This document shows positions 1 through 64,000 of a DNA stretch of 64,000 nt, in pieces. Under the pieces are notes generated by a model. The model was not told the origin of the DNA, ran no database searches, and was given only the letters and a program-made list of their open reading frames with translations. The stretch comes from a virus, in IMG/VR virus record IMGVR_UViG_3300017991_002758, positions 1 through 64,000 of that record; one strand, given 5' to 3'. Numbering within the stretch: position 1 is the first letter of the stretch; each line of letters starts with the position of its first letter. Made by a program: the position numbers and the translations under genes.

Positions 1-1
1 C

Positions 2-436
2 ACCGATGCTGACACGGATTCCGATGCAGATGGAGATACAGGAGAATTATGCGATTCAGCTCCGGACGTTGCTGGCACCTGGTGCGATCCAGACACTGGC
101 CTGATTTGGGATGTTGCCGGTTCGCCTTGGCCATCAGATACCTGGGTGCCCATGTACAACTACTGTGTAAATCTGGAGATAGGAGACCTGGATAATTGGA
201 GAATGCCTTTAATAGGTGAGCTTCAAGGACTGATCAAACCAGAGGGATCTTCTGGATGTCACTGGAATGAAGATGTGTTCGGGACAGCTTGCGATCTCGA
301 TCATTACTGGTCTGATCCCGGCGTACCATACCCATTTACAGGAGCACAGGCTGTCGACTTTCAGACCGGAGCCACGGTGACATTGCTGGCCGATTCACAT
401 ACCGCGCTGGTCCGATGCATTTATGTAGGGAGTTAG
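2..436 (+). CDS. DUF1566 (Lcl C-terminal-like) domain protein, 5' partial
   Basis: The frame is open through the left edge, so the N-terminus is missing. The visible part begins with an Asp/Thr-rich linker (TDADTDSDADGD) and continues into a DUF1566-like domain: DPDTGLIWD, then YCVNLEIG, then WRMPLIGELQGL, and a closing ALVRCIYVG. This is the usual order in DUF1566/Lcl domains, which occur in secreted or lipoprotein-type surface proteins. The acidic linker style is typical of Myxococcota and relatives. In a phage it could be a tail adhesin or a lysogenic-conversion factor; the sequence does not decide. A GTG near 146 is only an internal codon. Confidence 0.65.
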   Translation, partial: TDADTDSDADGDTGELCDSAPDVAGTWCDPDTGLIWDVAGSPWPSDTWVPMYNYCVNLEIGDLDNWRMPLIGELQGLIKPEGSSGCHWNEDVFGTACDLDHYWSDPGVPYPFTGAQAVDFQTGATVTLLADSHTALVRCIYVGS

Positions 437-462
437 AAAACAGATTTAAAAGGAGGAGGCAT

Positions 463-696
463 ATGAATCTGATAACAGTAGAGCAAGTGAAGACCGCAGC
501 CGAGGCCTTCATTGCACAGCACAGAAAATATTTCCCGGTTGCAATAGCAGTAGAAGTTCTGGACATGATTGTACCGGGAACCGCTCTGCTTTTGTTGATG
601 GAAAAACCACCAACGGGAGTCAGGGCGACGATGGCCTACGGAATAGGTGTCGCTTTTCTAAGGTTGGCCAAGCGATTAGATCAGCATAACGCATGA
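463..696 (+). CDS. small hypothetical protein with hydrophobic segment
   Basis: A 77-residue product. The ATG at 463 follows a strong AGGAGG, which favours it over the upstream in-frame codon at 415. A moderately hydrophobic stretch (IVPGTALLLLM, then a short loop, then MAYGIGVAFL) could be one or two membrane passes, so a holin-like role is conceivable but there is no supporting motif. The stop overlaps the next start (ATGA). Confidence 0.55.
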   Translation: MNLITVEQVKTAAEAFIAQHRKYFPVAIAVEVLDMIVPGTALLLLMEKPPTGVRATMAYGIGVAFLRLAKRLDQHNA

Positions 697-1289
697 CCGT
701 ATCATTGGACGAGATGACGCACGACGACCTGATCGAGCGCGCCCGAGTTTGGTTGCTTAGATCTGTTAGGCACGCCGACGATTGGTCTAATAACCGCGGT
801 CCATGTCCTCTGGTAATTACTGAGATGACCAGCGCGGCGCGCGAAACACCAGACGCCATTGGCTGGAGCCGTGGGTTCTCATTCCTTGTTGAGTGCAAGG
901 CCAGCCGTAACGACTTCAAGGCCGATCAGCGAAAGTTCTTTCGTAGAGAGCCCGGTTACGGCATTGGCGACTTTCGGTATTACATGACGCCGAGAGGACT
1001 TCTGAAGCAGGAAGAGCTTCCTGCCAAATGGGGATTGTTGGAAGTCGGCGAAACAGGATTTATCAGCCTGATCAAAAAGTCGGAGAAGTTCGAGATCGAT
1101 TTTGCCGAGGAGCGCCTGCTCCTCTTGTCTCTTATTCGCCGGCTGGATGTAAAACCTGATGCAAATCATATCAAGGTGAAGGCCTACACAATAGACGACG
1201 GCCGGCCTCCGAGGGCGACCGTTACATTCAACAAAAGGAGAGCAGCCGAAGATGGAATGTGTGAAATGCAGGAAGACGATAGACGCTGA
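693..1289 (+). CDS. PD-(D/E)XK nuclease-like phage protein
   Basis: A 198-residue protein with a PD-(D/E)XK-like core: PDAIGW (Asp54) followed by FLVECKASRNDF (Glu67, Lys69), then GDFRYYMTPRGLL. I know this pattern from small phage proteins that look like restriction-endonuclease or resolvase-fold nucleases, so Mg-dependent DNA cleavage or binding is likely. The substrate is unknown. It overlaps the upstream gene by ATGA and the downstream zinc protein by 38 bases. A pseudoenzyme or a repair-type nuclease is possible; the motif spacing supports an active site. Confidence 0.6.
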   Translation: MTVSLDEMTHDDLIERARVWLLRSVRHADDWSNNRGPCPLVITEMTSAARETPDAIGWSRGFSFLVECKASRNDFKADQRKFFRREPGYGIGDFRYYMTPRGLLKQEELPAKWGLLEVGETGFISLIKKSEKFEIDFAEERLLLLSLIRRLDVKPDANHIKVKAYTIDDGRPPRATVTFNKRRAAEDGMCEMQEDDRR

Positions 1290-1773
1290 GCACCCGGCAA
1301 CCAAAATGGAAGAGGGCTGGGTGCATGACGCCTGTTCGGATATTCCGCTGTTTAATATCAAAGGAGCAGCCATGACAACAGACGAGATCGTTGAGCACTT
1401 GAACAAGATAGAGACCGAGCCAGTAACCTGGTTCAAGGTGAAGGAGGGCACGGTCAGTTGGCGAACCGATCCGGTGGGTATCTCGAGTGTGGAAATCATT
1501 GAGGCCTGTCGCGACAGCGGTGGGCCACTAAAATGTCGCGAGTGTGGCCGTGAGGTTCTACGCTCAGAACCGGAGATTCATTACATCGAGGACGGCAAAT
1601 GCGACTGCAAGGAATGTCACGACCACTGCATTGCGGAGCTCCAGCTCGAGGACGAGGACGACACCGATCCCGAGTACACGCCATGCCCGGAATGCGGCTG
1701 CCTTGTCGGTTTGGACGAATCGTCATGTGCAGCCTGTGGCATGGCCTTCGAGCAAGACGGGGTGCTGGTATGA
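1252..1773 (+). CDS. multi-zinc-ribbon protein
   Basis: A 173-residue protein with several Cys pairs: CVKC at the N-terminus, CREC near the middle, CDCKEC, CPEC and CAAC near the C-terminus. This suggests two or three zinc knuckles or ribbons with acidic spacers between them. The first start (1252) lies inside the upstream nuclease gene with a distant AGGAG. A second in-frame ATG at 1372 has a better-placed AAAGGAG and would give a form lacking the first zinc knuckle. Function unknown. The end overlaps the next small ORF by ATGA. Confidence 0.6.
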   Translation: MECVKCRKTIDAEHPATKMEEGWVHDACSDIPLFNIKGAAMTTDEIVEHLNKIETEPVTWFKVKEGTVSWRTDPVGISSVEIIEACRDSGGPLKCRECGREVLRSEPEIHYIEDGKCDCKECHDHCIAELQLEDEDDTDPEYTPCPECGCLVGLDESSCAACGMAFEQDGVLV

Positions 1774-1859
1774 GTGCGGCGACTGTTCGACTGTACCCAA
1801 CACTGACGGAGTTGCAGCGCAAGAAACTTGTTGAGTTTTTGGGTTTTGGTGATGCGTGA
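1770..1859 (+). CDS. 29-residue coupling ORF before the methyltransferase
   Basis: A short ORF (MSAATVRLYPTLTELQ...) whose ATG overlaps the upstream stop (ATGA) and whose TGA at 1857-1859 overlaps the methyltransferase start at 1852. The methyltransferase has no good Shine-Dalgarno of its own, so translation of this ORF may deliver ribosomes to it. It could be a real micro-peptide or only a coupling device. Confidence 0.4.
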   Translation: MSAATVRLYPTLTELQRKKLVEFLGFGDA

Positions 1860-2883
1860 GCTGGCACTTTTTGCAGGGGCAGGAGGCGGCTTGCTGGCCT
1901 CACGATTGCTTGGATGGCGCACCATCTGCGCTGTCGAAATCGATCCCTACTGCCAGCAAAGGCTACTCGACAGACAGCGGGACAAGTGTTTGCCGCGATT
2001 CCCAGTATGGGACGATGTTTGCACATTCGACGGACACCCCTGGCGCGGACGCGTCGATGTCATCAGCGGAGGATTCCCGTGCCAGGATATCAGTGCGGCG
2101 GGTCAAGGTGCTGGAATTACCGGATCGCGTTCTGGACTTATCTTCGAAATGCTCAGAATCGTTGATGAAGTGCGGCCTACGTTTGTGTTCGCGGAAAACA
2201 GTCCGCAGCTTCGTACCAAGGGGCTGGCCACAATCGTCGAGAGATTTATCAGCATGGGGTATGTGGGACGAGTCGGGGTACTGGGAGCTGGGGACATCGG
2301 TGCAAACCATGAGCGAAAACGAATGTGGATCGTTGCCGTCTCCAAGGGCCTCATATGCGGACAGGGGAGGGCGGGGCGACCTGCTACAGGCGCTCAGAGG
2401 CAACAGCAACTCCCATTTCTCTGTGAAAGTGCCGACGCCAAGAGCAAACAAGTGGGGGCTGGAGGACAGCCACGGGAGTGTGGGTGGATGGGAGGGAGTA
2501 TTGGAAATGCTGCCAACTCCGACAGTATGCGGGGACTACGCCCGGAAGGGGGCGTCCTCCAGATCGGGCAATGGTTTGGCTACGGTATTGAACAAATTAC
2601 CCACCCCAAAAGTGCGGGAGGGTATAGATTGCAGATCGGAAAGGGCACGCCATGCACCAAATCTGGGGACAACACTAAATATGAGAATGAGAACAAAGTC
2701 ACTGACTGGTGGCGTCTACCCCGCTTTGCGGGAGTGGATGATGGGGTGGCCGATAGGTTGGACCGCATCAAAGCCACTGGCAACGGACAGGTTCCGGGAG
2801 TGGCTGCGCTCGTTTGGAGTGTGCTCACAAGTGATCTCACCGCTGTTAAGGCACGACAAAGAAGCGAAGGAAATCAGGAGTGA
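1852..2883 (+). CDS. DNA (cytosine-5) methyltransferase
   Basis: A 343-residue C5-MTase. Motif I is LALFAGAGGG at the N-terminus, motif IV is GGFPCQDIS with catalytic Cys77, motif VI is FAENSP (the usual ENV/ENS variant) and motif VIII is GANHERKRMWIVA. The C-terminal motif RIKATGNGQVP is at 2764-2796. The ATG at 1852 starts just before motif I; an in-frame TTG at 1828 is an alternative. It probably methylates phage DNA to evade restriction. From about 2310 onward the +1 frame is also open and carries a second set of methyltransferase C-terminal signatures (separate entry). Confidence 0.85.
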   Translation: MRELALFAGAGGGLLASRLLGWRTICAVEIDPYCQQRLLDRQRDKCLPRFPVWDDVCTFDGHPWRGRVDVISGGFPCQDISAAGQGAGITGSRSGLIFEMLRIVDEVRPTFVFAENSPQLRTKGLATIVERFISMGYVGRVGVLGAGDIGANHERKRMWIVAVSKGLICGQGRAGRPATGAQRQQQLPFLCESADAKSKQVGAGGQPRECGWMGGSIGNAANSDSMRGLRPEGGVLQIGQWFGYGIEQITHPKSAGGYRLQIGKGTPCTKSGDNTKYENENKVTDWWRLPRFAGVDDGVADRLDRIKATGNGQVPGVAALVWSVLTSDLTAVKARQRSEGNQE

Positions 2884-2887
2884 TAAG
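2309..2887 (+). other. overlapping +1-frame methyltransferase C-terminal coding region
   Basis: The +1 frame relative to the methyltransferase has no stop from 1856 to 3050. From about 2309 it reads like an alternative phage C5-MTase C-terminus: VPTPRANKWG, LPTPTVCGD, LPTPKVREG and EWMMGWPIGWT followed by DRFREWLRSFG (2732-2820). These occupy the same bases as the RIKATGNGQVP motif of the main frame. It could be reached by a +1 frameshift, or by starting at the ATG at 2309, which has only a weak, distant ribosome site. It runs without a stop into the small Cys-rich gene at 2888. Confidence 0.55.
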
Positions 2888-3052
2888 ATGGCGAAGCATC
2901 AGGATATTTGTAGCGGCGAAGAACTGACGTTCATTTGTGAGTGTTGTGGTGAGGAGTGCGGTGCGTGCTACGGAGCTTACGATGACTATCCAGAACTTTG
3001 CGACGATTGCTGGGCCGAGATTCCCAAAAAGGAGGAACGAGATGACGTTTGA
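2888..3052 (+). CDS. 54-residue Cys-rich zinc-binding protein
   Basis: A short acidic protein with Cys pairs CECC, CGAC and CDDC, consistent with a small zinc ribbon. The ATG at 2888 has CAGGAG seven bases upstream. It is in the same frame as the alternative methyltransferase C-terminus with no stop between, so it could also appear as a fusion tail. The stop overlaps the next gene's start region. Confidence 0.6.
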   Translation: MAKHQDICSGEELTFICECCGEECGACYGAYDDYPELCDDCWAEIPKKEERDDV

Positions 3053-3446
3053 GTTGTGGTACTTGGTGTTCGTCCCGTTGGCAGCCGTAATAGAGAGTAT
3101 ACTCCATGAGGCCTCGCACGCGGTCGTTGCCCGGACATTGGGGTACAAGAACGTGAAGATCTATCCTTGCCGGCTTCGGGTCGCCGGCCACTGGGCCTTT
3201 GGTGGGTTCTCATACCAATATGACAAGCCACATCCGGACGAGCGCGGAATGTGGATCGCGCCGGTTGCGACGGCCAATGTCGTGCTGTTCGTTTCGGTGT
3301 GCATTGCTGCCGTTCTGCAGAACACAATCCCGTTGGCATTCACGTTGTGCGCGCTGGTGGATCTCATTGTTTGGCTCAAGGGATATGCGAAGGGTAGCCC
3401 AGATCATGATGGGCAAAAGTATAGGAATTTCAAACAGAAAGGGTAA
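3042..3446 (+). CDS. M50-like membrane zinc metalloprotease
   Basis: A 134-residue membrane protein. An N-terminal hydrophobic helix runs into ILHEASHAVVA (His22, Glu23, His26), the HExxH zinc site of site-2-protease-like M50 enzymes. A second hydrophobic block covers roughly residues 75-115, and a late Asp-containing SPDHDG may supply the third ligand. The start follows AAGGAGG at good spacing. Such minimal M50-like proteins occur in phages without known substrates; cleavage of a host membrane or regulatory protein is a guess. Confidence 0.65.
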   Translation: MTFELWYLVFVPLAAVIESILHEASHAVVARTLGYKNVKIYPCRLRVAGHWAFGGFSYQYDKPHPDERGMWIAPVATANVVLFVSVCIAAVLQNTIPLAFTLCALVDLIVWLKGYAKGSPDHDGQKYRNFKQKG

Positions 3447-3450
3447 AGGC

Positions 3451-3732
3451 ATGGAGAAAACAAACGAACAGGAAGTAGGGCTTGGCGATTTAGCCAAAGA
3501 TAGCATCTCCGGTTTCGAGGGAATAGTTACCGGAATTACAGAGTGGCTGAACGGATGCAAGCGAGTAGCCGTTAGCCCCAGGGAATTGAAAGACAGTAAA
3601 CCCATCGAAGCTCAGTGGTTCGATGTTCAGCAGGTGGTTGTCGTTGAAAAGGGCATTTATTTCAAATCGGAATCGACCGTTCCTCCGGGTGGCCCTCAGA
3701 AAGATCCGTCCAATAATAGGATCGGAGGATAG
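3451..3732 (+). CDS. conserved phage protein of unknown function
   Basis: A 93-residue protein with the pattern GDLAKDSISGFEGIVTG, a NGCKRVAVSP stretch and AQWFDVQQVVVVE. I recognise this arrangement from many small phage proteins that carry no assigned role. It looks like a compact beta-rich domain. It sits in the accessory block between the protease and a DUF3268 protein and shares its operon. Confidence 0.6.
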   Translation: MEKTNEQEVGLGDLAKDSISGFEGIVTGITEWLNGCKRVAVSPRELKDSKPIEAQWFDVQQVVVVEKGIYFKSESTVPPGGPQKDPSNNRIGG

Positions 3733-4311
3733 ATGACTGCGCCTCCGATCTGCCCATACTGCAACAACGAAGCCGAGCTCGTTGACAGCATCGAAGTCTA
3801 CGGCGTTAGCCACGGCAACATTTGGCTTTGCCGTCCATGCGAAGCCTACGTGGGCGTTCACCGCAATGACGATCTAAACAGGCCGCTCGGAACGCTGGCC
3901 AACGCGCAGCTCCGGGAATGGCGCCGGGCGGCGCACTCAGTTCTGGATCCACTTTGGCGGAAGAAGATCAGAAAGGAAGGCTGTTCGAAGGCTGAGGCCT
4001 GGCGCGCTGGTTACGAATGGCTTTCCAAGCAGATGGGCATTCCATTTGAGCGATGCCACATAGGGATGTTTGGCCTCGAGGAATGTCAAACGGTAGTACG
4101 GATCTGTTCGCCGGCGAACTTGCGAATACTCAGGCTTGCGAAGGAAGCCGGGTTACCACACGACACCAGTGGACCTGATGGTGAAGAAGGAGATCCATGT
4201 CGGTGTTGGGTCGAGCCCGTGGATGGCGAACTGATGATCTTCACAACCATAGATTCGCGAACGCCAGAAATATGCAGCAAAGCAGCCGGCACGATTATTA
4301 AGTGCCGTTGA
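3733..4311 (+). CDS. DUF3268-like zinc-finger protein
   Basis: A 192-residue protein. The N-terminal half matches the DUF3268 layout: CPYC (Cys7/10), WLCRPCEAYVG (Cys33/36), PLGTLANAQLREWRRAAH, DPLWRKK and YEWLSKQMGI with CHIGMF. This zinc-binding domain is common in phages but has no firm function. The last 60-70 residues (SPANLRILRLAKEAGLP onward, with CRCW) are an extension not usual for the family. A GGAGG lies five bases before the ATG. Confidence 0.65.
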   Translation: MTAPPICPYCNNEAELVDSIEVYGVSHGNIWLCRPCEAYVGVHRNDDLNRPLGTLANAQLREWRRAAHSVLDPLWRKKIRKEGCSKAEAWRAGYEWLSKQMGIPFERCHIGMFGLEECQTVVRICSPANLRILRLAKEAGLPHDTSGPDGEEGDPCRCWVEPVDGELMIFTTIDSRTPEICSKAAGTIIKCR

Positions 4312-4327
4312 GAAGGAGAGGACATCA

Positions 4328-4624
4328 ATGAATCCAGATACCAACAGACTTGAAATGCTGAAGCTCGCATCTGACTCTGGAAGCGAAGCCGAGGAAAAAC
4401 TTCTGGATCTAATAAATCAGCAGAAGAAAGGCGAGTTTCACTACGATCTGGTCAGGCCTAACGGCAAGCCGGTTCCGAAACACTGGTCGATCTTCCGGAT
4501 CGGTGAGCAGGTCGTAGTTAAGGACTACACGTTCAAGGTCGCGTACGTCAATGAATCTGGACTTCTACTGGAGCCAGTTGGGCCAGTAATTATCGGAGAG
4601 AAGAAAGGAGAGGCAAATGGATAA
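4328..4624 (+). CDS. conserved small phage protein
   Basis: A 98-residue protein with YDLVRPNGKPVPKHWSIF, then GEQVVVKDYTFKVAYV and a final LLLEPVGP. The second half looks like a small beta barrel. I know the pattern from phage accessory regions without an assigned role. Start supported by AAGGAGAGG upstream. The end overlaps the next gene by eight bases. Confidence 0.55.
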   Translation: MNPDTNRLEMLKLASDSGSEAEEKLLDLINQQKKGEFHYDLVRPNGKPVPKHWSIFRIGEQVVVKDYTFKVAYVNESGLLLEPVGPVIIGEKKGEANG

Positions 4625-5111
4625 AAGTAAAAAAACTCCAGCAATTAGCGTAGCTCAATTACGAGAAGTGTTGGATGAATATGATGACGACACCATGATC
4701 TTGCCCCAGGTAGTTTCCCGGGACGGCATGCAGGCCTGGAACATGATGCTCGATGCCGCGGTGCCATTTGGGAAAGAATGGGGTGAGGGATCTTTGCTGC
4801 TTCAGATGTCGCATCCCGAGTTGGACCAGTTGCCCAAGGTCGAAAAGGTTGAGGCCCAGCGCATGGGCTTCCGTGTTGGTGTCATGTTCAAGACTTTGGG
4901 CAGCGAAGTTGATGTCGAGATTACCACTGAGCACAGTCCGGAGCTCACGGAAGAAGGTAAACTCCTGGCACTAATGCTTGGGGTTCAACGACAGGCTACG
5001 AAGTTGGGCAAAAGCGGAGACGAGGCCGTTGCCGAACTGAAGAAAACATTCGCCCAGGCGACAATAACAGCGTACATGCGAACATTGGTCGCCGGGCAAA
5101 AACCGAATTAA
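4617..5111 (+). CDS. hypothetical protein
   Basis: A 164-residue mixed alpha/beta protein with no motif I recognise. The N-terminus (ISVAQLREVLDEYDDDTMIL) resembles short helical segments in other phage early proteins. The middle reads as beta strands and the end as helices. The ATG at 4617 lies inside the preceding gene with GGAGAGG upstream. Confidence 0.55.
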   Translation: MDKSKKTPAISVAQLREVLDEYDDDTMILPQVVSRDGMQAWNMMLDAAVPFGKEWGEGSLLLQMSHPELDQLPKVEKVEAQRMGFRVGVMFKTLGSEVDVEITTEHSPELTEEGKLLALMLGVQRQATKLGKSGDEAVAELKKTFAQATITAYMRTLVAGQKPN

Positions 5112-5124
5112 AAAGGAGAAAGTC

Positions 5125-5439
5125 ATGGACAAGAGCGAATTTAAAAGAGTTGCGAAGGTGAAATACGAAAGGGTCATCACCTACGGAGAAAAGCGAACCG
5201 ACGGAAAAGGACATCGGGAAGGTACGGCAAAGCTGAGATGTCTTCACTGCGGTGGCATCTACAATGCCGGCGAGTACAGGCCGGCGGTGGTAACCATGAA
5301 AAGCGAGAAGCTGTACGACCACAAAGGCAAACTGCTGGAGGAAAACAAGTTGGATGAAAAACCATTCAATGCCGAGGCATGTCCGTTCAACGGATGCGAC
5401 GGGTGGGTTGATTCCGACGGCTTTCCGGTCAAGGACTAA
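5125..5439 (+). CDS. small zinc-ribbon protein
   Basis: A 104-residue basic protein. CLHC near the middle and CPFNGC near the end form a likely four-Cys zinc site. The start has AAAAGGAG at good spacing. No further function can be read. Confidence 0.55.
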   Translation: MDKSEFKRVAKVKYERVITYGEKRTDGKGHREGTAKLRCLHCGGIYNAGEYRPAVVTMKSEKLYDHKGKLLEENKLDEKPFNAEACPFNGCDGWVDSDGFPVKD

Positions 5440-5457
5440 ACGCAGAAAGATCGGACT

Positions 5458-5751
5458 GTGATTGTGCTTGCACCAGAGCTTGACGGTCGCCGGGTTCGCC
5501 TCCTGGAGGCAGTGTACTGGAAGGCGGCCGTGCGCGAGGGCAATGCCGCGGGAAAGGTGAAGGGCTGGCAGTTGGGCACACTCCGGTACCGGCAAAGTGT
5601 GCCGCGGATCTTCCATGTGGAATTCGACCGCACGAAACCGGAAACCTCCGGCGGAATATTCGGTGTCGGCGGCGAAGGTGGCCAGGTGGGATTCTTGGAG
5701 TTACTCGAGGACCGTCCGCAAATGTCGCTGTTCGAAACGCAGAAAGGATAA
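5458..5751 (+). CDS. hypothetical protein, GTG start
   Basis: A 97-residue product. The GTG at 5458 is the first usable start (another GTG follows six bases later); no good ribosome site is visible, so the exact start is uncertain. The body is beta-rich with a Gly-rich patch (GGIFGVGGEGGQVGF). It ends a few bases before the next gene. No family recognised. Confidence 0.45.
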   Translation: MIVLAPELDGRRVRLLEAVYWKAAVREGNAAGKVKGWQLGTLRYRQSVPRIFHVEFDRTKPETSGGIFGVGGEGGQVGFLELLEDRPQMSLFETQKG

Positions 5752-5755
5752 ACTG

Positions 5756-6226
5756 ATGAGCGGCGAAGGACTGACCAAGGAAATGATCGAGAACGCTATA
5801 AGCGAAATGCTGGCGGCAACGAATCCCGGCGACGCCTATGCGCGAATCATGTCCCGAGCTGATTCGGCGAAAATACTTACCAATTGCTTTGGGCCCAAAC
5901 CGCCAGGGTGGATACTTCATCAGCAGCGTCTGGACGGATTCTCCTGGGTGAACCCGAAACGAAAACTGTACGTGATTGCCTCAATGCTGCAAACTAATGA
6001 CGGAGGCAAGTGGCTTCACCTGTCCATCAGCCACCGGAAGAGAATCCCCACGTACGACGAGATGAAATATCTCAAGCGCCACTGGGCCGGCCCGATGGAA
6101 AAGGCAATTGAAATTCACGTCGCCGACGAGGAGCATTACAACTACTGCGAGAGAGCTCGTCATCTTTGGGTAAGTCTGGACGGAGATCCTCTGCCGGATT
6201 TCACCTGTGGGACAGGTCGAATATGA
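5756..6226 (+). CDS. DUF7694-like phage protein
   Basis: A 156-residue protein. The C-terminal half carries KWLHLSISHRKRIPTYDEM, then YLKRHWAG, a run near AIEIHVADEEHY and a closing RHLWVSLDG. This order (W/L-H-x-S, R-x-P-x-x-E, then L-H-L-W) is that of the DUF7694 phage domain. Function unknown. An AAAGGA precedes the ATG. Last gene before a promoter-containing gap. Confidence 0.5.
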   Translation: MSGEGLTKEMIENAISEMLAATNPGDAYARIMSRADSAKILTNCFGPKPPGWILHQQRLDGFSWVNPKRKLYVIASMLQTNDGGKWLHLSISHRKRIPTYDEMKYLKRHWAGPMEKAIEIHVADEEHYNYCERARHLWVSLDGDPLPDFTCGTGRI

Positions 6227-6371
6227 AAGTGCGATCTTGACGGAAATGTAACACGGCCCGAGAACTACCACCCACCGAATAAAACACCACACGTTCAGAG
6301 AAGCAGGACATGCCAGGAATCATTGCGTATATACGCTTGACAGGCCGGTCAGCTCGCATTATTACTGATGT
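6227..6371 (+). promoter_or_regulatory. intergenic control region upstream of the packaging/modification operon
   Basis: This 145-base gap contains no gene. It holds a sigma70-type promoter and a perfect palindrome, with a second near-identical palindrome just past the gap. ACACCACA near 6284 is the reverse complement of TGTGGTGT at 6371, a further possible inverted repeat. It is the clearest transcription start region in the window. Confidence 0.55.
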
Positions 6372-6386
6372 GTGGTGTATATACGC
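6325..6386. promoter_or_regulatory. paired operator palindromes around the promoter
   Basis: GCGTATATACGC at 6325-6336 is a perfect 12-base palindrome that abuts the -35 box. GTGTATATACGC at 6375-6386 differs by one base and lies at the predicted start point. Their centres are 50 bases apart, close to five helical turns. The layout fits autorepression by the ribbon-helix-helix protein encoded immediately downstream. Confidence 0.6.
6337..6365 (+). promoter_or_regulatory. sigma70-like promoter
   Basis: A perfect -35 box TTGACA at 6337-6342, a 17-base spacer and TATTAC at 6360-6365 as the -10 box (four of six consensus bases). The expected transcription start is at about 6371-6373, essentially at the GTG of the ribbon-helix-helix gene, so that message would be nearly leaderless. 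Confidence 0.6.
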
Positions 6387-6578
6387 GAGAAGAAGAGAAC
6401 CGAGCAGTTGAACCTGCGGGTCACGCCGGAGGAGAAGGACGCGATCCGTGCCGCGGCGGAGGAGAATAACATCACCGTCACCGAATTGATGGTGACTGCC
6501 ACCTTTGACAAAATAAAAGACGAGGCCAGGGGATTCAAGGGCACGCTGCGCAGAATCAGGGAGGTTGAGAACATATGA
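6372..6578 (+). CDS. ribbon-helix-helix DNA-binding protein (probable autorepressor)
   Basis: A 68-residue basic protein with the Arc/CopG-type fold signature: a strand QLNLRVTPEEK, a helix DAIRAAAEENN and a second helix VTELMVTATFDKI. These proteins bind as dimers with the strand in the DNA major groove. The GTG start (6372 or 6375) lies inside the second operator. There is no toxin partner next to it, so a regulator or a MobC-like accessory is more likely than an antitoxin. The stop overlaps the next start (ATGA). Confidence 0.65.
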   Translation: MVYIREKKRTEQLNLRVTPEEKDAIRAAAEENNITVTELMVTATFDKIKDEARGFKGTLRRIREVENI

Positions 6579-7243
6579 CCGGCAAGAAAAAAAATAAGGA
6601 TAAAAAAACCGACAATACGGTCAAACCGACAAAAGAAGTTAAAGTGCAGAAAGGTAGAAAACCATCGCAAAAGCCAGTTGCAAAGAAGCCGGGGGAAAAA
6701 AAGACAACAGCGCCGAGGATTTCGGCCGCCACCTACAATAAGCTCCAGGAGTCGTACTTCGAGCGCCAGTCGATCAATGCCGCGGCCAAGGCAGCGAAGG
6801 TTCATTTTAATACAGCGAAATGTTACATCGACGGCCCGGGAAAGCCCGAGGTTGGACTCGTTCCAATAAAGCAGATTTGGCTTGATGTTCAGACTGAGGC
6901 GCAAGAGCGAAAGCAGCTCACGTTGGTGAAATTCCAGGAGAAAATGGTAACCGAGGTGGAGACCATCGTTGAGACCAACATTGCCGAGCTGAGGTTGATT
7001 CGAGCTGAAGTTCAGCGTCGGGTCAAGAACTACAAGGACAGCCAGGGCACGAACATTGAAACAGGCTCGTCGATGAATTCCGCGCTGAAGTCATACGAGC
7101 GCGCCGTCAAGCTCATGGAGCATTTGCTCGGCAAACCGGATCTTACAGTGAAGCACGAGGGCGAGGATCGGTACGCGAGCTGGACCGATGACGAGATATT
7201 GGATTACATGGAGACGGGCAAGCTACCCGATCATGCCAGGTAA
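6575..7243 (+). CDS. terS: putative small terminase subunit
   Basis: A 222-residue protein. A long Lys-rich N-terminus is followed by a helix-turn-helix-like segment (SINAAAKAAKVHFNTAKCYID), long helices (residues about 100-180) suited to oligomer formation, and a C-terminal tail DRYASWTDDEILDYMETG of the kind seen in small terminases. It would recognise the packaging site and recruit the large subunit. The large terminase is 6 kb downstream. Identification rests on architecture and context, not on a decisive motif. Confidence 0.5.
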   Translation: MTGKKKNKDKKTDNTVKPTKEVKVQKGRKPSQKPVAKKPGEKKTTAPRISAATYNKLQESYFERQSINAAAKAAKVHFNTAKCYIDGPGKPEVGLVPIKQIWLDVQTEAQERKQLTLVKFQEKMVTEVETIVETNIAELRLIRAEVQRRVKNYKDSQGTNIETGSSMNSALKSYERAVKLMEHLLGKPDLTVKHEGEDRYASWTDDEILDYMETGKLPDHAR

Positions 7244-7360
7244 GCGCGGGTGGCGGAATGGCAGACGTGCTCCCAGGTTAGGGGAGTGCCGGGAAATAAG
7301 CAAACCTCTTCGGGAGGACCGAATACCCGGCGATTGCAGGTTCGAGTCCTGCGCCGCGCA
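7244..7360 (+). tRNA. tRNA-Leu-like gene with expanded variable arm
   Basis: It has a GCGCGGG acceptor strand, a tRNA-Leu-type D arm (TGGCGGAATGGCAGACG), an anticodon stem CTCCC/GGGAG and a perfect T arm (GCAGG, loop TTCGAGT, CCTGC), then GCCGCGC as the 3' acceptor strand. Odd points: the 7-66 pair is G-G. The seven-base anticodon loop AGGTTAG lacks the universal U33. The variable region is about 48 bases, with a GCCGGG/CCCGGC stem enclosing a CCTC-TTCGG-GAGG hairpin. No CCA is encoded. It may be a degenerate, processed or tRNA-mimicking RNA. Confidence 0.55.
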
Positions 7361-7373
7361 CACGGAGGTAGGC

Positions 7374-7577
7374 ATGGAGAATAAAGTCACTGAAATCGGA
7401 GGGTTCAAGGTCATTGAATGTGATGAGGTTGAGCCCGGCGTGGTCTATGCCGTCATTGGCCTCGGGTTCTATAATCCAGCGATTCTTCCTCGGCATGTCG
7501 TTTCCCGGGATGAGGATGGCGTGGCCCTGGGATTCAATGACGCGGTAAAAGTAATCGATTGCGGAAGGAATAGGTGA
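7374..7577 (+). CDS. small hypothetical protein
   Basis: A 67-residue beta-rich protein (FKVIECDEVEPGVVYAVI). GGAGG lies seven bases before the ATG at 7374, which sets the start. It lies directly after the tRNA-like gene. No family recognised. Confidence 0.5.
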   Translation: MENKVTEIGGFKVIECDEVEPGVVYAVIGLGFYNPAILPRHVVSRDEDGVALGFNDAVKVIDCGRNR

Positions 7578-7581
7578 GCCA

Positions 7582-7836
7582 ATGGGTACTCCGGTAGATT
7601 TTAAGGAGATCGCTAACAGGGTCATCGATGGGATGATGGGCGAACTGACTGATGACGGTTGGGACATACTGGCAACGCATGTTCTTGACGGCCTATGCCA
7701 GAGAGTTTCCGATCTGACGAATGAACTGGACCAAGTTAGAGCTCGGCGCGCTGACGCTATTCGCATCATCGAGGAAAAACGCAAGGAAATCCACGACCTG
7801 AAAGAACGGGTCGCGCAATTGGAAAGGGAGAGGTAA
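7582..7836 (+). CDS. small coiled-coil protein
   Basis: An 84-residue protein. The N-terminal half is an acidic helical domain; residues about 40-84 (LTNELDQVRARRADAI onward) form a heptad-like charged coiled coil ending in LERER. Likely a dimeric adaptor or regulator. No family recognised. It leads into the ParB-like gene with five bases between. Confidence 0.5.
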   Translation: MGTPVDFKEIANRVIDGMMGELTDDGWDILATHVLDGLCQRVSDLTNELDQVRARRADAIRIIEEKRKEIHDLKERVAQLERER

Positions 7837-7840
7837 TCAC

Positions 7841-8485
7841 ATGGCAGAAGAGCAAGTCGAGAAAATTGTACCCGAGGTGCATTGCGCGCATACCGAAATG
7901 GTATCGCTGGTGAAGTTGGTTCCGAATCCGCGCAACCCCAATCGCCACCCTGAGCGCCAGATACAATTACTGGCGAAGATCATAACGGTTCAGGGCTGGC
8001 GTGCGCCGGTCACCATCTCCAATAGGTCAGGTTTCATTGTCAGAGGCCATGGCCGGTACGAGGCGGCCAAGCTTCTCAGTTTGGATGAGGTTCCGGTCGA
8101 CTACCAGGATTACGAGAGCGACGCCGCTGAGTGGGCCGACCTCATCGCCGACAACCGAATCGCCGAGTTGAGCGAGATGGATACCGTCGCTCTCAAGGAC
8201 CTGATGACGGAGATGGACAGCGGAGCCATCGATATGGACCTGACCGGGTTCGACAAGGATGCGCTCGAGGACCTGATGACCTGGGCTCCCGGCGATGGAG
8301 ATCTGCCGCCGGATTTACCCGAGCCACCGGTTTCAGGAGAGGACGACTCGATGGGCAAGCTGATGTTGGTTTACGAGACCGACGAGGAGCGCGAGGAGTG
8401 GCTGAGGCTCCTTGGGCTTGAAGGCACGGGTAATCAAGTGGTGTTTTGCCTGGACGACGTGAGGCACGATTCTGAGGGCGAGTAG
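7841..8485 (+). CDS. ParB/Srx-fold nuclease-like protein
   Basis: A 214-residue protein. The N-terminal half is a ParB N-terminal-like domain: LVPNPRNPNRHPE, then a helix, then GFIVRGHGRYEAAKLL (GHGR at 69-72), followed by ADNRIAELSEMD. In phages this domain is often linked to DNA methyltransferases and may act as a nuclease or NTP-dependent DNA clamp. The acidic C-terminal part ends in a short alpha/beta segment (KLMLVYETDEEREEWLRLL) that often follows the ParB domain in phage proteins. GAGAGG precedes the start. It opens the modification-gene run. Confidence 0.7.
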   Translation: MAEEQVEKIVPEVHCAHTEMVSLVKLVPNPRNPNRHPERQIQLLAKIITVQGWRAPVTISNRSGFIVRGHGRYEAAKLLSLDEVPVDYQDYESDAAEWADLIADNRIAELSEMDTVALKDLMTEMDSGAIDMDLTGFDKDALEDLMTWAPGDGDLPPDLPEPPVSGEDDSMGKLMLVYETDEEREEWLRLLGLEGTGNQVVFCLDDVRHDSEGE

Positions 8486-8493
8486 GAGGCGGT

Positions 8494-9189
8494 ATGTGTG
8501 GTGTCGTCGCCTACGCGACTCAGGAAGTCACTAAGGCTCAGGAAGCTTCCCTAATCCGGCTGTTCCGGGAGAGCAAGATCCGAGGCCTGCATGCCTGTGG
8601 GATCAGCTGGCTTTCCGAGGGCCGGCTACTGACCGCGAAATTCCACGAGGTCCCACAGCTTACTGCGCTACTGGAAGGGCTGCTCAGAGGCTTGCGAGGG
8701 CGCCCTCTGAAGCTGATAGGCCATACCCGATACTCAACCAGCGGAGATTGGGCCGATCATGCCAACAATCAGCCGTTGAATATCAAGGCCGGGCCGCCGG
8801 CCGGGAAGACAGGAGAGCTTCCTGACGTTCCTGAATCGGCCGTGAGTCTGGTGTTCAACGGCTGTATTCATATGGGCCTGCGGTCGGAGTACGAGGCCCT
8901 ATACGGCCGGGAGTACGTCACCGACAACGACGGCGAGATATTCTGCCGGAAGGTTCTGGACGGTGAGGATTGGGAGCGGTTCGTGGCCGAGGGCAGTTTC
9001 AGCTTCGCCGGCACCTTCATCTATCAGGGAAAGCTCGTTGTGATGCGAAACAGGAATCGCCCACTGTGGACTTGTACAGAGGATAGGGCAGTCTTCGTAG
9101 CTTCCACGGCCGACATTTGCCGCCGGGCCCAGTTGCCCGGAGAGCTCCAGGAGGTTGAGCCGTGCAAGGCCCAGGTAATTATAGTTTGA
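8494..9189 (+). CDS. class II glutamine amidotransferase
   Basis: A 231-residue Ntn-type glutaminase. The N-terminal nucleophile is Cys2 (MCGVVAY). Further signatures are GHTRYSTSGDW (76-86), NNQPLN, the oxyanion VFNGCIHM (Asn122-Gly123) and TDNDGEIF. It would release ammonia from glutamine for a partner enzyme. No synthetase domain is attached, so the ammonia acceptor is probably the amidoligase two genes downstream. Start set by AGGAGGCGGT before the ATG. Confidence 0.8.
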   Translation: MCGVVAYATQEVTKAQEASLIRLFRESKIRGLHACGISWLSEGRLLTAKFHEVPQLTALLEGLLRGLRGRPLKLIGHTRYSTSGDWADHANNQPLNIKAGPPAGKTGELPDVPESAVSLVFNGCIHMGLRSEYEALYGREYVTDNDGEIFCRKVLDGEDWERFVAEGSFSFAGTFIYQGKLVVMRNRNRPLWTCTEDRAVFVASTADICRRAQLPGELQEVEPCKAQVIIV

Positions 9190-10148
9190 AGCCCGGCGCT
9201 TTCGATCCCAGTACCGTGAGCCGGGCTCGCTCAAGCGATGCCGGTATGAACGAACCGGTAGACTATATCACCTACCATGAAATGAGCCGACAGTGCGGCG
9301 ACTGCGACCCGGCGTACGATATGCTGAAGTACGTTTGCGACAGGTTCGAGCTGAACATGGAACAGCGATACTGGCTCGCCTTCTTGTACGCGACCTGCTA
9401 TTGCGGCGCGACGGTTTATTACATCTACAATGAATTCCCGGACTTCGAGAATGTCGACTTCGGCCGCCTCGAACGGTGGTGGGCAGCGAACCGAGACAAG
9501 CTGTACTTCCAGACTGATCGGCGCTGGGTCCGTTCCCGCAACCAGTGGTGTGATGTGATTCGCTCCTACACTTGCCACATGGGACGCCACGGCGAGCTGG
9601 GCTCGTATCAGGAGTCGGCGTTCAACCGATTCCGGACGAGCAACCCGCACGTGGCATACCGGATGCTGTACGACGACATGGGTCAGATCTATCAGATGGG
9701 AAGGTACGGCCTGTTCCTCTACCTGGAGGCTGTTCATGTCGTGACCGGGTTTCCGATGGCACCGGACACCATGGACATGAAGGACGGCTCCTCGGAGTCG
9801 AGTCGGAACGGACTGGCGTATGCAATCGGCTACCCGGCGCTCAGTGTTCACGGCCAAAAGCGACGACTCGAGCCGAAGTGGGTTCGTTACCTGCAACAGC
9901 GATTCGACGAGATGGTGAAGGAGCGAACGCAGAAAGATCCCACTGACGGAGTGTGGGCATTGGAAACGACGCTGTGCGCATACAAGAAGTACAGGATCGG
10001 AAAGCGGTATGTGGGCTATTACCTGGACCGCCAGGCCCGGGAAATTGAATCGATGGAGAGCAAAGTCACGGACGGCGTCGATTGGTCCGTGCTCTGGGAT
10101 TATCGGCGCGAGACATACGAACCGCGCTGGCTGAAGGAAGAGGCATGA
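9162..10148 (+). CDS. amino acid:DNA transferase-like protein (thymidine hypermodification family)
   Basis: A helical protein with YWLAFLYATCYCGATVYYIYN, then EFPDFENVD and WWAANRDKLYFQTDRRWVRS. I associate this set with the aGPT-pyrophosphorylase/amino acid:DNA transferase group, which displaces pyrophosphate from activated 5-hydroxymethyl-dU in DNA with an amine such as glycine. The GTG at 9162 has a full AGGAGG seven bases upstream and gives 328 residues. The ATG at 9246 lacks a ribosome site but is closer to the conserved part. It overlaps the next gene by ATGA. Confidence 0.6.
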   Translation: MQGPGNYSLKPGAFDPSTVSRARSSDAGMNEPVDYITYHEMSRQCGDCDPAYDMLKYVCDRFELNMEQRYWLAFLYATCYCGATVYYIYNEFPDFENVDFGRLERWWAANRDKLYFQTDRRWVRSRNQWCDVIRSYTCHMGRHGELGSYQESAFNRFRTSNPHVAYRMLYDDMGQIYQMGRYGLFLYLEAVHVVTGFPMAPDTMDMKDGSSESSRNGLAYAIGYPALSVHGQKRRLEPKWVRYLQQRFDEMVKERTQKDPTDGVWALETTLCAYKKYRIGKRYVGYYLDRQAREIESMESKVTDGVDWSVLWDYRRETYEPRWLKEEA

Positions 10149-11002
10149 GCAACTACACTTGGGGTCACGAGATTGAGTGGGGAGATATTGACAAAACATT
10201 CGAGGTTCCGAAGGAGCTGGGCGCCTGGGAATATTGCGAAACCGACATCGTGAATATCAGGCCACCGTATCAGTACGTGGCCGTCGACCCGTTGGGCAAA
10301 AAGCCTCCTGTTGGCGGAGAGATAAATACGAAGCCGACGCGTACCTGGGCCGAGCAGATTGACCGAATCCTTGAGCTCCACGAGATGTTCGTCAAGCACG
10401 GCGACAAGCCGACGACATCGTGCGTGAACCACGGCCACATACATATTCATGTGCCCGGCCTGGACAAAGACATCGACGCGCTGAAGAGGCTGATGGTCTA
10501 CATTCGCGACAACCAGGAGGACACGGTCGAGCAATTGTACCAGTACCGGGACAGCCGGGACATGAAAGGGAGCAAAGGCGCTAAGCAATATCTGAAATAC
10601 GATGGCGGCCGGCTCATGCCGGATTACATGTTCGACAATATCCTCACGTCGCGCAACTTCGCTGAGTTTATTTTCTATCACTGCGCGGGGAAGGACGGGA
10701 AGTCCCGCGGCCGGCCATTCAGGTATGCGGTGAACACGTATTGCATGAAGCACCTGCGCACTATTGAATTCAGATGCCTGCGTTCAACAACAAAGTACGA
10801 GGAGCTGGTGTCGATGTTCAGCTTCATCGAGAATTTCATGGACGCGGCATTGAACGGCGGACCTTCGGTGAAGCAGATACTGGCCACAGGCCGATACACC
10901 TTTCCGCCATTCATCTTCGACAAGCAGGAGTATGACGGTTGGGAGAAAACGAAGTGGCCCAAATCCCGTGGCATAAAACAGCGGAGGTTCTATGCAATAT
11001 AG
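10145..11002 (+). CDS. amidoligase (COOH-NH2 ligase, glutamine-synthetase fold)
   Basis: A 285-residue protein. Features of the amidoligase family are GHEIEWGD at the N-terminus, GGEINTKPT, the His-rich CVNHGHIHIHVPG and TIEFRCLRSTTKYEEL near the C-terminus, all potential metal/ATP-binding segments. It would use ATP to join a carboxylate to ammonia or an amine. Context (glutaminase, amino acid:DNA transferase, acetyltransferase) suggests that it acts on an amino-acid-decorated base, or on a free precursor. Overlaps both neighbours. Confidence 0.7.
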   Translation: MSNYTWGHEIEWGDIDKTFEVPKELGAWEYCETDIVNIRPPYQYVAVDPLGKKPPVGGEINTKPTRTWAEQIDRILELHEMFVKHGDKPTTSCVNHGHIHIHVPGLDKDIDALKRLMVYIRDNQEDTVEQLYQYRDSRDMKGSKGAKQYLKYDGGRLMPDYMFDNILTSRNFAEFIFYHCAGKDGKSRGRPFRYAVNTYCMKHLRTIEFRCLRSTTKYEELVSMFSFIENFMDAALNGGPSVKQILATGRYTFPPFIFDKQEYDGWEKTKWPKSRGIKQRRFYAI

Positions 11003-11498
11003 GCAATGCAGCGCCGAACAATTCAGTCTCGCGGTAACAAATGATCCGCGGGATAAGTTCGCGAAGACGTTCATTGCCAAGGCAAACATGCAGAAGCTTT
11101 GGCCTTTTTGCATGGGAGTTTGGGACGGCGAGGTTCTCAAGGGTGCTGTCATCACCACGGTGAGCAAACGGAAGCCCAAGGTCGCGAACCTTCAACTGCT
11201 GCACGTGTTCGCCGCCAGCCGTCGCCAGGGGGTAGGAAGATCGCTCTGCGTTTGGGCATTAAGCTACGCGGGATATTGCAAGGCAGCGTACTTCCGTGTT
11301 TCGGCCGAGCCCGAGGCCGTGGAATTTTACGAGCGATGCGGGTTCAAGTTTTGGGGCAAGCAGAAGAGCGGTTGCTCATTGTGTATGTACAGAATAAGGG
11401 ACGGCAAGTACGACGCGAGCGACCCGGTCATTGACAAGGCACTGTTCAGTGGGCGGAAGGGTTCACTGGCCGTTTCATACAAGAAGGGCAAGGCATGA
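10992..11498 (+). CDS. GNAT-family acetyltransferase
   Basis: A 168-residue protein. The acetyl-CoA motif is LQLLHVFAASRRQGVGRSL, followed by AAYFRVSAEPEAVEFYERCGF, which is motif B of the GNAT fold. It could acetylate an amine on a modified base, as acetyltransferases do in some phage thymidine-modification pathways, or on a small precursor. It starts inside the amidoligase gene and ends in an ATGA overlap with the kinase. Confidence 0.75.
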   Translation: MQYRQCSAEQFSLAVTNDPRDKFAKTFIAKANMQKLWPFCMGVWDGEVLKGAVITTVSKRKPKVANLQLLHVFAASRRQGVGRSLCVWALSYAGYCKAAYFRVSAEPEAVEFYERCGFKFWGKQKSGCSLCMYRIRDGKYDASDPVIDKALFSGRKGSLAVSYKKGKA

Positions 11499-12028
11499 AG
11501 AAGCAACTGATTTACCTGATCGGGCAACCGGGCAGTGGCAAGAGCACTGTGACCAACGAGCTGTTCAAGGATCTTCCGTTCGAGCAGCACACGAAACCGA
11601 TTGCACACATTGAATACCCCAACAGCATCCAGCTCGGCGCCGTGCGCGAGAGTTTTAGCGGAACCGACGCCTACCCAATGAACATTCAACCCAAGGTGGT
11701 GCCGTTCATCAAGGAGGCGGATTGCATGTCGTTCTTCGCCGAGGGCGACCGCTTGGCCAACGACAAGTTCTTCACCGCGTGCGCGGCCGCCAGTATAGAC
11801 CTGACGGTATTCTTGCTGTTCACTCCCAATATCATTGCCGCGGAACGCCGCATGGCCAGGGGCAGCAACCAGAGCCCGACGTGGTTGAAAGGCCGCATCA
11901 CAAAAGTCATTCGCCTCTGGAAGCATTGGGGTCGCAAGCCATACGTACTGATGGGCAAGAAGGCGCCGGCGGAGATTGTAGAGGACATGCTGAAGCACGA
12001 GCAGGTTAGGAGGTTGGTGGAGCGATGA
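11495..12028 (+). CDS. P-loop kinase (candidate 5-hydroxymethyl-dU DNA kinase)
   Basis: A 177-residue P-loop protein with Walker A GQPGSGKST (10-18), FSGTDAYPMNIQPKVVPF and FAEGDRLANDKFF, followed by an Arg-rich C-terminal helix (AAERRMARG, then WLKGRITKVIRL). The pattern matches small P-loop kinases of phage modification loci. Position next to the amino acid:DNA transferase and radical SAM genes suggests that it phosphorylates a hydroxymethylated base in DNA. A nucleoside or other small-molecule kinase is the alternative. Confidence 0.65.
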   Translation: MKKQLIYLIGQPGSGKSTVTNELFKDLPFEQHTKPIAHIEYPNSIQLGAVRESFSGTDAYPMNIQPKVVPFIKEADCMSFFAEGDRLANDKFFTACAAASIDLTVFLLFTPNIIAAERRMARGSNQSPTWLKGRITKVIRLWKHWGRKPYVLMGKKAPAEIVEDMLKHEQVRRLVER

Positions 12029-13275
12029 CCCGATATTACACGACGCCGAGGTGGACAGCCGAGCTACCCGACTGTTCGATGCCAATGACCTTCGACCAGT
12101 ACAGTAATTGTGGTTATGGTTGCGTCTATTGCTTCGCGTCTTACCAGCGCGCCGTTGGCTTCGAGAGCAAGAAGGCCCGGTACCTGGCCGGCGAAGCATT
12201 GCCGGCAAATGTCGATTACATCAAGCGGATCTTCACGGAACCTGGCTACTCTCAATTCGCTGACTATGTCGCCAACCGCAAGACGATGCAGTGGGGAGGC
12301 ATGAGCGATCCGTTCTGTCCCATTGAGAAGAAACAGCGCGTGGGGCTCGAGCTGCTGCGGTTCTTCGCCGAGATCGATTACCCGATCTGTTTCAGCACCA
12401 AAGGCACGTGGTGGCTACGAGATGAGCGGTATACCGAACTTTTCAAGGGACGGAAAAACTGGAACGTGAAGGTGAGCATCATCACCATGGACCGCGAAAA
12501 GGCAAAGCGGGTTGAGCTCCGAGTGCCAACACCCAAGGCCCGGCTGCGAGCAATAGAGAAGATCGCCAAACTCGATTGCGGCGGAGCGACGCTCAGATTG
12601 CGACCGTTCATGCTGGGCATTTCCAATCCGACGCATACCGAATTAATTAAGGCCGCGGCCGATGCCGGCGCCACCGCAGTATCCACGGAATTCTTTTGCC
12701 TGGAGCGACGGAGCCCGGCGTTGCGCAAGCACATGCCAATGCTGAAGGAGGTCAGCGGTTTAGATTACATGGACCTGTACACCACGTACAGCAAGGGCGC
12801 CGGATACCTGAGATTGAACCGCAACATCAAGCGCCAGTTCATCAACGAGATGGAGGCTGCCACCCGGGACGCCGGCATGCGATTCTACGTTAGTGATGCG
12901 CACTTCAAAGAAAGGTGCGATAATGGATCTTGCTGCGGCCTGGACGAGAGCTGGAATTACAGTCGCGGTCAATTCTGCCAGGCTGTAACACTATGCCGCA
13001 GGAATGGTCGTGTCACATGGGATGAAATCGAACCCGACATGCTCGAATGCGGACTGCAAAAGATCCTCTGGCGTCAGGCGGAGAATTACAACACGGGCAA
13101 CGCCGGCCGGCGCGCGAAGTTTCACAAGCACACCATGCGAGATTATCTGCGCTGGCTTTGGAATAACCCCAAGGCCGGGCAATCGCCATACACCATGTTT
13201 CAGGGCATAATGAAGCCAGTGGAAAAGGACGAAAAGGGAAATCTGGTGTACGAGTACGACGCAACAATGGAGTAG
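12025..13275 (+). CDS. radical SAM enzyme (SPL-like family)
   Basis: A 416-residue protein with the CX3CX2C [4Fe-4S] motif at Cys29/33/36 (NCGYGCVYCFASYQ), then GGMSDPFCPIE and KVSIITMD, as in spore-photoproduct-lyase-like radical SAM proteins. Later Cys residues (CDNGSCCG, QAVTLC) may hold another cluster or zinc. A radical step on a modified thymidine side chain is the likely role here; repair of photoproducts is the alternative. Overlaps the kinase by ATGA; the terminase follows after three bases. Confidence 0.75.
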   Translation: MTRYYTTPRWTAELPDCSMPMTFDQYSNCGYGCVYCFASYQRAVGFESKKARYLAGEALPANVDYIKRIFTEPGYSQFADYVANRKTMQWGGMSDPFCPIEKKQRVGLELLRFFAEIDYPICFSTKGTWWLRDERYTELFKGRKNWNVKVSIITMDREKAKRVELRVPTPKARLRAIEKIAKLDCGGATLRLRPFMLGISNPTHTELIKAAADAGATAVSTEFFCLERRSPALRKHMPMLKEVSGLDYMDLYTTYSKGAGYLRLNRNIKRQFINEMEAATRDAGMRFYVSDAHFKERCDNGSCCGLDESWNYSRGQFCQAVTLCRRNGRVTWDEIEPDMLECGLQKILWRQAENYNTGNAGRRAKFHKHTMRDYLRWLWNNPKAGQSPYTMFQGIMKPVEKDEKGNLVYEYDATME

Positions 13276-13278
13276 CCG

Positions 13279-14910
13279 TTGAACGCTGAACCGGCAATAG
13301 ATCTCACCGGCATGCAACAGAGCGGTGGAATAGAAACCTCGACTGACAGGGTTCATGAAGATTACGTTCTGCCTGTTGGTCATCTGCCGCGATTGCGGCG
13401 CTCTCGATATTTGCACACCTATTCTCGTAAACAGCTCGCCAAACGCGCCGAGGCCATGCGCTGGCGTCAGGTGGCATTGGCTCGGAAAAGTTCTTCGGCC
13501 TTTATGGAGTATGCCTTCGTCGAGGAAAAGACAGGCATACCGTTCAAGCAACAGTGGTTCCACGATGAGTGGCATGCCGCATGGGATAGTCACCAGCGCG
13601 TCCTCATCATTGCCCCTCGAGATCATGCCAAGACAAGCAACGTAGTGGGCCGGGCCATTTGGGAGCTAGGCCGGGATCAGAATCTTAGAAGTAAAATCGT
13701 ATGTGCTTCCGACGGCCGGGCCAAAGAGCGATTGTTCGAGATCGATCAGCACATCACCACCAATGACAGGGTGCGTGAGGTTTTCCCCGACCTCGAACCA
13801 GATCCCAAAGCGCCATGGAACGCGCACCGCCTGGTGCTCAGGCGCCGTGCCAAGCACAGGGACGCCAGCGTTGAGGCCTTGGGTATCAACAGCACGGCAA
13901 CAGGAGGCCGGGCCGATCTGCTGATAGCTGACGACGTGGTCGACCGCCGGAATGCGTTGTCGTTCCCAGCTCTGCGTGAACAAATAAAGCAGGCCTGGAA
14001 ATCAGATTGGACGAACCTTCTGGAACCGGACTCGCGAGTTTGGTACATCTGCACCCTTTGGTCGCCACAGGATCTCTCGCACGAATTGATGGACAACCCA
14101 GCGTACACCGTGATGCGCTACGACATCGACGAAGGCTTCGGTTCTATCTGGAAGGACAAGTGGCCGGAGCTGGCGCTGCGACAAAGGTACGCCGAAATCG
14201 GTAGCATCGAATTCAACCGAGCGTTCCGCAACCAGGCCATTGATCAGGACAGTGCGCTCATTCAACCAACATGGTTTCAGTTTGCAGATCTCCGGCAACA
14301 CGATGGATTCAACCAGGCGCTCGAACGCGACGAGCTCATCTTCCTCACCAGTTACGACCCGGCCGGGACGCCCACGGGAAAGAAGGATCAGGATTACACC
14401 GGACAATGCGCCGCGGCAATTCACCGTGACACTGGCATGGTGTACATCGTGGATGCCTGGCATCAGCGCATATCGGTAGCCAAGTCGGCGGAGACTGTTT
14501 ACGACGAGGCATGTCGGTACGAGCCCTGGCAAGTATTGATAGAGAAAGTCGGGCAATCAACTCTGGATGAGTGGGTAATTAACGAGCACCCGGAGCTGGC
14601 CGGGCTCGTCAGGGTAACCAAGCCCAGGGTTTCAAAAGCGATGAGGCTGATGGGCGCCACGCCATTGCTCGAAAAGGGCAAGGTCTTATTCAGCCATCAC
14701 CTCGATCCCAACAGTCCCGCTTTTCCCGGCAACCGCGGCAGCATTGTAGACGAGTTACAGGAATTCCCATTTGGGAAACATGATGATATGGTCGATGCGT
14801 TCTCTCAGCTTATTTCCGTCGCGCGCACCCACTTCCTTGACGTAGATTCCGACGGCGGAGAGAATGTGGTAGACTTGGTAACGGACGACAACGATGGGTA
14901 CTATTTCTGA
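13279..14910 (+). CDS. terL: terminase large subunit
   Basis: A 543-residue packaging motor. The ATPase domain has a Walker A variant APRDHAKT (112-119) and Walker B LLIADDV (214-220). The nuclease domain has SYDPAGTP with its metal-binding Asp and a late Asp-rich HDDMVDAFSQ segment. It translocates DNA into the procapsid and cuts it. The TTG start at 13279 has GGAG six bases upstream; an ATG at 13312 is possible. Coupled directly to the modification genes. Confidence 0.9.
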   Translation: MNAEPAIDLTGMQQSGGIETSTDRVHEDYVLPVGHLPRLRRSRYLHTYSRKQLAKRAEAMRWRQVALARKSSSAFMEYAFVEEKTGIPFKQQWFHDEWHAAWDSHQRVLIIAPRDHAKTSNVVGRAIWELGRDQNLRSKIVCASDGRAKERLFEIDQHITTNDRVREVFPDLEPDPKAPWNAHRLVLRRRAKHRDASVEALGINSTATGGRADLLIADDVVDRRNALSFPALREQIKQAWKSDWTNLLEPDSRVWYICTLWSPQDLSHELMDNPAYTVMRYDIDEGFGSIWKDKWPELALRQRYAEIGSIEFNRAFRNQAIDQDSALIQPTWFQFADLRQHDGFNQALERDELIFLTSYDPAGTPTGKKDQDYTGQCAAAIHRDTGMVYIVDAWHQRISVAKSAETVYDEACRYEPWQVLIEKVGQSTLDEWVINEHPELAGLVRVTKPRVSKAMRLMGATPLLEKGKVLFSHHLDPNSPAFPGNRGSIVDELQEFPFGKHDDMVDAFSQLISVARTHFLDVDSDGGENVVDLVTDDNDGYYF

Positions 14911-14977
14911 GCCGACCACAATGGAGGATTTGAGCACGGGCTCAACCTTCTATCGCTGGACGGCTGGGGAGATGACA

Positions 14978-15502
14978 ATGACAGCGGAGATACAGGAACA
15001 TCCATTGCGCCAAGTGCAAGGCAAATCCTTCATTACCCTGAGCCCTGTCGATATATTGGTCGACGACGATAGGTGGGAAAAAGTTTTCGGTTTATTCCCA
15101 CAGATACCCGGAGGCGTCGAGCTGGGCATAGACAATGATCGATTGACCTCTGCGCTCGAAGACATCGAGGAATGCGATCAGGATTGGGAAGACGCCCAGG
15201 ATCGCAGGCCGGATATGTTCTTTACTGACTCGGGCAAAACCGACATCCTGATACCGTTAATTGTGAACGACATTGATCTGCCGCCCATGAAGGTTCTCAT
15301 GCCATTCAAGTCGCTGATGAAGAATACGCAATGCGCGGAAACCGGCTCGGGCTCGCATGCCAGAGGTTCGCAATCCGACAGTGTCCAACCAGCGGGATGC
15401 TTTCATGATTTGAAACGTGACGGGTACAAGGCCAACTGCCGCTCTTGCCTTCGTCGTTTCTGGACAAAGAAGGCCAGAGAGTTAGGGTTATTGGATGAGT
15501 AA
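14978..15502 (+). CDS. hypothetical protein with C-terminal zinc knuckle
   Basis: A 174-residue protein. The start at 14978 has GGGGAG six bases upstream; in-frame ATGs at 14894 and 14921 lack one but would lengthen it to 202 residues, overlapping the terminase end. The acidic middle (ALEDIEECDQDWEDAQD) is followed by a C-terminal basic CFHDLKRDGYKANCRSCLRRFW, a probable zinc-binding element. Unknown role between terminase and portal. Confidence 0.5.
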   Translation: MTAEIQEHPLRQVQGKSFITLSPVDILVDDDRWEKVFGLFPQIPGGVELGIDNDRLTSALEDIEECDQDWEDAQDRRPDMFFTDSGKTDILIPLIVNDIDLPPMKVLMPFKSLMKNTQCAETGSGSHARGSQSDSVQPAGCFHDLKRDGYKANCRSCLRRFWTKKARELGLLDE

Positions 15503-16031
15503 AAAAGATCAGGCGCCACCCAGGGTTCGGCTTGCAAAGCACATTGATCTCACCAAGGCAAAGCCGGGATGTCCGCGCTGCAACGGCCGTGGCGTCGTTG
15601 GGTACAAGCATGCCGATCTTGGCGACGGCAAAGGCCCACAGCGGATTCCAATCATCTGCCGATGCGTTTCCAGAAACGACGGCGTTGAGCCCGATGAGCT
15701 GGACCGCATAATGGCCGAGGCCAAGCAGCAGATCGACAACGGAGTATTTCACGAGAACATGGCAGCGGATTTGAGACGCATGCCAAGGGAGGCGAAGGTC
15801 AGGGCCGTCGCCGCGTTCATGGTGGACGTGGTGAACAAACAGAAGAGCAAGGAGGCCAAGGAGGCGGTCGAGAAAACACTTGAGCTACTGAGTCAGGATG
15901 AAGATTGGCCTGACATCAGATCGGTAGCCTTGCGGATATTGATGCGCCGGGCCAACGACCCAATCAACACCAAAGAGAGTAAAAAGCTGGCGGAGATGGC
16001 AATGGCCCGAGTCCGCCAATCGATGAACTGA
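15495..16031 (+). CDS. zinc-knuckle protein of unknown function
   Basis: A 178-residue protein. The N-terminus has a DnaJ-like knuckle, GCPRCNGRGVVGYK, with a second pair CRC. The rest is helical with many Lys and Glu. Its ATG overlaps the preceding stop. Possibly involved in packaging or head assembly, judged by position only. Confidence 0.5.
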   Translation: MSKKDQAPPRVRLAKHIDLTKAKPGCPRCNGRGVVGYKHADLGDGKGPQRIPIICRCVSRNDGVEPDELDRIMAEAKQQIDNGVFHENMAADLRRMPREAKVRAVAAFMVDVVNKQKSKEAKEAVEKTLELLSQDEDWPDIRSVALRILMRRANDPINTKESKKLAEMAMARVRQSMN

Positions 16032-16042
16032 AGGAGGACACG

Positions 16043-16357
16043 ATGGCATTTTACGAGCAACGGAATATAGATCTGCCGCTCAACCCAGCGGGAGATACAA
16101 TGGTGGTAGGTGCTGGCGCCGAGATGAACATAGGCCAGATGTCGGACAAAGGGTACGATTACCTCAAAGGCGCCGCGGCCGCCTTTACTGCGGTGCTGGA
16201 AGGTAGCGTTACAGGCCTCCAATGGACAACCATTACAACTCTGGCCGCCAGTGGACAGGGTTCCGTTGCCGCGCAGTACAATTACGTACGGGTGAATTGC
16301 TCAGTACAGGGCGCGCTCGACAATACGGTGCTGAAGATAGCCGGCAAGGTTCTGTAA
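16043..16357 (+). CDS. hypothetical head-region protein
   Basis: A 104-residue protein preceded by GAAGGAGGA. Low charge and rich in Gly, Ala and Thr (LAASGQGSVAAQYNYVRVNC), it looks like a beta-sandwich, such as a small virion decoration protein, but no family is recognised. Its TAA overlaps the portal ATG. Confidence 0.45.
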   Translation: MAFYEQRNIDLPLNPAGDTMVVGAGAEMNIGQMSDKGYDYLKGAAAAFTAVLEGSVTGLQWTTITTLAASGQGSVAAQYNYVRVNCSVQGALDNTVLKIAGKVL

Positions 16358-18342
16358 TGGCATCGCCTAAAAAGAAAAAGAGAGCCTCGCCACCGGCCAA
16401 AAAAGATGAGCGGCCAGAGCTTTCGCTGCGTCAGATCCTGGCCAAGGCCTCGGTTCTGACCGGCCGGGACGTAGAGGAATCAGCGGCCATCGCCAGGATG
16501 GAAAATACGCTGCACCTTTACAGCGAGGAGGGCGCAGTCGACCCACCGTACGATCCGGAGTCGCTGCTGAATTACATCGAGCTGACGCCGCACTTGAAAC
16601 CCTGCATTGCCTCTTACCAGTTGAACATCGAGGGTTACGGATACCAGCCGGTGCCATTGGTTCCCTGGATGGAGGATCTGGATTCCGACGAGGCCACGGA
16701 AGCGATCCGCGACGCGCTGCAGATCGAACGCTGGGTCGATGAGGAAGAGGCGGCGCTCGAGGCCGGCACTCAAGAGAAGCAGGAGGAAGGCGATGAGCCT
16801 ATCGAAGAGCCAGAGCCCGAAGGTGAACCCGAAGGCCCAGGCGAAGAGGGCACGCCGGTCGACGAGGACGAGGACGGCGAGATCACTGAAGAGGAAATAG
16901 CCGAGGTCAAAGAGGATCTGGCCACCAAGTTGCGCCGGGAGCAATTTCTGTTCGAGGCCTTCTTCAAGAACTGCTGCTCGACCATGAGCTTTACCAAACT
17001 CAGGCGCATTACCCGCGGGGATATCGAAGGCAATGGCTGGGGTGCGTGGGAGATGTTGCGCGATGGTTTCGGCCGGCTGAAGCGACTGAACTACATTCCG
17101 GGCTACACCGTGCGACCGCTGAAGAACGAGGGCGAGCTGGTGGAAGTCACAGAGCCCGACCCAGTGACGCCACTTTCCGAAGGGCGCGAGGTAATGGTTC
17201 AACGGCGCTTTACCCGGTTCGTTCAAATCGTCGGCGACAAGAAGGTATTCTTCAAGTCTCCCAAAGATCCTCGGGTAATCAGCCGCACAACGGGCAAGGT
17301 CTACACAACAGTGGCCGAGATGCGGCGCCCAAAGGACAAAGGCGGCGAAGGCCCAGAGGCCAAGGAAGCCAACGAGCTCATCTACATCTCGCTGCATGAT
17401 GCTCGAACGCCATGTCCACCTCCGCGCTGGATTGGAAACTTGTTGGCCGTGCTTGGTGTGCGCGAGGCTGACGAGTCCAATTACTTCTACCTGGACAGTA
17501 ACGCCATCCCACCCGGCATCCTGTTCGTCGCCGGCGGAAAAGTATCACGCGACATGAAGGACCGACTAGAGCAGCGCATGACGGCAGAGCTTAGTGGTGC
17601 GAAAAACAACCACAAGATCCTGGTGGTGGAAGCCACGCCGATGAAATTGAAAGGCGAGGATCGAACGCTGCTGCCGTCCATGCAATACGAGTCGCTGAGG
17701 GATTCACAGCAAAACGATGCGACGTTCACCACATTCGATGAGCGGTCAGCCGACAGGATCGGCGCGTCGTTCCGCTTGCCGCCAATGCTCCGTGGTTACA
17801 CGCCAAAGAACTTGAACCGGGCAACGGCGATGGCCGCGCTGTCATTCGCCGAGAGTCAGGTATTCGAGCCAGAGCGCGAGGATATTGACTGGGTAGTGAA
17901 CCACCACATACTGCCCGAGATTGGCGTTACGCTGTACCGCTTCCGCTCCAATTCACCACCAACACGGTCGCCGGAGGAAATTGCCGAGCTGATCAAGGTA
18001 GCCGCTCCCCACGGAGGCCTGCTGCCGTACGAGATCCGCGGCCTGCTTTCCGACGCATTGAACCGCACGCTCACGAAGGTTGAAGAGGAATGGTCACGTT
18101 GGCCAATGCCAATGACGCTGGCCGGGATCGGTGAAGGCGGAAGCGTGATGCCCGGCGGAGAAGAAGGAGAGCCCGAGTCTATGGCGATGGTGGTGCGAAA
18201 CCTAGAGGCACTGCGCCAGAGAGTTGAAGCAATACTGACCCAGGAGTTGCGCGAAGCCGGTATGGACATGGACGTCAAGACGTCGTGGCTTGACGCCAGC
18301 GATCTCGAAGCCGAAGAAGGTGGCGAAGAAGATGAAGATTAG
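16357..18342 (+). CDS. portal protein
   Basis: A 661-residue protein. Portal-type signatures are LTPHLKPCIASYQLNIEGYG near residue 80, FFKNCCSTMSFTKLRR, and later SFRLPPMLRGYT followed by LNRATAMAALSFAE and VNHHILPEIG. Twelve copies form the head vertex through which DNA passes. An unusual acidic insert (residues about 130-190, runs such as EEPEPEGEPEGPGEE) splits the N-terminal region, and the C-terminus is also acidic. The start is coupled to the upstream stop. Confidence 0.8.
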   Translation: MASPKKKKRASPPAKKDERPELSLRQILAKASVLTGRDVEESAAIARMENTLHLYSEEGAVDPPYDPESLLNYIELTPHLKPCIASYQLNIEGYGYQPVPLVPWMEDLDSDEATEAIRDALQIERWVDEEEAALEAGTQEKQEEGDEPIEEPEPEGEPEGPGEEGTPVDEDEDGEITEEEIAEVKEDLATKLRREQFLFEAFFKNCCSTMSFTKLRRITRGDIEGNGWGAWEMLRDGFGRLKRLNYIPGYTVRPLKNEGELVEVTEPDPVTPLSEGREVMVQRRFTRFVQIVGDKKVFFKSPKDPRVISRTTGKVYTTVAEMRRPKDKGGEGPEAKEANELIYISLHDARTPCPPPRWIGNLLAVLGVREADESNYFYLDSNAIPPGILFVAGGKVSRDMKDRLEQRMTAELSGAKNNHKILVVEATPMKLKGEDRTLLPSMQYESLRDSQQNDATFTTFDERSADRIGASFRLPPMLRGYTPKNLNRATAMAALSFAESQVFEPEREDIDWVVNHHILPEIGVTLYRFRSNSPPTRSPEEIAELIKVAAPHGGLLPYEIRGLLSDALNRTLTKVEEEWSRWPMPMTLAGIGEGGSVMPGGEEGEPESMAMVVRNLEALRQRVEAILTQELREAGMDMDVKTSWLDASDLEAEEGGEEDED

Positions 18343-18565
18343 CCTGTTCCCAGAAGTCGATGATATTAAGCCAGGCCAGGTTTGGGTAGACATCGATATT
18401 GAACGCAGTGGGCAGCCTGATCCTATGGCGACTGTGGTGGTGAAGGAAATAGATGATGTTGGGATGATCGTCATACAATCTTCTATATTTGGAGACGCCA
18501 ATAACAAACCACCGCTATCGCCAGATTCCTTTCGGAAAAAGTACCGGCTGAAGACGGAGGAATAA
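18332..18565 (+). CDS. small conserved phage protein
   Basis: A 77-residue protein: DIKPGQVWVDIDIERSG, then ATVVVKEI and a final RKKYRLK. I know this small beta-barrel pattern from phages and actinobacteria without a function. The ATG at 18332 overlaps the portal end; a longer TTG form from 18290 is less likely. Confidence 0.5.
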   Translation: MKISLFPEVDDIKPGQVWVDIDIERSGQPDPMATVVVKEIDDVGMIVIQSSIFGDANNKPPLSPDSFRKKYRLKTEE

Positions 18566-19108
18566 ATGTCAGAAACATCACCGACGCCGTTTGCCAACGA
18601 AGTGCCGGCGTTCACTGTGAAATTGCCGTTGCCTGTTCCCGGCCGCATCGAGCCCATAACGGAGCTCAACTACCATTTTTACAAAAAGGAAGAACGGCCT
18701 TACAGTGCCGCGCCGCCAGAAGGCGGAGATACTGAAACAATCTATGCAGTGCTGTACAACTGCGAGAATGATTTCGGCGAGGATGTTACATTTTGTCTGA
18801 TAGCCAACTCTCTGTCTGGCTACGTGCCTGAAATGGTTGCGAAAGTGGCTTTGGCTTTCGCAAAAATCAATGCCCTTGAAGAAGCGTACAGCCGGCAAGA
18901 ACCGCCATTGCCACTGCCCGATAATCCGGTCATTGGCTATCCGCTTTTTAGCGAGGCATTATTGGCTGCCGACGGAAGCTTACGCCTGAGAGGATCATGC
19001 GCTGGCCTGCGGTATTTGGACGAGGATCATTTTGAATCAGTGGCATTATATGCCGACAAAATATTCTACACTCCGGAACCTCCTGAACCTCCCGGACCTG
19101 TAGATTAG
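18566..19108 (+). CDS. hypothetical protein
   Basis: A 180-residue Pro-rich protein preceded by GGAGG. No motif recognised. Ends with a short PEPPEPPGP tail. It lies in the head module between portal and Mu F-like genes. Confidence 0.5.
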   Translation: MSETSPTPFANEVPAFTVKLPLPVPGRIEPITELNYHFYKKEERPYSAAPPEGGDTETIYAVLYNCENDFGEDVTFCLIANSLSGYVPEMVAKVALAFAKINALEEAYSRQEPPLPLPDNPVIGYPLFSEALLAADGSLRLRGSCAGLRYLDEDHFESVALYADKIFYTPEPPEPPGPVD

Positions 19109-19116
19109 GAGGCGTC

Positions 19117-19512
19117 ATGGAATGGTACGATGGGAATTATGCCGTGCTGCCCGACGTTAACGAGCTGAGCCAGCGTCCGCACATCGGAAGGGGAGACATA
19201 GTGAAGCATAAGAGCGGCGCCATCATTCTGAGATGTCCGGCATGCGGCGCTGTTCAATTTGCTCGAGCACAGATCCTGAATTCCGATAAGGCGCCCACTC
19301 TAAGTCAGCCTGTTCATTGCGGTAGTGGTCATTGTCAGAAATGTGCCATCTGGTTCACGATCAAGAACGGCCGAGCGGAAAAGACGAAGGAACCGAAACC
19401 GGCCAAGGTTGAGCTCTCCAATAAACTCAAGGCCGCCGGCGTCGGCCCGGCCCGAGTTGAAAAAGATCCCAAGGTGAAACCGCGATTCAAACTGAAGGAC
19501 CTGAATAGGTGA
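19117..19512 (+). CDS. zinc-ribbon protein
   Basis: A 131-residue protein with CPACG, CGSGHC and QKC in the middle, forming a zinc ribbon, followed by a basic tail (KTKEPKPAKVE). GGAGG lies before the ATG. The stop overlaps the next GTG. Function unknown; found beside head genes. Confidence 0.55.
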   Translation: MEWYDGNYAVLPDVNELSQRPHIGRGDIVKHKSGAIILRCPACGAVQFARAQILNSDKAPTLSQPVHCGSGHCQKCAIWFTIKNGRAEKTKEPKPAKVELSNKLKAAGVGPARVEKDPKVKPRFKLKDLNR

Positions 19513-20861
19513 TAGCAGCGTATTCACAGCCGGCCGAAGGCTTCATGTCGCTGTGGCCGGTGACCGACCTGGGGAATGACCCGACACTTGCGTTCTGGAA
19601 GGCCGGAATACGTTCCTCGCAGGCCGGCGTGCCCATCGCCAAGGGCATGGCCCTGTTAATACTGGACGGCGCGAGGCCTCGTGCTGTGAGGCTTCAGGCC
19701 CGGGACCTGGCGGAAGCCCGGATGTTGGCGGTCAAGGCCTCGGTGGGCCACGAGGTAGTGCTGCTAAACGCCGTCGCCCAGGGCAAGCAAACCGTCTTCC
19801 GCCGGCGGGAGATTATCCGGCCCATGTCCGTTGCGGCCGCCTCCAAGGACGACAGCCTGTCCCTCGTTGGTCCTAACGGAGTGTTGGTGGAAAAGGCATT
19901 GTCGCCGTTCGATCCCAAGGATCAGCGCATCATTGCCAACAGACTCGCAAGTCAGATTGGGTACTACGAAAAGCTCGCGCTGGGCCCGAAGTTGGACAAG
20001 TGGATGGAAAGCCTGGACCGCAACTGGTCGAAGTTGAACGCCAACCAGATTTCGCGCGCCATCTCCCAGGCCCGGACTCAATTACGAAAGCTCATGGGCT
20101 CGAGCGCCAACAAGCTCATGCCAATGTGGAAACAGAAGATTGAGCTGACGCTGACTGGTGTGGTACGCGGCACAAAGAAAATTGTGCGCGCTAACTTCTT
20201 GCCGCAGATAGGCCAGTCGTTGAGCCAACCAGACCTTACCGCGATCAATAACATCACCAACCAACAGGGATTCTGGCTCAGGAATTCCGCCGGCGTGCGC
20301 GCCGATCATTTAACCAAGCAAGGTCAGACAATTATCAACGACGGTCTGAAGAAAGGCCTGGGCCGCGAGCAAATCGCCAGGGCGATAAGAGCAGGAGTGC
20401 CGGCCGCATGGCAGAAGTACGGCATGAATTATTTCAAGACGCTGTCTTCTGTTTCCGTGAGTCGCGCAAGGTCGTATTCTGAGGTTTCAGGCTACGTTGA
20501 AGCCGGCATTGAATCGCTGGAAATTCAGGCTGTGCTCGATGAGCGCACCACTGAAATATGCCGATGCCTGGACGGGCAGATCATTGAAACCCATCTGGTG
20601 AGTCAGCAGATAACAGGCACGATGAATTTGGCCTCGCCGGAAGACATCAGGGACGCCTCGCCATTCTTGAAGGTGGTGAATCGTGATGTGAAGGGCGACA
20701 CGATCAGGTCTATAGTAACGGCGAACAATAATAAACCCATCGCCGACATCACGCGATCTGGAATGGGCCGTGTAGATGACCGTGGTCAATTCAGCAGGTA
20801 CATGGCGAACAACCAGTTGCCCAACGAGAATATCGGTCCGCCACCGTACCATCATTTGTGA
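19509..20861 (+). CDS. Mu F-like/SPP1 gp7-like head morphogenesis protein
   Basis: A 450-residue protein. The C-terminal third carries the Mu F domain pattern: SVSRARSYSEVSGYVEAGI, then YVEAGIESLEIQAVLDERTT and CRCLDGQIIETH with its Cys pair. These minor head proteins sit inside the capsid next to the portal and may be ejected with the DNA. The N-terminal part, with an Arg-rich stretch, is unfamiliar. Starts at GTG overlapping the upstream stop (GTGA). Confidence 0.7.
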   Translation: MIAAYSQPAEGFMSLWPVTDLGNDPTLAFWKAGIRSSQAGVPIAKGMALLILDGARPRAVRLQARDLAEARMLAVKASVGHEVVLLNAVAQGKQTVFRRREIIRPMSVAAASKDDSLSLVGPNGVLVEKALSPFDPKDQRIIANRLASQIGYYEKLALGPKLDKWMESLDRNWSKLNANQISRAISQARTQLRKLMGSSANKLMPMWKQKIELTLTGVVRGTKKIVRANFLPQIGQSLSQPDLTAINNITNQQGFWLRNSAGVRADHLTKQGQTIINDGLKKGLGREQIARAIRAGVPAAWQKYGMNYFKTLSSVSVSRARSYSEVSGYVEAGIESLEIQAVLDERTTEICRCLDGQIIETHLVSQQITGTMNLASPEDIRDASPFLKVVNRDVKGDTIRSIVTANNNKPIADITRSGMGRVDDRGQFSRYMANNQLPNENIGPPPYHHL

Positions 20862-20873
20862 AGGTCATGGACG

Positions 20874-22676
20874 GTGCCGGTGGCATCGACGTCCCAAGTC
20901 CCGCGCAACACGGTTCCCCTGGCGGAGGGCAGCACACCAGTTCCTCCGCGGCCGATTAAACCAGGAGGTAGAATACTGCCAGGCGTAGGTCCGAGGCCTC
21001 AGTCATTGTCGAGAGCCCCGACGACGACCAATCCTGTCATGGTAGGCGACCCGGATCTCATTGAACGCTACCCATTCAGCGGCGACTTCTTCGATCCGCG
21101 GCCGTTGCCGAAGGTTCGATTGCCCAAAGGCAGAATGAATATGGGTGCTGTTTATCAGCGGTTCTATTTCGATCCCAAGAGTGGATATATCCGCGCTGGT
21201 GGCAATATCAGTAACGTCACATTGCCCAAAGATAAACTATTGCCCCCCACTTCCAATCTCACAAAGGAGCTCGCGCTTACTTCCGATACTTCCGGCGTTG
21301 CCATGCACGTTGAAAAGCTTGACGCTCAAACATTGAAGGACATTGTTCTTGCAGAATGGAAGCAGCCGGCGGCGCGCCGGGTATATCATATTCAGGCGAA
21401 TCTCACTGGCTCGGAGCAGTACATAAAATTCAACCACGATATGAAGGCCAACTCCAAACGATGGGAGAGCTGGTTGCGTTTGCGCTGCAATGATTCAAAT
21501 AGCATTGCCAATGCCCTGGCGAATCTTGAGAAAAAAGGGTTCATCCAAATGACGAAGGACCCGCAGGCAGCAACCTTCGGTTCACCTGGGCCCAAGATGC
21601 CTCGTCTTAAAAAACCAATACCCGGTGAGCCCATAAAGCCCAAGCCGGTGAAAGGTCCGAAGGTAATTCCAAAACCAAAGCCCACAGTCACCGAACCTAA
21701 AATTCCAGGGCAACCGCCAGAGCCAAAGCCCAAACCTAAACGGAAGCCGAAGCCGAAGCCGAAGCCGAAGCCAAAAGATCCGTACGCACAATATAAATAC
21801 GTGCGCAGCGAAAGGATGACCAAACAAATCGAAACGCGGATCAAGTTGGAAACTGCAAAGATAAAAGATGCAATGGCGGCAGAAGCCAGAGCCCTGGGCA
21901 AAGAGGCATTAGACAGTAGAGAACAAGCAGTTTTTTTGCGTAAATACTGCGCCCAGGCAACAGGCGAAGCGAAATTAACTGAAAAAGAGATCTCCAAGTT
22001 CACTAAAAAGATGACAGTGGCCGATAAGAAAGTACTCACGGATACTGTAAAGGGGAAAATTGAAGGGAGTTGGTCTGGAGTTTATTATGGTAGTACAACT
22101 AATCCCCAAATCACTTTGATGCCACAGCGAGAGCTAAACGAATTGTACCGCGATATGTCTTCTCATTTGAGCCCCAAGGTTTGGCAGCATGCAAAGAAAT
22201 ATGGATTGCCACGTGTTCATTGGGTCGATGGCCTACAGAGTGGTGCATATTATCAAGAAGCCAACAATACCATTGTGCTGCCGAGGGGAACCTCGTGGAA
22301 TAAAATGCAGGCAATTTTCAGACATGAATTTGGTCATTTCATAGACCGCCTGGGCTACAACAACATGGCCATAGATGTCGCCAGGCGGAGATGGGCAACC
22401 AGTGGCAGACTTACCAGATCGAAAGGTGGGTGGTCTTATTTAAAAGGCCTGTGGTATGACGACTATATGGGCAGGGTCTATCTTTATGAAAATGGAGCAC
22501 GGTATGTTAACAGAGGCGAGATACATAGCATGCTGAATGAGCTTTTTGCCGAAGCTCCGTATCGTTTTGGTGTTAGAAACAGCAAGGCACTTTATGCACT
22601 TAAGACCCAGTGGGAAACCAATCCGGAATCAATCGCACACTGGGTTGCATGGGCAAATGGAGCATATATTCCATGA
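20874..22676 (+). CDS. structural protein with C-terminal zinc metallopeptidase domain
   Basis: A 600-residue protein, GTG start. It has a Pro-rich N-terminus, a central domain, then a Lys-Pro linker (PKPKPKRKPKPKPKPKPK near 21,730-21,775). The C-terminal domain has an HExxH site AIFRHEFGHFIDRLGY (about residues 484-488) and a downstream NELFAEAPYRFG that can supply the third zinc ligand. The C-terminal half is clearly more AT-rich than its neighbours, suggesting a recently acquired domain. It could process capsid proteins or be injected. Phage M78-like or toxin-type peptidase are alternatives. Confidence 0.6.
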   Translation: MPVASTSQVPRNTVPLAEGSTPVPPRPIKPGGRILPGVGPRPQSLSRAPTTTNPVMVGDPDLIERYPFSGDFFDPRPLPKVRLPKGRMNMGAVYQRFYFDPKSGYIRAGGNISNVTLPKDKLLPPTSNLTKELALTSDTSGVAMHVEKLDAQTLKDIVLAEWKQPAARRVYHIQANLTGSEQYIKFNHDMKANSKRWESWLRLRCNDSNSIANALANLEKKGFIQMTKDPQAATFGSPGPKMPRLKKPIPGEPIKPKPVKGPKVIPKPKPTVTEPKIPGQPPEPKPKPKRKPKPKPKPKPKDPYAQYKYVRSERMTKQIETRIKLETAKIKDAMAAEARALGKEALDSREQAVFLRKYCAQATGEAKLTEKEISKFTKKMTVADKKVLTDTVKGKIEGSWSGVYYGSTTNPQITLMPQRELNELYRDMSSHLSPKVWQHAKKYGLPRVHWVDGLQSGAYYQEANNTIVLPRGTSWNKMQAIFRHEFGHFIDRLGYNNMAIDVARRRWATSGRLTRSKGGWSYLKGLWYDDYMGRVYLYENGARYVNRGEIHSMLNELFAEAPYRFGVRNSKALYALKTQWETNPESIAHWVAWANGAYIP

Positions 22677-23056
22677 TAGAAAAACAATTTAGTTGGCAGG
22701 GGTTAGGAAGGATGAACATAGTCACCAGACAGAATGAACATGTGGCAACTTTCGAATTCAAGGGAACGGTTGCCACCGGAAAAGGCGAATGGACCTGGTT
22801 CAAGGATGATCAGGTCAGGAAAAAAATAGAGAATGCGATTACAGCGGGAAAAGAAAGGTTGGGGAATTTGGAGGTCAGTGACATGGTCAATAATGCTGTA
22901 AAAGTTAAAGTGTGGAAGGGGTTCTCAGGCATGTACGGTGGGCTCATCAACTCATTGCCCACCTTCGGTTTAGACGTGGACAGGGATACAATACAATGGC
23001 CCGGAGGGATACTTGAAAACGGAGGAAAGATTGACGACGAGCTAGGTCTCGAATAA
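22673..23056 (+). CDS. hypothetical protein
   Basis: A 127-residue protein, AT-rich like the preceding domain, overlapping it by ATGA. FEFKGTVATGKGEWTWF and a beta-rich body give no recognised family. The tight coupling suggests that it travels with the metallopeptidase gene and may be a partner or inhibitor. Confidence 0.5.
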   Translation: MIEKQFSWQGLGRMNIVTRQNEHVATFEFKGTVATGKGEWTWFKDDQVRKKIENAITAGKERLGNLEVSDMVNNAVKVKVWKGFSGMYGGLINSLPTFGLDVDRDTIQWPGGILENGGKIDDELGLE

Positions 23057-23113
23057 AATAGTCAATATGTCCGAGTTGACAGGGGAGTAACCATGGGGTT
23101 ATGTTTATAAAAA

Positions 23114-23479
23114 ATGGAAGTCCTAATCCCGAATAGCTTTTCGGCGACGAAAACACCGTTTGCAGATCTGGTTACCAATCAGAAGGATCTCCTTCGCGTT
23201 TTCAGATTATTCGAGCGTGAGTTGAAAAATTCATTCGCAGAGGATGAGCGCCGAATGGGCCGGGCCTTCCGGGAAAGGGTGCAGACGCAGGCAGAGTTGA
23301 AGCGACGTTCCGAAATAATGGCGCGTTGGTTCAGAGTGTTTCGTGGTGACCTTGGATATTCCATATCGCAATGCGAAATGGAAATAGGCAAGGCACTTCG
23401 ATCAGAACTTGACGGTACACTTTTCACGCCGGTTGCGGCCTTGAGGTCGTATGGCGTGCCGGAAGGAGAACCCAGATGA
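23114..23479 (+). CDS. hypothetical helical protein
   Basis: A 121-residue protein, mostly helical and basic (LRVFRLFERELKNSF, then RRMGRAFRERVQTQAELKRR). The ATG at 23114 has no good ribosome site, so the start is uncertain. The end overlaps the scaffold-like gene. Confidence 0.45.
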   Translation: MEVLIPNSFSATKTPFADLVTNQKDLLRVFRLFERELKNSFAEDERRMGRAFRERVQTQAELKRRSEIMARWFRVFRGDLGYSISQCEMEIGKALRSELDGTLFTPVAALRSYGVPEGEPR

Positions 23480-24465
23480 CAAAGAAATTTTTGCAAATCG
23501 TTGCTCGCCATAAAGCTCTTGCGCAAAAGGCAGCCGCTGGCAAAGCCGACGAAAAAGAGCTGGCCGAGCTTGAAAAACTGAGCAAGGCAATCGATGCCGC
23601 AGTTGGCACCGACGACTCGGCGCCGGCGGAAACCACGCTGATGACCATGTCACTCAAAGAGTACCAGGAGTGGCATGAGACGGCAGTGAAGAGCATCGAA
23701 GCCGGCGAAGCCGACGAGAAGTTGCTTGCGCTGGTGAAGCGCAACCTGGCCGCGGTGAAGGCTCAGAAGAAAACCAAATCCGACGAGCTGGTTGCTGTGG
23801 AGATGCCGGTGGCAAAATCCGCAGAGGATAAATTCACCGCGCTCGAGGATCGCATCGCTGAGCTGGAAGCCAAGCTGAAGGCCAAAGACGAAGGTGACAG
23901 TTCGGGCAAACCGACAGACGATGACGACGCCGGCGAAGATGACGGAGAGCCGTCGTCCAAACAGGACGGTAAGTCCACGGCCCAGGCGTTGGCGATGGAA
24001 GCCATCGATGCCCTGCTCGAGAAGTACGGCAAAATCAAGGCCTTGGTAGATAGCGGTTCCCTCACCAAGGAGAGCATGCGGGATCTTTACGAAGGCGACT
24101 GGCAACTGAAGGACATCCTTAGCCAGGCGGCCGCCATCATGGCCAAGGCCGACGAGCTGAAGTCTGCGCTCGAAGCCTGTTTGCCAGAGCTGGAGAAGCT
24201 GGCCAAAGCCGAGGGACCCGAGGATGAGGACGGCGACGGTGAAGGCGACGGTGAAGGCGACGAGGACGGCGCTGGCGACGACGAGGGCGACGGTGAAGGG
24301 GAAGGCGGCGAAGGCGGCGAGGAAGAGGCTAGCAAGGGCGACGGCGAGGATGGCAACAAAGTCTCCGAGGCCTGGAGTATGGGCACGGATCTGTCGCCCA
24401 AAATCGAGCCCGAGGAGCACGCGAAGGAAATACAGAAGGCCTCGAAAAACCGAACCGGCTTATAG
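23476..24465 (+). CDS. acidic scaffold-like protein
   Basis: A 329-residue protein, very rich in Ala, Glu, Asp and Lys. Helical segments include a coiled coil near FTALEDRIAELEAKLKAK, and an acidic repeat follows (units of DGEGDGEG, DNA 24,224-24,345 with repeated GACGGTGAAGGC). The composition and its place just before the protease fit an internal scaffold or protease-associated head protein. No sequence motif proves it. Strong GGAAGGAG before the ATG. Confidence 0.5.
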   Translation: MTKKFLQIVARHKALAQKAAAGKADEKELAELEKLSKAIDAAVGTDDSAPAETTLMTMSLKEYQEWHETAVKSIEAGEADEKLLALVKRNLAAVKAQKKTKSDELVAVEMPVAKSAEDKFTALEDRIAELEAKLKAKDEGDSSGKPTDDDDAGEDDGEPSSKQDGKSTAQALAMEAIDALLEKYGKIKALVDSGSLTKESMRDLYEGDWQLKDILSQAAAIMAKADELKSALEACLPELEKLAKAEGPEDEDGDGEGDGEGDEDGAGDDEGDGEGEGGEGGEEEASKGDGEDGNKVSEAWSMGTDLSPKIEPEEHAKEIQKASKNRTGL

Positions 24466-24486
24466 GCCGAGAACGCGGAGGTTCCC

Positions 24487-25518
24487 GTGGAAATCGGCAT
24501 ATACACATCGAGCCGGGAGAATAACGACGGAATTCCTATCTCCTTTTTCGGTGGCAGCGATGAACAGCTCATCAAGGCTCTGTACAAGGCCGCGCTGGAT
24601 ATAACAGGGCCAGGCCTAGAGAGATTCGATCCCGAGCCCGGAATGCGCGTCAAGAAGGTTGGCGAAATCCGCATCGCGGCAGTGGACGACGACGCGGTAT
24701 ATGTCGTTCAAGCTGATGAAGCAGCCAAGCCCGAAGGCGGACGCACACCATCGGGAGAGAATGGTACCTGGGCGATTCAATCGCTGATATTCAACAAGGA
24801 TCATTTCACGCTAGACCAGGCGAGGAAATGGATTCAAGACCACAAAGGATTTGGGGACTACGGCGCCGACGAAACGAGCTCGTCGTTTCGATTCCGGCAA
24901 TACGATCCTCAGTACTTCTCCGAATTTCGGACGATAACCATTGATACCGGCATCAGTGCCGCGTACGGGAAAATAAGCAAGGACGTCGAACGGAATGAGG
25001 AGGAATCGAAGAAGGCCCTAGAGGAGAGCATCACTCGTTACTCGGCAATACGCAAGATTAACGAAGGCATCCTCGCCAAAGGGCTCAAACTGTTGGCTGG
25101 TTCAGCGCGGATTTATAAATCCGAAGACGGCAAAGAAGAAGAGCGTTTCGTCATGAGCCTGGTGTTGGAGCCCAATGATGGCGAAGACGGAGCGCCGCTG
25201 AAACCGGACACGCAAAAGGACATCTATTCTAAATTCGACATCCGCAAGGCATGTCATTACTGGATGGAACATGGCGGCGCAGTCGACCTGGCGCATTCGT
25301 GGAAAGCGTTGGGCAACGACAAGGTCCGCACCCTGGAAAATTATATCGCGCCGTGCGACTTTAAACTGGGCGAGGGTAAAAAGTCATATGATGTCGTTGA
25401 AGGCACGTGGCTTTTGGCTCTCAGGATATGCGACGATGATCTGTGGTCCGGCGTTAAGTCGGGCAAGATCGGCGCGTATTCCATTGGCGGAACGGCATAC
25501 AGGGAAGAAGTCGGTTAA
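24487..25518 (+). CDS. prohead protease-like protein (XkdF type)
   Basis: A 343-residue protein. The middle has FNKDHFTLDQARKWIQDH, SSSFRFRQYDP and FRTITIDTGISAAYGK. The C-terminal domain matches XkdF/S78-like proteases: AHSWKAL, NYIAPCDF, VVEGTWLLALRICDDDLW and KIGAYSIGGTA. It would cleave the scaffold and capsid N-termini during maturation; the catalytic His/Ser are probably in the AHS and YSIGG segments. GTG start with GGAGG upstream. Confidence 0.7.
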   Translation: MEIGIYTSSRENNDGIPISFFGGSDEQLIKALYKAALDITGPGLERFDPEPGMRVKKVGEIRIAAVDDDAVYVVQADEAAKPEGGRTPSGENGTWAIQSLIFNKDHFTLDQARKWIQDHKGFGDYGADETSSSFRFRQYDPQYFSEFRTITIDTGISAAYGKISKDVERNEEESKKALEESITRYSAIRKINEGILAKGLKLLAGSARIYKSEDGKEEERFVMSLVLEPNDGEDGAPLKPDTQKDIYSKFDIRKACHYWMEHGGAVDLAHSWKALGNDKVRTLENYIAPCDFKLGEGKKSYDVVEGTWLLALRICDDDLWSGVKSGKIGAYSIGGTAYREEVG

Positions 25519-25529
25519 GGGAGGCTGAA

Positions 25530-26813
25530 ATGGACCCAACAAAGCGAATCAACATTGCCAAAGGTGACAAGCCCGAAGGCGATGACGAGGAAAAGACCTT
25601 TCGTCTCACTGGTATTGAACCTGACTTCGTCGCATTGGTGACCGCTGGCGCCAATCGCCAAAGGGAATTTCAGGTAGTGAAATCCGATGAGCAGGGCCTC
25701 GGTCCTGGCGGTAAATGCGTTTGCACCGAATGTGGATTCGAGATGGAGCACGCAACGGGCATGAAGTGCAACGAGCAGAAGTGTCCCAAGTGCGGTGCTG
25801 CAATGACGCGCAAGGACGATGGGGAAGACGAGATCCCAGAGGATTTCGACATGGATGCCATGGAAGAGCATCTGGCGAAATTCACCGGGTCTCCGCGCAA
25901 TCGTTTCGGAACGCACTCGAGCTACAAGTTCAAGGGCAATTATGCCGAGGCATGGAAGCTGCATTTCAGCCAGCACGCCGGCGGCAAGCCAGGTGCGGCA
26001 GCAACCGGACCGATCCGTGGCACCGTGCGGCGCGTCGAGATGATAGCCGCGGCAATGAAGCCAGTTTGCAAACTGCCAACCACGGACGACATCCCGGCCC
26101 GAGGCGGAGATGACAGTCCGCTGACGGGCACATACCCGGAAACGCCCAGCGCCTACGGATTAAGCGCATGGGATAAACCGGAAGACGAAAAGGATCGCGA
26201 AGGCATGAAGCTTTCATGCAGCGACCTGGAAGTCATTAAGCGTGCGGCCTTGGCGGAAGTAAAACGCCGGGCCGAGGACGCAGAAAAGAAAAATGAATCC
26301 GGCAAAGCCGGTGACAGCGATGCCGATGAAGGCGACGGAAATAACAACGACGGCAGCGGTAACTCCGATACGGATGCCATTGATCTGACATCCTGGCTCG
26401 AAGAAGCAGGAGACAAAGTCGATGACCTCTCACTGGACAATGCGCTCCAGCGAGCACTCGACGCCCAGGCCGACGATGATTCCGATGCCAGCGCATCGTC
26501 CAAAGAGGCCGAGATCAACAACACGGATTCGCCTACCGTGGCAAAGGTCGGGGAAGAGGTACAGGATGAAGAGGACCCGCGAGATGCCAAGATCGCAGAG
26601 CTGGAAGCGAAGCTGAAAAAGCAATCGCGCGAGCTCAACAAAGCGAAGGCAAAAAGCGCACGCCTCGCAAAAGGCGTCGGGCAATCGAGCGTCATGGTGA
26701 CCGGAGAGTTTACCAGCGCAGATCGGCAGCAACCCGGCGAACAAGAAAGTCCCAGCAAAGGCACATTTTCAAGCGGCGGAGATATGTCCGCGGCCGTTGC
26801 TGGAAAGGGCTAA
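25530..26813 (+). CDS. putative scaffold with zinc ribbon
   Basis: A 427-residue protein. The N-terminus PDFVALVTAGANRQREFQVVK resembles the segment following XkdF proteases in other phages. It then has a four-Cys zinc ribbon (CTECGFEMEHATGMKC, CPKCGAAM), an acidic low-complexity middle and a C-terminal coiled coil (KIAELEAKLKKQSRELNKAK). The layout fits a procapsid scaffold made just upstream of the capsid gene; a zinc ribbon in a scaffold is unusual. Confidence 0.55.
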   Translation: MDPTKRINIAKGDKPEGDDEEKTFRLTGIEPDFVALVTAGANRQREFQVVKSDEQGLGPGGKCVCTECGFEMEHATGMKCNEQKCPKCGAAMTRKDDGEDEIPEDFDMDAMEEHLAKFTGSPRNRFGTHSSYKFKGNYAEAWKLHFSQHAGGKPGAAATGPIRGTVRRVEMIAAAMKPVCKLPTTDDIPARGGDDSPLTGTYPETPSAYGLSAWDKPEDEKDREGMKLSCSDLEVIKRAALAEVKRRAEDAEKKNESGKAGDSDADEGDGNNNDGSGNSDTDAIDLTSWLEEAGDKVDDLSLDNALQRALDAQADDDSDASASSKEAEINNTDSPTVAKVGEEVQDEEDPRDAKIAELEAKLKKQSRELNKAKAKSARLAKGVGQSSVMVTGEFTSADRQQPGEQESPSKGTFSSGGDMSAAVAGKG

Positions 26814-26845
26814 CAACAACCGACTCGACACGGAGGAGAAACGAA

Positions 26846-27784
26846 ATGGCAACCCCAAACAAAACAATCATGGCCAAGGCCGACATGGAGGTCGCGGACC
26901 TCATAGCGGACGGTGGCTACCTGCAGGATGAGCAAGCGGAAAGCTTCCTCGTCGACGTCATCAAGGAGAGCGTACTGTTGCGCCGGATCAACGTCCAGAC
27001 AACGCGCTCCCACACGAAGCTCATCGACAAGGTGGGCATCAACGGACGTGTGCTGAGGCCGGGCACCAGCGGTCACGCACTGGCCGCGTCCGACCGGGTC
27101 AAGCCCACTACCGACCAGGTGACGTTGAACACGCATCTCATGAAGGCGGAGATCCGTCTCAATGACGAGGTGCTCGAGGACAATATCGAGAGCGGGAAAT
27201 TCAAGAACACGGTGATGGCCATGATGGCCGAGCACGTGGCGCTCGATATGGACGACCTGGCCGCCAACGGCGACACCACGTCGACCGATCCGTTGCTCGC
27301 GCTGTTCGACGGTATGATCGCTTCCGCGGTCACGAACATCGTCAACGGCGGAACCAACCCCATCGCGAAGTCGATGCTCAAAGACGCGATCAAGGCCATG
27401 CCTTCGCAATACAACCGGATGAAGAGGAACCAGCAGTTCCTCACTTCCGAGGACGCGCAGATCGACTACCACGACTACCTGGCCGACCGCGCAACCGGGC
27501 TGGGCGACGCGAAGATTCAGGACGATTCGATGGACCGCTACGGCAACCGTGCCATCGTCCCCGTTCCGGTATTCCCCGACGACCTCGGCGTGGGCAACGA
27601 CGAGACCGTCTGCCTGCTTCTGGATCCGAAGGAAGCAGTATGGGGAGTCTGGAGAAAAGTCCGAGTGGAAACCGACCGAGACATCACCACGGGCGAGTGG
27701 ATCATGGTCACGTCCGTCAGGGCCGGGTTCGTTTACAGGCGCGAGGATGCGGTCGTAAAGATCATCGGAGTCCAGACCCAGTAA
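26846..27784 (+). CDS. major capsid protein
   Basis: A 312-residue protein. Features fit an HK97-fold capsid protein: an N-terminal helix (FLVDVIKESVLLRRINV), an E-loop region (VLRPGTSGHALAASDRV), ending in a beta-rich C-terminus (WRKVRVETDRDIT...RREDAVVKIIGVQTQ). Codon use is strongly GC-biased, as expected for a highly expressed gene. It lies after protease and scaffold, with GGAGGAG before the ATG. Confidence 0.8.
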   Translation: MATPNKTIMAKADMEVADLIADGGYLQDEQAESFLVDVIKESVLLRRINVQTTRSHTKLIDKVGINGRVLRPGTSGHALAASDRVKPTTDQVTLNTHLMKAEIRLNDEVLEDNIESGKFKNTVMAMMAEHVALDMDDLAANGDTTSTDPLLALFDGMIASAVTNIVNGGTNPIAKSMLKDAIKAMPSQYNRMKRNQQFLTSEDAQIDYHDYLADRATGLGDAKIQDDSMDRYGNRAIVPVPVFPDDLGVGNDETVCLLLDPKEAVWGVWRKVRVETDRDITTGEWIMVTSVRAGFVYRREDAVVKIIGVQTQ

Positions 27785-27844
27785 CGGTGCTCGCTGCAGT
27801 TGGTCCCATTAAAAAGTGAGGCCGACAGGAAGGATTGAAAAAAG

Positions 27845-28555
27845 ATGTCTGTAACAGCAGTACCACAAGAACACTTCAGCGGAGCGAGAGCAGTCACGAA
27901 CGCGCCGGGTGGCGCAGACAATCGCGATCTCCGCACGCTACTCAACCAAATAATCGCGCTCGCAAATCAGAACGAGCTGGACATAGCAGGGCTCGGTAGT
28001 CCTCTCCAGCTCAAGGGCGCGATTGCCGTGGCCGCGGACTTTCCGACTTCGGCCGCAGTGGAAACCGGGTGGTCGTATCTCATTTCCGCAGATGTGACCG
28101 ACAACGACGCAACAAAGACCAACACCGGACAGTCGTTCAAGGCCGGCGACGAGATAGCCTGGAACGGCACCAACTGGACCAGGCTGGGTCGCAATGTCAC
28201 GGAGCTGAAGGAGAGCGATCTCCAGGGAGCGGCCGCAACCGCAACCGTCACCAAGTTCATCGCTTCCGCGGCAGGCAAAATCAATTCGGTTAAGGCGTTG
28301 GCCGGAACCGCAGCAGCGGCCGGCGAGAGCATGACCGTGGACGTCCGGATCAATGGCGTCAGCTGCTTGACCTCGGCCATCACCATCGACGACAGTTCGG
28401 GCACCTCAGTGGAGGATGGAGCAATCGATACCGCGGCGAATACCCTGGCGGCAGACGACGTGGTGGACATTGTGAGAACCTACACAGCAGGCGGAGGTCC
28501 GACGCCGATGGCGGATACCCTGGTTTCCATCGGGTACGAGGAAGCGGTCGGCTAA
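27845..28555 (+). CDS. putative head decoration/fibre protein
   Basis: A 236-residue low-charge protein rich in Ala, Thr and Gly. After an N-terminal helix (RDLRTLLNQIIALANQNELDI) comes a beta-rich part (KAGDEIAWNGTNWTRLG; KALAGTAAAAGESMTVDVRINGV), typical of trimeric surface proteins. Position behind the capsid gene supports a decoration or head-fibre role. Confidence 0.5.
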   Translation: MSVTAVPQEHFSGARAVTNAPGGADNRDLRTLLNQIIALANQNELDIAGLGSPLQLKGAIAVAADFPTSAAVETGWSYLISADVTDNDATKTNTGQSFKAGDEIAWNGTNWTRLGRNVTELKESDLQGAAATATVTKFIASAAGKINSVKALAGTAAAAGESMTVDVRINGVSCLTSAITIDDSSGTSVEDGAIDTAANTLAADDVVDIVRTYTAGGGPTPMADTLVSIGYEEAVG

Positions 28556-28610
28556 TAGCTGGTCGCAGCTCGGCATTGCAGTAGCCGGGCAATGATGAAA
28601 GCGAAAAAGC

Positions 28611-28626
28611 TCGGGCACTGGCCCGA
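28611..28626 (+). other. hairpin upstream of head protein gene
   Basis: TCGGGC-ACTG-GCCCGA, a six-base-pair stem with a tetraloop, directly before the AAAAAAGGAG ribosome site. It lies in the 86-base gap 28,556-28,641, which contains nothing else. It could stabilise or process the mRNA. Confidence 0.5.
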
Positions 28627-28641
28627 AAAAAGGAGATCGAA

Positions 28642-29004
28642 ATGTCACTTGGAACAATCACGATAGACAAGGTTCGTGAGACCGTCGACGGAGGTCAGGA
28701 GATCCTGATGCACTTCGAGGGCGAGGACAGCTACCCCACCGGCGGGACCGCGGATTTCAACTCGCTCGTGCGCGCCGCGATCAAGGCCAAGCACGCAGCG
28801 GCCTCGGACGCCAACGTCCGCGGCGAAGAGGACGTGTCAGTCGTGCACGTTATCCCGCAGGATTGCGGGCAGTACGTGCCGCAGTACGACTACGCCAACG
28901 ACAAACTGAAAGTACGCGACGGAGGGAGCGCGACGTGGGCGGAGGTGGCGAACACCACCGACATTCACACCACGGTCTTCAACCTCGTCGCTGTTTGCGT
29001 CTAA
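28642..29004 (+). CDS. small head protein
   Basis: A 120-residue protein with strong capsid-like codon use. DKVRETVDGGQEILMHFEG and ATWAEVANTTDIHTT suggest a beta-sandwich. A capsid-stabilising or decoration role is inferred from position and expression signals; no family recognised. Confidence 0.5.
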   Translation: MSLGTITIDKVRETVDGGQEILMHFEGEDSYPTGGTADFNSLVRAAIKAKHAAASDANVRGEEDVSVVHVIPQDCGQYVPQYDYANDKLKVRDGGSATWAEVANTTDIHTTVFNLVAVCV

Positions 29005-29041
29005 GACGGACGCAGCGTAGGGATTAGGAAATGACAGGGAA

Positions 29042-29067
29042 GCGGTCGCCTCTGATGAGGCGGCCGC
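29042..29067 (+). other. strong mRNA hairpin
   Basis: An 11-base-pair stem (GCGGTCGCCTC with GAGGCGGCCGC, one T-G pair) closed by a TGAT loop. It lies in the 90-base gap between two head genes and is followed by GTAGGAGG. No T-run follows, so it is not a standard terminator; RNA processing or protection is more likely. Confidence 0.6.
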
Positions 29068-29094
29068 GGAACTGCCCGAAGTAGGAGGAATACG

Positions 29095-29739
29095 ATGTCA
29101 ATCACCGCAGTGAGACTCAGGGAGCGCGACAAGCGCAAAGGCTATTTGATGAAGACGTACTTTTCGGCCAACAGCCGATCAAAGTACACAGCAGGAGAAG
29201 GTGCCAATCCATCGCCATTCCGGGTGGTAAATAGCCCGGCGGAGATCGAAGAGCTAAGAGGGTTTCCCCAGTTTGAAATACTGGAATTCAACGACCTGAA
29301 AGAGCTTGAGGAATTCACGCAACAGGAGATGGAAGAGCGAGCGCGCATGGGATTGTCTGCTGTCAGGGCAGCAATTCTGGCTGGCGCCGGCGCATCGGTG
29401 AAGCCCAAGGTGATAACGCCGAGGAAATCTGCCAATGACCGGCTTCCGCCAGCGGCGACCGCAATACCTTCCGACCCCAGTGCGACCAATGTGGGACGCA
29501 GACCGCAGCCCAAGGTCATCAAGGATCGCGAAGAGGAACGCCGGCCGTTGCCAACGCAACCGATCAAGAAGGTAGAGCCGCAACCCAAAACGGAACCGGC
29601 GAAACCAAAACCAACGCCAAACCTCGAGGGCAAGACGAAGAAGCAGCTCTTGGCGATGGCGAATAAAATGGGATTGGATGTAACGCCTCAAATGAAAAAG
29701 GCGGACATCGAGGCAGCAATACTCAAACGCTCTCTCTGA
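29095..29739 (+). CDS. protein with C-terminal SAP/HeH-like domain
   Basis: A 214-residue protein: an N-terminal domain (FRVVNSPAEIEELRGFPQ), a Pro/Lys-rich linker, and a C-terminal helix-extended-loop-helix segment (KKQLLAMANKMGLDV, then KKADIEAAILK) of the kind that binds nucleic acid. Related small head proteins in other phages carry the same tail. Role in assembly uncertain. Confidence 0.5.
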   Translation: MSITAVRLRERDKRKGYLMKTYFSANSRSKYTAGEGANPSPFRVVNSPAEIEELRGFPQFEILEFNDLKELEEFTQQEMEERARMGLSAVRAAILAGAGASVKPKVITPRKSANDRLPPAATAIPSDPSATNVGRRPQPKVIKDREEERRPLPTQPIKKVEPQPKTEPAKPKPTPNLEGKTKKQLLAMANKMGLDVTPQMKKADIEAAILKRSL

Positions 29740-29764
29740 CGAGAACGCCGTCAAGGAGGGCAAA

Positions 29765-30037
29765 ATGGGTAGTAATCCAGAACCGCGGCATGCGGTCCAT
29801 AGAGACACTGGCGACTTGGCTCTTGCAGCCTTCGCCCATATGAAGGGATTTAGGATTGTCAAAGCAGAGGAATTCAAGCGCGGAAGGGTTACGGAATACC
29901 GTTTCACGATTCATGACCCGGAAAGCATTTGGGATCAGCTCTGCATTGACTTTGCCAATAGTGAAGCAGCGCAGCACGACTCGTCCGTTAGGACACTGAA
30001 ACGACTGTGCAAGAGAGCGGCACGAAACGGATCTTGA
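29765..30037 (+). CDS. DUF5659-like small protein
   Basis: A 90-residue protein. ALAAFAHMKGFRIVKAEE, FTIHDPESIWDQLCIDFAN and SVRTLKRLCKRA follow the pattern of a small phage domain (DUF5659-like). Function unknown. AAGGAGG before the ATG. Confidence 0.45.
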   Translation: MGSNPEPRHAVHRDTGDLALAAFAHMKGFRIVKAEEFKRGRVTEYRFTIHDPESIWDQLCIDFANSEAAQHDSSVRTLKRLCKRAARNGS

Positions 30038-30058
30038 TGCCGCCGGGAGTGAGAGCCA

Positions 30059-31099
30059 ATGGCAATAGCCAATCTCAGTTGGAGCCTGGACGCATCGGCG
30101 CTTGATGCGCTCATCACTGCCGGTTTCGATCTATGGAAAGTGCAGCGCGAGGACGCCGGCCCGACATGGAATGAGATCTCTTTTTCAACTACACGGCCAC
30201 CAATCGTCGCCGATGTACTGAGCAACGTCTACTCAGATCCCAATGCACCAGTCGATGCCAACGGAAATCCCAACGCTAATTACAGGGCAGTGCCATTGCG
30301 CTCGTCTGACCTGGCGGAAAACAGTCCGATCAGTGTAAGTGCCGTGCGTCGTGGATACATCACGCCGCAAGATATTTGGGACGAGGGATATGCGAACCCA
30401 CCGTGGACGCCGGCGAAGGTTTGGCGTGGCATTGACCGTGTTACCGCTACAATAGATCAACTTTGCGGCCAGTGGTTTGAACCCAGATATTCGCAGTTCG
30501 CATACGATGGAATTGGGCACGACCAGCAATGGTTGGACCAACCAATCTGCGCGCTATTTCAACTCATCCAGGACGACACCATTGTCGATCTCTCGGATCT
30601 CGAGGTTTACAACCGGCATTTGACCCGCGGCCAAACGAGCCCTGACGACCGACAGAACCCGAAGGTCACCTATTCGCTGGACTTCCCTGTTGGCTACCGC
30701 GGACGGCGCCAACGCCTCGTCGCTGACGCTGCCTTGTTTGGTCAACGGCGAAAGAACGTGGTGATGAAAGGTGTGTTTGGGTACACGGAGCTCGGGCCGG
30801 GCAACATCGCGGCGGAAACCGCGGAAGGTAGCCAGATACCTGTCAGCTACGGCCAAACGCCGGCGGAAATAAAACGAGCGGCGCTATTGCTCGCGCTGAC
30901 GTACATGCTTCCCGCGGCGAACCAGCAAGAGGCCTCATTGGAATCGAGGATAACGCAGATCAAGACCAGGGATCAGTCCATCAGCTTTTCAGATCCGTCC
31001 AGTACCGATGGAAGCTTTGGGCTCACTGGCAATGTTGAGGTCGATAACATTCTTTCCCGATATACCGGGCCGATTCGCATGGGGGTAATTGGTCAATGA
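30059..31099 (+). CDS. putative head-tail connector protein
   Basis: A 346-residue protein located where head-completion genes are expected. VWRGIDRVTATIDQLCGQWFEPR and FDGIGHDQQWLDQPICAL-type segments resemble adaptor-like proteins, but nothing is diagnostic. The product ends with an ATGA overlap into the next gene. Confidence 0.45.
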   Translation: MAIANLSWSLDASALDALITAGFDLWKVQREDAGPTWNEISFSTTRPPIVADVLSNVYSDPNAPVDANGNPNANYRAVPLRSSDLAENSPISVSAVRRGYITPQDIWDEGYANPPWTPAKVWRGIDRVTATIDQLCGQWFEPRYSQFAYDGIGHDQQWLDQPICALFQLIQDDTIVDLSDLEVYNRHLTRGQTSPDDRQNPKVTYSLDFPVGYRGRRQRLVADAALFGQRRKNVVMKGVFGYTELGPGNIAAETAEGSQIPVSYGQTPAEIKRAALLLALTYMLPAANQQEASLESRITQIKTRDQSISFSDPSSTDGSFGLTGNVEVDNILSRYTGPIRMGVIGQ

Positions 31100-31614
31100 G
31101 CATCGCGACCAGAGGTAGGCTCATCAATAAATTCGTCGCCGTCATTTACCGGCTCGACACCGTGGCATCCGCGGCCGTCGTTGGCGGAGGTTATGACGAT
31201 GAATTCGATGAGCTGATCCCTACTGATGACGGTACTCAGACCGGAGCTTCCTCAAGGAGGGAGATGGCGGCGCTCAGGCTTCCTGTTCAGCTCGACCGCA
31301 AGACATGGGGAGGCTACGATGCGCGGCGTGGAGGCAAGGAGATAGAAGCCGACATCATTCTCACATTCCATTGGCCCGATCTGGAAAATGGAGGTTTAAT
31401 TGACGCCGGCGGAGAGCCAGTACTCAAGGCCGGCGACCGCATCGATAAAATAGAAACAGTTGCCGGCGTCGTTGAATCAACATTCGACAATCCGCCGGGA
31501 ATGTTCATCAGGGATCTCGAGCGCGCTGGCCACGGACAGGCTCCATTTGGTACTCCGCGCACTAACCTTCTCTATTGCTATTGCCAGTACGGAGAAGTAG
31601 CGAGGGCCGGATGA
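31096..31614 (+). CDS. putative neck/head-closure protein
   Basis: A 172-residue protein. LPVQLDRKTWGGYDARRGGKE and DIILTFHWPDLE are followed by AGDRIDKIETVAG and VESTFDNPPGMFIRDLE. The beta-rich composition and neighbours suggest a head-closure or stopper role. Overlaps both flanking genes. Confidence 0.45.
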   Translation: MSIATRGRLINKFVAVIYRLDTVASAAVVGGGYDDEFDELIPTDDGTQTGASSRREMAALRLPVQLDRKTWGGYDARRGGKEIEADIILTFHWPDLENGGLIDAGGEPVLKAGDRIDKIETVAGVVESTFDNPPGMFIRDLERAGHGQAPFGTPRTNLLYCYCQYGEVARAG

Positions 31615-32171
31615 TACGCATAACGGCAAAAACAACCGGCTTGGGACGCATTGCTGTCGCGCTCAATAGGTGGGGTAGCATGACGGAAAAAGCCGTTGAC
31701 CAGGCTGTGCTTCGCAGTGGGCAATATCTGCGAAAGCAATGGATAATGGGCATCAGATCCCAAGCTCCAGGCGGAAGGAAATTCAAACCGCTGGCTCAGT
31801 CAACAATCGATGCCAAGGGCAGCAGTAAAGCTCTGATCGATCAGGGCGATATGATACGCAGCATCAATGTCCAGAAGGTACAAGTAGGCGGCAAGGGCAT
31901 TGTGGTATTTGTCGGCATTCACAGGACGGTAGTTTCCCGGGATGGCAAGAGCATGGCGAACTTGGCGGAGATACACGAAACCGGATCTCTCAAAGTGAAG
32001 AACCGGCCGCCGGCGCGACCACACATGGCGCCATCGTGGAGGGTCTGGAAGCAGCACGCCAGTAAGCAATTCGCGGCCGACGTTGCCAGAAAGCTCGGCC
32101 TGCAAAGCGGAATATCGACAGCCATCATTGGCGGAGTCGGTGGTCTGAAGTCAACGGGAGGATCGAACTAA
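31611..32171 (+). CDS. tail completion/virion morphogenesis protein (HK97 gp10-like)
   Basis: A 186-residue basic protein. The middle and end fit the gp10/virion-morphogenesis pattern: FKPLAQSTIDAKGSSKALIDQGDMIRSI, then VFVGIH, EIHETGSLKVKNRPPARPHM. It would join the tail to the head. The ATG at 31611 overlaps the upstream end. Confidence 0.6.
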   Translation: MIRITAKTTGLGRIAVALNRWGSMTEKAVDQAVLRSGQYLRKQWIMGIRSQAPGGRKFKPLAQSTIDAKGSSKALIDQGDMIRSINVQKVQVGGKGIVVFVGIHRTVVSRDGKSMANLAEIHETGSLKVKNRPPARPHMAPSWRVWKQHASKQFAADVARKLGLQSGISTAIIGGVGGLKSTGGSN

Positions 32172-33139
32172 TGGCCGTTCCTACCGTTACCAGCGTTGAG
32201 CCCAATAGCGGAAGCACACGAGGGCGCAATGTAGTCAGGATCATAGGTTCCAATTTCAGGCCGCCCAATCCGGTTCCGGCCATTGGCTATGTTGGTAGCG
32301 CACAGCAGAAAACCGTTTCAGTAAAGTTTGAAGGCGTTGAATCCGAGTGGGCATACTACGCTTCCGACGGCTTGATACTGGCCAGGGTTCCGGCCTGGAC
32401 GGGATCTTACAAGGTCACTTTCCCATATGCGCTGGATGTCAGGGTCGCAAACCTTGATGATTCGGAAGTTGAAATACCGGGCGAGAGCGCGACGCTCGCC
32501 GACGGTTATTCCATCAACCGGCCGAGCCTCCAAGAGGAGAGCTATTTGCAGCGCGTAATTCGGGAGCTCATAAATATATATCGCATTCATGTGCTCGAGA
32601 ATACGCATCACACAACGTCGCGCGATTTCTCGGGAGATCCTTCGAGCACGGAAACGCTCAAGGCCTCAACACCATTGGTTCAGCTCGTTGGTCCGCGCAT
32701 GCCATTGAACAGGTTCGATTCAATAAATTATGAGGAGCCCGAGGAAGATCCTCTGGGTGGCGCCGATGGCATGATGCGGCGCATGAAACCAGTGACCTGC
32801 GACCTTCTGTTTGAGATAAGAGCGTTCGCGCTTTTAGATCGGCATTTGACAGGCCTCGTGCAGGCGATATTACTAATGCATAGGGATGTTTTGTTCGTGA
32901 AGGTTCTGGTCGATCCCAATGACCCATCGAAGGGCACAAAGGATTACAATCTGGACCTGGTATGGGACGGATATCCAGAGTTGGAAACTGAGCCGAATAT
33001 TAGCGATCTGCTGTCCGCAAGCATGACGTGCAAGATTCGGGGAGTGCATATTGACGAAGAGTCTGGTACCATAGTTGAAAGGGGTTGGAGGATAACGCAA
33101 AATGATGGCGACCCAGTCCTCGAATCCCAAGGATCATGA
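32171..33139 (+). CDS. IPT/TIG-domain protein, putative tail terminator region
   Basis: A 322-residue protein. The N-terminal 90 residues form an IPT/TIG Ig-like domain (VTSVEPNSGSTRGRNVVRIIGSNF). The remainder (LQRVIRELINIYRI, TLKASTPLVQLVGPRMPLN, KPVTCDLLFEIRAFALLDR) resembles tail terminator-like proteins that cap the tail tube. A fusion of an adhesin-type Ig domain to a neck protein would be exposed on the particle. Confidence 0.5.
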   Translation: MAVPTVTSVEPNSGSTRGRNVVRIIGSNFRPPNPVPAIGYVGSAQQKTVSVKFEGVESEWAYYASDGLILARVPAWTGSYKVTFPYALDVRVANLDDSEVEIPGESATLADGYSINRPSLQEESYLQRVIRELINIYRIHVLENTHHTTSRDFSGDPSSTETLKASTPLVQLVGPRMPLNRFDSINYEEPEEDPLGGADGMMRRMKPVTCDLLFEIRAFALLDRHLTGLVQAILLMHRDVLFVKVLVDPNDPSKGTKDYNLDLVWDGYPELETEPNISDLLSASMTCKIRGVHIDEESGTIVERGWRITQNDGDPVLESQGS

Positions 33140-33152
33140 ATCGGAGGTATCC

Positions 33153-33548
33153 ATGGAAGGCATGATCAAAATTGAGAATTTGACCGGCAGGCATCTCCAG
33201 TATCGCATTGACCACCAGAAGGTCTGCGTGAAAATCGGCAGATGCCTTTGCCGCCAGGGACGAAGAAGCGTCGAGGCAATGAACGTACACGTTCCAGGAT
33301 CAGGCATGAGCGCGCCGCTGCCACCGGCAGTGGTATTGTGCCCGGAGATCAAGCGGGACGCCGACGGCAACAGGCCGAAGATAAAGATTCACGGCGCAGA
33401 AAAGAAGGAACAGGCTGAGGCCAAAGCGCCAGAAGACCCAGGCTCGGGCAAGGGAACAGGCGCAGGCACAAAGGACGGGGATACCGGAGGCTCAAAAAGC
33501 GAAACGGGACGGAAGGGGCAGACGAAAAAAAGTAAGGAGACCACCTAA
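33153..33548 (+). CDS. small hypothetical tail protein
   Basis: A 131-residue protein with a folded N-terminal part (IKIENLTGRHLQYRIDHQKVCV) and a long Gly/Lys/Glu-rich tail that is probably disordered (GSGKGTGAGTKDGDTGG). GGAGG precedes the ATG at 33153. Unknown function directly upstream of the sheath gene. Confidence 0.5.
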   Translation: MEGMIKIENLTGRHLQYRIDHQKVCVKIGRCLCRQGRRSVEAMNVHVPGSGMSAPLPPAVVLCPEIKRDADGNRPKIKIHGAEKKEQAEAKAPEDPGSGKGTGAGTKDGDTGGSKSETGRKGQTKKSKETT

Positions 33549-33558
33549 CTAACAACCC

Positions 33559-33579
33559 CACCTCGCAAGTGACGAGGTG
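33559..33579 (+). other. hairpin upstream of tail sheath gene
   Basis: CACCTCG/CGAGGTG, a perfect seven-base-pair stem with a CAAGTGA loop, ending about six bases before the ATGGAGGAG ribosome site of the sheath gene. It lies in the 45-base gap 33,549-33,593. Confidence 0.55.
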
Positions 33580-33593
33580 AAATGGAGGAGACG

Positions 33594-35858
33594 ATGGCAG
33601 CAGAATTACTCGCCTCGAAAGTGGTCATCCTCGAGGAGGAACCTTCCATCCCGACCATCGCTGCGCTTCCCAGCGCAGTAACCCTGTGCCTCGGGATAAC
33701 CGAGTTTGGGCCCATCGCGGACCCCCAGCTCACCACTTCCTTCGAGGAGTACCAACGCATCTTTGGTAGCTTCACATTGGATTCCGACGTCTGCGTAGCA
33801 GCGTACGGATTCTTCAGGCAGGGAGGCACATTCATGTGGGTGTCGCGTACCTGTCACTTCACAGACCTTACCGACCCGGCGACGGCTACCGCGGCAAAGG
33901 CCAGTGTGATGCTACAGAACAGCGGTTCGCTCGCAACGCCGGCCGTGGTTGGCCCAGGAACGGACGTTGGTCCGTTCGTTATGACCAACGGCATGCACAT
34001 TGACATCGACATTGGCTCAGGGCCGGTCGTTGTGACCTTCAACGGCACCATCGCGAGCAAGCCCAACGCCGCAACCGAGCCGTTTGCTCTAAGTGGCGGC
34101 GAAACTCTGATCGTGGTCATCAACGGCACCACGTACACCGTCACATTTCAACCTACCGACTTCGCAACGCCTGGCGCTGCGACGGCCTTGGAAGTGGCGA
34201 ACAGGATCAACAACGACATCGCGCAAGGCAAGTGCGTCACGACCGGCGCCTCACCCTTCGGCCTGGCCATCCAGAGTGATGGAGCCGGAACAGGCTTCAG
34301 CGTGGATGTCACCGGCGGTACCGCGCTGGCGATCTTGGGCTTCACCCCGACACCAGTACCCGGCGGCGGAAACGTGGCGAACATCGCGGCCGTGACTGGG
34401 CTCGAAGTGGAAGCCCTGGTTGAGGCAGCGGTGGGCCTCGTCGGAAACGTCGATCTCATCGTGAACGGAACCGGTACGCTAACCATCGAAACCATCGCCA
34501 CTGGCGCCAGCGCAGAGATCCAAGTGGAGAGCTCCAGCACCGTCGACTTCGGCCTGGACAACACTCTGCACCATGGATCGGATGCCGCGGCGCAGAACAC
34601 TTTACTCATCGAGGGCAAGTGGGCCGGCGACTACGCGAACGACATTAAGATAAACATCGCGCTCGCCACCGACGGCCAGGCGGAGCACTTCAACTTGCAG
34701 GTCGTTCTCTCAGGTGTCGTAAAGGAAACCTGGCCGAACCTGTCCATGGACGACACGGAAACCACGGCCTACGTTGAAACCGTGCTCAACGACGCGAACC
34801 TCGGCTCCAAGCTCGTCGCGGCCACTGATCAAGGCCTCACGCCGGTAGGGATCAAGCGGCCGGCAGACGGCCTCTCCGCAAACATGACGGGAGGTGATGA
34901 CGGGCTCTCGGGACTCACCGACGCCGACTATGTCGGAAACGTCGCTGGCCCAACGGGACTGTACACTTTCGACCGCGTGCAGACCGGGCGAATCCTCATC
35001 ATCCCGGGCCTGTATACGGAGACGGTGCACAAGGCCATGCTGGACTACGCGGAAGTTGACCGCAACGGATCGATGTTCTGCTTCTTGGATTGCCCACCGC
35101 AGAACACCAAGACGATGGTGGTGACCTACGTTACCAGCGCCGGCTTGCTCGAGTACAGCGAGTACGGTGCAATCCACTGGCCGTGGATAACCGTTGGGAA
35201 CCCGGCGCCGTCCGTGTACGGAACCGACAATAACATCACCGTGCCACCGTCTGGCTGGATTGCCGGCAAATGCGCGGCGAACGATCAGCGACTCGGCGGA
35301 GTGTACGAAGCGCCGGCCGGTTACGGCGATGGCTGGGGAGTCATTCGCGGCATGACCGGCGTTGAAGCCGATCCGCAAGGCATGTCCGAGCACGAATGTC
35401 TCGACGAAAAAGCTCGGGACTACGTGTATCCATATCGCATCAACCCGATGAACCGCACGCCGGGAGGCCTGTGGTACGTCGACGGCAACAGGACATTGAA
35501 GTCCACCGGCAACTTCCCCTCCATTGGCGAGCGGCGCGGAGTTATCTTCATTGCCACCTCGCTCAAGGAAGGGCTAGCAATCTTCAAACACCGATTCAAC
35601 AATCGGACTAACCGCCAACGGGCAGGCAGGGGAGTGACCCAGTTCCTCATCAATGAGATGGGCAAGGGAGCGTTTCGCTCAACGAATCCCGCGGACGCAT
35701 TTTTCGTCGACGCGTCCGACGCGCTCAATCCCGTGGCCAACGAATTCGCGGGCATCATGACCATTCGCATAGGCTTGGCGACGAACAAGCCAACAGACTG
35801 GATCATCCTGCTCATAACTCAGGATACCAGGGCGCTCGAGGAAAGCCTCGCGGCCTAA
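33594..35858 (+). CDS. tail sheath protein
   Basis: A 754-residue contractile sheath subunit. The N-terminus (SKVVILEEEPSIPT, TLCLGITEFGPI, FRQGGTFMWVSR) and C-terminus (YPYRINPMNRTPGGLWYVDGNR..., GRGVTQFLINEMGKGAFRS, ITQDTRALEESLA) are sheath-like. Two inserted beta modules (33,980-34,620) carry FQPTDFATPGAATALEVANRIN-type repeats that also occur in the gpI-like gene at 52,914. Start at 33594, six bases after GGAGG; the in-frame ATG at 33582 lies within the ribosome site. Sheath contraction drives the tube through the host envelope. Confidence 0.85.
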   Translation: MAAELLASKVVILEEEPSIPTIAALPSAVTLCLGITEFGPIADPQLTTSFEEYQRIFGSFTLDSDVCVAAYGFFRQGGTFMWVSRTCHFTDLTDPATATAAKASVMLQNSGSLATPAVVGPGTDVGPFVMTNGMHIDIDIGSGPVVVTFNGTIASKPNAATEPFALSGGETLIVVINGTTYTVTFQPTDFATPGAATALEVANRINNDIAQGKCVTTGASPFGLAIQSDGAGTGFSVDVTGGTALAILGFTPTPVPGGGNVANIAAVTGLEVEALVEAAVGLVGNVDLIVNGTGTLTIETIATGASAEIQVESSSTVDFGLDNTLHHGSDAAAQNTLLIEGKWAGDYANDIKINIALATDGQAEHFNLQVVLSGVVKETWPNLSMDDTETTAYVETVLNDANLGSKLVAATDQGLTPVGIKRPADGLSANMTGGDDGLSGLTDADYVGNVAGPTGLYTFDRVQTGRILIIPGLYTETVHKAMLDYAEVDRNGSMFCFLDCPPQNTKTMVVTYVTSAGLLEYSEYGAIHWPWITVGNPAPSVYGTDNNITVPPSGWIAGKCAANDQRLGGVYEAPAGYGDGWGVIRGMTGVEADPQGMSEHECLDEKARDYVYPYRINPMNRTPGGLWYVDGNRTLKSTGNFPSIGERRGVIFIATSLKEGLAIFKHRFNNRTNRQRAGRGVTQFLINEMGKGAFRSTNPADAFFVDASDALNPVANEFAGIMTIRIGLATNKPTDWIILLITQDTRALEESLAA

Positions 35859-35870
35859 TAGGAGGAGACC

Positions 35871-36326
35871 ATGGGAACACCGACCAATTGGGATAAAAAG
35901 TTCTCCTTCGTAGTGGAGATTGACGGTGTGGCGCGTGCAGCTTTCGCTCGTTGCAGCGAGATTGCCGGCGAAGCCGCAAACGTCGCCTACAAAGAAGGCG
36001 GACGGCTGCACCCGCACAATGCGCCCGGAACCGTCACCTTCCCCGAGGTCACACTCGAAAGGGGAGCGACGGACGACTACGACATGTACAACTGGTTCCG
36101 CGACACATACGATGCCGCGGCCGGGACGGGTATGGTGCCACCGGATCTGTTCAGAACGCTGGACGTAGTTCAACGCGACAGGGCCGGCGAGGAGCTGAAG
36201 CGATTCAGGCTGTACAAATGCTACTGCCGCAGATGGTCGGGAGGCGATTGGGATAACGACGCTGACGAGGTCAGGATCGAAACTTCCATCATCGTCTACG
36301 ATTATTTCGAGCAGCTGCCAGTTTAG
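35871..36326 (+). CDS. tail tube protein (T4 gp19-like)
   Basis: A 151-residue protein with the phage T4 gp19/tube fold signature: FSFVVEIDGVARAAFARCSEI, then YKEGGRLHPHNAPGTVTFPEV, YNWFRDTY and a C-terminal VRIETSIIVYDYFEQLP. Rings of this protein form the inner tube under the sheath. AGGAGG before the ATG. Confidence 0.8.
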   Translation: MGTPTNWDKKFSFVVEIDGVARAAFARCSEIAGEAANVAYKEGGRLHPHNAPGTVTFPEVTLERGATDDYDMYNWFRDTYDAAAGTGMVPPDLFRTLDVVQRDRAGEELKRFRLYKCYCRRWSGGDWDNDADEVRIETSIIVYDYFEQLPV

Positions 36327-36448
36327 AAGAAGTAATGGCCGTGCTGGTGCGGCCGTGGGAATAGGCAACGCCGAGGACGGAGCGCATCGCGCTCCTACTC
36401 GGCCGGTCCCCAAAATTGGGACAGAAAAGGAAAGGCAAGGAGGGGTAT
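36327..36448 (+). other. structured gap between tail tube and chaperone genes
   Basis: This 122-base gap contains no gene. Hairpins: GGCCG/CGGCC (36,337-36,354), GCCGAG/CTCGGC enclosing GGAGCGC-ATC-GCGCTCC (36,370-36,403), and CCCAA/TTGGG near 36,409-36,420. No T-run follows any of them. The structures may set the level of chaperone expression below that of the tube. Confidence 0.5.
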
Positions 36449-37279
36449 ATGCATACCGAGACCGTGAAATTGCCCTCTAGGGCAGTGATTACAATCCGCA
36501 AAATGTCTCTAAACGATCAGAGCAACCTGGCTTCAGTGATGCGTTCGCAACGCGCCAAGCAAGACCAGGTGCTAGTCGACATGGTAGCCAGATGCGCTTT
36601 GGGATTCGAGGATACCGGGCCTTACCCGTGGGCCGAAGAAAGCAACAAGATCATTTGGAAGGACATGCTGCAAGGCGACTTTCTCGCGGCGCTGATCGCG
36701 CTGAGAAAATTCTCCTACCGAGAGGGCAAGGAGTACGAGGTTGACCTGAAATGCCCGGACAGAAGTTGCAATAACAGGTTCCAATGGAAGGTGGATCTCG
36801 ATGATGATCTGTACTACCAGGAACTGCCCGAAGAGTCGTTCGAGAAAATAAAGAACGGCGAGCCATTTATCACGGAGGTAGATGGCAAAAAGGTCACGTT
36901 CGATCTCTCGTATGTTCGGGACAATGACATGATGGAAAAACTGGCGAAGCGATTCCCGGGCCGTGACATGGCCATCATGTTCAGATCTCGGATCAAGAGT
37001 GTCGAAACAGTTGATCCCAAGGACTTGATGAATTGGCTCGACGGAGAGGGCAAAGGCCCATACGAGGGATTGCTCGCCGACGATGCCGAGGATATGAGAG
37101 CGACGTTTCAGAAGGTCGATTGCGGAATAGATACGGAGGTCGAAGCCGAATGCCCACGGTTTAGCTGTGGCAACGTCTTCACATTTGACCTCCCTTTTGC
37201 CGGCATGCTGACCCCTGGCCGCGGAGCAATGAGGAAGAAGAAGCTCCGTCGCGATGGAGCGGATTCCTCGGAGGATTAA
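36449..37279 (+). CDS. tail assembly chaperone, zero-frame product
   Basis: A 276-residue protein. LPSRAVITIRKMSLNDQ, WKDMLQGDFLAALIALRKFSY and two Cys pairs (LKCPDRSCNNRFQW; AECPRFSCGNVFTF) look like a zinc-binding chaperone for the tape measure. ATG at 36449 with AAGGAGG upstream, chosen over a longer in-frame start at 36416. It lies between tube and tape measure, the usual place for the paired G/GT-type chaperones, and appears to feed a -1 frameshift (next entry). Confidence 0.65.
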   Translation: MHTETVKLPSRAVITIRKMSLNDQSNLASVMRSQRAKQDQVLVDMVARCALGFEDTGPYPWAEESNKIIWKDMLQGDFLAALIALRKFSYREGKEYEVDLKCPDRSCNNRFQWKVDLDDDLYYQELPEESFEKIKNGEPFITEVDGKKVTFDLSYVRDNDMMEKLAKRFPGRDMAIMFRSRIKSVETVDPKDLMNWLDGEGKGPYEGLLADDAEDMRATFQKVDCGIDTEVEAECPRFSCGNVFTFDLPFAGMLTPGRGAMRKKKLRRDGADSSED

Positions 37280-37464
37280 CCTCTGAGGAAGTCAGGAAGA
37301 TCCGATTCGAGCTATCCTGGCTGCCGCTCTTTGGTTCGGGCCTCCATATGGGCTGGGAGGAAACGCTGGGCCTGGAAATGGAGGAAGTTGCTGACTTGCT
37401 AGAGTGGTCGGCAGAAGAGAGAGAGCGGGAATTCAGGGCTGCTTTTAAGCCCAAGAGAGGATAG
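37192..37464 (+). CDS. -1 frameshift extension of the tail assembly chaperone
   Basis: The -1 frame is closed until the stop at 37186-37188 and then open to 37464 without a suitable start codon. Right after that stop lies C CCT TTT (37192-37198), a canonical X XXY YYZ slip site in the zero frame. A slip there would give a 338-residue fusion whose last 88 residues contain LTSEEVRKIRFELSWLP and MGWEETLGLEMEEVADLLEW, a chaperone-type helical pair. The extension stops three bases before the tape-measure ATG. Confidence 0.6.
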   Translation, partial: PFCRHADPWPRSNEEEEAPSRWSGFLGGLTSEEVRKIRFELSWLPLFGSGLHMGWEETLGLEMEEVADLLEWSAEEREREFRAAFKPKRG

Positions 37465-37466
37465 CG

Positions 37467-40145
37467 ATGGCCCTCAATCAGTTCGGAGCTGGATTCCTAC
37501 TGCAAGGCCGTGACATGGCCAGCCCGGTAATCAAGCGGGTTGGCGCGTCGTTCATGGGCCTGAATAAGACCGTTCAAACCGGAGCAATGGGCATGGGCAA
37601 AGCTCTGGGCTCGCTTGCAATAGGATTCGGCGCGCTGAAGATCGGGCAGGGCATGATGGGCATGGCCAAGGCCACGGCCGATGCTGCGGGTAAATTCGAG
37701 CAGGGCTTGGCCGGCGTCGCCGCGGTTTCGCGCGCCACGGTCGAAGAGCAGTTGATGCTGCACGACAAGGCCCTGGCATCGGCGATGAAATCCCAATACA
37801 GTCCCGATCAGGCGATTGAAGGCCTCACGAATTTGGCCACCGCCGGCCTGAAAGCCAAAGAGCAGATCGAAGTGCTGGACCCTGTGCTCAACTTGGCCGC
37901 GGGTTCCATGGGACAGCTCGGTCTGGGTGATGCGGCCAACGCCGTCGTCGGTACCGTTAAATCTATGGGGTATGAAGTTGGGCGAGCAACGGAAGTCACT
38001 GACAAGCTGCTGAAAATAACGCAGCTCACCAACTTCCAAACTCGTGATTTTTCAATTGGATTGTCGAGGGCGACGGCAACGGCCAAGATCTACGGACAGT
38101 CGCTAGATGATGCTCTGATCCAGATGGGTCTTTTGCGTAATATGAACATCGAGGCATCGGTAGCATCAACCTCATTGCGCGAGGCCTGGCGTAGACTGGC
38201 CACAGATCAGAAAGGCCAGCAGGCATTACAAAAGCAAGGCGTGCAGGTATTCGACGAGCAAACGAAGAAAGTTCGGCCAATGCTGGATGTGATGAGTGAG
38301 CTCGCGGTGAAGACCAAAGATCTCGACGACAAGGAACGCATGCGCCTGGCTACAGTGGCATTCGGTATTCGAGGAATGGCCGCTTACAATGCCGTGGCCG
38401 AGGCCAGTCAAACAATCATGGTGGACGGAATTGCAGTAAATCTGAAGGGCATCGACGCCATCAATGCCATGAGAATGGAGCTGATGGAGCAAGGCAAAGT
38501 GCTGGACGAAAATACTCAGGCCTCATTGAAAGCCTCGCTTGGCATAGAAGATCTCAGCGCGGTAATGAAATCGTCCACTGGCACAGCCGAAGCGTTCAGG
38601 AAAAAACTGCTCGACACGTACGAAGGTCAGAAGCAATTAATTACCGGCGCGAAGGAGGCCGTGGCAGTAGTAACTGGCGAGGCCGCGGCGAAACTATTCA
38701 AGCCAATCGCCGCCGGCGTCTTTATGGTGCTGTCCAAGCTGGCGGAATTCTTAAATTCAATACCTCCGGAGGCAAGGCAGGTGCTGATTGGCGTCGTGTC
38801 TGCCCTCGGTTCATTAATAGCGATGGCCGGTGGCATCCTTCTCCTACAAGGCGTTATGAACATGCTCGGCCTTTCCTTCGGGGGTATTGCAATAACCCTG
38901 GGCAAGTTCCTTTTGGTGGCGGCGCCGGTGATGGTGTCGATGACCGGGCTCGGCATTGGGATCTATGCGCTGTACCGCGCTTTCAATTCCAATGCACAGG
39001 GCATCGGCCTCAGTTGGAAGGATATGGTCGACCGAATAAAAACCGGCTGGCAAGTGATTACTGCTGTGGTCAAGGGAGAGGATTTCAGCAAGGCACTCAA
39101 GAAAAATATAGAGAAGCTTGGCATGGAAGGTTTCGTCAAGAAGTTCGAGAACTTTTGGGGCCGAATGCAAGCTCTGTGGAAGGGAATAAAACAGGGGTTC
39201 GAAGTAGGCGTAGCGGCATTGGCCGACTCTCCGGCATTTGCTCGTTTGCGGCAGACCATGAGCGGAGTGATCAGCCTGTTCACGGGCACGGAGATGACGG
39301 ACAGTCAAGCTGCTCTCAAGGGCTGGGAGGAACGCGGCAAGGCCGCGGGTATGAAGTTGGCTAGCCTGGGCGAGATCGCAGCCGACGTGCTGAACAAAAT
39401 GATCGAGCTGGGTCAGGGCTTCATGACCTTTATGAAGAACGTAGATGCCTCGGACATCGAATCCGGAATACACAATTTGGTCGACGCTTTCCGTACGCTT
39501 TGGGACATACTGAACGTGGTGAAAACGGCGTTCATGGGCATCTACAATACGGTAAAGCTCGTCGTTTCAGTCGTATGGGAATCCTTCCGCTGGATTATTC
39601 GCCTAATAGAAGCAGTTGGTGACCTTTGGGCATTGCCGGGCTCGAAGCATACTCTGGATGAATGGCGCGACTTTTACAAAGACAAGCTCGTTGGTGGCCA
39701 GGCATTCAACTGGACGACTGCTGCCGCCGGCGACCTGGCCGATACCTTCACCTCGGAAGCTGACAGATTGGCACAGCGCGACGAGAGCGCACGCACCAGG
39801 GGTAACCGCGAAGTACAAGCCCAACAAAGGCTCATCAACCTTGATAGATTGCGCGGCCGGAAGCGCGAGATCGAGGAATGGGTAAACATGTCCGCCGAGA
39901 AATTCCACGAGAAGTACAAGGGAACAGCGGCGGAGGGCAACCTGGCATTCGGCGAGGCGCCGCTTGAAATGCAGCGGCAATTCTTGAAGGAGCTCGAGAA
40001 TGTAAGCAAGTCAATAGAAAAGCTGGCGAAGTCGCCGGTTACGGTAAATATCGATGGAGAGAAAGCGGCGGAGATCCTGGGCAGGCAACCGTCATTCAGC
40101 GGCGAGGATTCGCTGGACGATTCTGCTCCGGTATTTGTGCCGTAA
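37467..40145 (+). CDS. tail tape measure protein
   Basis: An 892-residue protein. The N-terminal half follows the phage-tail TP901/minor-tail pattern (ATADAAGKFEQGLAGVAAVSRAT, SPDQAIEGLTNLATAGL, LRNMNIEASVASTSLREAWRRL). Hydrophobic segments near residues 410-500 (VLIGVVSALGSLIAMAGG; LVAAPVMVSMTGLGIGIYAL) are typical of the channel-forming part. The length sets tail length, here a medium tail. The C-terminus has a short conserved tail (FVP end). Confidence 0.85.
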   Translation: MALNQFGAGFLLQGRDMASPVIKRVGASFMGLNKTVQTGAMGMGKALGSLAIGFGALKIGQGMMGMAKATADAAGKFEQGLAGVAAVSRATVEEQLMLHDKALASAMKSQYSPDQAIEGLTNLATAGLKAKEQIEVLDPVLNLAAGSMGQLGLGDAANAVVGTVKSMGYEVGRATEVTDKLLKITQLTNFQTRDFSIGLSRATATAKIYGQSLDDALIQMGLLRNMNIEASVASTSLREAWRRLATDQKGQQALQKQGVQVFDEQTKKVRPMLDVMSELAVKTKDLDDKERMRLATVAFGIRGMAAYNAVAEASQTIMVDGIAVNLKGIDAINAMRMELMEQGKVLDENTQASLKASLGIEDLSAVMKSSTGTAEAFRKKLLDTYEGQKQLITGAKEAVAVVTGEAAAKLFKPIAAGVFMVLSKLAEFLNSIPPEARQVLIGVVSALGSLIAMAGGILLLQGVMNMLGLSFGGIAITLGKFLLVAAPVMVSMTGLGIGIYALYRAFNSNAQGIGLSWKDMVDRIKTGWQVITAVVKGEDFSKALKKNIEKLGMEGFVKKFENFWGRMQALWKGIKQGFEVGVAALADSPAFARLRQTMSGVISLFTGTEMTDSQAALKGWEERGKAAGMKLASLGEIAADVLNKMIELGQGFMTFMKNVDASDIESGIHNLVDAFRTLWDILNVVKTAFMGIYNTVKLVVSVVWESFRWIIRLIEAVGDLWALPGSKHTLDEWRDFYKDKLVGGQAFNWTTAAAGDLADTFTSEADRLAQRDESARTRGNREVQAQQRLINLDRLRGRKREIEEWVNMSAEKFHEKYKGTAAEGNLAFGEAPLEMQRQFLKELENVSKSIEKLAKSPVTVNIDGEKAAEILGRQPSFSGEDSLDDSAPVFVP

Positions 40146-40160
40146 TAGGAGGAATGTAGA

Positions 40161-40814
40161 GTGCCACCGCAGCAATCAGGAAGTCCTGCAGTAACCTCCG
40201 AGCCCAATCTCGGCGCAAGTGCTGGAGAGCGTCCGGCCGAGGGCGCGCGAGGCTGGGTGAAGAACTTGCTCCTGGAAGAGACTGGCAACCCGGACAACCC
40301 GGATATGATTGGGTTTCCCTTTAGACCCACTACCGTCAGCGTAAATACCGCAGTGAACGACGAGAGCATGGACGTCATTGGCATGAGCCACCAATACGAC
40401 ACTTACGTGAACACCAGCAATGTCATTGTGACTTTTGAGATTTACATGAACGCGCTGATGATGATCAAGGAGGGCATGGCTGAGGGCTACAATAAGGAAG
40501 GCGGCAAAACAGACCTCGTTGCGGCCTCGAATGAGATAGAAAAAGTCAGGAGATTTTTACAGTCCATTTGTTACCCGGGACTGACGTCAGCCGCGATCAT
40601 CGGCAGTCAGCAACCGCCGGTTATTCTGTGCATTCCAGGAATTTGTTGCATTCGTACAAAGCTCAAGCAGCTCGAGGAATTGCATGAGCGATGCGATATA
40701 GATGGCTATCCGGTAGAACTGCGCCTCCGATGCGTGTTCAAGGAAAACCCAATGTCGCGAATAACGATGGAAGACGTTGCGAGCAACGGCCTCTATAGAA
40801 CGTGGGGAGTGTAA
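40161..40814 (+). CDS. baseplate/tube-linking protein (CIS-tube-like)
   Basis: A 217-residue protein. IGFPFRPTTVSVNTAVNDES and VIGMSHQYDTYVNTSNVIVTFEIYMN, with SICYPGLTSAAIIG and a final ELRLRCVFKENPMSRI, resemble the tube-like N-terminal half of contractile-injection-system hub adaptors. The LysM half is encoded separately in the next gene. GTG start with AGGAGG at suitable spacing. Confidence 0.55.
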   Translation: MPPQQSGSPAVTSEPNLGASAGERPAEGARGWVKNLLLEETGNPDNPDMIGFPFRPTTVSVNTAVNDESMDVIGMSHQYDTYVNTSNVIVTFEIYMNALMMIKEGMAEGYNKEGGKTDLVAASNEIEKVRRFLQSICYPGLTSAAIIGSQQPPVILCIPGICCIRTKLKQLEELHERCDIDGYPVELRLRCVFKENPMSRITMEDVASNGLYRTWGV

Positions 40815-41167
40815 TGGCTTCAAGCGAATACAGCAGATACCGATATTGCACGATCTTGGACGCTGGCGATATTGGCGGGACTCCGGGTACCAAGCTGTTG
40901 GATGAACGAGAGCCGTTCCGTTTTCGGGATGAGTCGGACAATCGCTTTCACACGGTCGTCGAAGGCGACACTTGGTGGGGCTTGGCATGGAGGTATTTCC
41001 CGTCATTCCCCAATAAATCATTGCTTTGGTTTATCCTTTGTGAATTTCAGCCCGAGCCTGTGGTGGATCCAACTATCAGGCTGGAAAAAGGTACGCAGAT
41101 AATAATTCCCAGCGAGAGGCTGGTCAGGACGAAGGCGTTCAATAGGGAACAGCGGAAGTTCCACTAG
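40814..41167 (+). CDS. LysM-like baseplate protein
   Basis: A 117-residue protein. VVEGDTWWGLAWRYFPSFPNK, then LLWFILCEFQPEPVVDPT and GTQIIIPS follow the LysM/tail protein X order. It binds tail components or peptidoglycan and links the tube to the hub. Its ATG overlaps the preceding stop. Confidence 0.7.
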   Translation: MASSEYSRYRYCTILDAGDIGGTPGTKLLDEREPFRFRDESDNRFHTVVEGDTWWGLAWRYFPSFPNKSLLWFILCEFQPEPVVDPTIRLEKGTQIIIPSERLVRTKAFNREQRKFH

Positions 41168-41175
41168 GAGATACG

Positions 41176-42561
41176 ATGCCATTTGGCGGAGCACAGGTCA
41201 TCATTCAGCTCATCGACTACGACTCGGGAGATGAGAATTTTTATGGCGACCCAGGCATGATGGCTCAAGCTCTGCAAGAACGGCTGATTATGTTCAAGGT
41301 AATCGACAAAGACAGGGGTAAGGATCGATTGGAAATCTCGCTCAGGAATGACGATTTTAAAATGATCGATTCACCTGTTTTCGCCAAGGGTCAGAAATTG
41401 CTAGTCGCCTGGGGCTGGCCCGGCGAATTGAAACCGCCTCGGCGTTTCGTAGTGCAAAAGGTAAAGGGCTCCAATCCGATAACCGTCGTTGCTCATTGCA
41501 GGCTTTCACTGCTGGATAAAGAGAAAAAGTCGCGATTGTTTGAGAACATGACGGACTCCGAAATAGCAACGCAGGTCTGTGAGGAATATGGTTACTGCGG
41601 AGGGTTTCAGTGGATCCAGAAGACCGACGTGCGGCGCGATGTGAATCAGGGCCGGCGAACGGATGCCCGGTTCCTCAATTGGCTGTCGCGGAGGAACGGA
41701 TTTGTTTTTTACGAGGACGCCAGCGGCATACATTGGCATGAGAGAAATACTGGGATCGATGCCGCGTACTGGTACATCTATCGCCAAGATCCTGGCCGTG
41801 GAGATGTACTCAGCGAGCCACGGTTCGACATAGATATGAGCCGTGGCATTTCCAAGGTACAGGTGATGTTCCGCGATCCGCGGACAAAGGAATACGGCGA
41901 GGTTTACGGAGGCCCTGACGATACAGAGATAAACTCCCTGGGCGAAGAAGATGAAATGGGGAATCCTGACGATTCCAATCAGGGTAAACGCGCCGACCGT
42001 GTCACGCGAATTGATACGCGATACGAAGGTGTCATCACCAGGGAGGAAGCTCAGTCAATAGCCAATGCCCGGTACAGAATTACAGCGGAAAAGAAATACA
42101 AAATGACCGTTCAGGTCATAGGCAACAAGGTAGTTGGTGCGAAGACGATAGTTGGTTGGGCTGGCATCAGTGATGTGCTCGACGGCCTTTATTACGTCAA
42201 GGAATGCGAAGATATTATCGCCGGCGGCAAATTCGTTCAGAACCTCAAATGCCAAAAGAACGCGCTGAATAAAATCAAAACAGCGAAAAAGGCCAGGCTG
42301 GGAACAAAGGAGAAAAAGAACCCGGCGGTCGGCGCAGACGTTCCGGTGGAGAACATTCCGAAGTTGGTTCAAACTCTGACGTGGACCACCGACCCGGCCG
42401 GCAATGTAATCCCGGCGTACACATTGGTCGATGAGGCTGGCTACTCGCCCGGCGCACTCACGACCTTGAACCAGGATGAAATTGATGCATTAAATGATCA
42501 GCAACTAGAGGCGCTTTACCAGGCCGGCTCGCAATCGGCCGAGCCGGATTCGGCAACGTAG
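41176..42561 (+). CDS. baseplate hub protein (late control gpD/VgrG-like)
   Basis: A 461-residue protein. MFKVIDKDRGKDRLEISLRNDD, VFAKGQKLLVAWGWPGE and TDSEIATQVCEEYGYCGGF match gpD/gp27-type hubs; RTDARFLNWLSRRNGFVFYED is the usual second-domain motif. The trimer forms the centre of the baseplate under the tube. The C-terminal 100 residues are an extension. Confidence 0.75.
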   Translation: MPFGGAQVIIQLIDYDSGDENFYGDPGMMAQALQERLIMFKVIDKDRGKDRLEISLRNDDFKMIDSPVFAKGQKLLVAWGWPGELKPPRRFVVQKVKGSNPITVVAHCRLSLLDKEKKSRLFENMTDSEIATQVCEEYGYCGGFQWIQKTDVRRDVNQGRRTDARFLNWLSRRNGFVFYEDASGIHWHERNTGIDAAYWYIYRQDPGRGDVLSEPRFDIDMSRGISKVQVMFRDPRTKEYGEVYGGPDDTEINSLGEEDEMGNPDDSNQGKRADRVTRIDTRYEGVITREEAQSIANARYRITAEKKYKMTVQVIGNKVVGAKTIVGWAGISDVLDGLYYVKECEDIIAGGKFVQNLKCQKNALNKIKTAKKARLGTKEKKNPAVGADVPVENIPKLVQTLTWTTDPAGNVIPAYTLVDEAGYSPGALTTLNQDEIDALNDQQLEALYQAGSQSAEPDSAT

Positions 42562-42569
42562 GAGATACG

Positions 42570-43184
42570 ATGGGCGGAGGAACAGGATTTGAAGGTGATG
42601 ATCATGGCGGCCAAAAGTACCACGGCCTGTACATGGGCAGTGTGGTCGACCGCAATGATCCCAATGGTGACGGCCGGGTGCGAGTGAAAATACCCGGCCT
42701 CATCGACGACAAGTCCGCCTGGGCCAGGCCCAAGGGCATGGGCTACACCTTGTGGGGAATGATCAGGGTTCCTCCGCAGGATGCCGATGTGTACGTTCAG
42801 TTCATCAATGGAGAGCTGGACCAGCCGGTTTATGAGCCGGCCGACGCCGGTACTCGAGGACCGGATGGCGAGCGGGAGATGTTCAAGGAATTTGAAGATC
42901 CGGACGTCATCGTCGCCGGCTTCGGTCCATTTCGCCTGGTAATAGACCTGAGGGAGGACGAGGAGGCCGGAGTCAAGCCCACGTGTAGGCTTAAACAGAT
43001 CGCTACAGTAAACGGCGAGGAAACCGATGTCGCGTGGTTCCAGTTGGGCGAGAATTCGGCTCAGATATACGCAGATTCAGCGGTGCAGGCCAAAGCCGGC
43101 GCGATGCTGGACCTGGACAGCGATGGAGACGTCCAGGTGAAGCGGCGCAAGGTTATGCCCTCGAGCAAACCGCTGTCAGGATAG
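42570..43184 (+). CDS. baseplate spike protein (gpV/gp5-like)
   Basis: A 204-residue protein. An OB-fold N-terminal half, YHGLYMGSVVDRNDPNGDGRVRVKIPG, is followed by GMIRVPPQDADVYVQFINGELDQPVY and then a beta-helix-like C-terminus. It forms the trimeric membrane-piercing spike attached to the hub. It lacks the lysozyme insert of T4 gp5. GGAG before the ATG. Confidence 0.75.
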   Translation: MGGGTGFEGDDHGGQKYHGLYMGSVVDRNDPNGDGRVRVKIPGLIDDKSAWARPKGMGYTLWGMIRVPPQDADVYVQFINGELDQPVYEPADAGTRGPDGEREMFKEFEDPDVIVAGFGPFRLVIDLREDEEAGVKPTCRLKQIATVNGEETDVAWFQLGENSAQIYADSAVQAKAGAMLDLDSDGDVQVKRRKVMPSSKPLSG

Positions 43185-43223
43185 AGGCGCAACAGGAGGC
43201 TGCTCAGGGCCTCATGGATTTGG

Positions 43224-43282
43224 CCCGGCCCAGGGCTTGACCCGGCCGGGAAACAGGAGAGAGGGGACGGCCTGTGCGTCCC
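43224..43282 (+). other. two hairpins between spike gene and next tail gene
   Basis: In the 108-base gap 43,185-43,292, CCCGGCC (43,224-43,230) pairs with GGCCGGG (43,244-43,250), and GGGACG (43,264-43,269) pairs with CGTCCC (43,277-43,282), just before the TGGAGGTG ribosome site. No T-run. Same placement as the hairpins upstream of sheath and head genes. Confidence 0.55.
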
Positions 43283-43292
43283 TGGAGGTGAA

Positions 43293-44069
43293 ATGGCATT
43301 CCCACCCGAAGACCTTTGTATACCGCTGCCGGATATACCGTCGCTGGATGATATTTGCTTCCCGGGAGGGTTCTGTCTGAGCTACATTTGGGACGCCATC
43401 GATAAGATCCCTCACATGGCCGATGTGAGCCTCGACTTTTTTAGCCAGATCGGGCCGGCCATGGCTCCTCTGCAACCGCTGTTCAATATCCTCGACACGG
43501 TACTCGCTATTTACCGCTGCGTTGCCGCCATTCCCGATGTGATAACCAGCCTCGATCCCAGCGAGCTGCTGAATTGCCTTCCGGCGCTCGCCGCGCTCAT
43601 CGACAAGCTCCTGAAACTGATTCCGCAACTATCTATACCCAAGATGATTATCGCGGCGCTGAAGAACCTGGCGACGCTTCTCAGGGCAATCGCCGCGGAT
43701 CTGGAATACATCAAGAGTCAGATACAGCGAATTGCGGACATGATTGACCGCGGCGCCGAGCTCAATGACGTAAAAATGAATGGGTTCTTGGTTTGTGCCC
43801 AGGACACTGTCGAAGGCAGCGTGATGTCAACGGCCGAGGCGCTCAGGGGAATAGGCCGGATTGTGCTGCTGATCAATATCTTCATCGGCATGTTTGGAGG
43901 CCAGGAGATACCGTGCTTCGGAACCCTGTTCTCAGAGCATCTCGCTGACGGCCTGGACGTCATCATCGATTTGCTGTTGGCGATTGCAGAGGTGATTTGG
44001 GAAATAGCGTCGGCGATACCAGATCCGGATTTGGTCCTGACTCTTTTGTTGGGAGACACGAAGTGCTAG
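43293..44069 (+). CDS. hydrophobic tail/baseplate protein of unknown function
   Basis: A 258-residue protein with several long hydrophobic helices (LLKLIPQLSIPKMIIAALKNL; GRIVLLINIFIGMFGG; DVIIDLLLAIAEVIWEIA) and a Cys-rich acidic N-terminus. Proteins of this kind lie between spike and gp25 in some contractile phages. It could be an injected membrane protein. No family assigned. Confidence 0.5.
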   Translation: MAFPPEDLCIPLPDIPSLDDICFPGGFCLSYIWDAIDKIPHMADVSLDFFSQIGPAMAPLQPLFNILDTVLAIYRCVAAIPDVITSLDPSELLNCLPALAALIDKLLKLIPQLSIPKMIIAALKNLATLLRAIAADLEYIKSQIQRIADMIDRGAELNDVKMNGFLVCAQDTVEGSVMSTAEALRGIGRIVLLINIFIGMFGGQEIPCFGTLFSEHLADGLDVIIDLLLAIAEVIWEIASAIPDPDLVLTLLLGDTKC

Positions 44070-44081
44070 GATGGAGATGAT

Positions 44082-44495
44082 ATGGTTCAATTAAAAGAAC
44101 AGTTCGGCAAAGGTATTGTCACGCCATTCCAGCGAGACGGTAAAGGCGATTTTGCCAACGACTCTGGCATGCGACTCCTGAAGGACGACATTGGCGAGTT
44201 GCTTGGCATTATTGGTCCGACACCGACCAAGCCGGGTGAGCTCCCGTGGGATCCAGATAGAGGCAGCGCAATTCGCTCCTTGCGCCACCGTCGCATGCAC
44301 TTGGACATGACGAAGGCCCTGGCCGAGCAATACACTGCGCGCACAGTCAGGATTTACGAGAAACGTGTGATTGTAGGACCGGCGAAGGTGACCGTGGAAG
44401 ACGACAATAAATTGCGGGTCGATTTCGGTTTTTATCCGAAGGGAACCCAAACCGGCGAGATGGAAACCGTGCCGGTCTACCCGGAGGATCTGTAA
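44082..44495 (+). CDS. baseplate wedge protein (gp25/gpW-like)
   Basis: A 137-residue protein. GKGIVTPFQRDGKGDFANDSG, the GELPWDPDRGSAIRSLRH motif and AEQYTARTVRIYEKRV match the GPW/gp25 family of baseplate wedge proteins. It anchors the wedge to the sheath. The stop overlaps the next ATG. Confidence 0.8.
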   Translation: MVQLKEQFGKGIVTPFQRDGKGDFANDSGMRLLKDDIGELLGIIGPTPTKPGELPWDPDRGSAIRSLRHRRMHLDMTKALAEQYTARTVRIYEKRVIVGPAKVTVEDDNKLRVDFGFYPKGTQTGEMETVPVYPEDL

Positions 44496-46027
44496 TGACT
44501 CAAATTCTTCCGACTAGTTACGATTACACGGACAAAGATTTCCTTGCCATCAGGGAACGGGTTTTCGATTTAATTCGCTCAGTATTTCCCGATTGGAGCG
44601 ACGAAGCCGTTGCGAACTTCGGCAATGTGCTGGTCGAATCGTTCAGTTGGATACTAGAGGTTCTGACATTTTATCAGGATCAGCAGGCCAGGGAAGGGCG
44701 CATCGCATTTGTACAGCTTCGGCGGAATATGATCGCTCTGGCAAAGCTGGTGGGCTACGAGCTGGCATCGGCTGAGGCCGCAACCGCCGATGTTACATTG
44801 ACCATCTCCAATGCTTCCGCACTTGTTGGCACGGTGACGCCGGCGGCGACTCCTGTTGTGGTGCAAACCCAGGAGGTAACTGATCCGATAAAAGGCGAAT
44901 TGCAGGGCACCGTTTCTTTTGACCTTTCCGCCGGCGAGACTTCCAAGGATTTCACCTGGGAGCATTCACAGACTCAGACTCCGTACGTGCAGGCTTCGAA
45001 CAATCGAGCAGACCAGGAGATAAACCTCCCGTTTGGCCCATTCCTCGACCGCAGCGAGCAACCTTCAACGCCAACCCAGGGAGATTTCACGAGGGTTGAT
45101 TCTTTCTTTAATAGCGGACCCACTGATTGCCATTACCGCGTACAGATTGATCAGAACGACAAGGCCACTGTCATCTTCGGCGACGGCAAGAACGGCGCAA
45201 TACCAGTGGGAAATATCACCACCACGTACAAAACTGGTGGAGGGATCTTTGGCAATGTCGAGCCCAATTCCCTGGTGAAGGTAGTTGGGAAATTCGTCGA
45301 CTCCGTTGGCACCGAGGCGTACATCACAGCAACGAACGCCAACGCCGCAGCAGGTGGCGTTCCACGCGAGGAGGTGGACGCTGCTCGAGTAAACGTGCCG
45401 GAGTCAACCCGTGTGCTTAACAGAACCGTGGCCCGAGAGGACTTCGAGATCAATGCCAAGCGAGTAGCCGGAGTCGGCCGCGCTCTGATGCTGACGTCCA
45501 ACGAGGACACCGTCATTGGCGAGAATAGGGGCAAGTTGTTCATCGTGCCATCGACCGGCGGAGTGCCGAGCTCGGCGTTGCTCCAGGCCGTGCGCGACAT
45601 CCTGACATTGCCGCCACCGGACGGTTATCCGCACACGCTGACCTTTCAACTGGAAGTATTGGCCGCGGTTTACAGGAACGTCGATGTGAACTGCACCATT
45701 TGGCTCAAGGAGGGCTACCTGCCCAGCGCGGTAAAGCAATCGATCTCCAACAACTTGGCCGACTACTTCGAGCCCATGCTCGCAAGCGGCGCGCCAAATC
45801 CCAATGTGGACTTCGGGTACTACTACAAGGATTCCGAAGGCAACCCGGCCGGCGAGATTCCCTGGTCGGACATCTTTGATATAATTCGCGATACGACCGG
45901 CGTCAGAAAGCTCGAACATACCATGCAACTGAACGGCGTAACTGACGACGTGCAGATAAACAACTGGGAATTTCCAGCGATGGGCCTGCTCACGGTAATA
46001 AACGGCGCAACGGCCGGAGCTATTTAG
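44495..46027 (+). CDS. baseplate wedge protein (gpJ/gp6-like)
   Basis: A 510-residue protein. YTDKDFLAIRERVFDLIRS, FGNVLVESFSWILEVLTFYQDQQAREGR and RNMIALAKLVGYELASA are the J-like N-terminal pattern; VLNRTVAREDFEINAKRVAGVGRA and a P-E-Y-L-type C-terminus follow. It forms the inner baseplate ring with gp25. Coupled to the preceding gene. Confidence 0.8.
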   Translation: MTQILPTSYDYTDKDFLAIRERVFDLIRSVFPDWSDEAVANFGNVLVESFSWILEVLTFYQDQQAREGRIAFVQLRRNMIALAKLVGYELASAEAATADVTLTISNASALVGTVTPAATPVVVQTQEVTDPIKGELQGTVSFDLSAGETSKDFTWEHSQTQTPYVQASNNRADQEINLPFGPFLDRSEQPSTPTQGDFTRVDSFFNSGPTDCHYRVQIDQNDKATVIFGDGKNGAIPVGNITTTYKTGGGIFGNVEPNSLVKVVGKFVDSVGTEAYITATNANAAAGGVPREEVDAARVNVPESTRVLNRTVAREDFEINAKRVAGVGRALMLTSNEDTVIGENRGKLFIVPSTGGVPSSALLQAVRDILTLPPPDGYPHTLTFQLEVLAAVYRNVDVNCTIWLKEGYLPSAVKQSISNNLADYFEPMLASGAPNPNVDFGYYYKDSEGNPAGEIPWSDIFDIIRDTTGVRKLEHTMQLNGVTDDVQINNWEFPAMGLLTVINGATAGAI

Positions 46028-46036
46028 GAGGCAGCC

Positions 46037-49000
46037 TTGGCGAAGGCGTACAACAAATGGGACCCGGGAGCCAATGCGAGCCTGGTAATCCCTCCATCGG
46101 AAGGACCGCTGGTAATAAGCGGTGGCGATTCGCGCTGGCCTCTGTTGGTTCGCAATGAAATCGAACCGGCGCTTTATCGCAACGATGATTGGATTGGATT
46201 CCAGCAGGAGCTTCTCTTCGAGGATGGCGCGGCGCCGGCGACAGGCGCAAGGGTCAGGGGATTCCAATACATGCCGGCCAATGTCTCCTTCACATGGTTA
46301 GATCCCGTCAATGGCGAGCCCAGGCCGGACGATTCCGCTGACGGTTGGTGGAGTCGCTTTTACCGATATGTGAACATGGGCTTTAGGATGCCATTGCGCG
46401 GCCTGATAGGTTCCGTTGTCGACGGCGTGCTGAACGTGGACTTCCAGGTGAAATGGGGAGATCCCGTGACACGGGCAGTGGCCGCTACTCGAGGAGCATG
46501 GACCGGAGCGTTGCTTGCGGTATTGAATGGCGAGTCGGCCGAGGCGGATTTCCTTGCCTATGCATTGCATGGAAAACGCCAAGGCGATGCCTCGTGGGAG
46601 CACAGGGGAAGTCTGGTGGATGCGCCAATAGCAGGGTACACGCCGGCGACAGTTACCGACACTCCCTGGGATGGAGTTTCTGAGGGCCAAGTTCGAGTGC
46701 TCATAACTGGCGGACCTTCGACATGGGAAGTGAAGACGCAATACTGGGATACTGGCATACCGGACTGGAAAGATCTTTCCAGTAATGTGGTCGATCTCAA
46801 GCAATACGCTGTTCCCGGCCATGAAGATCTGTTCGCTCTCATGGGATTTTTATTTCACGGGGCAACGAAAGTTTTCCCCGGCTCAATGCCGGCAGATCCT
46901 CCTGTGCAGGACACGTACTTTCAGGAGGTTTCTATTTCGCAATTCACGCCGTTCGTGCTCGACGTCGCCGATTGGTCGCTGCGTGAGCGCCAAGAGAAAC
47001 TGTGGCAACCGGATTGGTGGCTGGCTCCGCTGGAAACCAAGACGCCGGCGCTCGACATCATCACCTGGCCCGAGGGATCTGAAAAAGGGCCAACGACTCT
47101 GCGCGAATTCGACACCGACGAAGAGCTATGGGGAGTGCGCTGTGCACCAACCACGGAATTGCTGATGACTTCCATTCACGAGCGCAAATTCCTGGCCGAG
47201 GAAAACACCGAATGGAAGTATATGATCCCAACCTGGCTTGCCGACAACGAAGCTCCCAATGGAGCCGATCTGCCATTCGCCTATGTTGGGCGCTACAAGT
47301 TGAGCGACCTGGCGTCATGGACAGGCGAGCGCACGCTGGCTTCGTTTGGGTATGCCGGGTGGCGAGCAACGCCGGCGGCGACCGAGGCCGGCCTGGGCTT
47401 GACGTGGCGGCCGGACAATGGCGGAGAGCTCGTCTTGCGGTATTGGGATTGGTCTGCTCCGGATTGGTTGACACTCGTAGCCCCATTAAAGGCTGAGGAC
47501 TACGACGGCCGCATGGTCAGCATTGGCTTCGCCTGGAGCGGTTCACCACCTGTTCCGACGGAAGAACTGATACTGCCGCGCCAGCAGTTGAGAATCGTTG
47601 TCGATGGAATAACGGTAGCGACCGCAGACGATTGCGTCGTGTGTTTCACTGGAGGCTGGTACTCATCCATAGGATCTGGTGACACTTCGGCGCGCGAAAC
47701 CTTTGAAGGTCTGTGGTTTGGCGGAGTAACTTTCATTGAACAGGTAACTGACACCGATCTGTTGAATGCGTTCGACACCGACGACGAAACGGTATTTGAT
47801 AACCCGTCTTTTGAGGTGGCAGATCCCGGCGGCCGGCCCGGTGAAGCGGACAAGTGGACATGGAATTCATTTCAATCGCAGGGAGGCTGGGCTGATTTCA
47901 GCGCATACCGCCAGGATCTCGCGCCATACAGATATGGCCGCGAAGGTTTCGAGGGTGGCTGGCTCGTTGGGTATTCATGGGAATACGCCGATGAAACAGC
48001 ACGGTTGGCGGCAACGGGATTCACTGAAGACGACGTTGGGCGAATGGCCTGGCAAGTTGACATCAACAAGAACTTCATCTTAACGAATTACTCGCCAATC
48101 ACATGGGTAGAATCCGAGGCCGGCGAGAACCAGGGTGCGGTTTTCAATCTCGAAGACGCCGAAATATCGGCCGGAGTATTCAACGCAGGCATACCCAACT
48201 TCGAGAGTACGATGGAGATCTTCGCCATTTGGGGTCGCACCTGGGATGCAATGACCTGGAGCGGCGCTCCGTGGTTGGATTCGTACAATCTAATCGCTCC
48301 GTGCAATGACGTCCTCGGCCCATACTCTGGGCCCACTGGCTTCGATGGCTGGTACGATTACCTGTACGCTACCAACGATGATCCGCTGTGCGTTGAATCG
48401 TTCGACGAGGCATGGGGTAACGATCCACTCTCGACCGCCGGCGGACAGACTTGGATTCCCGTAACGGCACCAGGCGCGAAGTTGAGCGGCACGGCCATCA
48501 ACTTTCCCCTGGAGATCGCTCCGAATAAAAACAAACTGGTTCTAACTTCGGATCTTTTTGGCGCTGTTTTCTTTTCCTTACCCACCCTGGAATATGCCGA
48601 CATCGCTTCGTTGGTCAGCGATTTGAATGCCGAGCTTTCAACGCATATCCCGGTCGCGGCTGGCTTGACTTTTGGTTATTGGCAAAAGAACGGCGAACAG
48701 GGATTGACCTTCGGGTGGGATGGCGCAACCTTCAGTGCGCTGTGGGTTGCTTTCGCGGTGCTGGAATCAGAGGCTACAACCGATCTCAGAGAACCGCTTG
48801 GACTTTCATCGTTCAGTCCGGGTGGCAATTATACCGGCGTTGGAATACCTGTTTGGTCTTACCCTTCGCCACCGTCAGGCATTGATCCTGACGACCGAGT
48901 ACTGATGGACTCCTGGTCATACATGGAATTTTTCATAACCGTGGATTCAGTGCTCGGAATAATTCCCATTGAGTACAGCATGGTAGGGGCGGTATTCGAT

Positions 49001-49183
49001 ACTGCCGTTCCCGATCCTACATTGCTCGAGCGTTTCACATTGCAAGGCTGGGTATCACCATCGGCACAATGGGCCGACGATCTGTCCGCGCTTTCAATTA
49101 CGCCGGCGATGTTCGACTTGGGAATTAAATCAATAGAGATGTTCGACGCTGCGAACTGGCCCGACGAGCCGTTCCCGGCATAG
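46037..49183 (+). CDS. giant baseplate/peripheral tail protein
   Basis: A 1048-residue Trp-rich protein, TTG start with AGGAGG. The sequence has repeated WxxPDW- and WSAPDW-type segments, and near residue 650 a module EYADETARLAATGFTEDDVG that recurs in the gpI-like gene. It probably forms the outer baseplate and may bind fibres. No enzyme motif seen. Confidence 0.5.
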   Translation: MAKAYNKWDPGANASLVIPPSEGPLVISGGDSRWPLLVRNEIEPALYRNDDWIGFQQELLFEDGAAPATGARVRGFQYMPANVSFTWLDPVNGEPRPDDSADGWWSRFYRYVNMGFRMPLRGLIGSVVDGVLNVDFQVKWGDPVTRAVAATRGAWTGALLAVLNGESAEADFLAYALHGKRQGDASWEHRGSLVDAPIAGYTPATVTDTPWDGVSEGQVRVLITGGPSTWEVKTQYWDTGIPDWKDLSSNVVDLKQYAVPGHEDLFALMGFLFHGATKVFPGSMPADPPVQDTYFQEVSISQFTPFVLDVADWSLRERQEKLWQPDWWLAPLETKTPALDIITWPEGSEKGPTTLREFDTDEELWGVRCAPTTELLMTSIHERKFLAEENTEWKYMIPTWLADNEAPNGADLPFAYVGRYKLSDLASWTGERTLASFGYAGWRATPAATEAGLGLTWRPDNGGELVLRYWDWSAPDWLTLVAPLKAEDYDGRMVSIGFAWSGSPPVPTEELILPRQQLRIVVDGITVATADDCVVCFTGGWYSSIGSGDTSARETFEGLWFGGVTFIEQVTDTDLLNAFDTDDETVFDNPSFEVADPGGRPGEADKWTWNSFQSQGGWADFSAYRQDLAPYRYGREGFEGGWLVGYSWEYADETARLAATGFTEDDVGRMAWQVDINKNFILTNYSPITWVESEAGENQGAVFNLEDAEISAGVFNAGIPNFESTMEIFAIWGRTWDAMTWSGAPWLDSYNLIAPCNDVLGPYSGPTGFDGWYDYLYATNDDPLCVESFDEAWGNDPLSTAGGQTWIPVTAPGAKLSGTAINFPLEIAPNKNKLVLTSDLFGAVFFSLPTLEYADIASLVSDLNAELSTHIPVAAGLTFGYWQKNGEQGLTFGWDGATFSALWVAFAVLESEATTDLREPLGLSSFSPGGNYTGVGIPVWSYPSPPSGIDPDDRVLMDSWSYMEFFITVDSVLGIIPIEYSMVGAVFDTAVPDPTLLERFTLQGWVSPSAQWADDLSALSITPAMFDLGIKSIEMFDAANWPDEPFPA

Positions 49184-49192
49184 GAGGATCAT

Positions 49193-49948
49193 ATGGGTCA
49201 ACTTGATTGGAAAGATATAGGCGGTGCATTGAACGAAGCGAGCCTGGCCCGAGGAGTGACCAACGGCATAGACCGGCCACCTTCGGCAATCACCAATGAC
49301 TTTGTCTTCGGCTATAATTCGCTGGACGGCACGGTCACTGGCGCGCACGGAAAGTACGTTGACCTCGCCGGCTTCACGCCCACGGGTTCATTACTTTCCG
49401 ATCCTGACGGCGGAGGATCGATCCGTGGTTGCGTGAAACGGGTTTCCTCGCCGAACAATACCGGCATGAGTCCCATGCTGTTCTTCTGTGCCCAGGGAGC
49501 TCCAGTTTCGGCCAACGATTACTGCTACATTCTCGGTCTTTCCGACGCCGATCCGTATGAGATCGTGCTCGCGAAGGCACAGTTGGTGAGCGGCCTGGTT
49601 GCCGATGCGGAGAACGTAACGATCCTGGCCAGGTCTTCGAGCCAATATGCCATGGGTGATGGCCTGTGGCATCACCTGAGATTGGATGCCATCGTTGAGC
49701 CCAACGGCGACGTTCTTCTCAAGTGCTACGAGAACAACCTGACCACGCATCCAATTGGCACGCCTGGAGGACCGGATTGGCAGAACATCCCGGGTTTTCC
49801 TTCGGGAGGCGTGGTGGACGACGTGCTTCAGATCCTGACGAGCTCGCCTCCATTGTGGGGTGGGTACGCCGGCTTCGCATTTCAGGTTGCGGAATCGCTG
49901 AATAGGCGCGGAGCCTTCGATGCAATAGAGGTTTACAGGGTAACCTAA
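49193..49948 (+). CDS. LamG/concanavalin-like tail protein
   Basis: A 251-residue protein. Beta-strand composition with DGLWHHLRLDAIVEPNGDVLLKCYEN fits a laminin G/lectin-like jelly roll. One of three such genes in the tail block. Likely receptor or glycan binding. Confidence 0.5.
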   Translation: MGQLDWKDIGGALNEASLARGVTNGIDRPPSAITNDFVFGYNSLDGTVTGAHGKYVDLAGFTPTGSLLSDPDGGGSIRGCVKRVSSPNNTGMSPMLFFCAQGAPVSANDYCYILGLSDADPYEIVLAKAQLVSGLVADAENVTILARSSSQYAMGDGLWHHLRLDAIVEPNGDVLLKCYENNLTTHPIGTPGGPDWQNIPGFPSGGVVDDVLQILTSSPPLWGGYAGFAFQVAESLNRRGAFDAIEVYRVT

Positions 49949-51087
49949 TGAAAACGACTTGGCTTGACAGACTGCGTGGTGAGGGCCAGGGACGCACGAT
50001 CCCAAATGGGTTCGTTGCGCCAGATGGCCAGCACGTGTTCGTATTGGGCGGCGACGGAGTACTCGAGTCGGCAATTCTCACAGGAGGAGATTACACAGAA
50101 GTCAAGCAAGTCGTGGACCTCACCAATTGGGATCTGGTTGCGGCGACCATGAATACAATCGGCAAGGTCATGGGCCAGGCCCAAGCCCAACCCGGTCTGC
50201 TCGTCTACCATACTCCGCTCTGGCATTTTAATTACAATATCGGAACTGCGCTCGAGCGCAATTTGATCGACGGAGCCTTCGACCTGGAAAACCAGGGCAA
50301 CATGGAAGTTGATAACGAAGATTACTCACCAGTTCTGACGCGCTGCAGAAAGATTCCAGTTGGGAGCACGACGGCCTATATGCTGGGAGAGAATACTCCG
50401 CAATGGTGTTCGCTGACCTGGCTTGACCACTACACTTTTCAAATGTGGCTGAACTTCGATGCCGAATCGCACGCTGCTTCGTGGGGAATAAACCCGACAT
50501 TATTCAAATGCGTCGACGGCGTTCCTCAGGGAATCGACATCAGTCTGGAAGGTGTCGTTGGGCCTCCCAATAAATGGCGCGTAAAAGTGACACATCACGA
50601 AGGAGGCGGATCTGCCTCTGCGCTGTTCACTCCATTTGTGTTCGAGACTCCGAATAGGGGATGGACGCTGATCACTATTTGCTTCGATTGGACTTTACCA
50701 ATAGCACAGCGCATCAGGATGTACATCGATAATAATCTCGGCCCTTATTGGCCGGTAGTAAATATGACCAGAGTACCAAAGCAACCAGCGGTGGGAACAC
50801 CAGTGGAAGTGGCCCATCCCGATCTGTGGGGCATGTTCGATGAGATGCTATTGATCCCGCACATGCTGTCGTACAGCGAGATGCTGGACACGTACGATGC
50901 TGCAACCATTATGCCGACGCCTGTCGACTACGAGTGGCTGATGCAGATCCGTGTCAATGGCGAAGTTTATGGAGAGCGCGTCGTCAGGCCTGGCGAGGAG
51001 CGGCGCTGGACGGATTTCAAGGCGCCTGTGCGTCATATAAATGGAGAGGCTGAGGTGGCGTTCAGATTAACGCTACAGGAGATTTGA
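49948..51087 (+). CDS. LamG-like tail protein
   Basis: A 379-residue protein. The middle (TFQMWLNFDAESHAA, NPTLFKCVDG, WRVKVTHHEGG, TLITICFDW, RMYIDNNLGPYW) follows the strand order of a LamG domain, with a small N- and C-terminal domain around it. Its ATG overlaps the upstream stop. Likely part of the host-binding apparatus. Confidence 0.5.
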   Translation: MKTTWLDRLRGEGQGRTIPNGFVAPDGQHVFVLGGDGVLESAILTGGDYTEVKQVVDLTNWDLVAATMNTIGKVMGQAQAQPGLLVYHTPLWHFNYNIGTALERNLIDGAFDLENQGNMEVDNEDYSPVLTRCRKIPVGSTTAYMLGENTPQWCSLTWLDHYTFQMWLNFDAESHAASWGINPTLFKCVDGVPQGIDISLEGVVGPPNKWRVKVTHHEGGGSASALFTPFVFETPNRGWTLITICFDWTLPIAQRIRMYIDNNLGPYWPVVNMTRVPKQPAVGTPVEVAHPDLWGMFDEMLLIPHMLSYSEMLDTYDAATIMPTPVDYEWLMQIRVNGEVYGERVVRPGEERRWTDFKAPVRHINGEAEVAFRLTLQEI

Positions 51088-51088
51088 A

Positions 51089-51544
51089 ATGTCGGATACA
51101 CCTTTAAAAACGACCCGGCTCGAAATTCCATACCCACCAGAAAATGGCGAGGATTGGTGGACTATAGAGAACGCCGCCGGCGGTCGCATGGACATGCTCG
51201 ACAAATGCATCTATGCCGCAATGGAAAATCCCAATTTGTGGGTGACGCAAAGCGGATATTGGACCTATTCCGGAGGAGAATTCACGGTCCAGGCTGGGCC
51301 AGTGACGGTTAACTCTCCTGCTGGCGGCACAATAGTTTTCGAGGACGAGCTCTCGGTCACAGTAGAGGATGGCGATTACGTTTATTTTGAAGTTCCCCAG
51401 CGGCCGGTTGCGAGTACTGGGCTAACTGGCGTACTTGGTGCGTCGTCTACTTATTTGGAACGGCCCGATAGATGTCTAATAGGACATCGCCGCGGTAGCA
51501 ATTTTGATTGGCTACATCCGCACATGCGCATCAACGCACTTTAG
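51089..51544 (+). CDS. hypothetical tail protein
   Basis: A 151-residue protein with ENGEDWWTIENAAGGRMDMLDKC at the start and a beta-rich remainder. It probably forms a short tail or fibre-attachment domain. The first segment resembles the start of other fibre-network genes. Confidence 0.45.
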   Translation: MSDTPLKTTRLEIPYPPENGEDWWTIENAAGGRMDMLDKCIYAAMENPNLWVTQSGYWTYSGGEFTVQAGPVTVNSPAGGTIVFEDELSVTVEDGDYVYFEVPQRPVASTGLTGVLGASSTYLERPDRCLIGHRRGSNFDWLHPHMRINAL

Positions 51545-51553
51545 GAGGACGAT

Positions 51554-52903
51554 ATGGCAACAATGCCCAAAACAGGACTGAGGACGCCGGCGGAATATAC
51601 CGATCCGTTTATGCCCCAATTCGATGACGAGTTTGCCACCGACCTCGATAATTGGATTGATGCCAATGCCGCGGATCTCAAGCAGGTTCTGAGGGCCGAT
51701 TCCTACGATCAACTCCCGTGGTACGACCAACAGTCCGGCAAGGTGAAATGGGGTGAATTCACAATAGGTTCGCCCAGGTATGCCAATGTAATGACGGTGG
51801 CCGCGGCTGGCGAAGCGGCAATGACCGGCGACAAGGTGCTGTACGTTGATGTGCCTTCGACCAGACCCTACGGAGGAACAGTGGTGCCAGCCGTTGGTAC
51901 GCTGCCGCAGAACGGTCGCGACCGGGTAATCATAGGAGTGCTTCTTGGCGGTGAAAAATTCCATTTAATTGGCCGCGTTCAGCAGGATCTTCTTGGATAT
52001 GGCCCAGGCCCGGCCATGGTAATACACATTGACAACAGCACTACTACTCTAAGGCATTCCGAAAGTGGACGATTGTTCATAGTGGATGAGGGCAAGACAT
52101 TGACATTGCCCGATCCGACCAGCAGAAAGCAAAGCTACTTCATAAAATGCAACGGAACCCCAGCCCAATACTGCATTCTTGCCGGCGGCCTTGGCACGCT
52201 TGGCTTCCTAGGTCCGCATGAAGAATCGTATGGGGCTTTCAATAGCTCGATCAGAGTATTTGGTGGCGGAGGCCTACTGAGGGTTGTTGCCCACGAGCCG
52301 GTACCAGGCAGTGGTGATTGGGGGTGGCTTGTGCGCGGGGAAACCGCACACTACTCCAATGATTCGACACCAACTGAAGAATGGTTTCTCAGTGGATTAT
52401 CTACCTCTTCCACTCATTATTCAGTTGGATCCACGCCACCAGCTTCGCCGTCTACGGGTTCGCTGTGGTTCAATACTGCGGCTAACTGGAACATTCTGAT
52501 GTACTGGGATACCGCGCGAAGCAAATGGCTGTCGGTGGAAACCGAGATCTTATCCTGGGCTCACGACTCGGCCGATGGTAATGCGCTGTCCGGGTTCGGC
52601 ATCTCCGTGGCCGGCATTGGAACGGGATACCTCGTCGACCGTGACGCATGCATAGTCGAGGCCGCAGCCAGGGGCAGAGGTGGCAACCTTACGAAAGCAT
52701 TTCGGCTGGACAAGGACAATGCAGGTACGCCAGTAAACCTTCACTCCTTCAGCTTGGCGGCTGGAGTGTACAAAGCCAAAGGCCTGGACATCGATCTGGC
52801 GGAGGACGACGACATTTGGGCATATGCCGCAGCAGCCGGCGCCGCAGCCGAGGACGTGACCGTGAGCTACACAATTCGCAGAAGGGTAACGCCGACCCCA
52901 TAG
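51554..52903 (+). CDS. putative tail fibre protein
   Basis: A 449-residue protein with low charge and long Gly/Ser/Thr stretches. The C-terminus includes PPASPSTGSLWFNTAANWNI and GVYKAKGLDIDLAEDDDIW, typical of trimeric phage fibres. The N-terminal part probably attaches to the baseplate. Confidence 0.5.
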   Translation: MATMPKTGLRTPAEYTDPFMPQFDDEFATDLDNWIDANAADLKQVLRADSYDQLPWYDQQSGKVKWGEFTIGSPRYANVMTVAAAGEAAMTGDKVLYVDVPSTRPYGGTVVPAVGTLPQNGRDRVIIGVLLGGEKFHLIGRVQQDLLGYGPGPAMVIHIDNSTTTLRHSESGRLFIVDEGKTLTLPDPTSRKQSYFIKCNGTPAQYCILAGGLGTLGFLGPHEESYGAFNSSIRVFGGGGLLRVVAHEPVPGSGDWGWLVRGETAHYSNDSTPTEEWFLSGLSTSSTHYSVGSTPPASPSTGSLWFNTAANWNILMYWDTARSKWLSVETEILSWAHDSADGNALSGFGISVAGIGTGYLVDRDACIVEAAARGRGGNLTKAFRLDKDNAGTPVNLHSFSLAAGVYKAKGLDIDLAEDDDIWAYAAAAGAAAEDVTVSYTIRRRVTPTP

Positions 52904-52913
52904 GAGGTGACAC

Positions 52914-55295
52914 TTGTCACTGACGGTTGAACAACTGCTCGCAACACTTGGCATTGACCTTGCCGCGGTCGAGGTTTCAACGTCGGGTCGCTACGTCCTG
53001 ATACAGCGAGATCCGCAACCGGATGAAACGGGCATAGATATTGACACCGATGTCGTTTTCACGCTGGTTGATTTAGACGGAGATCCCACGGACGCTTCAT
53101 TGCTTCCGCCCAATTTCGACGTGGATGTCGAGGGCAACAGTGTGCTCTCGTATTCCGGCGGTTCAGCTACATGGACCTCTCCATGGACGGGCACAGTTGA
53201 AACCCACACGGCTTCTTCGCCGTTTGCGTTTTGGAAAGTAATAGCGCAGCAAACTGGATTGTTTGAGTCCGAGCAAGTTGTCCAGGTCCAGATCGATCTT
53301 TATACCACTGGCGGTTGGGGCCATGGATCATGGGGGCATTTCCCCTGGGGCCATCCTCCGGTTGCCCCGGTTTCAATAACTTTCCAGTACGAATTCACCA
53401 TTCAGGATCTCACGCCTCCGAAGCTGATTGCTGCCGAAGGCATGGACCCATTTACACTCCGCGTCACATTCGACGAGGACATGGCATTGGCCGGCGACGG
53501 TTCGCCATTGAACATCGATAATTGGCTGGATTCTATATTGCGCTGGAATGTAGATCCCGAGCCCGGCGTTAACTTGTCAGTGGTGGCCTCCGAGGTTGCG
53601 GATTCGGTATCTCCCAATCCAATTCCCATTGAATGGACTTACGCCGATGAAGCTGAGAGATTGGCGGCCACTGGATTTCAGCCCGAGGATGTTGGCAAAA
53701 TTGCTCTGCAGGAAAGCGATTCAACCTATTGGATGCTCATTGATTACGCATACGCCTCGGGAGCCTACGGTTATGCCACCTACGGACATTTTCCCTATGG
53801 ACATACCCTGGGCTTGACCGGCCCACTGTGGTTGCAGGTTCAGATCGGAACGCAATTCGACCTGACTTTGAATTGGGAGATGACTCCCGGTTGTTCTTAC
53901 CAGATAACTGCTGGGCCCAACACCGAAGACGATGTCGGTAACCTAATCGACACTACCTATAACACTACCTTTTTTACAGGCTTCATGCCGGAATATCCCG
54001 AAGGCCGGGCATTCTCGCATTGGAAGCACATGGTGCCGTTGAAGAACAGGCTGGAGGATGCAACTCAGGATCTGAAGCGAACCAGTAATTGCATCCAAGA
54101 AGTTCTCAACTGGATGATGTATTACATCGACCACTTCACTGATCAATGGGACCCGGACAAGGCAACGCCAGAGCAGATCGATGCTATGCTTTATGACATG
54201 GGCAACCCGTTTGCATCGTGGACCGAGCTGGAGCTCACCGACATTGAAAAGAAAAAGCTCCTGCGGATACTGATTGACATTTACAAAAGCAAAGGTACCG
54301 CATGGGGCATCGAGCAAACTGTATACTTCCTATTGGGCGAAATCGTCGACTGCGTTGAATACCTGACCGGCGGTTGGGTGCTTGGCGTGGATGAGCTCGG
54401 CAGCGGTTCCATTGCCGAAGTTATGAACGACGCTCCGGAAACTTGGGATTTCACGGCCATTGCAGCGCCGTGGGAATTGGAAGTGAAACTGAACGGCGAC
54501 CCGGCCCAGGTGATTACCTTCACGCCAGGTGATTTTGCCAACACCAGTGCGGCAAAGGCCGACGAGGTAATTGCTGTGATAGCTGCCCAGCTGGTAGGCG
54601 GGTCGGCATACAAGCTGTTCCCTGGACAGCCAGCGGTCGCCGCGGGAACCAACCTTGGGACCTTTGCCATTTCGCCTGGCGATTCGCTCGGAATGATTAT
54701 CGGCGATGATCCCACGGTGCATACTGTGATCTTCACGGCCGATGACATCGCCACGCCTGGGGCAGCCACAGTTGAAGAGATTGTCAGCGCCCTGAATTCG
54801 GCCCTGGCGGACCTCATCTTGGCCCTGGTAGTTTCATCCAAGGTGTCTATTGAAACCGTCGTCAGAGGAGATATGGCGAGCCTGGAGATTCAATCCGGAT
54901 CTGTCCAGGCCGCTCTAGGATTGCCAACGGCCGAACAGCAGGGAACCGACCTGGCTCAATTGTCTATTTACAGCAACAAGGCCGGCGTCGAGGCCTCGGT
55001 AGAAATAAGTGGGGGCTCGGTAAATGATGCCCTGGAATTCGATACGCAAATGGTGGGATCAACCGGCGGAGCAATATTGGCTCCGGACGACTCGTACACC
55101 ATGTACTCGTTCGACATCGAGACTCAGAACGTGCTAACATCTGAGGAGACGTCAATAGTGCGAAAGGTGGCCGAGTACATGAAGCCGGCGCATACCCATT
55201 TAATCGAAATAAGAACGGCGCAAACGCTGCCATGGCCAGATGGCTGGGTACTTGGCGTTGATGCACTAGACGAAACCGCTGAACTGGCGGAGTGA
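52914..55295 (+). CDS. gpI-like tail protein with inserted modules
   Basis: A 793-residue protein, TTG start after GAGGTG. The core tail-protein-I features are GNPFASWTELELTDIEKKKL and YKSKGTAWGIEQTVYFLLGE; the C-terminus VRKVAEYMKPAHTHLIEI is shared with gpI. Inserts are a His/Trp/Gly segment GWGHGSWGHFPWGH (about 53,311-53,352) and a sister GYATYGHFPYGH, an EYADE-type module near 53,636, and two beta modules (54,450-55,080) like those in the sheath. It links baseplate to fibres. Confidence 0.65.
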   Translation: MSLTVEQLLATLGIDLAAVEVSTSGRYVLIQRDPQPDETGIDIDTDVVFTLVDLDGDPTDASLLPPNFDVDVEGNSVLSYSGGSATWTSPWTGTVETHTASSPFAFWKVIAQQTGLFESEQVVQVQIDLYTTGGWGHGSWGHFPWGHPPVAPVSITFQYEFTIQDLTPPKLIAAEGMDPFTLRVTFDEDMALAGDGSPLNIDNWLDSILRWNVDPEPGVNLSVVASEVADSVSPNPIPIEWTYADEAERLAATGFQPEDVGKIALQESDSTYWMLIDYAYASGAYGYATYGHFPYGHTLGLTGPLWLQVQIGTQFDLTLNWEMTPGCSYQITAGPNTEDDVGNLIDTTYNTTFFTGFMPEYPEGRAFSHWKHMVPLKNRLEDATQDLKRTSNCIQEVLNWMMYYIDHFTDQWDPDKATPEQIDAMLYDMGNPFASWTELELTDIEKKKLLRILIDIYKSKGTAWGIEQTVYFLLGEIVDCVEYLTGGWVLGVDELGSGSIAEVMNDAPETWDFTAIAAPWELEVKLNGDPAQVITFTPGDFANTSAAKADEVIAVIAAQLVGGSAYKLFPGQPAVAAGTNLGTFAISPGDSLGMIIGDDPTVHTVIFTADDIATPGAATVEEIVSALNSALADLILALVVSSKVSIETVVRGDMASLEIQSGSVQAALGLPTAEQQGTDLAQLSIYSNKAGVEASVEISGGSVNDALEFDTQMVGSTGGAILAPDDSYTMYSFDIETQNVLTSEETSIVRKVAEYMKPAHTHLIEIRTAQTLPWPDGWVLGVDALDETAELAE

Positions 55296-55307
55296 TCAGG
55301 AGAGAAC

Positions 55308-57167
55308 ATGGACATTTTTGACTGGTATTTCAAGCAAATCGTGACGCAGGGTCAGATGGACTGGGCGTTTGACCGCGTCCAGTCGGCAATGTATGGAATC
55401 TCCGTCGACAACGACATGGTCGGAATCGTCGATGGTCTAACCGTTACCCAACATGCGCCAACACCGGACAAGAACGTGGATATTGCCGGGCCTGGAACGG
55501 CGTTCGATAAATCAGGCCAGCGATGCTACGTTCCAGATCTCCTGAGCGTAGTCGATTGCTCGCAAGATGAATTTGGAACCGACTCGAATCCGCCCACGGC
55601 CACCTATCAGCGGTACATTTCGGTATTCCTCAGATTCAACCGCAACTTGACGGACCCGGCGCTGGACGGCAATAATATCCAGGTTTACACCAAGCAGCTC
55701 GAGTCATTCGAGCTGTTCGTCAGGCTCGGCGCCGAGGCCGCCCCAGCTTCGGCCGTACCACCGCCTTTGATGGACGATGCCATACTACTCGTGGACATTC
55801 TGGTGACCAACGGCTTCACCGCGATAGTCAACGGCGACATGGACTTCAGCCGGCGCGAGGACTGGGTTCGTTTCTTGGGCAGTGTATTGGGCAGCCGAGT
55901 ATACGGCACGGCTAAGGAGGGCCTCGAGGACGTGCTCGCGCTGATCGAGAGCTGGGGTGGCGCACTGCCGTTCTCATTCGGAGCTACCTGGTTTGGATCG
56001 GTCGCCGTAGCGGGATCTTCACCGCCACCGGCAACCATGCAGGACGCGCTGAACGCGATAGTGTTCGATCTCGCGAAGGCGGGAGCGACGCCGGCTGGGA
56101 CGGAGCACATCGGCGCGCTCGACTCGCCAGCGTGGACCTACGTCACGAACTGGGCAAGCGCGAGCCTCGCGGCTGTCCTCGCAAGCCTCGGCGGAGATCT
56201 CAACTCCCATATCGGAGGAGCGGCGCCGTACCACCCGGCGAGTGCGATAACCTTCGCCGCATATTCGTTCCTGACTTCTACCGATGTACAAGCCGCGATG
56301 CAGGAGATGATCGATGACCTTGCGCTAACCACCGGAACACCGGGAGCTACCAGAATCGGAGGAGGAGCGATTTCGGATTCGCCAACGGGTCTCGCTGGTG
56401 GAACATTGACCGCGCAGATCACCGCACTTCTCGCGGCAATAAATGACCGCGCAAGAATAGCGAGCGCGGAGACCATCACCGCCAACTGGATATTCGACGC
56501 GATCATCAGGCTCGCCGACGAGGGCGCCTATGTCCGCGGCGAGGAGACGACGTCCGGCCACTACTTCCCGATCTTCAGGCATAGCTCGCTTCGCGGCGGG
56601 ATATGGTATTCGGGATCTAGCGGAGCCATCGCCATTGCGTACAACTGCTACTGGGATTCAGGCAGCTCGGTCTGGAAATACATTCTCAGCAACGAGCACT
56701 CGTACGTCCTGATGCTGTCCAGTTCAGGGCTCTACCTGGAGAAAATGGACAAGGATGATCCCAACCATATTTCTGGTGGTTGGACGGATCTCGATTGGAC
56801 TGGCAATATCAGCCTGGGCAGCGATACGAGTGGCACAATCGCAATGAACGTATTCGCCTTGGCCGGAAGCACCAGCGGTTTCCAATTCTACGACCGCGTC
56901 AGATATGCACTGCACGTTTACAATACTGGAACTGCATCGCATGTCATGACGAATCATTGTGCCTGCACCTGGCACGCCAAGATGCCCTCCGCATTGGTGA
57001 GTGGTGACATTACCGTCAGTCCAGACAGCCAAACCAACTGGTCTGGTACTCCGTCGGTTGTTGGCGTTGATTCATACGGATGCACGGTGTCGGATTCCTG
57101 CGACGCCATAGCCCAATACGGCCAGGCATGGAACTACGGCTCGCTTGAGCTGGACATGACGGTATAG
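55308..57167 (+). CDS. tail fibre/receptor-binding candidate
   Basis: A 619-residue protein. An acidic N-terminus (FDWYFKQIVTQGQMDWAFDRV) is followed by repeated TAQITALLAAINDRARI-like and ATWFGSVAVAGS segments and a C-terminal beta domain ending in SLELDMTV. The composition and position suggest a fibre or adhesin; the tip fold is not identifiable. Confidence 0.55.
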   Translation: MDIFDWYFKQIVTQGQMDWAFDRVQSAMYGISVDNDMVGIVDGLTVTQHAPTPDKNVDIAGPGTAFDKSGQRCYVPDLLSVVDCSQDEFGTDSNPPTATYQRYISVFLRFNRNLTDPALDGNNIQVYTKQLESFELFVRLGAEAAPASAVPPPLMDDAILLVDILVTNGFTAIVNGDMDFSRREDWVRFLGSVLGSRVYGTAKEGLEDVLALIESWGGALPFSFGATWFGSVAVAGSSPPPATMQDALNAIVFDLAKAGATPAGTEHIGALDSPAWTYVTNWASASLAAVLASLGGDLNSHIGGAAPYHPASAITFAAYSFLTSTDVQAAMQEMIDDLALTTGTPGATRIGGGAISDSPTGLAGGTLTAQITALLAAINDRARIASAETITANWIFDAIIRLADEGAYVRGEETTSGHYFPIFRHSSLRGGIWYSGSSGAIAIAYNCYWDSGSSVWKYILSNEHSYVLMLSSSGLYLEKMDKDDPNHISGGWTDLDWTGNISLGSDTSGTIAMNVFALAGSTSGFQFYDRVRYALHVYNTGTASHVMTNHCACTWHAKMPSALVSGDITVSPDSQTNWSGTPSVVGVDSYGCTVSDSCDAIAQYGQAWNYGSLELDMTV

Positions 57168-57179
57168 GAGGAGGACCCC

Positions 57180-57662
57180 ATGGGATTAGTATCATATAAC
57201 GGCGAAGAGAAAACCATCACCTTTCGATGCAAAAGATGCGAAGAGCTTGGGCATGAGCCAACAAGGGCTATTCAGGAAAACGACATCATACTGGCAGAAG
57301 GAGCCGGATTTGTCGGCGTCGAATTGCCCCTCTGTCCCAACTGCAAATCGAGGAGTTACATTTTACCAGGCCAAGAATTAAAAGGCCCCATGACTCATCT
57401 TCGCGCCATTCTGCACAGGAGAATATACGAGGCGGCCGGAGGCGACGCCAATCTGGATCTGGCAAAGCACAAGGAATTCATCGACTCCATGAAGACCTCG
57501 TATTCCAATGTCGCAACCAAGGATGCCAAGGACGAGTTTGACGGCAAAAAGAACTTCAGCAGCGCCGATAAAACCGGCAAGCCGTTGAAGGAAATGGCCA
57601 ATCCGGTGCAGCCGATTGAAAAAGAAAAAGAGAAAGAGAAAAAGGAGTCCGCTTCCCAGTAG
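57180..57662 (+). CDS. small zinc-ribbon protein inside fibre region
   Basis: A 160-residue protein. CKRCEELGHE near the N-terminus and CPNCKSRSY about 40 residues later form a zinc ribbon; the C-terminus is a long charged tail with KEKEKEKEKK. A soluble zinc protein within the fibre cluster is unexpected; it may be a fibre-folding chaperone. Confidence 0.5.
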   Translation: MGLVSYNGEEKTITFRCKRCEELGHEPTRAIQENDIILAEGAGFVGVELPLCPNCKSRSYILPGQELKGPMTHLRAILHRRIYEAAGGDANLDLAKHKEFIDSMKTSYSNVATKDAKDEFDGKKNFSSADKTGKPLKEMANPVQPIEKEKEKEKKESASQ

Positions 57663-57677
57663 GACAAGGAGGAGCCA

Positions 57678-60600
57678 ATGGCTGCTGAGTTTTGGATTAG
57701 ACGAACGCCGGCCGGCGATTTCACTATCGATGACCTCGGCCTGACGGTTGAAGGCAGTGGCGACGAAATAGATCTGCTGACAATGTTCGATACCGAGCAG
57801 ATCGTGAACAGTGCGGATCTGGCAGCGGCAATAGTGGCCGATGATGTTACGCGGATCGACGGTCCTGCCGGTAGTCCAATAGCCGCGGCCGATGCGTTCA
57901 AGGACATCCAGCCGCAGCTGCCGCTAACCGGCAACGAGCACCAGTTCCTGAACGGAAAGGGTGAATACTCAGCGCCGGTCAGCTTCATCATGGCGAAGAA
58001 CATGAGGTTCGGCTGGAACGATCAGTATGAGTATGACCTGACTTTCACCGACGGCACGCGCCAGCTCGACATCACGCCCACAGGAGCCTCCTTCACTTGG
58101 TATCAAGGAATCTGGGAATACCAGAAGACCTCGGACAGCATAATAATCTCCACCGCCGAGGGTCTGCACATGGTGTTCTACAACGGCAACACCTTGACCG
58201 AGACGGTGAACCCCACCGGCGATCAGATTGCCTCGGTGCTGAGGGATAATACGCTGGTGGCCTTCATCTACTGGGATGCCACCAACTCGAAGGCAATCTA
58301 CCTAGGCTACGAGTCGCACTCATTTGTGATGCCGCCCGAGACGCACATCAACCTGCACCTGACGCGAGGTGCGCAGTACATATCAGGGAACGGGGCGACC
58401 AACGTCGTGGCCGACGGCAACGGAGATCTGGACGTCCATGCACAGTTCGGAATCAGCTCGGGTAGAATGGCCGACGAGGATGTGTACACGGATTCCGCCG
58501 GCGTTGGTTCCACGACCGGATTGCCCATATATCATCTCGAAGGCTCAGAGGCTTCGCCAAATATCAGGCAGGTAATCAACTCTGGATTTTCTGTGAGGAC
58601 AACTGGCAGTGGAAGATTGGCATACAATCTGCTTTCGGGAGGATCGTGGTCGGTTGCCGAGGTAACGAACAACAACTTTGTTCTATGCCATGTTCTGGCG
58701 TCCAATGATTCGGTTGAAAGCCGTAAACTGATTGCCTTCATGGGACAGGCCCAATATGCAAACATTGCAGCAGCTAGGGCAGCGGCAGAAGAAGAAATCA
58801 ATCGGCTGGTTCTGGGCCGCTGGGCCTCACAAGAAATGGTCAAGCTGTTCACTTTCATTTTCCAGACCGCAGACGGTTACGCCAACAGTGTAAAAGGTCG
58901 CATTAGAACTACAGATACCGGAGCAGATTACATTGATTGGCGTGGCACTTCTGCATTCGCGGCAGCCGGTGATGCCGCGGGAACAACTTTCAGTGATAAT
59001 GACTTTGGCCTATTCAATGACGCCGATCCGACCAAGCAGGCCGATTTCGATCTTTCGGGCATTTCCTCTGGCTATAAAAGGACGGTGACACTGCCCGATA
59101 AAAATATAGAGGTAGACGACAAGAATGATTCGCGGCCGCCAACCAGCCATGCCTCAACTCACCAATCCGGTGGTGCTGATTCCATCAAGCTCGATGACTT
59201 GGCCGCACCAGACGACAACACGGATCTCGACGCGACGACCGGGCAACACGGCCTGTTGCCGAAACTCGGAGGCGGCACGGCAAATTTCCTCCGCGCCGAC
59301 GGAACCTGGGCAACACCTTCCGGAGGAACTCCTGGAGCTCACGCATCGACTCACGAGAATGGTGGTTCGGATGAGATCTCTGTGGCCGGCTTGAGCGGAG
59401 CATTGGCCGATCCCCAGACGCCAAGTTCGCACGCTTCCACTCACGACGCCGGCGGCGCCGATGCTATGGCAATCGATGCCGCGGCCGGCACGGGTAGTTT
59501 GCGAACGCTGGGAACAGGATCTCAGCAGGCATGCGCCGGCGATGATGCAAGGCTTTCCGATGATCGAAATGATCCCGATGCAATTCACGACAATGTAGCG
59601 TCCGAGATCTATCCCATCACCGAAAAGGGAACGCCGGTCACGACCGACGTGCTACTCATCGAGGACGCAGCAGATTCTTACAATAAAAAGAAGATTCGCA
59701 TTGGAAGTCTGCCGGCCGCGCAGCCAGCGGCGCACCATACCAGCCATGAGTCGGGAGGTTCCGATTCCATCAAGCTCGACGACTTGGCCACGCCGGACGA
59801 CAATACCGACCTCGATGCCACGACCGGGCAACACGGCCTGTTGCCGAAACTCGGAGGCGGCACAGCGAACTTCCTGCGCGCCGACGGAACCTGGGCAGCT
59901 CCCGATGGAGGCACGCCGGCCTCGCACGCTTCCAGCCATGAAAATGGTGGCTCTGACGAGATCTCTGTAGCCGGGCTCAGTGGCGCACTGGCCGATCCGC
60001 AAACGCCTGAGTCCCATGCATCATCTCACGAGAATGGCGGTGCTGATGAAATGAGTGTAGCCGGGCTCAGTGGCGCACTGGCCGATCCGCAAACACCAAG
60101 CTCTCATGCCTCAACTCACCAATCCGGTGGTGCTGATTCCATCAAGCTCGACGACTTGGCCGCACCAGACGACAATACCGATCTCGACGCGACGACCGGG
60201 CAACACGGCCTGTTGCCGAAGCTAGGAGGCGGCACGGCTAACTTCCTCCGTGCTGACGGCAGTTGGGCTTCACCAGATGGAGGAACGCCGGCGGCGCATG
60301 CTTCAACGCATGAGAACGGTGGTGCTGATGAAATGAGTGTCGCTGGGTTGAGCGGCGCACTGGCCGATCCCCAAACTCCGTCTTCTCACGCATCGACGCA
60401 TGAGAACGGAGGAGCTGATGAGATGTCAGTCGCCGGCCTTAGCGGAGCATTGGCCGATCCTCAGACTCCTTCTTCGCACGCTTCGAGTCACCAATCTGGC
60501 GGAGCTGATTCTATCAAGTTGGATGACTTGGCCACGCCGGACGACAATACCGACCTCGACGCGACGACCGGGCAACACGGCCTGTTGCCGAAGCTTGGTG

Positions 60601-61631
60601 GCGGGACCACCAATTTCTTGCGTGCTGACGGCACCTGGGCGGCGCCTCCCGGCGGTACCCCTGATCCGCACGCATCTACACACGAGAACGGTGGATCCGA
60701 TGAGATTTCCGTAGCCGGCCTCAGCGGAACACTGGCCGACCCGCAAACACCAAGCTCTCATGCCTCAACTCACCAATCTGGCGGCGCCGATGCAATAAAA
60801 CTCGACGACCTAGCAGCGCCAGACGACAATACGGATTTGAACGCAACCACTGGGCAACACGGCTTGTTGCCCAAGCTTGGAGGCGGAACCTCAAACTTCC
60901 TCCGCGCTGACGGCAGTTGGGCCTCTCCCGACGGAGGAACGCCGGCCTACCATGCATCAAGTCACCAGTCCGGTGGAGGAGATTCGATAAAACTCGACGA
61001 CCTGGCAACGCCGGACGACAACACCGATCTCAACGCGACCACCAGCCAGCACGGCCTGCTGCCGAAATTGGGCGGCGGAACCACGAACTTCCTGCGCGCC
61101 GACGGGACCTGGGCGGCGCCTGGGGCCAGCTCTTCGTTCCCCACGAAATACTACGACGCCGACATGCTGGACTTGCCGCTGAGCTCAGATTGGGCCGTAA
61201 CTGACAATGCGGCACTCGCTGCGGACAGCAACAATTCGGCCCTTTCCGTTCTGAATTTCGATGACACTGATGAGGAAGGATGTGGTCTGTTGGTGCAGCC
61301 GCCAAGTGGCGCTACAAATATTGTTATCACGATTCGTTCTCGCGCCGATACGGCACCGGGAGGGACGAGTGGCGTGGCTCTGCTTCTGTACAAGCGCGAC
61401 CTGCCCGACAACTCGGCTGTCGGCTCTTGGTCGGGCGGATACCAAATGACGGACCTGTCATTCCCAACCAACGAATATTGGCAGTACGACTCGCAGACCA
61501 TCGCGCTGTCGACGCTGGGCATCACTGCCGGGAGGCTGACCCAGCTAGAGCTGGTGCGCGACACCATCGACGGCGGAGACACGCTGTCGGGCGACTGGGT
61601 GCTGTCCAGGCTGCAGATTGGGTGGACCTAA
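57678..61631 (+). CDS. long tail fibre with His/Gly repeats
   Basis: A 1317-residue fibre. The N-terminal 470 residues form an unfamiliar domain. Residues about 490-1145 hold 13 repeats. Six begin HxSxHxSGGxD and contain SIKLDDLA, DDNTDLDATTGQHGLLPKL and FLRADGTWAAP; six are HASTHENGGSDEISVAGLSG type; one diverges. FLRADGTW-type segments are common in phage fibres. The C-terminal about 150 residues form a beta-rich tip (YYDADMLDLPLSSDW). The repeats probably make a trimeric shaft. Confidence 0.75.
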   Translation: MAAEFWIRRTPAGDFTIDDLGLTVEGSGDEIDLLTMFDTEQIVNSADLAAAIVADDVTRIDGPAGSPIAAADAFKDIQPQLPLTGNEHQFLNGKGEYSAPVSFIMAKNMRFGWNDQYEYDLTFTDGTRQLDITPTGASFTWYQGIWEYQKTSDSIIISTAEGLHMVFYNGNTLTETVNPTGDQIASVLRDNTLVAFIYWDATNSKAIYLGYESHSFVMPPETHINLHLTRGAQYISGNGATNVVADGNGDLDVHAQFGISSGRMADEDVYTDSAGVGSTTGLPIYHLEGSEASPNIRQVINSGFSVRTTGSGRLAYNLLSGGSWSVAEVTNNNFVLCHVLASNDSVESRKLIAFMGQAQYANIAAARAAAEEEINRLVLGRWASQEMVKLFTFIFQTADGYANSVKGRIRTTDTGADYIDWRGTSAFAAAGDAAGTTFSDNDFGLFNDADPTKQADFDLSGISSGYKRTVTLPDKNIEVDDKNDSRPPTSHASTHQSGGADSIKLDDLAAPDDNTDLDATTGQHGLLPKLGGGTANFLRADGTWATPSGGTPGAHASTHENGGSDEISVAGLSGALADPQTPSSHASTHDAGGADAMAIDAAAGTGSLRTLGTGSQQACAGDDARLSDDRNDPDAIHDNVASEIYPITEKGTPVTTDVLLIEDAADSYNKKKIRIGSLPAAQPAAHHTSHESGGSDSIKLDDLATPDDNTDLDATTGQHGLLPKLGGGTANFLRADGTWAAPDGGTPASHASSHENGGSDEISVAGLSGALADPQTPESHASSHENGGADEMSVAGLSGALADPQTPSSHASTHQSGGADSIKLDDLAAPDDNTDLDATTGQHGLLPKLGGGTANFLRADGSWASPDGGTPAAHASTHENGGADEMSVAGLSGALADPQTPSSHASTHENGGADEMSVAGLSGALADPQTPSSHASSHQSGGADSIKLDDLATPDDNTDLDATTGQHGLLPKLGGGTTNFLRADGTWAAPPGGTPDPHASTHENGGSDEISVAGLSGTLADPQTPSSHASTHQSGGADAIKLDDLAAPDDNTDLNATTGQHGLLPKLGGGTSNFLRADGSWASPDGGTPAYHASSHQSGGGDSIKLDDLATPDDNTDLNATTSQHGLLPKLGGGTTNFLRADGTWAAPGASSSFPTKYYDADMLDLPLSSDWAVTDNAALAADSNNSALSVLNFDDTDEEGCGLLVQPPSGATNIVITIRSRADTAPGGTSGVALLLYKRDLPDNSAVGSWSGGYQMTDLSFPTNEYWQYDSQTIALSTLGITAGRLTQLELVRDTIDGGDTLSGDWVLSRLQIGWT
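59126..61110 (+). repeat. tandem repeat block in the fibre gene
   Basis: Thirteen in-frame copies of roughly 30- and 64-codon units. Several DNA copies are almost identical, for example those at about 59,145, 60,105 and 60,760 (CATGCCTCAACTCACCAATC). This favours slippage or recombination and thus fibre-length variation. Confidence 0.7.
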
Positions 61632-62353
61632 TGGCTTGCTATTTCAACGGAACATCATATCCCGGCGACGGCGCCAATTTTTACGATCCTACAACGCTGA
61701 GGAATATAACCACCAAAACGCTCTCGGCATGGATTCTTCCGTTCGGATGGGGTGAGGGTAACTACGGACGAATAATATCCAAGAGCTATACCACATTCAG
61801 TGAAGGATGGCTTTTATTTCTCGCAAATGGCGGAGGTCCAAACGGAACGCAAACGCTGGCATTCAGCCAATTCCGAAGCATTATTGATTGTGATGTGCGA
61901 GGCGCCAACTATGCAATAACACTTAATGAATGGCAGCATGTCGCGGTCACGTACCAGTCGAGCGGAACAGTGCTGTATGTCAATGGCCAGGCAATAGGCA
62001 CCGTCAACTACAATGCCGGCAGCGGAGGTGAATCCGATGACACCGACAGCTGGCTCTTGGTCGGCCAACAGGATTGGAGTTACGACCGGGAATTCGATGG
62101 CCTGATCGAGGACGTCAGAATTTGGAACAGGGTTCTCAGCGCCAGCGAGATCTCCGCGCTATGGAAGGCGCGTGGTGGCGACTCAATACATTACGGAGAG
62201 ATAGCACGCTGGCCATTGAATGAATTGCCGCCGGCGACGGTAATTGGAACCGGAACACTCCGCGACATTTCCAACAACAAGAACGATGGCGATTCCCTGC
62301 AAGAGGATTTCCCATACGCAGCGGGAATAGTCGGTAGAAGGAAGGTGGCATAA
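61631..62353 (+). CDS. LamG (concanavalin-like) tail protein
   Basis: A 240-residue protein with a clear LamG pattern: TLSAWILPFGWG, GRIISKSY, GWLLFLANGG, EWQHVAVTYQSSG, TVLYVNGQAIG and EFDGLIEDVRIWNRVLSASEI. It probably binds surface glycans at the end of the fibre cluster. ATG at 61631; earlier in-frame sequence belongs to the preceding gene. Confidence 0.7.
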   Translation: MACYFNGTSYPGDGANFYDPTTLRNITTKTLSAWILPFGWGEGNYGRIISKSYTTFSEGWLLFLANGGGPNGTQTLAFSQFRSIIDCDVRGANYAITLNEWQHVAVTYQSSGTVLYVNGQAIGTVNYNAGSGGESDDTDSWLLVGQQDWSYDREFDGLIEDVRIWNRVLSASEISALWKARGGDSIHYGEIARWPLNELPPATVIGTGTLRDISNNKNDGDSLQEDFPYAAGIVGRRKVA

Positions 62354-62760
62354 TGGCAAACGTGATAAACAGAACGACCTACGAGTATCTAGAAAGCGTC
62401 AATACACCGGATTACTCGGAGGTCGATTGGCTTCACGATCCTGACGTCAGCGCATTGGAATCAGTGGAGAGAAAATATTGGAAGGTTGTCGACGACGAAG
62501 TGCTCGAGATGAGCCAGGCAGAAAAAGACGCAGTCGATGCCGCGATCTATGCCGCTCAGTTGGCAGCGGCCGTTTCCGAAGCCAAGGATCTGGTGGATGC
62601 CGCACAAAAATGGAAAGGGGTTTTCGAGCGAGCATACAGAGCTCTAGTCATGGTAACGCTGTCGGAAATAAATATTCTGCGCGTTGAGGCAGGGCTCTCT
62701 GAGCGAACAGTGGCGCAGGTAAAGGCGGCAATAAAAGCACAGATTGACGGCGAAGGTTAA
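62353..62760 (+). CDS. conserved phage tail-associated protein
   Basis: A 135-residue protein. WLHDPDVSALESVERKYWKVVDDEVLEMSQAEKDAVDAA is a pattern I know from many phage tail regions. The C-terminal helices (VMVTLSEINILRVEAGL) may oligomerise. Its ATG overlaps the preceding stop. Function unknown. Confidence 0.6.
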   Translation: MANVINRTTYEYLESVNTPDYSEVDWLHDPDVSALESVERKYWKVVDDEVLEMSQAEKDAVDAAIYAAQLAAAVSEAKDLVDAAQKWKGVFERAYRALVMVTLSEINILRVEAGLSERTVAQVKAAIKAQIDGEG

Positions 62761-62779
62761 CCGGGCACAGGAGGATCTC

Positions 62780-63331
62780 ATGGCTGGCAGAAGCGATTCA
62801 CCACCACCATTTCATGCACCCAAAGCAAGCCCCATCAGTGAACATTCATTGCTGCCTTCTTGTAGTGCGGCATTTGCCGGGCTCGAAGTCACACTTAAAA
62901 CCATTACCAGTGAGATGAAAGGTATGCGTAGAGATGTGCAGGAGATGGGGCGAGTCCAATCGGGTCAGGCCGAATCTATCAAAGGAGTATGGCACGAGAT
63001 CCGCGATGAGATAAATCCAGCGGTGAAAGAAATACCTGGAAAAATTGCCCAAGATTTTAAAGAACATGAAGGTAATTGCCCAGCTCGCCGGCGCGCGATG
63101 AGGAAAGCTGAAAGTGGTGGCTCCAGCGATCAGATTAACGCACGTGCGCTGATCGGTCAGCACCTCGAAGAACACACCGGAACCATCGTCACTCAGCGTC
63201 GTGGAATCATCAGAAACAGTGCGAATGGCCACTATGAAATTCCCCGGCCGATCCTCTGGATAGGAGGCCTGATTGGAGCTGCGGTTGCCGCTTCAGGCTA
63301 CGTCTATCACCTCCTGACTATGTCCCAGTAG
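62780..63331 (+). CDS. coiled-coil protein with C-terminal membrane helix
   Basis: A 183-residue protein: an N-terminal Pro/Ser-rich segment, a coiled coil (FAGLEVTLKTITSEMKGMRRDV), and a C-terminal hydrophobic helix LWIGGLIGAAVAASGYVYHLL. The topology is unlike a standard endolysin or holin. A membrane-anchored tail or lysis accessory role is possible. GGAGGAT before the ATG at 62780. Confidence 0.5.
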   Translation: MAGRSDSPPPFHAPKASPISEHSLLPSCSAAFAGLEVTLKTITSEMKGMRRDVQEMGRVQSGQAESIKGVWHEIRDEINPAVKEIPGKIAQDFKEHEGNCPARRRAMRKAESGGSSDQINARALIGQHLEEHTGTIVTQRRGIIRNSANGHYEIPRPILWIGGLIGAAVAASGYVYHLLTMSQ

Positions 63332-63398
63332 TCCCCCAAAGAACACCAAAAAAACCCCCAATTTAGGCCCGGCTCGCATTTTTTTGGAGCCCTGTTTC

Positions 63399-63428
63399 GG
63401 CCTGCCGTTGAAGGCCCTCGCGTTTTTT
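63399..63428 (+). terminator. weak intrinsic terminator-like hairpin
   Basis: GGCCT (63,399-63,403) pairs with AGGCC (63,412-63,416) around an eight-base loop, and a run of six T follows at 63,423-63,428, about six bases downstream of the stem. The stem is short. An alternative stem (GGCTC/GAGCC near 63,371-63,391) lies just upstream. Confidence 0.35.
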
Positions 63429-63444
63429 ATAGGTTATAAAAAAC
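63422..63444. promoter_or_regulatory. AT-rich perfect palindrome
   Basis: GTTTTTTATA and TATAAAAAAC form perfect ten-base arms around GGT. Such a site can be a transcription-factor operator, a bidirectional terminator or a cruciform. It sits between the tail operon and the next gene. Confidence 0.5.
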
Positions 63445-63535
63445 TATACCGTGTAAAAAAATACTTTATGAGGGTTAAAAAAGGGGCTACTAATTAGTCA
63501 TGAAAAGAAATTCAGACAAAAAAAGGAGCGGAAAA

Positions 63536-64000
63536 ATGGCAAGACGTAAAATTTTCATCCCGGAAAATCTACGCTTAGCAACCATTAAAACCACCGGCCG
63601 GCGCTTCATTGTTTTGCGGATCGATTTTCGCGAGCGCATTGTTTTCACCTACGGCCGAGTGACCGGGTTCGTCTACAACGAAGGCGCCAAAACAGCAGGC
63701 CTACAAGTTGAAGAGAAGGGCCTGAAGTTGAAGCTTGACGAGGTGACAATTTCTGAAGCCTGGAAGAGCCCAACGCTGGCGGCCGAGCTAGCAGAGCAGA
63801 CCCGAGATGACGAAGCTGACAAGGGTTATTATTGGGACCGCGAAGTGAGCGGAGGACGGCGAACCCGATCAACTTATTGGATAAGGCGAGAGGCCACCAG
63901 CGAACAGGCTTTGAACCACGCAGCACGGATGGAGAGCATGGGGCACACCGATTCCGCCAAGCTTTGGATGAGGATCGCAGAAGGCGCAGCAAACGCAGGG
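63536..64000 (+). CDS. hypothetical protein, 3' partial
   Basis: The frame opens at 63,500 but the ATG at 63,536 has AAAAGGAG upstream and is the better start. The visible 155 residues (MARRKIFIPENLRLATIKTTGRRF, VFTYGRVTGFVYNEG, LKLKLDEVTISEAWKS, SGGRRTRSTYWIRREATSEQ) show no family I recognise. It begins a new transcription unit past the gap. The 3' end is cut off by the window. Confidence 0.55.
   Translation, partial: MARRKIFIPENLRLATIKTTGRRFIVLRIDFRERIVFTYGRVTGFVYNEGAKTAGLQVEEKGLKLKLDEVTISEAWKSPTLAAELAEQTRDDEADKGYYWDREVSGGRRTRSTYWIRREATSEQALNHAARMESMGHTDSAKLWMRIAEGAANAG

Follow-up and report, generated by a model that had tools for sequence, protein, structure and literature searches.

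How may a phage place the first chemical handle on a base of its DNA, when the genes that would elaborate this handle stand in a contig with neither of the recognised enzymes for making it? To our knowledge, all known sources of hydroxymethyl-pyrimidines in DNA depend either on oxygen (TET/JBP) or on a TS-type enzyme that acts at the nucleotide level. The operon described here lies in a window of 64,000 nucleotides, the whole stretch analysed (positions 1 to 64,000 of the record IMGVR_UViG_3300017991_002758), and its comparison with related loci suggests that a radical SAM enzyme makes the handle, instead of an oxygen-using or nucleotide-level enzyme.

Organization of the operon

Seven ORFs, all on one strand, were confirmed directly upstream of a terminase gene in a viral contig of 99.6 kb (Table 1). 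Stop and start codons overlap as ATGA at the ADDT/amidoligase and kinase/radical SAM joints, and the other internal joints show comparable overlaps. The sequence-only reading had proposed seven tightly coupled genes of these families, which ORF positions, overlaps and profile matches bear out; its transferase-like gene carries the ADDT domain. The ADDT ORF can be extended to 9162, homologs begin near 9246 (by comparison with the related locus L017), and its start is probably the latter.

Table 1. Genes of the operon and the methyltransferase gene of the same contig
Predicted product	Position	Strand	Evidence
ParB-like protein (ParB/Srx fold)	7841..8485	+	PHROG 'DNA methyltransferase'/ParB, 3e-39 and 5e-33
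Class II glutamine amidotransferase (Ntn, Cys2)	8494..9189	+	GATase_6, over cut-off
Amino acid:DNA transferase (ADDT)	9246..10148	+	PF18724, 4e-23
Amidoligase, predicted glutamine-synthetase/GCS2 fold	10145..11002	+	Foldseek matches to YbdK/GS/gamma-GCS
GNAT N-acetyltransferase	10992..11498	+	Acetyltransf_10, 2e-11
P-loop nucleotide kinase (Ploopntkinase3)	11495..12028	+	PF18751, 1e-24
Radical SAM enzyme, predicted spore-photoproduct-lyase-like fold	12025..13275	+	Radical_SAM, 3e-6
C5-cytosine DNA methyltransferase (PCQ motif)	1828..2883	+	PF00145, 4e-31

The operon belongs to an established type of phage base hypermodification, that of ADDT plus P-loop kinase, and very probably decorates the bases of the phage's own DNA. 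The ParB-like protein, which also matches ParB_N in Pfam (9.9e-4), is presumed to be a DNA-targeting or NTP-dependent accessory. The kinase has the Walker A motif GQPGSGKST, is 38% identical to a mycobacteriophage kinase that adjoins TET and ADDT, and is presumed to act on a hydroxymethyl base in DNA. Neither a TS-like hydroxymethylase (PF00303) nor TET/JBP (PF12851) was found in the 99,601 b of the contig, which may not be complete. The hydroxymethyl-dUMP enzyme, noted by the earlier reading as missing from the window, is absent by TS profile from the whole contig, but it need not lie elsewhere in the genome, as the radical SAM enzyme is a candidate for its role.

Thymidine hypermodification of Pseudomonas phage M6, Salmonella ViI and their relatives was reportedly described by Lee et al. 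in 2018 and 2022. Like the operon, these systems combine an ADDT with a P-loop kinase acting on a hydroxymethyl base; acetylation is known in the class, and M6 also has a radical SAM enzyme (gp53), but of another family. M6 carries a TS-type hydroxymethylase (gp58) and the HMUDK helical protein gp55, whereas the contig lacks TS and the operon cluster lacks an HMUDK helical protein. Phelemich (cluster B mycobacteriophages) shares with the operon ParB, ADDT and a Ploopntkinase3-type kinase directly before the terminase, and Rhodococcus phage Tonitrus has a TET-kinase-type operon with ParB and the same type of kinase (PMC11955845). In both, TET/JBP makes the handle, whereas the operon has the radical SAM enzyme instead, plus the glutaminase and the amidoligase. 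The same five downstream enzymes occur in IMG/VR operons such as L138, L167, L179 and L182, ordered TET-glutaminase-(amidoligase)-GNAT-ADDT-kinase, an arrangement for which no description was found in the literature searched. Identity to the operon reaches 61% for the amidoligase (L138) and 60% for the GNAT (L167); unlike the operon, they carry TET/JBP at the head and no radical SAM enzyme.

The radical SAM enzyme

Besides the Radical_SAM profile, the protein matches the NCBIfam PA0069-like family (2e-21). Its CX3CX2C cluster is formed by C29, C33 and C36, and an extra cysteine, C17, is invariant. The best PDB matches of its AlphaFold model (pLDDT 94) are structures 4fhg and 4fhc (Foldseek 2e-7, TM 0.58 over the target), so its predicted fold is closest to that of spore photoproduct lyase (SPL), a radical SAM enzyme acting on thymine in DNA. 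Fold and cluster are likewise shared with PA0069/Rv2578c-type proteins. However, SPL repairs a photoproduct, a context absent here, and similarity in sequence is not significant (profile E 0.54); searching PDB sequences with the profile of the phage enzymes brought up chance matches only.

The earlier reading of a kinase and ADDT hypermodification operon with an extra ATP-dependent amide-forming pair stands, except that it took the radical SAM enzyme for the known isomerase. An M6-type isomerase role was rejected because gp53 gave no phmmer match to the operon's enzyme at E 0.1 and two contigs (L027 and L098) carry both types.

Distribution of the radical SAM enzyme and TET

The comparison took in about 200 related loci. 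ParB adjoins the operon-type radical SAM gene in 79 of 99 viral loci and in nearly all bacterial-genome loci; in bacterial genomes, mostly those of anaerobes, its relatives are paired with ParB next to terminase genes, and bare pairs occur alone in prophages. Prophage loci with the pair include L195 and L209, in Clostridium hydrogeniformans DSM 21757 and Faecalibacterium. The enzyme accompanies kinase and ADDT in 44 viral loci, 33 of them with GNAT, and in 26 others it accompanies a TET-associated glycosyltransferase (TAGT) without kinase or ADDT. None of 43 whole records of the first set and one of 26 of the second has a TS-like hydroxymethylase, and TET is present in only 3 of 69. A phage SAM synthetase lies near the enzyme in 26 loci.

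A separate search recovered 74 kinase loci, 42 with TET and none with the operon-type radical SAM gene, the two locus sets coming from different queries and being phylogenetically non-independent. A Fisher test that pools them combines sets chosen in different ways and is not taken here as a probability. The radical SAM profile matched none of the 50 whole records of this kinase set, in which TET is present at every kinase and ADDT locus that extends about 2.2 kb or more upstream of ADDT. On the ADDT tree, the radical SAM label must change at least four times to fit the well-supported branches. What the analysis shows directly is gene content, families, folds, gene order, repeated linkage and the alternation of TET with radical SAM.

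The strongest candidate for the handle-making enzyme is the radical SAM protein, because it occurs in both kinase/ADDT and TAGT operons that are without TET and TS. In known systems ADDT/kinase and TAGT enzymes need a hydroxylated base, and across about 70 contigs of the two sets it is the only conserved redox gene in common. It is not a strict substitute for TET, since L014-L016 carry both side by side. As most contigs of the locus sets are fragments, the handle enzyme could lie off-contig, and because some kinase-bearing mycobacteriophage-like records have neither TET nor the operon-type enzyme, a contig without a recognised handle enzyme need not contain a replacement for it.

Proposed pathway

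We favor, with a probability of about 0.57, an operon that makes a hypermodified pyrimidine, in all likelihood thymine, in phage DNA after replication, with the radical SAM enzyme making the handle without O2. We infer every reaction, the modified base, the order of steps and the final group as follows. The SPL-like enzyme, aided by ParB, would activate the C5-methyl of the base with a 5'-deoxyadenosyl radical and convert it, with no need for oxygen, into hydroxymethyl or an equivalent handle, replacing TET/JBP or a dUMP hydroxymethylase. The kinase would phosphorylate the hydroxyl, and ADDT would then swap the phosphate for a nitrogen nucleophile, which could be an amino acid or ammonia from the class II glutaminase. 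Finally, GNAT (adding acetyl) and/or the amidoligase (adding an amino acid or similar carboxylate) would acylate the amine. We know of no radical SAM enzyme that hydroxylates thymine or cytosine. A precedent for the hydroxylation of a methyl group by this superfamily is BciD (PMC7242693).

The glutaminase, amidoligase and GNAT module

The glutaminase barely exceeds the GATase_6 cut-off (4e-6, 27.3 bits vs 27), and its N-terminus, MCGVV, with an N-terminal Cys nucleophile, points to a class II glutamine amidotransferase that would supply ammonia. Orthologs are found in 21 TET-type kinase loci, as well as in L017 and L049, and never share a kinase locus with FAD or PALP enzymes (21 vs 8 and 9). 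The amidoligase has no match in Pfam; its orthologs match Amidoligase_2 below cut-off (the L006 homolog at 21.9 bits vs 22). Foldseek searches with its AlphaFold model gave values of 1e-4 to 8e-4 for YbdK, glutamine synthetase and bifunctional glutathione synthetase, and of 4e-3 for gamma-glutamylcysteine synthetase. Conserved residues are E9, E11, E59, H98, H100, R193, E208 and R210. As sole query it recovered only a 100% identical contig, further relatives being reached through the kinase search. Homologs occur in phage Simon, with ADDT, a FAD oxidase, a TS homolog and an HMUDK-type kinase, and in Vibrio phage 2.275.O, with an annotated 7-cyano-7-deazaguanine reductase; both lie beside pathways that would be predicted to yield an aminomethyl base. 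The Vibrio parallel was dropped for the glutaminase, as the Ntn hydrolase of that phage is unrecognised by the profile.

Glutaminase, amidoligase and GNAT recur together in TET-type operons, as a module that more likely makes and acylates an aminomethyl base than amidates a carboxylate. Within any model, the glutaminase and amidoligase might instead be one ammonia-dependent amide synthetase for the carboxylate of the ADDT-attached amino acid. This is a less likely but appreciable option: the two adjoin in 8 of 10 amidoligase operons, whereas the glutaminase stands without amidoligase in 13 TET-type loci and, on the searched stretch of Simon, the amidoligase stands without a matching glutaminase.

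Other explanations

The radical SAM enzyme could also carry out a separate modification guided by ParB, perhaps on a different atom or base, and merely travel with hypermodification genes, the handle coming from an undetected enzyme or the host. The coexistence with TET in L014-L016 and the solitary prophage pairs would agree with this, but an additional handle enzyme would be required in all of the about 70 contigs lacking another common redox gene, which makes it unlikely. Slightly less probable is the classical scheme, where 5-hmdU from a hydroxymethylase encoded elsewhere receives an amino acid through kinase and ADDT, with radical SAM performing an M6-like rearrangement and with glutaminase and amidoligase amidating, or GNAT acetylating, the side chain. 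Known thymidine hypermodification includes enzymes of the ADDT, kinase, radical SAM and GNAT types, and Simon joins an amidoligase to ADDT, an HMUDK-type kinase and a TS homolog. Against it speak the non-orthology with gp53 and the contigs having both types, the occurrence of the enzyme with glycosyltransferases or as a bare pair with ParB, and the lack of TS and TET in the contig.

The modified base could be 5-methylcytosine, since the contig has a C5-cytosine methyltransferase (motif GGFPCQ; the PF00145 match covers the N-terminal half), a possible alternative source of a C5-methyl substrate whose membership of the operon is putative. It would make 5mC, radical SAM would oxidise it and the other enzymes would follow. 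TET-associated glycosyltransferases, linked to hydroxymethyl-pyrimidines generally, would fit this route, but such a methyltransferase is present in only 7 of 47 radical SAM records and known ADDT/kinase systems act on 5-hmdU, so that we consider it improbable. The CmoX/CmoY pathway to 5-carboxymethylcytosine amide (PMC12783734) shares ATP-dependent amide formation on phage DNA, a ParB neighbour and glutamine-using ligases in one cluster, but it was rejected, as the phage methyltransferase has PCQ instead of the SPPC motif that this pathway needs alongside CmoA. Its ligases are AMP-forming, whereas the predicted fold of the operon's ligase is GS-like. A 7-deazaguanine pathway, hinted at by the Vibrio amidoligase neighbour, has no supporting gene in the operon cluster, and no DpdA, QueC, QueD or QueE was found among roughly 30 contig proteins scanned with Pfam.

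Significance

More broadly, we give even odds to the view that radical SAM enzymes of one widespread phage family hydroxylate the C5-methyl of pyrimidines in DNA without O2, replacing both TET/JBP and dUMP hydroxymethylases atop amino-acid/acyl and glycosyl branches, chiefly in phages that infect anaerobes. If true, it would explain hypermodified genomes in such phages and make these radical SAM proteins a new class of DNA-editing enzyme. It would also open unexplored base modifications by the glutaminase, amidoligase, GNAT and glycosyltransferase branches.

Results

Operon and contig

The window makes up the first 64 kb of its parent viral contig (99,601 b; labelled linear in IMG/VR, completeness not given). 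This contig carries all 125 ORFs retained by a simple gene caller on its + strand, and both known makers of the hydroxymethyl base handle, the thymidylate-synthase-like hydroxymethylase (TS) and the TET/JBP oxygenase, are absent from it. The seven ORFs of the sequence-only reading were recovered, with overlapping ends, and their families match its naming: ParB, glutaminase, amino acid:DNA transferase (ADDT), amidoligase, GNAT, P-loop kinase and radical SAM. A terminase large-subunit gene follows directly, and 4.4 kb of the operon is 100% identical on a second contig (L022). The amidoligase has no Pfam match, its orthologs reaching Amidoligase_2 below cut-off; the best PDB matches of its model (pLDDT 81) are YbdK-type ligases and glutamine synthetase, with gamma-glutamylcysteine synthetase a weaker one.

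Coordinates of the operon and of other features (L001 and L002, later parts of the window's contig; L035, a comparison locus)
Feature	Locus position	Contig position	Remarks
Seven-gene operon		7841-13275	+ strand
C5-cytosine DNA methyltransferase		1828-2883	PCQ motif; Pfam match over N-terminal half only; missed by gene caller
MoxR-type AAA ATPase (bpMoxR) adjoining vWA-domain protein	L001:6428-9301	69428-72301	
DUF5131-family radical SAM	L002:4989-5870	85989-86870	Different from the operon's radical SAM
ASCH-like protein	L002:15148-15660	96148-96660	Judged by eye; possible reader of modified bases
Radical SAM gene with intein-like insert	L035:8632-11080		Insert splits the gene exactly at CX3CX2C; also in L036

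A separate radical SAM family

The radical SAM protein had been taken for an M6-type isomerase, which did not hold: it does not match gp53, the M6 radical SAM, and two loci carry both types (L027, with a gp53 ortholog at 330 bits and a window-type protein at 405 bits, and L098). No phage match was found by tblastn among 50,697 records, and IMG/VR holds at least 279 relatives. Among the 99 loci examined, ParB lies adjacent or near in 79, kinase plus ADDT occur in 44 (33 of them with GNAT), and the TET-associated glycosyltransferase (TAGT, PF20691) occurs in 27, all but one without kinase and ADDT. The usual operon is MetK-ParB-ADDT-kinase-GNAT-radical SAM-terminase; a phage SAM synthetase is near the radical SAM in 26 of the 99 and heads many ParB-radical SAM operons (L040, L043, L048, L052, L068 and others). 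Translated with table 11, two loci (L030, L031) show a radical SAM in pieces and 12 TGA codons within the glycosyltransferase reading frame; TGA is probably reassigned in this phage.

In Foldseek, the nearest structure to the AlphaFold model (pLDDT 94) is spore photoproduct lyase (2e-7), with no significant sequence similarity between the two; that lyase is a radical SAM enzyme working on thymine photoproducts in DNA. Beyond CX3CX2C, the family conserves an additional cysteine, Cys17, without exception and a CCG motif almost without exception. Methyl-group hydroxylation is possible for a radical SAM enzyme, as described for BciD (PMC7242693).

Alternation with TET

A separate kinase-profile search gave 74 loci with a recognisable kinase, none from the radical SAM set; L022 and L009, also returned, carry the window-type radical SAM and were assigned to that set. 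TET is present in 42 of the 74 and radical SAM in none, nor does its profile match any of 50 whole records of the kinase set. In our locus table, TET occurs in every kinase-plus-ADDT locus with at least about 2.2 kb upstream of ADDT. Four TETs from the cluster were confirmed by Pfam, the most divergent falling below cut-off. Neither enzyme is present in some of the kinase records that lack ADDT, among them mycobacteriophage-like ones of complete size. Reciprocally, a TS-like enzyme is found in 1/69 whole records of the radical SAM set and TET in 3/69 (L014-L016), adjoining radical SAM and TAGT. These three are the exception to the alternation: the two enzymes are neighbours there, accompanied by ParB, TAGT and a SPASM radical SAM. 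Given its starred branches, the ADDT tree requires the radical SAM label to have changed at least four times (six by parsimony), subject to long-branch warnings.

Discussion

We read these patterns, a correlation from fragments and related contigs, as TET and radical SAM having been repeatedly exchanged at the head of one pathway, where the latter would make the handle independently of O2. None of the open-access papers searched describes hydroxymethyl bases in phage DNA as the product of a radical SAM enzyme, or the TET-glutaminase-amidoligase operon; a 2013 computational survey and a 2022 pathway paper may mention parts.

Named phages offer comparisons. The cluster B mycobacteriophage Phelemich (in order, ParB, TET/JBP, ADDT, FAD oxidoreductase, kinase, terminase) is like the window in place and partners but has TET, annotated there as queuine tRNA-ribosyltransferase. 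Phages M6 and Simon encode a TS homolog, ADDT and HMUDK-type kinase, whereas the window's contig has neither handle maker. The window kinase is 38% identical to a cluster B mycobacteriophage gene, annotated "adenylate kinase" or "terminase small subunit". For Rhodococcus phage Tonitrus, genes for ParB, a TET-like protein, aGPT-Pplase2 and a kinase are reported (PMC11955845).

Many kinase loci are ordered TET-glutaminase-[amidoligase]-GNAT-ADDT-kinase (L134, L138-L140, L143, L145, L152, L155, L156, L158, L160, L167, L170, L179, L180, L182, L183, L185, L187), and the window proteins share with this type 61% (amidoligase), 60% (GNAT), ~31% (glutaminase) and ~34% (ADDT) identity. Glutaminase, in 21 kinase loci, never occurs with FAD oxidoreductase (8) or PALP (9), amino-acid-processing genes of other operons; this exclusion is suggestive only, the loci being partly one lineage. 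An FAD enzyme can convert glycinyl-thymidine to an aminomethyl base. The Simon amidoligase sits with ADDT and an FAD oxidase, and that of Vibrio phage 2.275.O adjoins an annotated 7-cyano-7-deazaguanine reductase; both pathways would be expected to yield an aminomethyl base. Module order, identities, exclusion and these neighbours therefore lead us to favour a route in which glutaminase ammonia would give an aminomethyl base via ADDT, then acylated by GNAT or amidoligase. That the attached amino acid is instead amidated is an appreciable but clearly less probable alternative.

In known systems, ADDT and kinase enzymes act on 5-hmdU, and TAGT enzymes on TET products; by analogy with the ADDT and kinase relatives, thymine is the favoured base. 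5-Methylcytosine is possible, given the C5-cytosine methyltransferase encoded on the window's contig, but such an enzyme is present in only 7/47 radical SAM records.

Relatives in bacterial genomes, named records including Clostridium, Faecalibacterium, Ruminococcus and Lachnospiraceae, are ParB-radical SAM pairs. In L188-L189 and L191-L212, the gene directly after ParB is a radical SAM, either window-type or shorter, with terminase alongside where examined; in the two loci inspected (L195, L209) the pair adjoins terminase and portal genes and is prophage-like. The pair is a minimal two-gene unit of prophage-like regions, mostly of anaerobes. Since it is found alone, this suggests that ParB-radical SAM acts as the first step, and its occurrence in these bacteria fits an oxygen-free one.
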